Origin: Candidatus Saccharimonadota bacterium
GTDB taxonomy: Bacteria; Patescibacteriota; Saccharimonadia; Saccharimonadales; Saccharimonadaceae
Direction of reading: 5' to 3'
NCBI GenBank assembly: GCA_030535695.1
Contig: JAUNRI010000002.1
Coordinates: 1-32,070 of the forward strand
Length of the DNA stretch: 32,070 bases
Positions 1-32,070 of this stretch are shown piece by piece. The position numbers and the translations under genes were made by a program. Under the pieces are notes generated by a model. That model had not been told where the DNA came from. It was given only the letters and a program-made list of their open reading frames with translations, and did not search any database. Within the stretch, counting starts at the first letter, position 1; the number at the start of each line of letters is the position of its first letter.

Positions 1-168
1 CAGGGAAGCGCATTAAACTTACGTCCAGTTGTAATCTTGTGTGCGGTAACGATTGGTGTATACATGTTTGGGCTGCTGGGTGCGATTATCGCAATCCCAA
101 TCGCAGGCTGTATTAGAGTTTTGATTGACGAATATCCCAATATAAAGGTGGCAAATAGGCAATCATGA
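1..168 (+). CDS. AI-2E family transporter, C-terminal end (partial)
   Basis: Frame 1 is open from the window edge to a TGA at 166-168 and gives 55 residues. The segment has hydrophobic stretches with the pattern LRPVVILCAV and GLLGAIIAIPIAG, typical of the last membrane helices of the AI-2E/PerM permease family (PF01594), where a G-x-LGA-x-x-A-x-P motif precedes the C-terminal tail. The family are multi-pass inner membrane proteins linked to export of small molecules; the substrate cannot be told from this fragment. Its stop overlaps the next start codon (ATGA), which suggests translational coupling. Family assignment is from the short tail only. Confidence 0.6.
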   Translation, partial: QGSALNLRPVVILCAVTIGVYMFGLLGAIIAIPIAGCIRVLIDEYPNIKVANRQS

Positions 169-1235
169 ATAAAGCCAAAAAGAAAAAACTGCGAAAAATA
201 ATTTTGACGATACTTTTTATCGCGTTTTCGGCTGGGGTAATTATTGCCACGGCCGTCAATGAGTTTAGCGGCAGCAATGAAGCCGCAGATCTTAAAGATG
301 TGCATCTGAATGGGTGGCTGTTAATCCCGGCGACAATATGTTTTTTAATTATGATATTTTTAGAATATGGCAAATATGCTTTGATGATTTCTAGATCTAC
401 CCCTAAAGGGACTTTTTCTAGAAGAGAACTTTGGAAACTGTCATTTAGAACCGTAATGCTGGGGCGCTATTACGATAATATCACGCCAGCAGCAGTGGGC
501 GGACAACCAGCGCAAATTTTGCAAATGCGAAAAACTGGTAAAATTTCTAACGGTATGGCCACCGCGATTCCGATTTTTAGTATGATTTCTGGGCAATTTA
601 CTTTTCTTTTAATTGCGATTCCGTGTTTTATTTTTAGTGGAATACTTTTTCAATATCCTTTACTTACTACTGCGGCCTGGATTGGACTGTTGTTTTTTGC
701 CTTTTGGCCGGTGATGGTGCTTGGCACTATGTTTTTTCCAAAACCCACAGCTAAATTTATCAATTTAATCGTAAGATTTTTCGCCAAAATTAAAATTATT
801 AAAAATCGTGATGAGGCAGTAAAAAAAGTAGAAAAAGAAGTGGCGGATTATGCGGAAAATGTAAAATTAATCATCAAAAAACCTGGCGTAGGTGGTTGGG
901 TGATGGTGATGTCATTTTTCTCGAATATATTCCTGTCTTTTATACCATATTTTGTATTGATTGCGTTTGGGGGAAATATCGATTTTGGTGAATTCTTCTT
1001 GATGACTACGGCGGTAAGAGCGGCAGTCTATTTTGCACCGACACCTGGTAATGCCGGTGTGGCGGAAGGTACTTTTTATATTGTGTTCTCTAGACTTTCT
1101 ACTGGCTACGTATTCTGGGCAATGATGCTGTGGCGACTATTTTCATACTATGTATATATTATAGTGGGGCCTTTGGTTTATCTTTCGATGCATTTTGAGA
1201 AAAAACGAAAGGGGCGAGATGATCACCAAAAGTAA
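165..1235 (+). CDS. Lysylphosphatidylglycerol synthase transmembrane / UPF0104-type flippase-like protein
   Basis: A 356-residue integral membrane protein with a basic N-terminus (KAKKKKLRK) and about seven or eight hydrophobic helices. It carries the landmarks of the flippase-like family (PF03706; UPF0104, AglD/MprF N-terminal domain): YYDNITPAAVGGQPAQ around residue 105 and PTPGNAGVAEG around residue 290. No soluble lysyl-transfer domain follows, so this is the stand-alone membrane form, thought to move or modify lipid-linked substrates; the substrate is unknown. The start overlaps the upstream stop by 4 nt and the gene overlaps vanY by 17 nt, so the three form one transcription unit. Function beyond the family level is not claimed. 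Confidence 0.75.
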   Translation: MNKAKKKKLRKIILTILFIAFSAGVIIATAVNEFSGSNEAADLKDVHLNGWLLIPATICFLIMIFLEYGKYALMISRSTPKGTFSRRELWKLSFRTVMLGRYYDNITPAAVGGQPAQILQMRKTGKISNGMATAIPIFSMISGQFTFLLIAIPCFIFSGILFQYPLLTTAAWIGLLFFAFWPVMVLGTMFFPKPTAKFINLIVRFFAKIKIIKNRDEAVKKVEKEVADYAENVKLIIKKPGVGGWVMVMSFFSNIFLSFIPYFVLIAFGGNIDFGEFFLMTTAVRAAVYFAPTPGNAGVAEGTFYIVFSRLSTGYVFWAMMLWRLFSYYVYIIVGPLVYLSMHFEKKRKGRDDHQK

Positions 1236-2199
1236 ACTGGCCAATCAACCGCATAATAAATTGACCAAAAAATTTCAACCGATTGATTTAAGTGTAGATG
1301 GCGGCAAGAAGCGCGGCAAGAAGTGGAAAAAATTTGTGTTTTTGCCGTTTTTATTGATTGGGGTAGCTGGTACGACTTTTGGGATAATTTGGGGAATTAG
1401 CTTGCTTAACAAACAGCCTACGGAACCAGAGATACCTACAGAACCAGAGATGCCAATTGAGCCTACCGAGCCCACTGAGCCGGAGCAACCAGAACAGCCA
1501 GAGATGGATGACGATACTGCTAGTATCCAGCCAATCACTAGTGCACAATCGGCTAACCCTACGATTGGTCTGGGTAGATTAATGTTAATCAATCCGAACT
1601 TTACCGTGGAAAGGGACTTTATCGCCGCTAGAAAAAATGAGTTAATTAGCGTGGAGGGGACTTATGGGATTGTAGAAGGGAATCGTTCTACTAATGGCGA
1701 TAATTTACTAGACAGAGAAGCCGCAGCTGCACTGTCTAAAATGAATGCAGATTATACTATTGCCAATCCGGGTCACGTTTTACAAACTAGATCTTGTTTT
1801 AGAGAAGTGGGGACAAGTTGTGGAAGAATGTGTGCAGCCACTGGTACTTCAGATCATCATACGGGGTTAACCTGTGATTTAATAGACCCGATTTATGGAA
1901 GTTCTTTGGATACTGGGGCTTATGACACTCATATTGAGTGGCAGTGGCTGAGGAACAACTCTTACAAATATGGTTTTATTGATAGATTTCCGGAAGCATG
2001 GGCAGGCGGGCCAATGAGCGAGCCAGCTAATGTAGACGAAAACGGTACCACGGGACTATTTGAAACTTGGCATTATCGCTATGTAGGAGTGTATGCCGCC
2101 ACCCAAATCGCCACTGGCGTATATAACGATGGCCAGTATGACTCTTTGGAGCATTATCTTAAAATGCGAGGGTTAGTGCCTAATTTACTGAATAGATAA
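1219..2199 (+). CDS. Membrane-anchored D-alanyl-D-alanine carboxypeptidase, VanY/M15B family
   Basis: 326 residues from the ATG at 1219, chosen because AAAGGGG lies just upstream; a TTG at 1195 in the same frame would add 8 residues. A basic segment precedes one membrane helix (residues ~40-62), then a low-complexity Pro/Glu/Thr spacer (~66-96, repeated PTEP/PEQP units), then the peptidase domain. Zinc-ligand motifs of M15B peptidases are present: S-D-H-H-T-G-L-T-C-D near residue 211 (S-x-H-x-x-G-x-x-x-D) and E-T-W-H near 281. The enzyme should trim the terminal D-Ala of peptidoglycan stem peptides outside the membrane. The two Cys pairs around residues 190-205 are not typical of VanY and may form disulfides. 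Confidence 0.85.
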   Translation: MITKSKLANQPHNKLTKKFQPIDLSVDGGKKRGKKWKKFVFLPFLLIGVAGTTFGIIWGISLLNKQPTEPEIPTEPEMPIEPTEPTEPEQPEQPEMDDDTASIQPITSAQSANPTIGLGRLMLINPNFTVERDFIAARKNELISVEGTYGIVEGNRSTNGDNLLDREAAAALSKMNADYTIANPGHVLQTRSCFREVGTSCGRMCAATGTSDHHTGLTCDLIDPIYGSSLDTGAYDTHIEWQWLRNNSYKYGFIDRFPEAWAGGPMSEPANVDENGTTGLFETWHYRYVGVYAATQIATGVYNDGQYDSLEHYLKMRGLVPNLLNR

Positions 2200-2203
2200 A
2201 ATT

Positions 2204-2212
2204 TGCTATAAT
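2204..2212 (+). promoter_or_regulatory. Extended -10 promoter, leaderless start of the ABC transporter pair
   Basis: TGC-TATAAT at 2204-2212 ends 7 nt before the ATG at 2220. There is no room for a Shine-Dalgarno sequence, so transcription should begin at or next to the start codon. Confidence 0.7.
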
Positions 2213-2219
2213 AATATAT

Positions 2220-3965
2220 ATGTTTAAATTAATGAGGTATCTGAAGCCATACTGGTGGCAAGTTTTGATACTGGTTTTTGCTATCATTATACAAGTTTAT
2301 GCTACTTTGCAGCTTCCAGCTTTGATGGCTGATATTATTAATAATGGTATCGTGCCTGGGGACATGGGGAAAATCTGGCAAGATGGTGGGTGGATGCTAC
2401 TTCTTGCAATAGTTTCGGCGATTACTTCTTTTGTGTCTAGTTATTTTTCGGCAAGAGTTGGGGCATATTTTTCAAGAGATCTTCGAGCGGCAGTTTTTGC
2501 CAAGGTCCTGTCATTTAATATGTCAGACTTAAAAGAATATAGCACAGCGAGTTTAATCACTAGAACCACCAATGATGTCTCGCAAATCCAAATGATTATC
2601 ACGATGATTTTGTCTTTGATGCTGAGGGCGCCACTATTTTGTATCTTGGGGCTAGTGATGGCAATTCAAACGGCGCCAGAAATGAGCTGGATTATTGTAA
2701 TTGGTATTACAGCGGTAGTAGTTTCGGCAGCAATTATTCTTGGCATCGTGGGACCGAAATTCAAAATTTTTCAAACTTTGATTGATAAAATCACTTTGGT
2801 CACTCGTGAAAATCTTACTGGTATTAAAGTAGTGAGAGCGTTTAACAATGAAAACGTGGAAGTTAAAAAATTTTCTAAAACCAACAAAGAACTCACAAAA
2901 CTGCTGATTTTTATTGATAGAATTTTAGAGTTACAAAACCCACTAATTAATATTATATTTAACGGTTTGTCTCTCCTTTGTTCATGGGTAGGAATTTCAC
3001 TTTTAAATCAAAATTTTGCTTATCTTGGTAATATGACTGCGTTTGCTGAATACGTAACTTTTGTAATGATGTCGTTTTTAATGCTTTCGATTATGTTTGT
3101 AATGTTACCTAGAGCTAATGTATCTGCTAACAGAATTAACGAGGTATTAAAAACTAAAGAAAAAATCCATTGGGCCAATAAAACTAAAGGTGTGCCAGAC
3201 AAAAAATCTTCTGTGGAATTTAAGCATGTAGATTTTTCTTATCCGGATGCATCAGAAAAAGTTTTGGATGATATTTCGTTTGTGGCCGAAGCTGGTAAAA
3301 CTACCGCGTTTATTGGTTCTACTGGCTCAGGTAAATCTACTTTGATTAATTTAGTTCCGCGTTTTTATGAAGCGACGGCTGGCGAAATTTTGATTGATGG
3401 AATTAATATTAAAGATTACGCCAAAGATGATTTAATGAAAAGAATTGGTTTAGTACCACAGCATGGAGTTTTATTTGCGGGTACGGTTAATTCTAATATT
3501 AAATTTGGTGCACCGTCGGCGACTTTTGAGCAAGTAAAAAGGGCGGCCGATATTGCGCAGGCCACTAAATTTGTTGAGAAACTTCCGGGAGGATTTTCAG
3601 CTCACATTGCCCAGGGGGGTACTAACGTTTCTGGTGGGCAAAAACAAAGGCTTTCGATTGCCAGAGCAATCTGTAAGAATCCGGATATTTTTGTGTTTGA
3701 TGACGCATTTTCAGCACTTGATATGAAGACTGATAAAAAATTAAGAGAAGCTCTAAAACCTATCGTGACCGACGCAGTAGTTTTGATTGTAGCACAAAGA
3801 GTGAGCACGATTAAAGACGCTGACCAAATAATTGTATTAGACCAAGGCAAAATGGTAGGGAAAGGCACTCACAAAGAGCTGCTTAAGGGTTGTAAGATTT
3901 ATCAGTCAATCGTAAAATCGCAACTTTCCGACGCGGAATGGAGAAAGGAAACTAATGGGGCCTAA
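2220..3965 (+). CDS. ABC exporter half-transporter with degenerate ATPase site (multidrug type)
   Basis: 581 residues: an N-terminal six-helix type I exporter domain (~1-310) and a C-terminal nucleotide-binding domain. Walker A GSTGSGKS is near residue 366 and the signature VSGGQKQR near 470. The Walker B is followed by Asp instead of the catalytic Glu (FVFDDAFSALD) and the switch His is Gln (VAQRVSTI). That combination marks the degenerate-site subunit of heterodimeric exporters such as TM287/288 and BmrCD. The partner is encoded immediately downstream with an 11-nt overlap. The substrate cannot be inferred; drugs, lipids or peptides are all possible. Transcription probably starts at the leaderless promoter at 2204-2212. 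Confidence 0.9.
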   Translation: MFKLMRYLKPYWWQVLILVFAIIIQVYATLQLPALMADIINNGIVPGDMGKIWQDGGWMLLLAIVSAITSFVSSYFSARVGAYFSRDLRAAVFAKVLSFNMSDLKEYSTASLITRTTNDVSQIQMIITMILSLMLRAPLFCILGLVMAIQTAPEMSWIIVIGITAVVVSAAIILGIVGPKFKIFQTLIDKITLVTRENLTGIKVVRAFNNENVEVKKFSKTNKELTKLLIFIDRILELQNPLINIIFNGLSLLCSWVGISLLNQNFAYLGNMTAFAEYVTFVMMSFLMLSIMFVMLPRANVSANRINEVLKTKEKIHWANKTKGVPDKKSSVEFKHVDFSYPDASEKVLDDISFVAEAGKTTAFIGSTGSGKSTLINLVPRFYEATAGEILIDGINIKDYAKDDLMKRIGLVPQHGVLFAGTVNSNIKFGAPSATFEQVKRAADIAQATKFVEKLPGGFSAHIAQGGTNVSGGQKQRLSIARAICKNPDIFVFDDAFSALDMKTDKKLREALKPIVTDAVVLIVAQRVSTIKDADQIIVLDQGKMVGKGTHKELLKGCKIYQSIVKSQLSDAEWRKETNGA

Positions 3966-5730
3966 CACTAACACCGCTGGTAATGCTAAAAATAAGAAAT
4001 TCGCATGGAAAGAATTTAAACATTCAATTAAACCCTATGCGTTTCCGATTATTATATCAATAATTCTGGCGGTGGGGTCGGCGATGCTCGCACTATTCAT
4101 TCCAAAAATTTTGGGCGATATGACTAATATCGCAGTAAATTCATATCCCGAGATTGATTGGGGTCAAATTTCTGGTAAAGCCATTTTGGTGATTGGTTTA
4201 TTTGTGGGTGCAGCAATCTTAAATTACGCCCAAGCTTTTATTTTGGCAGTAGTTTCGGCGAATTATACTAAAGATCTTAGGAGCGCAGTGATTGAAAAGA
4301 TTCAACGAATGCCAATTTCTTATTTTGATAAACATAAATACGGTGATACTTTGTCTAGAATGACAAATGATATTGATGTGCTCACCACTTCGATGTCGCA
4401 GGAAATTGCGGATGTGTCACTCAGTATTACTACATTAATCGGCGTGATGGTGATGATGATTTTAATTAGTGTGCCACTATCCTTGGTATCGTTTGTGGTA
4501 GTGCCGATCTCGGTTTTGGTGGTGGGGAAGATTACTAATTTTGCCCAAAAATATTTTAGAGAGCAACAAGCGACGCTGGGTGTTTTGAATGGTAAAATCG
4601 AAGAAGATTACGCTGGACATATTATTATCAAATCTAATTCTTATGAAAAAGAAGCCACCGCTAGCTTTGATGAAACTAACAATAAACTCGCCAAAGCCGC
4701 CACAAAAGCACAGGTGTTTTCATCTTTGTCTTTCCCGGCTACACATGTGTTTACCAATTTAGGCTACATCGCAGTTTGTGTGCTTGGTGGTATGTTTGTG
4801 ATTGAGGGGAAGGTAACGATTGGTAGCATTCAGGCATTTATTCAATACGTCTCTAGGTTTAACCGGCCAATTACGGAGATTGCTTCTACCACTGCCACGA
4901 TTCAAGCGCTTTTGGCGGCTTCAGAACGAATTTTTGAATTTTTGTCCGAAGCGGAAGAAAAGCCGGATCCAGAGCCATCTTTGATACTTGAGAACGTAAA
5001 AGGCGAGGTAGAATTTCATGATGTATGTTTTGAATATCTGCCAGGCGTGCCAGTAATTCGTGATTTTTCGGTAAAAGTAAGGCCTGGCACGAATGTGGCG
5101 ATTGTGGGTCCAACTGGTGCGGGGAAGACTACGATTATTAATCTTTTGATGCGTTTTTATGAGCCAACTTCTGGTTATATCACGGTGGATGGTGCACCAA
5201 TTAGGGAAATGAAGCGATCGGATGTCCGAGCGATGTTTGGAATGGTGCTCCAGGATACTTGGTTATTTTCTGGCACTGTAGAAGAAAATTTAAAATATGG
5301 GAAGAAAGATGCCACGCTTGATGAAATTAAAAAAGCTGCCGATGCCTCTAATGTGGAGCATATTATTGAGGCTTTGCCGCATGGATATAGATCTCACATT
5401 TCCGAAGATTCGGACAATATCTCCGCCGGCGAAAAACAGCTTTTGACCATTGCGCGGGCAATGACTGCCAACCCGCCAATGATGATTTTGGACGAAGCTA
5501 CGTCAAATGTAGATACTAGGACAGAACAATTAATCCAAGATTCTCTAGAAAAATTAACTGATGGCAGAACTTCGTTTGTGATTGCGCATAGACTATCTAC
5601 AATACGCAATTCTGATTTGATTTTGGTGATGCGTGATGGGCGGATTGTGGAACGTGGCACACATAATGAACTATTGAAACTTAATGGATTTTACGCGGAA
5701 TTATATAATTCACAATTTGCGGAGAATTAA
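3955..5730 (+). CDS. ABC exporter half-transporter with canonical ATPase residues (partner subunit)
   Basis: 591 residues with the same fold order as its upstream neighbour: exporter membrane domain (~25-330), then ATPase. Walker A GPTGAGKT is near residue 384, Walker B MMILDEATSNVD keeps the catalytic Glu, and the switch is IAHRLSTI with His. The signature is ISAGEKQ instead of LSGGQ. So this chain supplies a good Walker A/B/His set and a poor signature, the complement of the preceding gene; together they would form one competent and one degenerate site. AAAGGA lies 5 nt before the ATG at 3955, which sits inside the end of the first gene. The 3' end overlaps the convergent tmk by 21 nt. Confidence 0.9.
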   Translation: MGPNTNTAGNAKNKKFAWKEFKHSIKPYAFPIIISIILAVGSAMLALFIPKILGDMTNIAVNSYPEIDWGQISGKAILVIGLFVGAAILNYAQAFILAVVSANYTKDLRSAVIEKIQRMPISYFDKHKYGDTLSRMTNDIDVLTTSMSQEIADVSLSITTLIGVMVMMILISVPLSLVSFVVVPISVLVVGKITNFAQKYFREQQATLGVLNGKIEEDYAGHIIIKSNSYEKEATASFDETNNKLAKAATKAQVFSSLSFPATHVFTNLGYIAVCVLGGMFVIEGKVTIGSIQAFIQYVSRFNRPITEIASTTATIQALLAASERIFEFLSEAEEKPDPEPSLILENVKGEVEFHDVCFEYLPGVPVIRDFSVKVRPGTNVAIVGPTGAGKTTIINLLMRFYEPTSGYITVDGAPIREMKRSDVRAMFGMVLQDTWLFSGTVEENLKYGKKDATLDEIKKAADASNVEHIIEALPHGYRSHISEDSDNISAGEKQLLTIARAMTANPPMMILDEATSNVDTRTEQLIQDSLEKLTDGRTSFVIAHRLSTIRNSDLILVMRDGRIVERGTHNELLKLNGFYAELYNSQFAEN

Positions 5731-6315
5731 TTCAAAGACTTCGTCGATGGTGCCGGAAGCATCGATAGTTTTGATATTAAAATCTTTAGCGATTTTGAGA
5801 TAGGCTTTGTTTACTTTTTGCTGAAATTCGTTGGGTTTGGCTTCAAAAGTTTCTTTTTTCTTGCCACGGTCTTTTTGGCGCGCTTCTCGAATTTGGTCCG
5901 AAACAGTCAGAATAAAACCTTTGTCGGGTTTCACATATCTTTCTGGCAGGGCTTCGTGAGTGATTTTGATAATTTTGTTTCTAGATACACCTTCGCCGTA
6001 ACCTTGATAGGCCAAAGTGGACCACCAGTTGCGAGCGGAGATTACCACACCACCATTTTTTAATGTGGGTTCGGCAATTTTGCGCCAAAGTTCGGAGCGG
6101 GAAGCAGTAAACAATAGTACATTAGTCATTGGCTCCATATTGTAATCTTTGCCTTTAATCAAAATCAAGTCGTGCAAATCATGGGCTTGGGGGAGATCAC
6201 CGTCTGGTTCGTCCATTATCACTACCTCGCGGCCTTGTTTTTCAAAATATTCTTGTAAAAGTCTTACTTGGGTAGATTTACCAGTGCCGTCTTGGCCTTC
6301 GATTACAATATACAT
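5710..6315 (-). CDS. tmk: Thymidylate kinase
   Basis: 201 residues, close to the family norm of about 205-215. It phosphorylates dTMP to dTDP. The N-terminus MYIVIEGQDGTGKST is the P-loop typical of bacterial Tmk, and the STLAYQGYGEG segment corresponds to the thymidine-binding helix. Where most Tmk have D-R-Y/F/H before that helix, this one has A-R-N-W-W: the Arg is kept but the Asp is not. A basic stretch (KDRGKKKE) fits the LID. The ATG shares one base with the tdk stop (TAATG) and is preceded by AAAGGAG, so tdk-tmk form an operon covering thymidine to dTDP. The 3' end overlaps the convergent ABC gene. Confidence 0.9.
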   Translation of the reverse strand: MYIVIEGQDGTGKSTQVRLLQEYFEKQGREVVIMDEPDGDLPQAHDLHDLILIKGKDYNMEPMTNVLLFTASRSELWRKIAEPTLKNGGVVISARNWWSTLAYQGYGEGVSRNKIIKITHEALPERYVKPDKGFILTVSDQIREARQKDRGKKKETFEAKPNEFQQKVNKAYLKIAKDFNIKTIDASGTIDEVFELILRKL

Positions 6316-6905
6316 TATTTTTCTCCTTTCTGGTATTTTTCATAACAAGCAGGGCAGATGGCGCGATATTCGATTTTGGTTTTGCCATCGTCGATCAAAA
6401 CATCCGGACCACTTGAGACTAATTTACCATTTAAAAATCTGGCGTTCAAGGTGGCTTTTTTGCCACATTTGCAAATGGTTTTGATTTCTTCGATTTCGTG
6501 GGCAATTTGAAGAAGTCTAGTGGCGCCTTCAAAACCACCGTCTTCGCGTTTGAAATTAAGCCTCAAACCATAGCATATCACTGGGATATTTAAATCTATC
6601 GTAACTTTCATAAGTTCGTCGGCTTGTTTTTTGGTTAAAAATTGCGCTTCGTCTACCAAAATACATTGAACGTTTTTGTATTTTTTGGTGATTTTGTCAT
6701 ATAGATTGGTAGTTTTATCAAAACAAAAATCAGTTTCTCTTTCTGGCCCGATGCGAGTGTAGATTTTGGTGCCATGTTTGGTATCAGTACCGGGCTTAAT
6801 GACGCAAACTTTGTGGCCACGTTCTTCGTAGTTAAAAGCCACCTGCAAAAGCTGCATGGTTTTGCCGCACCCCATCGCACCATAGCGAAAGTATAATTTT
6901 CCCAT
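6315..6905 (-). CDS. tdk: Thymidine kinase, type II
   Basis: 196 residues. It phosphorylates thymidine in the salvage pathway. P-loop GAMGCGKT is at ~10-17, the Walker B-like segment with catalytic Glu is VDEAQF near 85, and the structural zinc site is CKCG ... CPAC in the last third, as in bacterial and human cytosolic TK1. Length is normal. The start codon lies 8 nt from a TGA-TATAAT box on the same strand, with no Shine-Dalgarno, so the mRNA is probably leaderless. It is first in an operon with tmk and divergent from ung, with which it shares one palindromic promoter. Salvage of host thymidine fits a reduced, host-dependent cell. Confidence 0.93.
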   Translation of the reverse strand: MGKLYFRYGAMGCGKTMQLLQVAFNYEERGHKVCVIKPGTDTKHGTKIYTRIGPERETDFCFDKTTNLYDKITKKYKNVQCILVDEAQFLTKKQADELMKVTIDLNIPVICYGLRLNFKREDGGFEGATRLLQIAHEIEEIKTICKCGKKATLNARFLNGKLVSSGPDVLIDDGKTKIEYRAICPACYEKYQKGEK

Positions 6906-6926
6906 ATGCTATAATTATATCATATG
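6903..6926. promoter_or_regulatory. Symmetric bidirectional promoter, tdk (-) / ung (+)
   Basis: The 24 bp from one start codon to the other are palindromic at 22 of 24 positions. The centre TATAATTATA (6910-6919) is a perfect palindrome and supplies a -10 box to each strand. Both have an upstream TG (TGC-TATAAT on +, TGA-TATAAT on -). Each box ends exactly 8 nt before its start codon (6905 on -, 6924 on +), and the outer CATATG hexamers contain the two ATGs. Confidence 0.8.
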
Positions 6927-7571
6927 CATGAGAGTTGGCAGGAGTTTCTCAAAGCGGAGTTTAATAAACCTTATTTTAAGGAACTGGCTAGTTTTTTGCA
7001 TTCTGAGTATGAGAATAAAGTGATTTTTCCGCCGAAAAAGTTGGTGTTTTCGGCGTTTACTACAAATCTAGCGGAAGTAAAAGTAGTGATTTTAGGACAA
7101 GACCCGTATCATACACCGGGCGCGGCAGAAGGTTTGGCATTTTCGGTGCCACCATCTCAGCCGATACCGCCAAGTTTAATTAATATATACAAGGAAATTG
7201 ACAACGATATCGGGAAACATGTAAATCCGTCTGGGAGTTTAAGAAATTGGCAAAAACAAGGCGTGCTATTATTAAATACCGTGCTAACGGTAGAAGCACA
7301 TCGGCCCAAATCGCATAGTGGCAAGGGCTGGGAAACTTTTACTACGGCGGTGATTTCGTATTTAAATAATAATTGTGATAGACTGGTTTTTATGTTGTGG
7401 GGAAGAGATGCTAGAAATAAGAAATCTTTAATTGATTCTTCGCGCCATTTGATTTTGGAAGCAGCACATCCGTCGCCGCTCTCGGCCTATAACGGATTTT
7501 TTGGTTGCAAACATTTTTCTAAGTGCAATGAATATCTCACTCGGCATGACAAGACGCCAATTGAGTGGTAG
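6924..7571 (+). CDS. ung: Uracil-DNA glycosylase, family 1
   Basis: 215 residues, normal for UNG. It removes uracil from DNA and starts base excision repair. The water-activating loop GQDPYH is near residue 59 and the DNA-intercalating Leu loop HPSPLSA near 183; FMLWGRDA matches the uracil-recognition strand (LLWG). The start at 6924 is fixed by the leaderless promoter at 6907-6915. It lies among nucleotide-salvage genes (tdk, tmk and a deaminase), which makes sense because dUTP level controls uracil in DNA. It is convergent with the deaminase gene; the two stops are one base apart, with no visible terminator. Confidence 0.95.
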   Translation: MHESWQEFLKAEFNKPYFKELASFLHSEYENKVIFPPKKLVFSAFTTNLAEVKVVILGQDPYHTPGAAEGLAFSVPPSQPIPPSLINIYKEIDNDIGKHVNPSGSLRNWQKQGVLLLNTVLTVEAHRPKSHSGKGWETFTTAVISYLNNNCDRLVFMLWGRDARNKKSLIDSSRHLILEAAHPSPLSAYNGFFGCKHFSKCNEYLTRHDKTPIEW

Positions 7572-7572
7572 C

Positions 7573-8121
7573 CTAAACCCATTTTATGAGTCTTTTGTAT
7601 TCTTCAGAATTTTTGTCGTACGAATCTAAAATATCTTCTGTGTAAGTTTTGCCATTTTCAATATTTAAAGTTTCTACTTCCGGCATGGAGGCAAGGAGCC
7701 TAATGATAGCTTCGTCGGTTTCTATATTGGTCATAGAATGTTGGGGGTCGGTAGAATGAGAATGAACCCGTAATTTTTTATAAACGAACCGTTTGATGCC
7801 GGCTTGGAGACAATGCTTGAGACAATTATCGCAAGTGGCAGTCATATTATATATAGTGCAGCCAGTCAAGTCTTTGTGTGCATACAAAAGCGCATTCATT
7901 TCGGAATGAATCACAAAATGATATTTCATTGGACGTTCTTTCAAAGTCATTTTGGATTCATCCGCGCCTTGAACCATGCCATTATAACCGACTGACACTA
8001 CGCGCTTATGGTTATCCACAATTACGCAACCCATTTGTGATGATGGATCTTTGGATTTTAGCGCAACTGTTTCGGCAATTTTTAGGAAATATTCGTCCCA
8101 TTGCTTTTGTGATGTGCTCAT
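7573..8121 (-). CDS. Deoxycytidylate deaminase-like protein (CMP/dCMP deaminase family, ComEB type)
   Basis: 182 residues of the cytidine/deoxycytidylate deaminase fold. The zinc site is present in modified form: H-S-E (instead of HAE) near residue 73 with the catalytic Glu, and T-C-D-N-C (instead of P-C-x-x-C) near 97. The expected reaction is dCMP to dUMP, feeding thymidylate synthesis, which suits its place beside tdk, tmk and ung. GGAGG lies 5 nt before the ATG and a TGA-TATAAT box about 30 nt further upstream, so this gene has a normal leader. Replacement of the Pro in PCxxC makes the exact substrate uncertain; a tRNA- or riboflavin-type deaminase is less likely on size. Confidence 0.8.
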   Translation of the reverse strand: MSTSQKQWDEYFLKIAETVALKSKDPSSQMGCVIVDNHKRVVSVGYNGMVQGADESKMTLKERPMKYHFVIHSEMNALLYAHKDLTGCTIYNMTATCDNCLKHCLQAGIKRFVYKKLRVHSHSTDPQHSMTNIETDEAIIRLLASMPEVETLNIENGKTYTEDILDSYDKNSEEYKRLIKWV

Positions 8122-8225
8122 TTTTCCTCCATTTCACCCCTATTATATCACGAAATGGGGGGTGGGGGGTTGATTTTTTTTGCGAAATATGACTATAATC
8201 TCAAAATTTAATAAAAGGAGGAGCT
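8122..8225. promoter_or_regulatory. Divergent promoter region, deaminase (-) / cutinase (+)
   Basis: On the minus strand a TGA-TATAAT box (8142-8150) is followed by GGAGG and the deaminase ATG. On the plus strand TTGATT (8170-8175), an 18-bp spacer and TATAAT (8194-8199) precede AAAGGAGGAG and the ATG at 8226. Both genes therefore have leaders with strong ribosome binding sites, unlike most genes in the window. A G-rich run (8157-8169) sits between them. Confidence 0.6.
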
Positions 8226-9962
8226 ATGCTTAAAAAATTACGGCAAAAAATGTGGGTAAAAAATATCAAAATCACATTAAGCTTATGGTTTTTGGCGATA
8301 CTTTTTATGGTAAATTCGCTAATGCCAGTTACGGGATTTCATCAAAATGTGGGGGCGGCGAGTTGTCCGGACGTAAAAATAATTTTTGCGCGGGGCTCGG
8401 GAGAAGAAAGGTGGATGAGTCAAAATTATTTAACTTTTAAAAACGAACTCACCGAAAAATTTAAATTAATCAGCCTGACATATGAATTTGAAGATTTGGA
8501 TTATCCGGCGATTAGCGTGGCAAATCCACTGACACTTCTGACGACTTTTGTGAGCGGTGGGGAGGCTTACGAATTTGGTGAGAGTATATTAAAAGGTTTG
8601 GCGGAGCTCAAAAAGGAAGTCGGTGGCTCGGCCTGTCACAAGACTCGTTATGTGCTAGCGGGCTATTCGCAAGGTGCGATGCTGGTATCAAAAGCTTTAG
8701 GATTTTTGAATCCGGAGAGAATTATTTACGCGGCAACTTTTGGTGATCCCAAACTTTATTTACCGGAAGGAGAAGGTTTAATTCCGCCGGCTTGTCGGGG
8801 TGTGAATCTGTCTAATTACCGGATTTACGTGCCGGATTGCCGAGCATATTCTGGGATGCTAGGCGGATATAATCCTTACCAGTCGCCGGATTATATTAAT
8901 AAATTAGGCACGTGGTGTAACAAAGCAGATTTTTTCTGTTCTTCGCATCTTAGTATGAAAGACCACACTTCTTATGTGTCGGATGGACTTTACGCGGACG
9001 CATCCAAAGTGATTTTTGATAAGATTACTAAAGCTTTTAAAATTTCTAATAATTATGTATCGTTGCATGATACCGCGATTTTGATTGACTCTACGGGTTC
9101 GATGAGTGGTTTGATTGATGATTACAAAGCGGAAGTTTTGAGTTTGGCCAAGAAGACTCTTGAAGCTGGTGGCAGAGTGGCACTTTATGATTATCGGGAT
9201 TTGGATGATCCATATGAAGTTTATGAACATTGTAATTTTGAAACTTGTACGCTGGATAGTTTTGAAAAAAGGCTTTTTGAGATTGAAGCGGATGGTGGCG
9301 GGGACACGCCGGAATCTTTATTGTCTGCCAGTTTTAAAATGATGAAAAAATTAAATTGGAAGTATGGTTCTACTAAATCGGTGGTAGTTTTGACGGATGC
9401 AGATTATCATGAGCCGGATCTTGACGGGGTGAGCTTTGCGGATGTGGTTAATTTAAGTAAATCGATTGATCCGGTGAATTTTTATATTATTACGCCGGAA
9501 GAAACGATGGTATATTATAGTGATTTGGCTGATGCTACCGGTGGTAAAGTGGTGAATTCGGCGTCGGATCTTGGGATTTTGACGGGTGAAATTATGGCAA
9601 GGTATGACTCTTTGCCAAGAGTGGAAGAGGATTTTGATGATGCTGTTTTGCCGAAGATTTCAGATTTATTGGTAGAGTATGATTCTGACAGTGTGAAAGT
9701 AAATTTTAAAAATACCGGCACTTTCGCACTAGTGATTTTGAATGATGTGATTTTGGGTATGACGGAAGAACAGGAAATTACGATTACGGATGTTAATTTT
9801 AGTTCTGAGAATTCGCTAAGACTGGTGCCGCTTGGCGAAAATGTGCGAGGAAATGGGGTGGATGTGAAACTTACTGCGGGTGCAGGTATGGGTAGCTTAA
9901 ATTTAGATATAGAATTGCCTACGAGTGCAATTCCCAAAGCTCCTAATGCCGGGAGGCGGTGA
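8226..9962 (+). CDS. Secreted cutinase-family serine esterase fused to a von Willebrand A domain
   Basis: 578 residues. A basic N-terminus and one hydrophobic segment (~15-35) act as signal peptide or anchor. Domain 1 is cutinase-like (PF01083): VKIIFARGSGE (~53), nucleophile motif GYSQGA (~146), C-N-x-x-D-x-x-C (~231, the Asp) and D-H-T-S-Y (~246, the His), so the triad looks complete. Domain 2 is a VWA domain starting at LIDSTGSMSG (~285), a MIDAS of the D-x-T-x-S type. A beta-rich tail follows. The protein ends P-K-A-P-N-A-G-R-R, which resembles a cell-wall sorting motif but has no membrane helix after it. A surface or released lipase/esterase with an adhesive domain is inferred. Strong RBS AAAGGAGGAG. 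Confidence 0.8.
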   Translation: MLKKLRQKMWVKNIKITLSLWFLAILFMVNSLMPVTGFHQNVGAASCPDVKIIFARGSGEERWMSQNYLTFKNELTEKFKLISLTYEFEDLDYPAISVANPLTLLTTFVSGGEAYEFGESILKGLAELKKEVGGSACHKTRYVLAGYSQGAMLVSKALGFLNPERIIYAATFGDPKLYLPEGEGLIPPACRGVNLSNYRIYVPDCRAYSGMLGGYNPYQSPDYINKLGTWCNKADFFCSSHLSMKDHTSYVSDGLYADASKVIFDKITKAFKISNNYVSLHDTAILIDSTGSMSGLIDDYKAEVLSLAKKTLEAGGRVALYDYRDLDDPYEVYEHCNFETCTLDSFEKRLFEIEADGGGDTPESLLSASFKMMKKLNWKYGSTKSVVVLTDADYHEPDLDGVSFADVVNLSKSIDPVNFYIITPEETMVYYSDLADATGGKVVNSASDLGILTGEIMARYDSLPRVEEDFDDAVLPKISDLLVEYDSDSVKVNFKNTGTFALVILNDVILGMTEEQEITITDVNFSSENSLRLVPLGENVRGNGVDVKLTAGAGMGSLNLDIELPTSAIPKAPNAGRR

Positions 9963-10146
9963 GGTGCCAATGGTCACCGTATTCACATTTATAGACACCG
10001 AGTTTGGTATCTAGGTGGTGGTCATACTCAGCGATTCTGGCAGCAGCCTCGGCGTCTTCTTTGGTGGGATAGCAAATTTTATGTTGGTCGCCAACCCAAC
10101 AACGTTCCGGTTCGTAAATTCTGTTCATTTTTGTATTTTTTGCCAT
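9943..10146 (-). CDS. Small Cys/His-rich protein of unknown function
   Basis: 67 residues, not recognised. It has two Cys in the first half (E-R-C-W and K-I-C-Y), an Ala/Glu helix (EDAEAAARIAEYDHH) and a C-terminal K-C-E-Y-G-D-H-W-H-L-T. The last motif (x-C-x-x-x-x-x-W-H-L-T) is common in small phage- and Patescibacteria-encoded proteins thought to bind metal; a zinc-ribbon-like nucleic-acid binder is possible but unproven. It is well supported as a gene: TTGACT-17-TATAAT lies directly upstream with 8 nt to the ATG. Its 3' end overlaps the cutinase gene by 20 nt. Confidence 0.65.
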   Translation of the reverse strand: MAKNTKMNRIYEPERCWVGDQHKICYPTKEDAEAAARIAEYDHHLDTKLGVYKCEYGDHWHLTASRH

Positions 10147-10154
10147 ATATTTCT

Positions 10155-10183
10155 ATTATATCACAGATTAGTAAAAAAGTCAA
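10155..10183 (-). promoter_or_regulatory. Leaderless promoter of the 67-aa Cys/His protein
   Basis: On the minus strand TTGACT (10183-10178), a 17-bp spacer and TATAAT (10160-10155) with an upstream TG. The box ends 8 nt before the ATG at 10146, and no Shine-Dalgarno is present. Confidence 0.75.
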
Positions 10184-10192
10184 GTTTATCCC

Positions 10193-10221
10193 TTGAATAT
10201 CTGGTAGGGGTGTGATATAAT
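10193..10221 (+). promoter_or_regulatory. Leaderless promoter of typA
   Basis: TTGAAT (10193-10198), 17-bp spacer and TGA-TATAAT (box 10216-10221), ending 7 nt before the ATG at 10229. It is divergent from, and adjacent to, the promoter of the small Cys/His gene. Confidence 0.75.
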
Positions 10222-10228
10222 TACCATT

Positions 10229-12043
10229 ATGGTTTTAGAGAAAGACAAAATTCGGAATGTGGCAATTATCGCTCATGTGGACCACGGCAAGACCACCTTG
10301 GTGGATGGTCTTCTTAAACAGTCCCATACTTTTCGCGATAACCAAGCCGAAATGTCTCAGACTCTAATTATGGACTCTGGCGACCAAGAACATGAGCGGG
10401 GAATTACTATCACCGCCAAGCAGACTTGCGTGCATTATAATGGCTATAAAATTAACATTATTGATACTCCGGGGCATGCTGATTTTTCTGGCGAAGTGGA
10501 AAGAACTCTTAATATGGCAGATGGAGTTTTACTCATTGTAGATGCTCAAGAAGGTCCGATGCCACAAACTAAGTTTGTTTTACAAAAGGCTCTCGATCTT
10601 AAATTAAAACCGGTGGTAGTGATTAATAAAATCGACAAGCCGGCGGCGAGAATTGACGAAGTATTGTCAGAAATAGAAAGCCTATTTTTGGAACTTGCAA
10701 CGGACGAATCGCAGCTGTTTTATCCAGTGTATTATGCGATTGCTAGAGAGGGTAGGGCTGGCAAAACTACGGATCTTGATGATGATTTACATGTAATTTT
10801 TGAATCGATCATTAATGATATTCCGGCACCATCGGTGGATGAAAACGCCGAATCGGCTCAGCTTTTGGTAGCGGCACTGGCGGCCGATAATTATCTTGGC
10901 AAATACTGTATTGGTAAAATTTTTAGAGGCAAACTTAAAAAAGGCCAAAGTGTCAAAGTTTTACATAATGGTGAAACCAAAAATGGCAAGGTTGAGAACC
11001 TGTTTATCTATAAGGGGCTTGGTAAAGAGGAAGTGCAAGAGGCGATTGCTGGGGATATTGTGGCAATTACGGGAGTATCTGAGGCTAACATTGGCGATAC
11101 CATCGCGACTGGCGATAACCCAGAGGCTTTGCCGACGATTGAGTTAGAAGCACCGACGCTTTCGATTTATATTGGGCCAAATACTTCACCTTTAAAGGGG
11201 CGTGAAGGCGAATTTACAACTTCACGGCAAATCGCCGAAAGACTTGAAAAAGAGTTGGAAACTAATATTGCGCTCAAAATTAAGCCAGATGGTTTGGGCT
11301 ATAAAGTATCTGGGCGTGGGGAGCTACATCTTTCGGTTTTGATTGAAACGATGCGACGCGAAGGCTACGAACTAGAAGCTGGCCGGCCAGAAGTGGTTTA
11401 TCGTGAAATTGACGGGGTAAAATCCGAGCCGATTGAGTCTCTTACCATTGAAGTTGATCCAGAATTTGTGGGTGCTGTATCTCAAGAACTCGGTATCAGA
11501 AAAGCTGAATTAAAATCTCAAGAAATTACTACATCTGGCTCAACACGGTTTGTTTATGAAATTTCTACCGCGGCTCTGATTGGCCTTAGAAATAATCTTC
11601 TTACCGCTACTAAGGGTACTGTAATTATGTCTTCGATTCCGTCTGGCTATCGCCCAGTAGATTCTAAATATCGCCCAGAGAGAAATGGGGCTTTGATTGC
11701 TTCAGAAGATGGTGTTTCTACGGCTTATGCCCTGGATGCGGCCCAGGCGCGCGGTATATTGTATATCCCGCCACAGGTGCCGGTATATCAAGGGATGATC
11801 GTAGGGCTTTCTAACAAAAAAGACGACCTAGATTTTAATGTCTGCCGCGAGAAGCAGCTCACCAATATGCGGACCCACGCTTCGGATGGAGCAATTCAAC
11901 TAACTCCATATACACAGTTATCTTTGGAACAATGTTTGGATTTTCTTTTGGATGACGAGCTTCTAGAAGTCACGCCAAAATCGCTGCGTCTTCGTAAGCG
12001 GCAATTAGACCCAATCAAAAGAAAGCGGGAGAATAGAAATTGA
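10229..12043 (+). CDS. typA: Ribosome-associated GTPase TypA/BipA
   Basis: 604 residues, full length for the family. Translational GTPase related to EF-G and LepA that binds 70S ribosomes and assists 50S assembly and stress growth. G1 is AHVDHGKTT (~15), the switch I region ends in RGITI, G3 is DTPGHADF (~77) and G4 is NKID (~131). After the beta-barrel domain come the EF-G-like domain III/V segments and the TypA-specific C-terminal domain, ending in the basic tail KSLRLRKRQLDPIKRKR. It is expressed from a leaderless promoter. The stop (12041-12043) lies inside a hairpin-rich stretch that leads into tatD. Confidence 0.96.
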   Translation: MVLEKDKIRNVAIIAHVDHGKTTLVDGLLKQSHTFRDNQAEMSQTLIMDSGDQEHERGITITAKQTCVHYNGYKINIIDTPGHADFSGEVERTLNMADGVLLIVDAQEGPMPQTKFVLQKALDLKLKPVVVINKIDKPAARIDEVLSEIESLFLELATDESQLFYPVYYAIAREGRAGKTTDLDDDLHVIFESIINDIPAPSVDENAESAQLLVAALAADNYLGKYCIGKIFRGKLKKGQSVKVLHNGETKNGKVENLFIYKGLGKEEVQEAIAGDIVAITGVSEANIGDTIATGDNPEALPTIELEAPTLSIYIGPNTSPLKGREGEFTTSRQIAERLEKELETNIALKIKPDGLGYKVSGRGELHLSVLIETMRREGYELEAGRPEVVYREIDGVKSEPIESLTIEVDPEFVGAVSQELGIRKAELKSQEITTSGSTRFVYEISTAALIGLRNNLLTATKGTVIMSSIPSGYRPVDSKYRPERNGALIASEDGVSTAYALDAAQARGILYIPPQVPVYQGMIVGLSNKKDDLDFNVCREKQLTNMRTHASDGAIQLTPYTQLSLEQCLDFLLDDELLEVTPKSLRLRKRQLDPIKRKRENRN

Positions 12044-12127
12044 CCGCTCTAGGAGACGAGCAAAAAGAAAACTCGTTTTCTTTTTCGAGACGACGACGAG
12101 CGGACAACCAATCCGTAGGATTGGTTG
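12044..12127 (+). repeat. Paired hairpins across the typA-tatD junction
   Basis: Two stem-loops follow the typA stop. The first has an outer CCGCTC/GAGCGG pair (12044-12049 with 12098-12103) and an inner AAAAAGAAAA/TTTTCTTTTT stem (12062-12071 with 12076-12085) with a CTCG loop. The second is a perfect 10-bp stem, CAACCAATCC/GGATTGGTTG (12105-12114 with 12118-12127), with a GTA loop. It contains the probable tatD start codon at 12121. There is no long T-run after a GC stem, so a terminator is unlikely; control of tatD translation or an insertion scar is possible. Confidence 0.6.
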
Positions 12128-12921
12128 ACACCCACTGCCATCTACACGATAGAGAGTTCTTCTCGGAAGAACAGGCAGAGGAAATGTTAAAACGGGCCCG
12201 TGAAAAAGGGATTGAAAAAATAATTTGTATCGGGACTTCACACGAAGATTCACTGGCCGCTCGTGATTTTGCCATAAATCATGATAATGTTTATTGGACC
12301 TACGGGATTCATCCCGAGGGGGCAACAGAAAACGTCCCTGTCGGGGCATTTCGGAGCGCGGCAGCGCGAGAATTAGCGCCGTCCGCCCGTGGCGACGGGC
12401 CGGACGGACGCGGCCCCGATAGGGATGTTTCTGTTGTCCCCATCGCCATTGGCGAGGTGGGACTGGATTATCATTATGAGGGCTATGATCGCGAAGCGCA
12501 GATTAAATTATTCGAGGAAATGCTGCAGCTTGCCCGCGATAATGATTTGCCAGTATCTTTTCATGTGCGCGAAGCATTTGAAGATTTTTTTGCGGTAATT
12601 GCTAATTTCCCAGAGATTAAGGGTGTGGTGCATTCATTTTCGGATAATAAAAAGAATCTAAAACGAATTCTTGAGAACACGGATTTTTATATTGGTGTGA
12701 ATGGCCTGGCTACTTATTCTACTTTGCCCACTCCACCGCTTGAAAGAATCATTCTAGAGACAGATGCGCCATTTTTGACACCAGTGCCATTTCGTGGTAA
12801 AATAAACGAATGCGGCTATATTAGAGAAATAGCCGAATGGCTTTCAAACAAACTAGATACTAGTTTTGACCAGGTGGAGAAAGAAACTACCAAAAATGCG
12901 GAAAAATTATTCAAATTTTAA
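12121..12921 (+). CDS. tatD: TatD-family metal-dependent hydrolase (DNase) carrying an in-frame palindromic insert
   Basis: 266 residues from the TTG at 12121, giving the usual TatD N-terminus VDTHCHLHD. The frame is open back to a TTG at 12040, but the extra 27 residues (QKENSFSFSRRRR) lie in a hairpin region and look non-native. Metal ligands are present: HxH (THCH), Glu in IGEVGLDY, His in SFHVREA, His in GVVHSFS, Asp in ETDAPFLTP. The family cleaves DNA 3'-5' and acts in repair. Between GIHPE and VVPIAIGEVGLDY, where homologues have about 20-25 residues, there are about 39, rich in Ala/Arg/Gly/Pro and encoded by the palindromic element at 12318-12441. The reading frame survives, so the enzyme may be functional with an extra surface loop. 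Confidence 0.85.
   Translation: MVDTHCHLHDREFFSEEQAEEMLKRAREKGIEKIICIGTSHEDSLAARDFAINHDNVYWTYGIHPEGATENVPVGAFRSAAARELAPSARGDGPDGRGPDRDVSVVPIAIGEVGLDYHYEGYDREAQIKLFEEMLQLARDNDLPVSFHVREAFEDFFAVIANFPEIKGVVHSFSDNKKNLKRILENTDFYIGVNGLATYSTLPTPPLERIILETDAPFLTPVPFRGKINECGYIREIAEWLSNKLDTSFDQVEKETTKNAEKLFKF
12318..12441 (+). repeat. Intragenic GC-rich palindromic element, copy 1 (inside tatD)
   Basis: A 124-nt inverted-repeat structure. The arms, 12318-12347 and 12413-12441, pair over about 29 bp with one bulged A and three G-U pairs. They enclose a core of about 65 nt at roughly 75% G+C in an AT-rich genome. The core (12349-12416) starts TTTCGGAGCGCGGCAGCGCG and holds the hairpin GTCCGCCCGT / ACGGG-c-CGGAC with loop GGCG. 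It matches the reverse complement of 16608-16675 at about 62 of 68 positions by hand alignment. It is translated in frame as part of TatD without a stop. Confidence 0.85.
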
Positions 12922-13045
12922 ATTTGAAAGTGACGAATTTAAGCCGAGCAAAGAATCGGTAGAGATTTTTGAAGAGTTAAACGCAATTTCAGAGGAGATA
13001 GATCAATGTCGCGCCAGAAACCTAAACGATATTCTAACCGCCTAA
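12896..13045 (+). CDS. Small acidic protein, unknown function
   Basis: 49 residues in a frame of its own, starting 26 nt before the tatD stop and running 40 nt into the next gene. The sequence is hydrophilic and acidic (ESDEFKPSKESVEIFEELNA, then ISEEIDQCRARNLND) and looks like two short helices. It fills the 84-nt gap between tatD and the following gene with sensible codon use, which is the main argument for it. I see no strong ribosome binding site (CCAAAAATG), so it would depend on translational coupling. I do not recognise it. Confidence 0.45.
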   Translation: MRKNYSNFKFESDEFKPSKESVEIFEELNAISEEIDQCRARNLNDILTA

Positions 13046-13347
13046 GTTATAGTGACTTAATTGGTTTGGAGTCTAATTACGCTCGGAGCCTGTTTGGGCC
13101 AGTGCCGGATGGCCATCGGCGGGAGTTTTTTAAGGACCGTAAAAATGTGTGGATTTGGTACGAAGGCTGGACTAATTCGGTTGGGAATCTGCAAGAAATT
13201 ACCGTGCGTTATGAGGTGCGCCCATCTGGCGTATTCAAACGCGTTGACGGTGAAAAATATCAAAAAATCACTGGCAATGAGTTAGATAATTTTAGAAATG
13301 CCGCCAAAAGTTATTTGGAATTAATAAAAGCCAAGCTCTATTATTGA
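13006..13347 (+). CDS. Conserved-looking hypothetical protein, 113 aa
   Basis: 113 residues, basic N-terminus (SRQKPKRYSNR), then a compact sequence with many aromatic residues (FFKDRKNVWIWYEGWTNS, ITVRYEVRPSGVFKRV) that suggests a small beta-rich domain, and a C-terminal helix (NELDNFRNAAKSYLELI). There is no signal peptide or membrane helix. GAGGAG lies about 10 nt before the ATG, inside the preceding small gene. I do not recognise the family. It is probably co-transcribed with tatD and the 49-residue gene. Confidence 0.65.
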   Translation: MSRQKPKRYSNRLSYSDLIGLESNYARSLFGPVPDGHRREFFKDRKNVWIWYEGWTNSVGNLQEITVRYEVRPSGVFKRVDGEKYQKITGNELDNFRNAAKSYLELIKAKLYY

Positions 13348-13362
13348 GATTTTTCCTACTTA

Positions 13363-13371
13363 TGCTAAAAT
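13363..13371 (+). promoter_or_regulatory. Leaderless promoter of the 172-aa anchored protein
   Basis: TGC-TAAAAT at 13363-13371 ends 6 nt before the ATG at 13378, with no Shine-Dalgarno. Confidence 0.6.
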
Positions 13372-13377
13372 AGAAAT

Positions 13378-13896
13378 ATGAGTGGAGAGAAAAAAGATAT
13401 TGATATGGGGGAATTAGCGAAGGCTTTTGACGCCGAGGCGACTGAGCCGAAAAAAACTAGCGAAGAAAAGAAAGATTTAAAAATGTCTAAAGAGAAAAAG
13501 AAAACCAAGAAAAATAAAAAAGCCATTGCGGTGTTTGTAGTTGGACTTTTGGTGCTTTTGGGTGGTCTGGGATTTTTGATTTATAAATTAGTAGCAGGGC
13601 CAGCCAAAGCGGATGCGGAATTTTTGATTTCTAACGGTGAATGGGTGGAAGAAGACGAGCCAAGTGTAATTTGGAAATTTACCGAGGTAGGGAAGGGCAC
13701 CCTTACCACTGATGGCCACCAGACCGATTACGATTTTATTTGGTCGCTTGATAATGGCAAGATTAAGATGGAGACCAAGTGGCTATACGATCTCACTGAC
13801 GAATTTGAATATAGCCTAGACCAAGGGAGTAAAACTCTTACGCTTAAAAAAGCTGATAAAAATTTGGAAGTGAAGTTCAAAGCGCAAGATAATTAA
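13378..13896 (+). CDS. Membrane-anchored extracellular protein of unknown function
   Basis: 172 residues. The first ~55 are highly charged and Lys-rich (KEKKKTKKNKK), followed by one membrane helix (~57-76) and an outside domain of about 95 residues. That domain (NGEWVEEDEPSVIWKFTE, GKGTLTTDGHQTDYDFIWSL, ... TLTLKKADKNL) has the alternating pattern of a small beta-barrel, similar in style to lipocalin-like or DUF5640-type domains in which W-x-W-x-F-x-x-dG-x-g repeats occur. That comparison is by eye only. Transcription should start at the leaderless box just upstream. No function is proposed. Confidence 0.65.
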   Translation: MSGEKKDIDMGELAKAFDAEATEPKKTSEEKKDLKMSKEKKKTKKNKKAIAVFVVGLLVLLGGLGFLIYKLVAGPAKADAEFLISNGEWVEEDEPSVIWKFTEVGKGTLTTDGHQTDYDFIWSLDNGKIKMETKWLYDLTDEFEYSLDQGSKTLTLKKADKNLEVKFKAQDN

Positions 13897-13902
13897 TCAT
13901 AC

Positions 13903-13950
13903 AAAAAAGTAGCCGTTGGCCTACCGCTATGCAGCACTAGGTCGGGCTAC
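13903..13950 (-). terminator. Rho-independent terminator for the minus strand
   Basis: Read on the minus strand: stem GTAGCC (13950-13945) with GGCTAC (13914-13909), a further CCTA/TAGG pair inside, then six T (13908-13903). It ends the degenerate nuclease gene and may also stop plus-strand transcripts weakly. Confidence 0.5.
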
Positions 13951-14352
13951 CTATGGTTTTATTATATCAAAGTTGCCTTTCTCCGTCAATAGCTGCCCGT
14001 CTCTGCTGATAACTAGCAGGGTTTTAACTTTGCGCGATTTTTTGCGCCTTTCGAGTTGCTCCATATATTTGGTTTCATCCCTGGAGCTCAACCTTCGTAA
14101 ATCGTAAATCAGATGCTCAGATTGTTTAATCGCCTTTTTGAAGTTGTCTTCAAAAGACGATTCGCTATATTTTATTGGGCTTTTTATCTCCCAACATCTA
14201 CCGGCCATTTCGAAATCAGGGCTTTTCACTCCCTTAATGTCTGATGGCTTTATAAAAATAACAACGAACCCTAAATTTGAGAAAAATTTTGCAGTTATAT
14301 GCTCATGTGGTTCGGGCGGGCGATTTAGGGCGGAAGTGTCTATAATTCCTTT
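13951..14352 (-). pseudogene. CdiA C-terminal-type nuclease, single domain, probably inactivated by a nonsense codon
   Basis: The frame is open for 133 codons from 14352 down to the stop at 13951, but the first usable start (GTG at 14229) would remove the N-terminal third. The continuous translation holds L-N-R-P-P-E-P-H-E near the front, then FVVIFIKPSD, then P-D-F-E-M-A-G-R-C-W-E-I-K-S-P, and L-I-Y-D-L-R-R-L. The PDF...G..(W)EIK(S/T)P motif is the nuclease core of CdiA-type tRNA-cleaving toxin domains (BECR-like fold) found as small stand-alone proteins. Upstream, across the TAG at 14353-14355, the same frame continues with KLGGNINFD, which looks like a natural N-terminus. One nonsense mutation is the simplest reading. 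I see no immunity gene. Confidence 0.5.
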
Positions 14353-14467
14353 CTAATCAAAATTAATATTTCCCCCAAGTTTTACACTATTCTCTGTCTT
14401 AATTATTACAAATACAAATGAAAAGGCAAGCAATAGCGGTTAGTAGGCGAGGCAGCGGACGGAGAGA

Positions 14468-14597
14468 TTATCTCGCGATACAGCGCACATAAAAACCAGC
14501 TACGCGATATGGAGTGGTCAATGATAATTCGCCTCCCTGGTAGCTTTTATGCTTTTGCAAGTCTTGTAATTCTGGGGTTTGATGTTATAATATAGAT
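14468..14597 (-). pseudogene. Remnant of a FISUMP-type protein C-terminus (tentative)
   Basis: On the minus strand a frame ending at the TAA 14468-14470 reads S-Y-Q-G-G-E-L-S-L-T-T-P-Y-R-V-A-G-F-Y-V then R-C-I-A-R. The ending G-F-x-V-R-C-(V/I)-A-R is the hallmark of the Fibrobacter succinogenes major paralogous (FISUMP) domain, which is widespread in Patescibacteria surface proteins. Only about 40 residues remain before the frame runs into the antisense of the cysteine desulfurase gene; no start or domain body exists. It looks like the tail of a lost or recombined surface-protein gene. The call rests on a short motif. Confidence 0.35.
14564..14591 (+). promoter_or_regulatory. Leaderless promoter of the cysteine desulfurase gene
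   Basis: TTGTAA (14564-14569), 16-bp spacer and TGT-TATAAT (box 14586-14591), ending 6 nt before the ATG at 14598. There is no Shine-Dalgarno. Confidence 0.7.
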
Positions 14598-15725
14598 ATG
14601 ATTTATTTGGATCATGCGGCAGCCACGCCGGTTTCTAAAAGAGTGTTTGAGGCGATGAAGCCGTATTTTTTGGATGATTTTTTTAACCCTAGTGCGGCTT
14701 ATCTTCCAGCTAAAAAAGTGTCCGCTGATTATGAGGCTGCCAAAGGCATAATTGCCCATGCGATTGGAGCCAAAGCCAATGATTTAGTGATGACCGCCGG
14801 AGCGACCGAAGCGAATAATCTCGCATTTAGCGCTGCCAATAATGGCGCTGTGCTGTATCTGGCTACTGAGCATGATTCGATCCGCAAGGTAGCTCAGAAA
14901 TATAACGGTCAAGAGATAAAAGTAGATAAAAATGGGCGGATTTTACTTGACGATTTGAAAACCAAAATTAATGATGAGGTGGTATTGATTTCGGTGGCGC
15001 TCTGTAATAATGAGCTTGGTACGATTCAACCTTTGTCGGAAATCGCGGCGATGGTTCGCGAAGTGAGACTTGACCGGCTTTCTCGCGGAATTAAAAAACC
15101 GCTTCATCTTCATTCGGATGCGTCGCAAGCTCTCAATCTTTTAAATGTAAATGTGGCAAGGCTCGGGGCGGATCTTCTCACTCTTAACGCCGCCAAAGTT
15201 TATGGCCCAAAAGGTGTGGGATGCCTATATGTATCGCACGAGGTAAAATTGTCGCCGCTTAATTATGGTGGTGGACAAGAAAATGGGCTGCGCTCTGGTA
15301 CAGAGAATGTGCCGGGTGTGATTGGTTTTGCTAAGGCGGTAGAAGAAGCCGTAAAGCACATGAATGGCAACCGCAAAAAATATGCCGAGTATAAAAAGAT
15401 TTTGCTATCCGAATTACAGGGGTATGAATTAGTCAATAAAAAGCACTCTCTTGACAATTTTGTAGTTTTGTGCTATAATGGTATAGATGCAGAAAGATTA
15501 ATCTTTCTTCTTGAAGAAAAATGGGTGTATGTATCTACAGGGGCAGCTTGCGCGGCCTCTAAGGGTGAAAAATCGCATGTTTTATCGGCGATTGGATTAT
15601 CTGATTCCGAAATCGCCGGGTCGTTACGGTTGACTCTTGGCGAGACTAATGATGAGTCGCAAATCCACGAAGCCGCTAAATTGATCAACGAAGCAGTAAA
15701 TATAGAAAGGAAGAGAAGTGTCTAA
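14598..15725 (+). CDS. Cysteine desulfurase, NifS/IscS type
   Basis: 375 residues. PLP enzyme that takes sulfur from cysteine as a protein persulfide. IYLDHAAATP at the N-terminus, TAGATEANNLA (~58), HSDASQAL (~170), the PLP-lysine region LNAAKVYGPKG (~198) and the mobile catalytic Cys in STGAACAASK (~320) are all present. mnmA follows with an 8-nt overlap, so the likely main job is to supply sulfur for tRNA 2-thiouridine, directly or by relay. No Fe-S scaffold genes are seen nearby. The coding sequence contains a consensus promoter at 15451-15479. Whether it is IscS- or NifS-like cannot be decided here. Confidence 0.92.
   Translation: MIYLDHAAATPVSKRVFEAMKPYFLDDFFNPSAAYLPAKKVSADYEAAKGIIAHAIGAKANDLVMTAGATEANNLAFSAANNGAVLYLATEHDSIRKVAQKYNGQEIKVDKNGRILLDDLKTKINDEVVLISVALCNNELGTIQPLSEIAAMVREVRLDRLSRGIKKPLHLHSDASQALNLLNVNVARLGADLLTLNAAKVYGPKGVGCLYVSHEVKLSPLNYGGGQENGLRSGTENVPGVIGFAKAVEEAVKHMNGNRKKYAEYKKILLSELQGYELVNKKHSLDNFVVLCYNGIDAERLIFLLEEKWVYVSTGAACAASKGEKSHVLSAIGLSDSEIAGSLRLTLGETNDESQIHEAAKLINEAVNIERKRSV
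15451..15479 (+). promoter_or_regulatory. Perfect consensus promoter inside the cysteine desulfurase gene
   Basis: TTGACA (15451-15456), exactly 17 bp, TATAAT (15474-15479), with TGC directly before the -10. It points toward mnmA, whose start is 239 nt downstream. The first ATG after it (15487) opens only a four-codon frame. Confidence 0.65.
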
Positions 15726-16845
15726 AACTGTATTTGTTGGTATGTCTGGCGGAGTGGATTCTAGTGTTTCGGCACTACTTTTGAGGCAGCAAGGCTACAA
15801 AGTGGTGGGGGTTTACATGAAAAACTGGTCCCAGGATCTTCCTGGTATGAAATGCCCGTGGGCAGAAGATTTGGCGGACGCCAAACGGGTGGCGGTGAAA
15901 CTAGGGATTGATTTTGAGGTTTGGGATTTTGAAAAGGAATACCGCAAAAAAGTGGTAGATTATATGCTTGCTGAGTTTAAAGCCGGCAATACGCCAAATC
16001 CTGATATTATGTGTAACCAAGAGATTAAATTTAAGTTGTTTTACGAAAAAGCGATGAAAGCTGGAGCGGATTTTATCGCCACGGGGCACTATGCCAGAAT
16101 TATCGAAGGCAAATTGGCTAAAGCCGTAGATGAGAAGAAGGACCAAACCTATTTTTTGTATCGAATCTCGGACGAGGCACTTTCTCATACGATTTTCCCG
16201 ATTGGCGGGATGCTTAAAAAAGATGTCAAGAAATTGGCCGAGGAAAATGGACTTCATAATGCCTACAAAAAAGAGTCGATGGGAGTTTGTTTTGTGGGTG
16301 AAGTTTCGATGAAAGATTTTCTTAAGGAATATATTGAAATAAAGCCGGGGGAAATTCGCGAAATTGAAACCGAAAAAGTAGTGGGGCATCACGAAGGGGC
16401 TGTGTTTTATACAATTGGTCAGAGACATGGACTTTATATCTCTGGAAATGTGGGCGAAGTAAATACTGGCCTGCCGTATTATGTAGTTAAAAAAGACCTT
16501 AAAAATAATATCGTATATGTGTCTAGGAATTTGAATAACGATAATGTATGGGTAGATGAGTTGAAATTGAAAGATGTTGTGGTGCGAACCGAGTACGTTG
16601 CTTCTCGGGCCGCGTCCGGTCGGCCCGTCGGCACGGGCGACCGGCGCTCATTCTCGCGCTGCCGCGCTCCGAAAGTCCCTCGAAGCAAGTACTCGGTTCG
16701 CCTCAGACATCTTGGTGAACTTATTCCTGCTACACTGCAAAATGACACACTTCATTTTGAACGTAGAATCAAAAAGCCGGCGGCCGGGCAATCGGCAGTG
16801 TTTTATGATGGCGAAATTTGCCTCGGTGGCGGAATTATTTTATAA
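15718..16845 (+). CDS. mnmA: tRNA-specific 2-thiouridylase MnmA carrying an in-frame palindromic insert
   Basis: 375 residues from the GTG at 15718, with GGAAGAG upstream and an 8-nt overlap with the desulfurase gene. It thiolates U34 of tRNA-Lys/Glu/Gln. The PP-loop GMSGGVDSS is at the N-terminus, the nucleophile Cys in NPDIMCNQEIKF (~98), the persulfide-relay Cys in MGVCFVGE (~190), and GQRHGL near 235. In the C-terminal beta-barrel, between ELKLKDVV and VRLRHLGELIPATL, about 36 residues replace the usual 12-18. The extra part is Arg/Ser/Gly/Pro-rich and is encoded by the palindromic element at 16582-16702. FYDGEICLGGGII closes the domain normally, so the frame is intact and the active site untouched. 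Confidence 0.93.
   Translation: MSKTVFVGMSGGVDSSVSALLLRQQGYKVVGVYMKNWSQDLPGMKCPWAEDLADAKRVAVKLGIDFEVWDFEKEYRKKVVDYMLAEFKAGNTPNPDIMCNQEIKFKLFYEKAMKAGADFIATGHYARIIEGKLAKAVDEKKDQTYFLYRISDEALSHTIFPIGGMLKKDVKKLAEENGLHNAYKKESMGVCFVGEVSMKDFLKEYIEIKPGEIREIETEKVVGHHEGAVFYTIGQRHGLYISGNVGEVNTGLPYYVVKKDLKNNIVYVSRNLNNDNVWVDELKLKDVVVRTEYVASRAASGRPVGTGDRRSFSRCRAPKVPRSKYSVRLRHLGELIPATLQNDTLHFERRIKKPAAGQSAVFYDGEICLGGGIIL
16582..16702 (-). repeat. Intragenic GC-rich palindromic element, copy 2 (inside mnmA, inverted)
   Basis: Same element as in tatD, in the opposite orientation. Arms: GCGAACCGAGTAC at 16584-16596 pairs perfectly with 16689-16701, then 16598-16604 with 16682-16688, then 16607-16609 with 16677-16679. 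The core (about 16608-16675, read on the minus strand) begins TTTCGGAGCGCGGCAGCGCG. It contains the hairpin GGTCG-c-CCGT / ACGGG-CCGACC with loop GCCG. The arms share no sequence with those of the tatD copy; the core does. It is translated in frame in MnmA. Confidence 0.85.
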
Positions 16846-16846
16846 A

Positions 16847-17029
16847 TTATTGTACGATCATCATAGCAGCGTCAGCACAAAGCAAAATCCCTGTGGCGAT
16901 ACTGAGTACGGTCACAAAGCAGACGTGTGCACGTTCGCGAGAACTGATACTACTGCATTTTTTGTAACTGGCTTTTTTGGCAGTAGTCTTTTTCGCAGTT
17001 TTGGTTGTTTTTTTCTTTTTTGTAGCCAT
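16847..17029 (-). CDS. Small Lys/Thr/Ala-rich membrane protein, unknown function
   Basis: 60 residues. The first ~25 are almost only Lys, Thr, Ala and Ser (KKKKTTKTAKKTTAKK), followed by RERAHVCFVTVLSIATGILL and a hydrophobic C-terminus that can span the membrane once. The N-terminus resembles histone H1-like basic tails, so nucleoid or RNA contact at the membrane is conceivable, but nothing more can be said. AGGAG lies 4 nt before the ATG, and a TGA-TATAAT box about 30 nt further upstream, so it has a normal leader. It is divergent from alaS and convergent with mnmA, whose stop is one base away. Confidence 0.55.
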   Translation of the reverse strand: MATKKKKTTKTAKKTTAKKASYKKCSSISSRERAHVCFVTVLSIATGILLCADAAMMIVQ

Positions 17030-17057
17030 ATAGCTCCTTTTTGCTTATGTTAAACCT

Positions 17058-17090
17058 ATTATATCATATGTTGTCAAATTATGGTATAAT
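17058..17090. promoter_or_regulatory. Divergent promoters, small basic protein (-) / alaS (+)
   Basis: Plus strand: TGG-TATAAT, box 17085-17090, ends 7 nt before the alaS ATG (leaderless). Minus strand: TGA-TATAAT, box 17063-17058, serves the 60-residue gene. The heptamer TTGTCAA (17071-17077) lies exactly midway, 8 bp from each box; it is too close to act as a -35, so it may be a shared operator or chance. Confidence 0.6.
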
Positions 17091-17097
17091 ATAATCT

Positions 17098-18978
17098 ATG
17101 GATGCGAACGAAATTAGACAAAAATTTTTGGATTTTGAAGTAAAGAAAGGGCACAAAATTATTCAGCCGGCCCCGCTAGTTCTGGAAGGCGACCCGACTA
17201 CGCTTTTTACCGGCTCGGGGATGCAGCCACTTTTGCCTTATCTTTTGGGCAAAGAACATCCTGAAGGGAAAAGACTAACAGATTCGCAACCCTCACTACG
17301 CCTTCAAGATATCGAAGATGTGGGGGACCCTCGCCATACTACCGTATTTGAAATGCTTGGCAACTGGTCGCTTGGTGATTATTTCAAGCGCGAGCAAATC
17401 GAGAACTTTTTTGAATTTTTAACTAAAGTGGTAGGTTTGGACCCGGCTAAGATTTATGTAACTTGTTTTATTGGTGATGAAAAATATGGCATTCCCAAAG
17501 ACACCGAAGCGGCGGAAATCTGGCAGGAAGTATTTAAAAAAGCTGGTATTGAGGCCAAAGTGGCTGAGATCGGCTCAGCCGAAAACGGCGACAAACGGGG
17601 AATTAAAGAAGGTGAGAGAATCTTCTTCTATGATGATAAAGAAAACTGGTGGAGTAGAGGTGGGGGGATTGATTCCACGCCGCTCGGCGACCCATGTGGT
17701 CCGGATTCTGAGGTATTTTATGACTTTGGCGAAGACAAGCAAGACGTAGAAAAATATGGCTTGGCGCATCCGGCATCTGATGGGGCACGCTTTATGGAAA
17801 TTGGCAACCAAGTGTTTATGCAATATCGGCGCCTTGATGACGGTTCGTTTGAAGAATTGGCGCATAAAAATGTAGATTTTGGCGGGGGTTTGGAGCGTAT
17901 TGCCGCAGCGGCGATTGGCTCGTTTGATGTATTTAAGATTTCTTTGATGAAGCCGATTATCGATAAACTCGAAGAAATTTCCGGCAAGTCTTACGATAAT
18001 AATACCGACGAGATGCGGGTGATTGCTGACCATATTCGGGGTGCATATCTTTTAGCGGCGCAAGGTTTGGCGCCATCTAACAAAACTCAGGGATACGCTA
18101 TGCGCCGTTTGGTACGCCGAGCTATCTTGCGTGCGTTAGATCTGGGGATTTCCGCTAATTTCTTATCAGAAATCATCCCGATTGTAGCTTCAAATTATGA
18201 AGATTTGCCGGATTCAATTCTCACTCATAGAGAATCCGCTCTTAATGTGCTTTTGAAGGAAGAAAATGCTTTTCGCGGTACACTAAATAGAGGTTTAAGG
18301 GAATTAAATAAGATTTCTAGTCATAATAAAATTTTGTCGGGCGAAGATTTATTTAAACTACAAGATACTTATGGGTTCCCATTAGAACTTTCAGTAGAAG
18401 AATGCTATCGGCAGGGAATTGAACTAACTTCCGGGTATAAAAAGGAATTTGACCAAGCACTCAAAGAGCAGAGGGAACGTTCACAGACGGCATCTAAAGG
18501 GATGTTTAAAGGTGGTCTCGAGGACCACGGCGAGCAAACGGTGAAATATCATACTGCTACACATCTATTATTGGCGGCTCTACAAAAAATTGTTTCGCCG
18601 GATATTGTGCAAAAAGGTTCCAATACTACTTCTGAAAGAACGCGGTTTGATTTTAATTGCGACCACAAACTCTCGCCGGAAGAAATTTCCGCAGTAGAAG
18701 ATCAGGTGAATGAGTGGATTGCGCAAGATCTTCCGGTGGTCTTCGATGAATATGACAAAAAATATGCGCGTGAAGTGTTGAAAGCTCACGGGCAATTCTG
18801 GGATAAATACCCAGAAAAACTAAAAGTTTATACGATTGGGGATTTTGATAATCCAATCTCGCGCGAGGTTTGCGGCGGCCCGCATGTGGAACATACCGGC
18901 GTGATTGGCAAATTTAGGATTAAAAAAGAAGAGTCTTCGGCTGCTGGTATACGCAGAATTAAAGCGGTGCTGGAATAA
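17098..18978 (+). CDS. alaS: Alanine-tRNA ligase lacking the C-terminal C-Ala domain
   Basis: 626 residues against about 870 in most bacteria. The class II catalytic core is present: GSGMQPLLPYL (~40), the motif 2 region RHTTVFEMLGNWSLGDYF (~78) and the tRNA-recognition and motif 3 segment DFGGGLERIAAA (~260). The editing domain keeps HTATHLL (~482) and CGGPHVEHTG (~597), the zinc-binding HxxxH and CxxxH. The protein stops right after the editing domain at AGIRRIKAVLE, so the DHHA1/C-Ala part is missing. In model bacteria C-Ala bridges the aminoacylation and editing sites on tRNA. It is transcribed leaderless from 17082-17090. Confidence 0.95.
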   Translation: MDANEIRQKFLDFEVKKGHKIIQPAPLVLEGDPTTLFTGSGMQPLLPYLLGKEHPEGKRLTDSQPSLRLQDIEDVGDPRHTTVFEMLGNWSLGDYFKREQIENFFEFLTKVVGLDPAKIYVTCFIGDEKYGIPKDTEAAEIWQEVFKKAGIEAKVAEIGSAENGDKRGIKEGERIFFYDDKENWWSRGGGIDSTPLGDPCGPDSEVFYDFGEDKQDVEKYGLAHPASDGARFMEIGNQVFMQYRRLDDGSFEELAHKNVDFGGGLERIAAAAIGSFDVFKISLMKPIIDKLEEISGKSYDNNTDEMRVIADHIRGAYLLAAQGLAPSNKTQGYAMRRLVRRAILRALDLGISANFLSEIIPIVASNYEDLPDSILTHRESALNVLLKEENAFRGTLNRGLRELNKISSHNKILSGEDLFKLQDTYGFPLELSVEECYRQGIELTSGYKKEFDQALKEQRERSQTASKGMFKGGLEDHGEQTVKYHTATHLLLAALQKIVSPDIVQKGSNTTSERTRFDFNCDHKLSPEEISAVEDQVNEWIAQDLPVVFDEYDKKYAREVLKAHGQFWDKYPEKLKVYTIGDFDNPISREVCGGPHVEHTGVIGKFRIKKEESSAAGIRRIKAVLE

Positions 18979-18980
18979 AA

Positions 18981-20207
18981 TCAATTTTGCAAAAGTTTGG
19001 CGAACTTGGCTTTTAGGCCTTTTTCTTCTGGATTTCCTTCCAAAGTATCGGTACCAACACGAAGGAGCCCCAAAGCAGTAGCAAAAGAATGATCGAGCTG
19101 TTTGGCGAAGTCGCCGAGAATCAAGTTGGGCAGGCCAGTAACATCCAAAAGATTAATGACCGGGCGGCGAGAAAATGGCAAATCGGTGTACCAATCCGAA
19201 GTAGCCAGTTCTTCTTGAAGAAGCGAGAGCCCAGCACCGCCGCCGCAAAGCATCACGTTGCGAGGGAGTGAGCCGATGGAATCAAAATCTTCCAAAGCCA
19301 CCTCTACGCCGGTGAACCAGACGGACAGATTTTTGGAAAGCGCGGTTTCGACTTTGGCTTTTTTGGCGTCGTCTAATTTGCCAGTGTCGTAGTCTAATTT
19401 GTATTTTTCGGCGGTTTCATAATCTACGCCTAAAGCCTCTTCAATTTGGTGGGTGAAACTTCTGCCGCCGATAGAGAACATTTTGGTGCCTTCTACGCCC
19501 CCGTCATCAATAATCGCAATATCAGTAGTGCCGCCACCAATATCCATTACTACGCCTGAGAAATTACTGTCTAAATCGTCACCAAGGCAAGCGCGACAAA
19601 CTGCGAATGGTTCTACCGCTACAGTAAGTAAGTCTAGGTTAAGTTCGGCGCAGACTTTTTCAATCGCAGAAACATGAATCATCGGCGCAAAAGCAGTATA
19701 AAATTGAATTACTACGTCCGAGCCGTTAAAGCCAATGGGGTTGGAAATTTTATAACCATCAATCATTAGGGAAACAATGGCGGAATTAATTAAACGGACT
19801 TCGGTATTTTTGTTGCCGGTTTCGAGGGCAACAGTTTTTCTGGCCACCTCGCCGGATTTTTGCTGAACTTTGGTGATAATATTTTGCATTTCGGTTTCGG
19901 TGATAGGCTTTTTCGGGTCTTTTCTAGCATAGTGAACAGTAGTAGTATTGCCTTTAATTAATTCGCCAGCGATACCAACTACGGTAAGTTCGGCACGTTC
20001 GCCAGACTGGTCTTCTACCTTAACTAAAGCTTCTTCGCAAGTGGCCACTACGGCGGGAATATCAGCAATCGCGCCATTATACATATTGCCATCTTTTTGG
20101 CGGACTTTGGCGACGCCCAAAATTTCAATATCGCCTTTTTTGGCGGGTTTTGCCAAGACCGCTTTAACAAATTCGGTGCCAATATCTAGCCCTAATATAG
20201 TGCTCAT
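18981..20207 (-). CDS. PilM/FtsA-like actin-fold ATPase
   Basis: 408 residues of the FtsA/PilM/MreB superfamily. Phosphate-1 loop LGLDIGTEFVKAV at the N-terminus, an SHS2-type insertion (~90-190) as in FtsA and PilM, phosphate-2 VMDIGGGTTDIAIID (~215) and an adenosine motif NVMLCGGGAGL (~332). FtsA anchors FtsZ at the division site and PilM is the cytoplasmic actin-like part of type IV pili; the sequence alone does not decide. No obvious C-terminal membrane-targeting helix (FtsA) is seen; the end is KGLKAKFAKLLQN, which is weakly amphipathic. The start overlaps the upstream stop (ATGA) and also has its own leaderless box 6 nt upstream. Convergent with alaS. Confidence 0.8.
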   Translation of the reverse strand: MSTILGLDIGTEFVKAVLAKPAKKGDIEILGVAKVRQKDGNMYNGAIADIPAVVATCEEALVKVEDQSGERAELTVVGIAGELIKGNTTTVHYARKDPKKPITETEMQNIITKVQQKSGEVARKTVALETGNKNTEVRLINSAIVSLMIDGYKISNPIGFNGSDVVIQFYTAFAPMIHVSAIEKVCAELNLDLLTVAVEPFAVCRACLGDDLDSNFSGVVMDIGGGTTDIAIIDDGGVEGTKMFSIGGRSFTHQIEEALGVDYETAEKYKLDYDTGKLDDAKKAKVETALSKNLSVWFTGVEVALEDFDSIGSLPRNVMLCGGGAGLSLLQEELATSDWYTDLPFSRRPVINLLDVTGLPNLILGDFAKQLDHSFATALGLLRVGTDTLEGNPEEKGLKAKFAKLLQN

Positions 20208-20872
20208 GGCTTGATTATAACATACTTTCCGGGCTTTAGTCCATTTAGTTCATATTTGCCGAAGTCGGTCCTGTGTAATTTTTCTACTTTGTAGCCAATA
20301 GCGGCGAAAGTGCGACGGATTTGGCGATTGCGGCCTTCAGAAATTTTGACAATATATTTATCGTCATCATGAATTACTGTGAATTTAGAAGGGCCGTCGT
20401 CTAGCATAATGCCGTAATCGGAAATCATTTGTTGATGAAGCGGCTGTAAATGTTGGTCCAGCTCTACTTCGTAAATCTTTTCTTTTCTAAATTTGGGGTG
20501 AGTCATAGAAAAAGCAAAATCGCCGTCGTTAGTAAGCAAAATCAAGCCGGAACTGTCTTTGTCTAATCGGCCGACGGTTTTTAATTTTTGGTATTCTTTT
20601 GGCAATAATTCATATAAAGTAGGAGTCTCGCCCTGAGCACGGCGAGAGCAAACGTAGCCTACTGGCTTATTCATCGCAATATACAAGTAGTCCGTTTTAA
20701 ACGGAATTATCTTTTTATTATAGCACACTTTGTCGTTTTTGTCAAGCCTAGCGCCAAGTGTGGCGACTTTGCCGTTAATAGTAACTTTGCCGGCGGCGAT
20801 TAAATCATCGGCCTCACGGCGGGAAACACCGATGCGCTCAGCTAGGAACTTATTGAGCCGGACTGGCTGCAT
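20204..20872 (-). CDS. Pseudouridine synthase, RsuA/RluB/RluE family
   Basis: 222 residues from the ATG at 20872, chosen because GAGGTG lies just upstream and the S4 domain begins at once (VRLNKFLAERIGVSRREAD). A longer in-frame start would add 24 residues with no family support. After the S4 RNA-binding domain come MNKPVGYVCS, the catalytic VGRLDKDSSGLILLTNDG with its Asp, and KIYEVEL, all typical of the RsuA branch, which isomerises single uridines in 16S or 23S rRNA. The target cannot be told. It overlaps the response regulator by 23 nt and the PilM/FtsA-like gene by 4 nt, so it belongs to a four-gene minus-strand unit. Confidence 0.9.
   Translation of the reverse strand: MQPVRLNKFLAERIGVSRREADDLIAAGKVTINGKVATLGARLDKNDKVCYNKKIIPFKTDYLYIAMNKPVGYVCSRRAQGETPTLYELLPKEYQKLKTVGRLDKDSSGLILLTNDGDFAFSMTHPKFRKEKIYEVELDQHLQPLHQQMISDYGIMLDDGPSKFTVIHDDDKYIVKISEGRNRQIRRTFAAIGYKVEKLHRTDFGKYELNGLKPGKYVIIKP
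20214..20222 (-). promoter_or_regulatory. Leaderless promoter of the PilM/FtsA-like gene
   Basis: TGT-TATAAT on the minus strand (20222-20214) ends 6 nt before the ATG at 20207. It lies inside the last codons of the pseudouridine synthase gene, so this ATPase can be transcribed separately from the regulators upstream. Confidence 0.6.
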
Positions 20873-21284
20873 TTGGCACCTCGGGTTGGGCGGGTTGCTG
20901 TGGCTGAACGGGTTGCTTGTCGCCCAATACTTCGTGAATGGCATTAACTACATCTTCGATGCCGACCTGGGATTTGACAAGATAGCGGTCGCAGCCGAGT
21001 CTTTCGCCACGAGCACGCTGGTCGTCGGCAGATAGGGCGGTCATCATAATTACGTGAATGTTGGCGGTTTCGGGAGTATTGCGAAGAATGTCCAGCATAT
21101 CAAAACCAGAGATTTTGGGCATCATCACATCGCTCAAAATCAAATCGGGTTTTTCTTTGACGGCTACGGCCAAAGCCTCTTCACCGTCGCCAGCAGAGAC
21201 TACTTCATAACCTTCGGCAGTGATGCGAATGCTGTAAATTTCGCGAAGAGCCGCGTCGTCCTCAACTACCATTATTTTGCTCAT
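20850..21284 (-). CDS. Stand-alone response regulator receiver protein
   Basis: 144 residues from the ATG at 21284, preceded by AAGGAGGT; an upstream in-frame start at 21299 would put that ribosome binding site inside the gene. It is a single REC domain: the acidic pair EDD near residue 8, phospho-acceptor Asp in LILSDVMMPKISG (~52), Thr in IMMTALS (~82) and Lys in YLVKSQ (~104). There is no DNA-binding output; instead a Pro/Gln/Ala tail of about 20 residues (PVQPQQPAQPEV). It probably signals by protein contact. The sensor kinase gene upstream overlaps it by 23 nt and is the obvious partner. Confidence 0.9.
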   Translation of the reverse strand: MSKIMVVEDDAALREIYSIRITAEGYEVVSAGDGEEALAVAVKEKPDLILSDVMMPKISGFDMLDILRNTPETANIHVIMMTALSADDQRARGERLGCDRYLVKSQVGIEDVVNAIHEVLGDKQPVQPQQPAQPEVPNAASPAQ

Positions 21285-22530
21285 TATTACCTCCTTCATT
21301 ATTATTTACCATTTGAGCATTTTGAACTGCAATCATACGCTTATTATACTCCTCCGCCGTGATGCGAGGAAGTGAAACGTAAAAAGTGGTGCCTTGACCA
21401 AAAGCCGATTCGGCCCAGACGCGGCCGCCCATGGCTTCGGTGCGCTGTTTGACAAGATAAAGCCCGAGGCCGGTGCCACCGATTTCGCGAGTGTCGGAAT
21501 TGTCGGCGCGATAGAATTTTTGAAAAACATGTTGCAAATCTTCAGCGGAAATACCAATACCGGTATCGGTGACATTAATCAAAACCCGGTCGCCATCACC
21601 AAGCACATTGATATAGATAGAGCCACCAGACGGAGTGTATTTGATGGCATTATCAATCAAATTGTCCATGATTTCACGCATGAAATTAGGATCAATCGAA
21701 GCATAAACCACTTGCTCTAAACGATGTTCGTCTTGCGGAACCGGCTCGTTGGTACCAAAACTATAATTGATCTTTTTCTCCTGAGCCTTGGCGGCGTGGT
21801 CGGTTGCGATTTGTTTGATAAAACTCATCATTTCGGCCGGGACAAATTCTGGACGAATGCGACCGTCGTCTAACTTGGTAACGTCGAGTAGATCTTGGAA
21901 AAGTTTGCCGAGATGCTCGGAAGCTTTTTTGGCAGAATCTAAATAGCCTTTAGCGCGCTCATCGATGGTGGCGGTTTGTGGGTTAAGACATAAAGCTAAA
22001 TATCCGTCAATAGTAGCTACGGGGGTGCGCATTTCGTGCGAAGCGGTAGAAATAAATTCGGTTTGCTCGCTTTCTTCGGCAAGTTCTTTTTCGATATTTC
22101 GAAAAGTAATAATCTTTTGGCCGCCATTTACAGGAAGCATCGTGATAGAAACTGGTATGTCTTTGGCAGAATTTCCGGAAATTAAAAGACAGGCATAGCC
22201 TTCTAGGGGTTGATTTGTAGCCGTCGCACGAAAAAGCGGGTTTTCTTCTGGCGTAAGTTCGCGACCGTCTTTGGTTTTTAATTTCATCAAAAGGGCATAA
22301 TCTAGGCCGATAGCATTTGAGGGATCTTTACAATCAGTCATTACTACGGCGGCAGGATTAATAAATTCAATCACACCGTTAGGATTAACGATAATCACGC
22401 CGTCATGAATATTATTTAATACAATATCAGCGAGTTGATTCTGATTTTGGTTTTGCACGGGAGCAGGAGTCGCCGCGTTGGCAGCTAGTGCGGGAGCCTC
22501 AGTTTTTTTCTTATTAAAAATATTCAGCAT
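21262..22530 (-). CDS. Soluble PAS-domain sensor histidine kinase
   Basis: 422 residues from the ATG at 22530; a longer frame to 22590 exists, but the -10-like TGT-TAAAAT (22549-22541) sits between, so it is not expected to be translated. Order: short Ala/Pro linker, PAS domain (~45-150, DGVIIVNPNGVIEFINPAA), HisKA with the phospho-His in STASHEMRTP (~163), HATPase_c with NLIDNAIKYTPSGG (N box), DTGIGIS and GTGLGLYLVK (G boxes). There is no membrane helix, so it should sense a cytoplasmic signal. It is the first gene of the unit that continues with the response regulator. Confidence 0.92.
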   Translation of the reverse strand: MLNIFNKKKTEAPALAANAATPAPVQNQNQNQLADIVLNNIHDGVIIVNPNGVIEFINPAAVVMTDCKDPSNAIGLDYALLMKLKTKDGRELTPEENPLFRATATNQPLEGYACLLISGNSAKDIPVSITMLPVNGGQKIITFRNIEKELAEESEQTEFISTASHEMRTPVATIDGYLALCLNPQTATIDERAKGYLDSAKKASEHLGKLFQDLLDVTKLDDGRIRPEFVPAEMMSFIKQIATDHAAKAQEKKINYSFGTNEPVPQDEHRLEQVVYASIDPNFMREIMDNLIDNAIKYTPSGGSIYINVLGDGDRVLINVTDTGIGISAEDLQHVFQKFYRADNSDTREIGGTGLGLYLVKQRTEAMGGRVWAESAFGQGTTFYVSLPRITAEEYNKRMIAVQNAQMVNNNEGGNNEQNNGS

Positions 22531-22596
22531 CTTCAAAATTATTTTAACATAAGCGGAGCGAAAATGATAGATTTTTAGCACAAGCGACAAAAAGTG

Positions 22597-22605
22597 TGGT
22601 ATATT
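22597..22605 (+). promoter_or_regulatory. Leaderless promoter of the baseplate-J-like gene
   Basis: TGG-TATATT at 22597-22605 ends 6 nt before the ATG at 22612. It decides against the GTG at 22594, which lies upstream of the -10 box. Confidence 0.6.
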
Positions 22606-22611
22606 AGAAAT

Positions 22612-24357
22612 ATGAACAAGGATGTTATTTACATTGAGCCCGAAGAGGATATTACTGATATTATCGGTAAAATCAAGGGTGCGAAGGAAAAAATTGTGGC
22701 GATTGTACCGCCCAAAAAGGCGGGGGTGTTTAAGAGTATCGTCAATATCAAATTAATCGCAAAAACTGCGGCGAATTTAGAAAAAAGTATAGTTTTGGTG
22801 ACGACCGATTCATCTATTATTAAATTGGCGGCGGCTACCAAAATGCCAGTAACTAAAGATCTGAAGTCAGCACCAAAGATTCCCGAGCCAGATGATATGG
22901 AAGTAGATAACACCGAAGAAGTGGATGTAGATGACGAAGCAGAAGAAGAAAAGCCCGAAGAAAAATTAGAAGAAGAAAAAGAAGCAGAAAAATCGGAAGA
23001 GTCAGAAGGGTTAGAAGATGAGCCTGAAAAAGGTGACGATAAAGAAGATGAAAAAGAAGAATCAGAAAAGGAAGAAAAAGAAGAAAAACCAGCCAAGGAA
23101 AAACCGGCCAAAAAAGGGAATAAACTAGCAAGCAGCAATAACCCAGTCTTAAAATGGATTGGCACTCACCAAAAACTTTCCATTGGGATTGGTGTAGGTT
23201 TTGTATTATTTATAATTGTGATAATTTTGGCGACTGTAGTTTTGCCGACTGCCACGATTACTCTGGATCTTAAGACTATTACTGGTAATTTTTCCGAAAA
23301 TGTCACCTTTACCGATAAATTAGCCGACGAAAAAACTGAAGAAGGTAAATTCTATATTGAAGAAAAGAAAGCCGAAAGTAAAACAGAGGTAGAGTTTGAT
23401 GCTACTGGTAAGAAAAATGTTGGCGAAAAGGCTAGTGGGGAATTAACTCTGACTTATTACTTCCCGATCAATTCCGATGGTGGCACTATTGCCGTCAAGG
23501 CAGGCACTACCTTTACCAATGCTGGTCGTAATTATCTAACAAATGCCGATGCAAAGATCCATTGGGACGGTAACGTTACAGAAGCTGCTAAAGATTGCGA
23601 AAACTATGGCAAAGAAGGTTGGAAAACTCAGGGATGTAAAGTTTCTACAAAAGTTGGTGTAGCCGCCGCTGATTCTGGTACAAATTACAATGCCAACGCC
23701 AACCTTAACGGCTGGAGTTCACCAATATCCGGAGTTAGTGTCAGTGGCAACGGCACCATTGCTGGCGGTACCGACAAAACTGTAACTGTAGTACAACAAT
23801 CCGATATCGACAAAGCTATCAACGATTTAAATTCCGAAACTAATAATTCTGAGATTAAAAATAAAATTTTAGACGAATTAAAAGAGGGTGAGTTTGCGAT
23901 CACCTCTAGCTTTAAGCAAACTGTTTCTGATCCAGTTTCTTCCCCAGAGGTAGGCAAGGAAGTAGAGGAAGGTAAAAAAGCTAAACTTACTGTTACTACT
24001 ACAGGCACAATGTATGTGATGGACGAGACTAAAGTTAAAGAGTTTATTGCCGAAAAAGCCAAATTGGATAAAGGTTACAAAATTTACGAGATGAATGACC
24101 CATTCGTAGAAAACTTTGTAAAAACTGATGACGGCTATATTGGCAAACTAAAAACTTCCTATGTAGCTGGCTCTACTATTACCGAGGACGATGTAATTGA
24201 CACCGTTAAGGGTAAAGCAATCGGCACCGCTAAAAAAGATCTTGAGTCTAACTTTGATGGCATTAAGACCATCAATATCACCACTTCGGTGCCTTGGGCC
24301 ACTGGCATCCCTGGAGACACCAACAAAATTACTGTAAATATCAATACAGAGGAGTAA
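22612..24357 (+). CDS. Membrane-anchored baseplate-J-like protein
   Basis: 581 residues from the ATG at 22612. The cytoplasmic N-terminal ~90 residues (VIYIEPEEDITDIIGKIKGA..., IVLVTTDSSIIKLAAATKMP) look like a small alpha/beta domain. Then comes a very acidic Glu/Lys/Asp stretch (~90-165), one membrane helix (~190-212) and a large outside beta-rich part. That part carries the patterns of baseplate-J-like proteins of Patescibacteria, such as VGEKASGELTLTYYF, AGTTFTNAGRNYLTNAD and GTDKTVTVVQQSDIDKA. The family name comes from a phage-tail wedge protein, but no other tail genes are here; a role at the cell surface is more likely. GAGGAG in its last codons serves the next gene. Confidence 0.7.
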   Translation: MNKDVIYIEPEEDITDIIGKIKGAKEKIVAIVPPKKAGVFKSIVNIKLIAKTAANLEKSIVLVTTDSSIIKLAAATKMPVTKDLKSAPKIPEPDDMEVDNTEEVDVDDEAEEEKPEEKLEEEKEAEKSEESEGLEDEPEKGDDKEDEKEESEKEEKEEKPAKEKPAKKGNKLASSNNPVLKWIGTHQKLSIGIGVGFVLFIIVIILATVVLPTATITLDLKTITGNFSENVTFTDKLADEKTEEGKFYIEEKKAESKTEVEFDATGKKNVGEKASGELTLTYYFPINSDGGTIAVKAGTTFTNAGRNYLTNADAKIHWDGNVTEAAKDCENYGKEGWKTQGCKVSTKVGVAAADSGTNYNANANLNGWSSPISGVSVSGNGTIAGGTDKTVTVVQQSDIDKAINDLNSETNNSEIKNKILDELKEGEFAITSSFKQTVSDPVSSPEVGKEVEEGKKAKLTVTTTGTMYVMDETKVKEFIAEKAKLDKGYKIYEMNDPFVENFVKTDDGYIGKLKTSYVAGSTITEDDVIDTVKGKAIGTAKKDLESNFDGIKTINITTSVPWATGIPGDTNKITVNINTEE

Positions 24358-24360
24358 ATT

Positions 24361-25752
24361 TTGAAGATTATTGGCCTAGATGTGGGCACCAAGCGCATTG
24401 GCGTGGCGCGTGCCGATTCTAACACCCGAATTGCGGTTCCATCAGGGTTTATTAGTGTTGATGGCACCGAATGGGCAAAGATTGAAAAACTAGCCAAGTT
24501 ACATAGCACTAATTGGTTTGTGTTAGGGATGCCGAGAAGTAACGAAGGCAACGAAACCAAACAATCGCAATATGTTAGGAGTTTTGCAAAAGAATTATTG
24601 AAGCGTTTGCCAGATGCCAAAATTCGCTTTCAGGACGAATCTCTTACCTCTATAGAGGCGGAAGAAAGATTGAAATCTCGTAAGAAAAGATACGAGAAAG
24701 GCGAGATCGATTCCGAGGCCGCAACTATTATTTTGCAAGATTTCCTAGAAACATTCAGTGGGGGCTCTGGCGCACCATCTTCTTCGGAAGCGCTGTCCCA
24801 GAACCCTATCAAAGACACCTTGCAAACCGCGCAAGCAATCACTAAAAAGGAGGCTAATAAAGTAAAAATGAGTGCAAGAAAGACTAAACATAAGATGAAA
24901 AAGTGGCCGATTTTTTTGATATTGGCGTTAGTTGTTGCAGGAGCGGTGGGGGGATTTTTCGTGGTGCAAAAAATTCGAGAACATAATGCTGAAGAGCGTC
25001 GCAAAGAATATGCCCGGATAGAAGCAGAAATGAAAGCCGAAGTATTTTCTTTTACCATTCGCCCAGGTGAAACGATTTTTGATATCAAAAAACACCTAGT
25101 GGAAGAAGGGTATTCTCAAGAGGAAGTAGATAAGGCTTTTAACGCAGAATACGACTTTGATTTCCTTAAAAAACGGCCGGCGGGAGCTTCGCTGGAAGGT
25201 TATTTATATGGGGAAACTCACGAATTTTACAAGGGTGTGCCGGTAGAAGATATTATTACCAAATATCTAGAAGGCATGGGTAAAGTAATTGCAGAAAATA
25301 ATCTGGAGTCCAGATATGCTGAACATGGTTTGACATTATTTGAAGGGATTACTCTGGCTTCGGTGGTACAAAAAGAATCACCAGCCGGGGAACACGCTAC
25401 GGTAGCACAGGTGTTTATGACGAGACTCGCCTATGGTTGGAGAATGGGGAGTGACGTAACAGTGTCTTATGCACTAGATGTAGTGGACCCAGAGCGTACT
25501 ACCTACAGAGATAATTCGGCGGCACTAACAATTGACTCTTGCTATAATACTAGGTTATATGCTGGCCTCCCCTGTGGGCCCATTTCAAACCCCAATTTAG
25601 CGTCACTTCTAGCCGTGGCGGAACCAGCCGACACTTCTTATCTGTTTTTCTTGACAGGGGACGATGGTTTGATGTATTATAGTTATACAGAGGCTGAGCA
25701 TAATCAGAATGCCTACCTACATTGCCAGAACCTCTGTAACATTTCATTATGA
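24361..25752 (+). CDS. Fusion of RuvX/YqgF nuclease-fold domain with MltG endolytic transglycosylase
   Basis: 463 residues from the TTG at 24361, with GAGGAG 7 nt upstream. Residues ~1-137 are RuvX/YqgF (rRNA 5'-end processing or Holliday-junction-type RNase H fold): IGLDVGTKRIGVA, QDESLTSIEAEERL and DSEAATIILQDFL supply the acidic residues. After a linker, one membrane helix (~179-200) leads to MltG (PF02618): TIRPGETIFDIKKHL (LysM-like part), LEGYLYGETHEF, and the catalytic Glu region LASVVQKES (~338), then SDVTVSYAL and GLPCGPISNP. MltG cuts nascent glycan strands. yqgF and mltG are often neighbours; here no stop separates them. A separate MltG could start at the ATG 24868, downstream of an internal AAAAGGAGG. 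Confidence 0.92.
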   Translation: MKIIGLDVGTKRIGVARADSNTRIAVPSGFISVDGTEWAKIEKLAKLHSTNWFVLGMPRSNEGNETKQSQYVRSFAKELLKRLPDAKIRFQDESLTSIEAEERLKSRKKRYEKGEIDSEAATIILQDFLETFSGGSGAPSSSEALSQNPIKDTLQTAQAITKKEANKVKMSARKTKHKMKKWPIFLILALVVAGAVGGFFVVQKIREHNAEERRKEYARIEAEMKAEVFSFTIRPGETIFDIKKHLVEEGYSQEEVDKAFNAEYDFDFLKKRPAGASLEGYLYGETHEFYKGVPVEDIITKYLEGMGKVIAENNLESRYAEHGLTLFEGITLASVVQKESPAGEHATVAQVFMTRLAYGWRMGSDVTVSYALDVVDPERTTYRDNSAALTIDSCYNTRLYAGLPCGPISNPNLASLLAVAEPADTSYLFFLTGDDGLMYYSYTEAEHNQNAYLHCQNLCNISL

Positions 25753-26837
25753 CAGATAATAAATCTACAAAATGGGAAAGTTTTAAGCATGTTTTGCCTT
25801 ATATTTTGGCGGCTATTTTTACTATAGGTCTAGTGGCGCTAGGTTCAATTGACAAACAACAGTCTGGAACTACTCTGTCTCTAGAATCTTTTGCCAAAAA
25901 TAACTATGAGATTTCGGTAGATCAATTGTCTGAAATGTATGTAGTGGCAGATCTTTCTGACGCTTTAAGTTTGGCATCCGCATCTGATGTAGCGTCCAAC
26001 TATGTGGTAACTACTTCGATGTATGATGCTGGCCAAACTGCCACTGGTAAGTTAGAAAAACCATCTATTACCAATATCTCGGTTTCGCGTGGGGTGGTGG
26101 AATACGTAGTAAAGGATGGCGATACTTTGGATTCAATTGCAGCGGCTAATGGTATTACTGCGGAACAAATTCGTTGGTCTAATGGTCTTAAAAATAACGC
26201 TTCGGTGGGGCCAGGGAATGTATTATATCTACCTAGTGCATCCGGTTTTGTTTATACCGTAAAAGCTGGTGACACAGTAGAGGCAATTGCGGCTAGATAT
26301 GGTTCCACGGCAGCAGAAATTACCGCTTTGAATGATTTGGAAGTTTCTGGTGTAAAAGAGGGTACCAGAATTATGATCAAAAATGGGACTTTGCCAGAGA
26401 CAGAGCGCCCAGATTATGTTGCACAAAAGCAAAGCACTACCTACCGCAATACTAATTATCGTTACTCTTATCTTGGTAGTGCGTCTGATCGGCAAAATAT
26501 TCAGGTGATTTACCCACGTTTTACTGGGGCTGGCGGTGGTCAGTGTGTAAACTGGGCATCTTATATGCGGCCAGATCTTGGTGCTCTACGCTTAGGTAAT
26601 GCTCGCGATTGGGCAAGAGGAGCGGCGGCCCATGGTTATGCAGTAGATCGCGCACCGTCGGCGGGAGCAATTTTCCAGACTTCTTCGGGTTGGTATGGTC
26701 ACGTAGGTTATGTGGAGGCCGTGAACGGCGATGGTTCTATTACAGTGACAGAAATGAACTACGGTTATGTGCCTTACCGGGTGATTAGAGCGACAATTCC
26801 AGCTGGGTCGGTAGGAAACTTTAATTATATCCATTAG
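25749..26837 (+). CDS. Exported peptidoglycan hydrolase with two LysM repeats and a CHAP domain
   Basis: 362 residues. An N-terminal membrane helix (~12-30) or signal, a spacer, LysM 1 (~117-160, VEYVVKDGDTLDSIAAANGI), LysM 2 (~168-213, VYTVKAGDTVEAIAARYG) and a C-terminal CHAP domain with Cys in GGGQCVNWAS (~264) and His in WYGHVGYVEAV (~317), followed by ITVTEMNYG. CHAP enzymes cleave stem peptides or the amide to muramic acid; LysM binds glycan. The ATG overlaps the MltG stop (ATGA). With MltG and the VanY-type enzyme it makes a cell-wall remodelling set, acting on the cell's own wall or that of a host bacterium. Confidence 0.92.
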   Translation: MTDNKSTKWESFKHVLPYILAAIFTIGLVALGSIDKQQSGTTLSLESFAKNNYEISVDQLSEMYVVADLSDALSLASASDVASNYVVTTSMYDAGQTATGKLEKPSITNISVSRGVVEYVVKDGDTLDSIAAANGITAEQIRWSNGLKNNASVGPGNVLYLPSASGFVYTVKAGDTVEAIAARYGSTAAEITALNDLEVSGVKEGTRIMIKNGTLPETERPDYVAQKQSTTYRNTNYRYSYLGSASDRQNIQVIYPRFTGAGGGQCVNWASYMRPDLGALRLGNARDWARGAAAHGYAVDRAPSAGAIFQTSSGWYGHVGYVEAVNGDGSITVTEMNYGYVPYRVIRATIPAGSVGNFNYIH

Positions 26838-26845
26838 GAGCCAGA

Positions 26846-28126
26846 ATGTTTGTAGATAGAGCAAAAGTGAGTTTAAAAGCTGGCAAGGGCGGGAATGGCG
26901 CTGTATCTTTTCGGCACGAAATTTATATTCCTAAAGGTGGCCCAGACGGTGGTGATGGTGGCAAAGGTGGCGATATTGTTTTTAAGGCCGATAAAGACAC
27001 GGACACTTTGGTAGATTTTCGTTTTGCACCAATTTTGACTGCCGAAGATGGCAAAGCCGGCTCTGGGCAACGCTCCGCCGGCAAAAGTGGACAAGATTTA
27101 GTGGTAGATGTACCAATTGGGACGGTAGTTTATAGAGATGGGGCTATAATTGCAGATTTGGTACGCGATGGGCAAACTGCAATCATTGCCAAAGGTGGCG
27201 ACGGTGGTTTTGGCAACGCGCATTTTAAGAGTTCTACCCGCCAAGCACCTTTAATTGGTGAAGTCGGTGAGCCGGGCGAAGAATTTGAAGCCGAGCTAGA
27301 ATTAAAATCTTTGGCCGATGTGGGTTTGGTGGGGCTTCCTAATGCAGGTAAATCTACTTTTCTCTCGGTGGTTTCCAACGCTAAACCAGAGATTGCGGAC
27401 TATCCTTTTACCACAATTACTCCCCAACTTGGAGTTGCCACGATTGACGAGCATGATATTTTGATTGCCGATATCCCGGGTTTGATTGAAGGGGCTGCCG
27501 AAGGAAAGGGCTTGGGGCATGATTTTCTTCGCCATGTAGAGAGAACGGCGGTTTTACTGCATTTAGTGGATGTTTACAATGATGATGCTGGCGCGGCTTA
27601 TCAAGCCATCAGAAATGAACTTTCTAAATACGCAGATTTGGCCGAGCGCCCAGAAATCGTGGCTCTCACTAAATGTGAAGGGGTGGATGAGGAAATCATC
27701 AAAATGCAGATGGCTTCGATTTTAGCTAAAAATCCGGAGGCCAAGATTTTTGCAATTTCTTCTCAAGCCCATACGGGCCTCGCTGAGCTTTTGAGAGAAA
27801 TTTACAATCAAATTAGAGAAAACCAGGCCGTGATGGGAGAAGGTGTGGAGATTATTGAAGAGGAGATTCCTACTATTAAACTGGACGATAAATTATTGAA
27901 AGACACTTGGCAGATTGAGAAAGTGGATGATAAATTTATAGTAACTGGTGAAAAAATTGAGAAATTTGCCCGCCGGACAGATATGGACAATTACGCCTCA
28001 GTTAATCGTTTGCGTGATATTATGAAAAAAATGGGAATTAAAGCAGAACTCACCACTCGTGGTGCTGAGCCGGATTCGATTATTTCTATTGCCGGTAAGG
28101 AATTTACATTAGTTGAAGATTATTAA
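26846..28126 (+). CDS. obgE: GTPase ObgE/CgtA
   Basis: 426 residues with the full three-domain layout. The Obg domain has glycine-rich arms (AGKGGNGAVSFRHE, GGPDGGDGGKGGD). The G domain has GLPNAGKST (~165), switch II DIPGLIEGA (~210), TKCE in place of NKxD (~277) and SSQAHTG as G5. The C-terminal OCT domain runs from about 350. Obg GTPases assist 50S maturation and link growth to guanine nucleotide levels. GGAG precedes the ATG by a few bases. G4 reads T-K-C-E instead of the usual N-K-x-D, so guanine specificity may be altered or served differently. The stop codon lies at the base of the terminator hairpin. Confidence 0.95.
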   Translation: MFVDRAKVSLKAGKGGNGAVSFRHEIYIPKGGPDGGDGGKGGDIVFKADKDTDTLVDFRFAPILTAEDGKAGSGQRSAGKSGQDLVVDVPIGTVVYRDGAIIADLVRDGQTAIIAKGGDGGFGNAHFKSSTRQAPLIGEVGEPGEEFEAELELKSLADVGLVGLPNAGKSTFLSVVSNAKPEIADYPFTTITPQLGVATIDEHDILIADIPGLIEGAAEGKGLGHDFLRHVERTAVLLHLVDVYNDDAGAAYQAIRNELSKYADLAERPEIVALTKCEGVDEEIIKMQMASILAKNPEAKIFAISSQAHTGLAELLREIYNQIRENQAVMGEGVEIIEEEIPTIKLDDKLLKDTWQIEKVDDKFIVTGEKIEKFARRTDMDNYASVNRLRDIMKKMGIKAELTTRGAEPDSIISIAGKEFTLVEDY

Positions 28127-28156
28127 AAAGATGGCTCTTTTTTGAGCCATCTTTTT
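28125..28156 (+). terminator. Rho-independent terminator after obgE
   Basis: Stem AAAAAGATGGCTC (28125-28137) with GAGCCATCTTTTT (28144-28156), six-T loop, ending in five T. It includes the last bases of the obgE stop codon and probably ends the operon that begins with the baseplate-J-like gene. Confidence 0.85.
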
Positions 28157-28321
28157 CACGCTGATGCGCGCCCACCCTAGGGCACATTGGTTTGTTTTAA
28201 TCCGCTGTTTGTTTTTTATTAATGTAGTCTCCACACTCCACTAATTGTCAGTGGAACCCCTGTGAAGCGTACCAGCTTAATTTAATAATAAAGCATAAGC
28301 GTACCATTGTCAAGACTTTTT
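28157..28321. other. Non-coding gap between obgE and trmD
   Basis: No gene was found in about 165 nt. It holds a small hairpin TCCACT/AGTGGA near 28237-28255 and the nonamer AGCGTACCA twice, about 33 nt apart (near 28266 and 28298). No tRNA or riboswitch was recognised. Confidence 0.4.
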
Positions 28322-28330
28322 TGATATAAT
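28322..28330 (+). promoter_or_regulatory. Leaderless promoter of trmD
   Basis: TGA-TATAAT at 28322-28330 ends 6 nt before the ATG at 28337, with no Shine-Dalgarno. Confidence 0.7.
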
Positions 28331-28336
28331 ATAGCT

Positions 28337-28978
28337 ATGATTAAATTCACGATTGTTACGCTGTTTCGGGAGGCTTTGGAGCCATATCTTAATACCTCGA
28401 TGATGTGGAAAGCTAAAGAGAAAGGCTTGGCCGAGTTTGAATTTGTAAATTTGAGAGATTTTGGGTTGGGACCGCATAAATCGGTAGATGATACGCCTTA
28501 TGGTGGTGGCGACGGGATGCTTTTAATGTGCGAGCCAGTTTTTAACGCGATAGAATCGGTCAAAACCAAGGATCCGTCGGCCAAGGTAATTCTTCCTACT
28601 CCTGTAGGGGAAATCTGGAATCAGGAAATGGCAAGAATATTTGCTAAGGACGCTCACTATATCATTCTATGCCCGCATTACGAAGGTTATGACGAAAGGA
28701 TTTTATCGATTGTGGATTATAAGATTTCGCTTGGAAAGTTCGTGTTGACGGGTGGGGAACTCCCGGCTCTAGTGATGATAGATTCAATTGTAAGGTTGAT
28801 TCCAGGGGTGTTAGGCGGGGAAACATCTGCCGAGATTGAATCTTTTTCTAATGGCGATAATCTAGAATATCCGCAATATACCAAGCCTTACGATTTTCGT
28901 GGGATGACAGTGCCAGATGTTTTGCTGTCTGGCAATCACGGGGAAGTGGATAAATGGCGCGAGGAACACAGTAAATGA
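28337..28978 (+). CDS. trmD: tRNA (guanine-N1)-methyltransferase TrmD
   Basis: 213 residues, at the short end for TrmD (about 230-260) because the C-terminal helical tail is trimmed. It methylates G37 of tRNAs next to the anticodon and prevents frameshifting. TPYGGGDGMLL (~55) and LCPHYEGYDERIL (~111), then the trefoil-knot AdoMet site LGKFVLTGGELPALVMID (~133) and VLGGETSAE are all standard. The N-terminus MIKFTIVTLF is a near match to the usual MxxxIxTLFP. It is the first gene of a unit with recG and rsmD; the recG ATG overlaps its stop (ATGA). It usually stands with rplS/rpsP/rimM, which are absent here. Confidence 0.94.
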   Translation: MIKFTIVTLFREALEPYLNTSMMWKAKEKGLAEFEFVNLRDFGLGPHKSVDDTPYGGGDGMLLMCEPVFNAIESVKTKDPSAKVILPTPVGEIWNQEMARIFAKDAHYIILCPHYEGYDERILSIVDYKISLGKFVLTGGELPALVMIDSIVRLIPGVLGGETSAEIESFSNGDNLEYPQYTKPYDFRGMTVPDVLLSGNHGEVDKWREEHSK

Positions 28979-31002
28979 ATTTGGCGGATCCAGTAGAAAG
29001 TTTAAAAGGTATTGGGCCAAAAACAGCAGAAACCTTAAAAAAAGCCGGTATCAAAACGGTGAGAGATTTTTTTTATAATTTACCCAGAGATTACGAAAAT
29101 TATCAGGCCGCTACGACCATCACGGAGATGCGCCCGGGCAAAGTGGTGGTAAAAGGGAAAATCGAGAAATTGACCTCAAGAAGGGCCAGAAACCGGAATC
29201 TGTCGATTATCGAAGGTTTGATTAGGGACGATACAGGGACGGTGAAAGTAGTGTGGTTTAATCAAAGCTACCGGATGAGACAATTTGCCCCAGAGAAGGA
29301 ATATGTGTTTGCGGGCACTTACGAGCTCAAAAATGGGCGTTTTCAGCTGACTTCGCCATCTTCGGCTCTTTATACCGATATCGACCCTAGAAGTGGCCTT
29401 ACCCCTATTTACGTGGCCCACGGAGGGGTAAAATCCAATGATTTTAAGCGTTTGATTAACGGTTCTAGGGATAAATTTGCAGAGATTCCAGATTTATTGC
29501 CATTTGTGGCTAGAGGTACGCGCAAAGAATCGCTATTTCGGGTGCATTTTCCTACCTCTGAAAGGGGAGTTGCTACAGCGAGAGAATATCTGGCGTATGA
29601 GGAGTTGTTTGAACTAATTTTGGCGTCAAAATTAAACCGGCGCGAGAATGAGAAACTCAAGGCCACCCCTGTTAAATTTGTAGCCACCAAGATTCGTAAG
29701 ATGGTTTCTGGTTTACCTTTTAAACTAACCAACGCCCAGAGAAGGGCGGCTTGGGAGATTTTTCAAGATATGGAGAAAAATCGCCCGATGAACCGGCTTT
29801 TACAGGGGGATGTGGGCTCTGGCAAGACCATGGTGGCGGCGCTGGCGGCTTATGAGGCCGTTTCAAACGGTTTGCAGGTGGCGATTTTGGCGCCTACAGC
29901 TATCTTGGCTCTTCAGCACTACGAGAGCATAGGGCCGCTTCTAGGGGCCTTAGGGGTGAAAACCGCCCTTTTAACCGGTGCCACTAAGCAAAAACCAGCC
30001 CTCAAAAAACAAATCCTATCAGGGGAAGTAAATGTAGTGATTGGTACGCACGCGCTTTTAACCGATGATACAGAATTTACTAATTTGGGGTTAGTTATTA
30101 TCGACGAACAGCACCGCTTTGGGGTGGAACAGAGGCAGAAATTAGCCCTTAAATCACCGTCTGGGTTGGCACCACACCTTCTTGCAATGACCGCCACCCC
30201 GATTCCACGTTCTCTGCAACTAACTATTTTTGGAGATTTGGATGTTTCGGTTCTAGATGAAATGCCCAAGGGGCGACAACCGATAGAGACCAAGATTTTG
30301 CCGGAAATCGAGATTTCTGATAGATTATACCCAGAAATTACTAAAACTATTAGAGCAGGGCAGCAAGTTTATTGGATTTGTAAGGCGATTGAGGATGGTA
30401 GCTTTGGCGAGGGTAAAGCGGATATTACCTCTGTAAAATCTAGGTGCAAGAAATTACAAAATGAGTTCCCGCGGCTCAAAATCGAATTTTTGCACGGTAA
30501 AATGAAACCGGCCGAAAAAGACGCCGTGATGGAGCGATTTTCAGAAGGAAAAATTGATATTTTGGTTTCTACTACAGTGGTAGAAGTAGGCGTAGATGTG
30601 CCCAATGCCTCCCTGATGGTGATAGAAAATGCCGAAGGTTATGGTCTAGCACAGCTGCATCAGTTAAGGGGCAGAGTGGGGCGTGGCTCGGTCAAATCCT
30701 ACTGCTTTTTATTGACTTCCGGAGACGCCAAGCCATCCCGGCGGCTGTATGAGCTGGAAAAATCCACGGATGGGTTCCATTTGGCAGAGGTAGATTTGAA
30801 ATTACGAGGGCCAGGGGAGATTTACGGAGCTTTGCAACACGGGGCGCTAGATCTTAGAATCGCCTCTTTATCAGATACTAAATTGATTGCTAGAGCCAGA
30901 GCCGATGCAGATAAGTTTTTACAACTTGGCGAAAATATGTTAAAATATGAGGAATTAATGGCGGGAATTTCTAAATATCAACAGATTATCACGCTAAATT
31001 AG
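28975..31002 (+). CDS. recG: ATP-dependent DNA helicase RecG
   Basis: 675 residues, normal length. It remodels stalled forks and Holliday junctions. It begins with an HhH-like LKGIGPKTAETLKKAGI, then the wedge domain and an OB-type segment (VKGKIEKLTSRRARNRNL). Helicase core: LLQGDVGSGKTMVAAL (motif I, ~280), DEQHRFGVEQR (motif II, D-E-Q-H), TATPIPRSL (motif III), VVEVGVDVPNA (motif V) and QLHQLRGRVGRG (motif VI), then the TRG-type tail GFHLAEVDLKLRGPGEIYG. All motifs look intact. Start overlaps the trmD stop by 4 nt. Confidence 0.97.
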   Translation: MNLADPVESLKGIGPKTAETLKKAGIKTVRDFFYNLPRDYENYQAATTITEMRPGKVVVKGKIEKLTSRRARNRNLSIIEGLIRDDTGTVKVVWFNQSYRMRQFAPEKEYVFAGTYELKNGRFQLTSPSSALYTDIDPRSGLTPIYVAHGGVKSNDFKRLINGSRDKFAEIPDLLPFVARGTRKESLFRVHFPTSERGVATAREYLAYEELFELILASKLNRRENEKLKATPVKFVATKIRKMVSGLPFKLTNAQRRAAWEIFQDMEKNRPMNRLLQGDVGSGKTMVAALAAYEAVSNGLQVAILAPTAILALQHYESIGPLLGALGVKTALLTGATKQKPALKKQILSGEVNVVIGTHALLTDDTEFTNLGLVIIDEQHRFGVEQRQKLALKSPSGLAPHLLAMTATPIPRSLQLTIFGDLDVSVLDEMPKGRQPIETKILPEIEISDRLYPEITKTIRAGQQVYWICKAIEDGSFGEGKADITSVKSRCKKLQNEFPRLKIEFLHGKMKPAEKDAVMERFSEGKIDILVSTTVVEVGVDVPNASLMVIENAEGYGLAQLHQLRGRVGRGSVKSYCFLLTSGDAKPSRRLYELEKSTDGFHLAEVDLKLRGPGEIYGALQHGALDLRIASLSDTKLIARARADADKFLQLGENMLKYEELMAGISKYQQIITLN

Positions 31003-31009
31003 AAAGAAT

Positions 31010-31534
31010 ATGGATAAAATTACGATTACAGGCGGAAAATACAGAGGCAGAAAAATTGCTACCCCCGGTGGAGCGACTCATCCAATGGGCTCCCGTGAGC
31101 GGTTAGCGCTCTTTAATATGCTAGTCGGAGAATTAGAGGGCGCCTCGGTTTTGGACGCTTTTGCTGGCAGTGGTTCTCTGGGGATTGAAGCACTTTCTCG
31201 GGGTGCATCAGAAGTGGTTTTTGTAGAAAAAAACCGAGTAGCCACAGAGGTGATTAAGCAAAATCTAGCAGAATTAGGCGCATCTGATAATACTAGAGTA
31301 ATCAAGAGTTCGGTAAAAGATGCTATTTCTGATTTAGGTGAATTTGCAGTGGTTCTAGCGGATCCACCTTATGATAATTTTGATGTAACAGAGGTAGAGC
31401 CATTGGCTCAGGTGGTCAAAAATGACGGGGTTTTGGCCCTATCTCACCCCGGCGATGCCCCAGAAATTAAGGGGCTTACGCTTGCCAAAACTCGTAAATA
31501 TGCTGGGGCTAGCATTTCTGTTTATTTTAGGTGA
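31010..31534 (+). CDS. rsmD: 16S rRNA (guanine966-N2)-methyltransferase RsmD
   Basis: 174 residues. The N-terminal ITGGKYRGRKIATP is the RsmD opening, AdoMet motif I is VLDAFAGSGSLGIEALSRGA (~46-65), followed by VVFVEKN, and the catalytic N6/N2-methyltransferase motif is ADPPYD (~115). The enzyme methylates G966 of 16S rRNA in the assembled 30S. Only 7 nt separate it from recG and the RBS is weak (AGAAAG), in line with coupling. recG and rsmD are neighbours in many bacteria, often followed by coaD, which is not seen here. Confidence 0.93.
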   Translation: MDKITITGGKYRGRKIATPGGATHPMGSRERLALFNMLVGELEGASVLDAFAGSGSLGIEALSRGASEVVFVEKNRVATEVIKQNLAELGASDNTRVIKSSVKDAISDLGEFAVVLADPPYDNFDVTEVEPLAQVVKNDGVLALSHPGDAPEIKGLTLAKTRKYAGASISVYFR

Positions 31535-31560
31535 TAATACTTGCGTTTTATTAAAAAGTG

Positions 31561-31583
31561 TGGTATAATGGGGTTATAAGGAG
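31561..31583 (+). promoter_or_regulatory. Promoter and ribosome binding site of the small surface protein
   Basis: TGG-TATAAT (31561-31569) followed by AAGGAG (31578-31583), 9 nt before the ATG at 31593. This gene therefore has a leader with a strong Shine-Dalgarno, in contrast to the leaderless genes. Confidence 0.65.
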
Positions 31584-31592
31584 TTATTTGCA

Positions 31593-31958
31593 ATGTATTA
31601 TCAGGGAGAAGTTGAAAAAAATGATCGTCGTAAGATAATTACAGTTGCTACAGCAATTGTGGTTGTAGTGTTGATTTTGGTGATTGCTATTATCGTAGTA
31701 GCCACTAAAAAGTCTGGTGATAATGTATCGGTAACTGATAATGGCTCTTTTGCGATTGAAGAGAAAAAAGAGGAACCAAAGGAGGAGCCAAAACAGGAAA
31801 CTCCAGTGGTTACCACTAAACCTGCTACTACTACCACCGAGACATCTGCGTCGGTGCCAGTGACTGGCCCAGAAGACGGTTTGATGATGGCAACCGCACT
31901 TGGTAGCCTTACTACCGCCGGAACGGCCTACATCATGTCTCTTAAGCGCAAAGCCTAA
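31593..31958 (+). CDS. Small surface protein with N-terminal anchor and sortase-like C-terminal motif
   Basis: 121 residues. A charged start (MYYQGEVEKNDRRK) and a strong membrane helix (~17-37, VATAIVVVVLILVIAIIVVA) are followed by a low-complexity Glu/Lys/Pro/Thr linker (~52-85, KKEEPKEEPKQETP, TTKPATTTTET). The C-terminus is V-P-V-T-G-P-E-D-G, a hydrophobic helix, and the basic tail LKRKA. That tripartite end resembles an LPxTG sorting signal with V-P-V-T-G as motif. With helices at both ends the mature protein could be a membrane loop or be cut and moved to the wall. A related but incomplete ending is found on the cutinase protein. Function unknown. Confidence 0.65.
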   Translation: MYYQGEVEKNDRRKIITVATAIVVVVLILVIAIIVVATKKSGDNVSVTDNGSFAIEEKKEEPKEEPKQETPVVTTKPATTTTETSASVPVTGPEDGLMMATALGSLTTAGTAYIMSLKRKA

Positions 31959-31971
31959 GAAATAACAAAAA

Positions 31972-31998
31972 CCGAGAATTATGCATTCTCGGTTTTTT
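31972..31998 (+). terminator. Rho-independent terminator before tRNA-Leu
   Basis: Stem CCGAGAAT (31972-31979) with ATTCTCGG (31985-31992), five-base loop, followed by six T. It ends transcription of the small surface protein gene. Confidence 0.9.
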
Positions 31999-31999
31999 G

Positions 32000-32008
32000 T
32001 GTTATAAT
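32000..32008 (+). promoter_or_regulatory. Promoter of tRNA-Leu
   Basis: TGT-TATAAT at 32000-32008, 8 nt before the first base of the tRNA. The -35 position falls inside the preceding terminator, so the extended -10 probably carries recognition. Confidence 0.6.
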
Positions 32009-32016
32009 AAACACAC

Positions 32017-32070
32017 GCCCGTGTGGTGGAATTGGTAGACACGCTAGCCTTAGGAGCTAGTGCCGATAAA
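32017..32070 (+). tRNA. tRNA-Leu(UAG), 3' end cut by the window
   Basis: Acceptor strand GCCCGTG (32017-32023), D arm GTG/CAC with loop GAATTGGTAGA, anticodon stem CTAGC/GCTAG and loop CTTAGGA, giving anticodon TAG (32051-32053). The start of a long variable arm (TGCCGATAAA) fits a class II leucine tRNA. The T arm and 3' acceptor strand lie outside the window. Confidence 0.93.

Follow-up and report, generated by a model that had tools for sequence, protein, structure and literature searches.

Two in-frame stretches of tatD and mnmA are copies of an apparently undescribed family of hairpin elements in rumen Saccharibacteria

Two stretches of DNA inside the tatD and mnmA genes of a Candidatus Saccharimonadota bacterium are copies of an apparently undescribed family of hairpin elements, very probably translated inside essential genes of rumen Saccharibacteria. 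Both lie in the window, the stretch of 32,070 nucleotides that we analysed. In a whole-genome search the core in tatD (12349-12416, plus strand) and that in mnmA (16607-16674, minus strand) were 91% identical over 68 nt (62/68, E 5.5e-22), a similarity far beyond chance. The initial annotation had given the same count and the same tatD position, but its mnmA core, 16608-16675, was one base off. It had also proposed that the element is read through in frame, in opposite orientations, and we confirmed that both copies are open in the frame of the host gene and that their core orientations are opposite. The 15-20 residues that it assigned to each insert agree with tatD, which has about 15-19 extra codons compared with the two short alleles seen (165 nt vs 108 and 120 nt between conserved motifs), but not with mnmA, where the excess is about 26-29 codons (186 nt between motifs vs 99-108 nt in empty alleles). 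Similarly, the 68 nt are correct for the core, whereas the full element with its paired arms is larger, about 12318-12441 and 16583-16705. Both copies form a strong hairpin on either strand, with z-scores against dinucleotide shuffles of -9.9 (tatD) and -7.9 (mnmA). Beyond that first reading, the flanking arms are also palindromic, site-specific and partly host codons, the same sites are used by several other core types, and the structural constraint follows the strand of the element and not that of the gene. We found no description of such elements in Saccharibacteria in the open-access literature, although absence there does not prove novelty.

The alignment of 48 copies, gap-free over 123 columns, gave a consensus fold which is a three-way junction, with two hairpins, P2 and P3, closed by a stem, P1. 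P1 has about 22 bp with bulges; its sequence is different in every copy and its pairing is kept. P2 consists of GCGC-GGCA-GCGC above an internal loop, and in P3 a stem of 12 bp and 3 bp is joined by two bulged bases and ends in a conserved apex. The loops and junction bases are conserved, while the stems vary in pairs, with both-sided changes at 30 of the 42 consensus pairs. Including the arms, the element is about 115-125 nt long. In relatives P2 is replaced by GGTTACGACC, and one type-A copy of genome G052 has both the P2 and the P3 stem replaced. The tatD open frame of the window (12040-12921, plus strand, with a likely start near 12124 and orthologues in 94/99 genomes of the genus) carries the element with its core in gene orientation at 12318-12441, where the covariance model matched 12318-12440 (E 1e-33). 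The 5' arm of P1 lies at 12322-12346, P2 at 12351-12371 (alignment columns 34-54), P3, with the conserved GTGGCGAC apex, its two bulged bases and a stem varying by paired changes, at 12376-12411 (columns 59-94), and the 3' arm, an inverted copy of the 5' arm, at 12414-12437, all on the plus strand. The mnmA open frame (15718-16845, plus strand), supported by orthologues, holds the core antisense to the gene at 16583-16705 (minus strand; covariance-model match 16581-16705), a segment absent from empty mnmA alleles. Here the parts, all on the minus strand, are the 5' arm at 16677-16701, located by column mapping of L003:1477-1599, P2 at 16652-16672, P3 at 16612-16647 and the 3' arm at 16586-16609. 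As a separate observation, two copies, L379 (G000 C64) and L410 (mnmA of G061), seemingly have another short stretch (around CCCCTTGGGACG) within P3, which may be a nested insertion.

The element is not confined to the two copies originally noted, since the genome of the window contains at least eight: a genome-wide core search found seven places at E <1e-10, and an eighth, a covariance-model match, lies in a der-like gene on another contig. By a DNA search of 150 relatives the core was present in 61 genomes counting the window's own, that is in 60 of the 89 other genomes of the genus, and in none of other genera. The covariance model, built from the 48 copies, reached four genomes in two further genera of the same family, with the same architecture, and it also detected more diverged members within the genus. 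Up to 14 copies per genome were scored in relatives; copy numbers are lower bounds, as at most 6 or 14 candidates were scored in each genome. Among the matches listed for the exact P2 motif, most come from Candidatus Saccharibacteria of ruminant guts, including Ca. Nanosyncoccus alces, and the unrelated GC-rich genomes probably match this 18-base pattern by chance. No Rickettsia is among the matches listed, which says nothing on homology to the elements of that genus. Three exact 18-base matches occur on viral contigs, and the core profile recognised no element in them. Rfam 15 gave no known RNA family at the gathering score, only matches at chance level. When copies were assigned to genes by open frame, 97 of the 121 fell in open frames at about 41 sites (~80% genic, in both directions), and the insertions are placed either in loops of housekeeping genes or intergenically. 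The genomes, without exception, are fragmentary assemblies from metagenomes or similar sources. Cores from the same genome were not significantly closer to each other than other cores (0.847 vs 0.837, p 0.09), so that donor-recipient pairs cannot be traced, and cores from the same site were slightly closer (0.869 vs 0.838, p <0.0005). In a genome of another genus (G285, g72; L362-L365) we also observed diverged elements whose GC-rich stems have 25 bp; they lie in frame in genes which include one with a GTPase motif and one resembling thioredoxin reductase.

Judged from the empty orthologues at trmD and mnmA, the element is an insertion. In the final set, 32 trmD alleles are empty and 35 have extra sequence after the conserved A-R-x-F-A codons and before H-Y-I-I-L. 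Most of the longer alleles are palindromic but not all, and some resemble unrelated loop extensions; the counts therefore mix palindromic inserts with other extensions of the loop. The window's own trmD (28337-28978) is empty. The tatD loop that holds the element in the window is occupied by an insert of some kind in nearly all species, and several core types are represented there. On the TrmD tree the insert state, one of four, changes at least 25 times, with a mean of 29 after shuffling, and most forks are weakly supported. The genomes G072 and G079 are well-supported sisters which have opposite core orientations and similar arms in trmD. The same is seen in obgE of G047 and G050, where the bulged base moves with the core. 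Such pairs fit either inversion of the spacer between inverted repeats, which is known from template switching, or repeated insertion. No direct target duplication was noticed in the trmD and mnmA alleles, by eye only and without a systematic scan; the flank is duplicated inverted.

Some further inserts were observed at these sites. The trmD loop of relatives (L220-L257) has no fewer than four other types of insert, which differ in their cores and likewise have paired arms, for example those of G068/G075/G063/G053, which form a long hairpin around GGACGAACCTGTC, of G035/G038, of G022/G080/G040 and of G082. In mnmA a second, separate insertion site lies near residues 128-133 (G006, G025, G052, G084 and others) and contains both core orientations. 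Some empty mnmA alleles, for example in G050 and G020, have a short palindrome, GCGGAGT...ACTCCGC, at the place of insertion. It could mark a place where insertion is favoured, or be what a lost copy left behind.

The arms of P1 are the most unusual part of the element. An arm pair was found in 92/92 copies, with a commonest length of 22-24 nt, and the arms of different copies are unlike, without a consensus beyond a few bases; only close to the core does the inner arm show a motif in common, and this is weak. At sites with three or more copies, compared in the correct register, outer-arm agreement was 0.80 between the two arms of one copy, 0.58 when the arms came from different copies of one site and 0.51 when they came from unrelated sites, which indicates that the second arm follows each species' own codons. 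The right arms in mnmA mirror the species' own K-x-L-x-F-R codons, and at both trmD and mnmA one of the two arms consists of conserved coding sequence of the host, which empty alleles have too. In tatD of the sister genome G007 the left EGATE codons, the outer part of the 5' arm in the window, are the same, but the core is different and nothing complements EGATE. From this we infer that the left arm of the window's tatD copy is native and the right arm an inverted copy. In the alleles compared, one arm of P1 consists of native codons and the other is an inverted copy of that species' own codons. In mnmA of G000, G007 and G046, native sequence pairs on both arm sides, and it is thus not excluded that selection adjusted partial palindromes which already existed.

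The element also has a preferred reading frame. Among the 97 genic copies, sense cores are read in frame 1 in 28/35 and antisense cores in frame 0 in 51/62, although the little-used alternatives are open as well (frame 0 sense in 109/121 cores and frame 1 antisense in 119/121). Counted by distinct sites, the used frame exceeds the alternative by 19 to 2 for sense and by 24 to 5 for antisense cores (p 1e-4 and 3e-4). Compared with the unused open frames, those in use encode more Ala, Gly, Pro and Ser, with a lower charge in the sense orientation and fewer hydrophobic residues in the antisense one. Both the frame preference and the peptide composition are expected from selection for a tolerated peptide, which argues that the insert stays in the mRNA and the protein. 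It is very probable that the insert is translated as an Ala/Gly/Pro/Ser-rich loop; this is read from codons alone, as no RNA or protein data are available.

The stem is asymmetric between strands. Among imperfect pairs of P1 on the element strand, G-U outnumbers A-C by 96 to 13, and extra bases are found 133 times in the 5' arm vs 29 times in the 3' arm, with peaks near positions 5 and 13-16 from the core. The ratios are 36:5 (G-U:A-C) and 40:8 (5':3' extra bases) in sense copies, 43:6 and 71:16 in antisense copies and 17:2 and 22:5 in unassigned copies. Each bias is significant in each of these groups separately, and an earlier set of copies agrees. The p-values are weakened by the relatedness of copies by descent; with one copy per site the ratios are about 21:2 for wobbles and 19:3 for extra bases, so the effect does not come from a few lineages. 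In the mRNA of a host gene the wobbles of antisense copies are A-C mismatches, and selection on the host transcript cannot explain them. The fold, as inferred from these substitutions, is constrained as DNA or RNA of the element strand and not as host mRNA. The best reading of this asymmetry is that a folded single strand which takes part in spread is selected, or is acted on selectively. DNA is likelier than RNA, because antisense and intergenic copies are kept as well as sense ones.

How could such an element arise? We consider it probable that it is a mobile palindromic element of non-coding origin whose arms are made and renewed when template switching folds the strand back, in hosts that lack SbcD, and whose fold is kept for mobility. 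In this process a copy of the core would enter a new site, where the nascent strand may fold back on the core hairpin and copy the adjacent host sequence by template switching, giving a paired arm. Later switches between the arms would re-homogenise them and flip the core. Hosts which lack the palindrome nuclease SbcCD would tolerate the long palindromes, and the folded element strand would be recognised during spread. Template switching in replication is known to produce perfect stems in one event, to correct arms and to invert loops (PMC8794818, PMC8604942). It accounts for the second arm being an inverted copy of host sequence, for arms that change in concert and for cores that flip. By itself it predicts no strand bias of wobbles and bulges, so that a second factor must be assumed, and it leaves unexplained by what route cores arrive at new sites. 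SbcCD normally attacks long palindromes. SbcD over the family cut-off was found in 0/60 genomes of the genus vs 8/14 control genomes; its absence would permit such inserts and may underlie the tolerance of long palindromes. No mobilising enzyme was found among the three kinds sought, Y1 transposase, reverse transcriptase and tyrosine recombinase. A Y1 transposase is present in only 3/99 genomes and absent in G000, reverse transcriptase is present but not associated with the element (Fisher p 0.82), and tyrosine recombinases are usually represented by one XerC-like integrase per genome, with none in the copy-rich G006, whose genome is 79% complete. Many genomes of the genus (about 60/99) encode reverse transcriptases of about 350-450 aa, for example at G000 C49:1882-2595; these are unrelated to the presence of the element and possibly belong to diversity-generating retroelements. 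We tentatively suggest, as a possibility short of an even chance, a mobile class which carries only a small folded core, gains a target-matched stem at each site and moves as a folded single strand by means of one-arm bulges and an unidentified factor.

Other explanations have to be weighed against template switching around a mobile core. The element could be an ordinary MITE or Rickettsia-type palindromic element, whose own terminal inverted repeats diverged with compensating changes after old insertions and which has no target-derived stem. Insertion in frame into housekeeping genes, the preferred reading frames and the weak shared motif of the inner arm near the core would agree with this, but the arms pair without the common sequence expected of conserved terminal inverted repeats, one arm at trmD and mnmA is host coding sequence found in empty alleles, and reading the alleles of both by eye brought no direct target duplication to notice; we regard it as unlikely. 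Is it a folded single-strand recombination site, like integron attC or the hairpins of Y1/REP systems, in which a recombinase reads bulges on one strand? The bulged bases of one arm at fixed distances, the sequence-free stem and the strand-specific constraint would all suit such a site, which we nevertheless hold to be quite unlikely: the arms lack conserved outer boxes or a cleavage motif, Y1 transposases are nearly absent, and the single XerC-like integrase of most genomes is missing from the copy-rich but incomplete G006.

A structured site or antisense RNA useful to the host and selected at each locus would account for the strong preservation of the fold across large sequence divergence. 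Neighbouring species, though, differ in its presence at the same site, core types interchange, and copies occupy many unrelated sites, about 80% of them genic and in both directions, which makes this reading very unlikely. An element acting at the mRNA level, such as an intron, a ribosome-bypass hairpin or a cis-regulator in the host transcript, seems hardly tenable. It is suggested by the strong RNA fold at in-frame positions, but the wobble bias of antisense copies (43:6) is on the strand opposite the mRNA, the choice of frame points to translation, the stem holds native codons so that skipping would remove conserved residues, and no Rfam family matched. Finally, assemblies are fragmentary throughout, which might raise the suspicion of an artefact, or the two genes might share one sequence by ancestry; we give these practically no credence. 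The same element, with site-specific arms and open frames, recurs in independent assemblies from many animals and studies, the Ca. Nanosyncoccus alces record included, and some orthologues of tatD and mnmA either lack it or have another element in its position. The copies in relatives, the independent assemblies and this comparison of alleles rule out both vertical origin within single genes and an assembly artefact. None of the outcomes which the initial annotation had named as refuting it, namely no further copies, vertical descent in orthologues or a chimeric assembly, was thus met, and its proposal that this lineage has a new family of short elements, mobile or structured and resembling those of Rickettsia, is supported by the many copies and by orthologues that are empty or have other inserts.

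In this family non-coding hairpins have become part of essential proteins dozens of times independently, in minimal genomes and in both orientations, and the choice of frame shows what proteins tolerate. Its empty and filled alleles in about 100 species also make it a natural system for following how template-switch hairpins are formed and maintained, and for studying the lack of SbcCD.

Among known systems, REP/RAYT differs in its Y1 transposase, which only 3/99 host genomes have. Double-hairpin elements of fungal mitochondria and hairpin elements of sponge mitochondria are, as here, mobile-looking GC-rich units of several hairpins. They occur in other genomes and have other sequences, and we know of none which is a coding, translated insertion with a host-derived stem. 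The attC sites of integrons likewise fold as a single strand (PMC3053210). They also have extrahelical bases on one arm and a free stem sequence. Unlike attC, our element has no conserved R-box ends, its outer arm positions being unconserved, and no cassette or dedicated integrase. Template-switch hairpins share the inverted adjacent copies, homogenised arms and spacer inversion, but lack a conserved mobile core and a strand-specific pattern of bulges (PMC8794818, PMC8604942). The coding palindromes of Nematomorpha mitochondria are also long inverted repeats in translated genes, but the abstract of that report does not describe a shared conserved core or a dispersed family, both of which are present here (PMC6649704). 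In function and habit the closest parallel is the Rickettsia palindromic elements, palindromic repeats of around 100-150 bp and of many families which lie in frame in unrelated housekeeping genes as well as between genes and have a preferred frame that yields a recurrent peptide (PMC10969869). Our element fits this description as a short palindromic repeat, in frame in unrelated housekeeping genes and also intergenic, with a preferred frame and a recurrent peptide; membership in that group is not established, as no homology was compared. What sets it apart is that its arms are site-specific, are partly copies of the host gene and have their pairing constrained on the element strand. A target-derived stem is, to our knowledge, not part of the Rickettsia description. 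Should the stem really come from the target, this would be an anatomy of mobile elements of which we know no earlier description.
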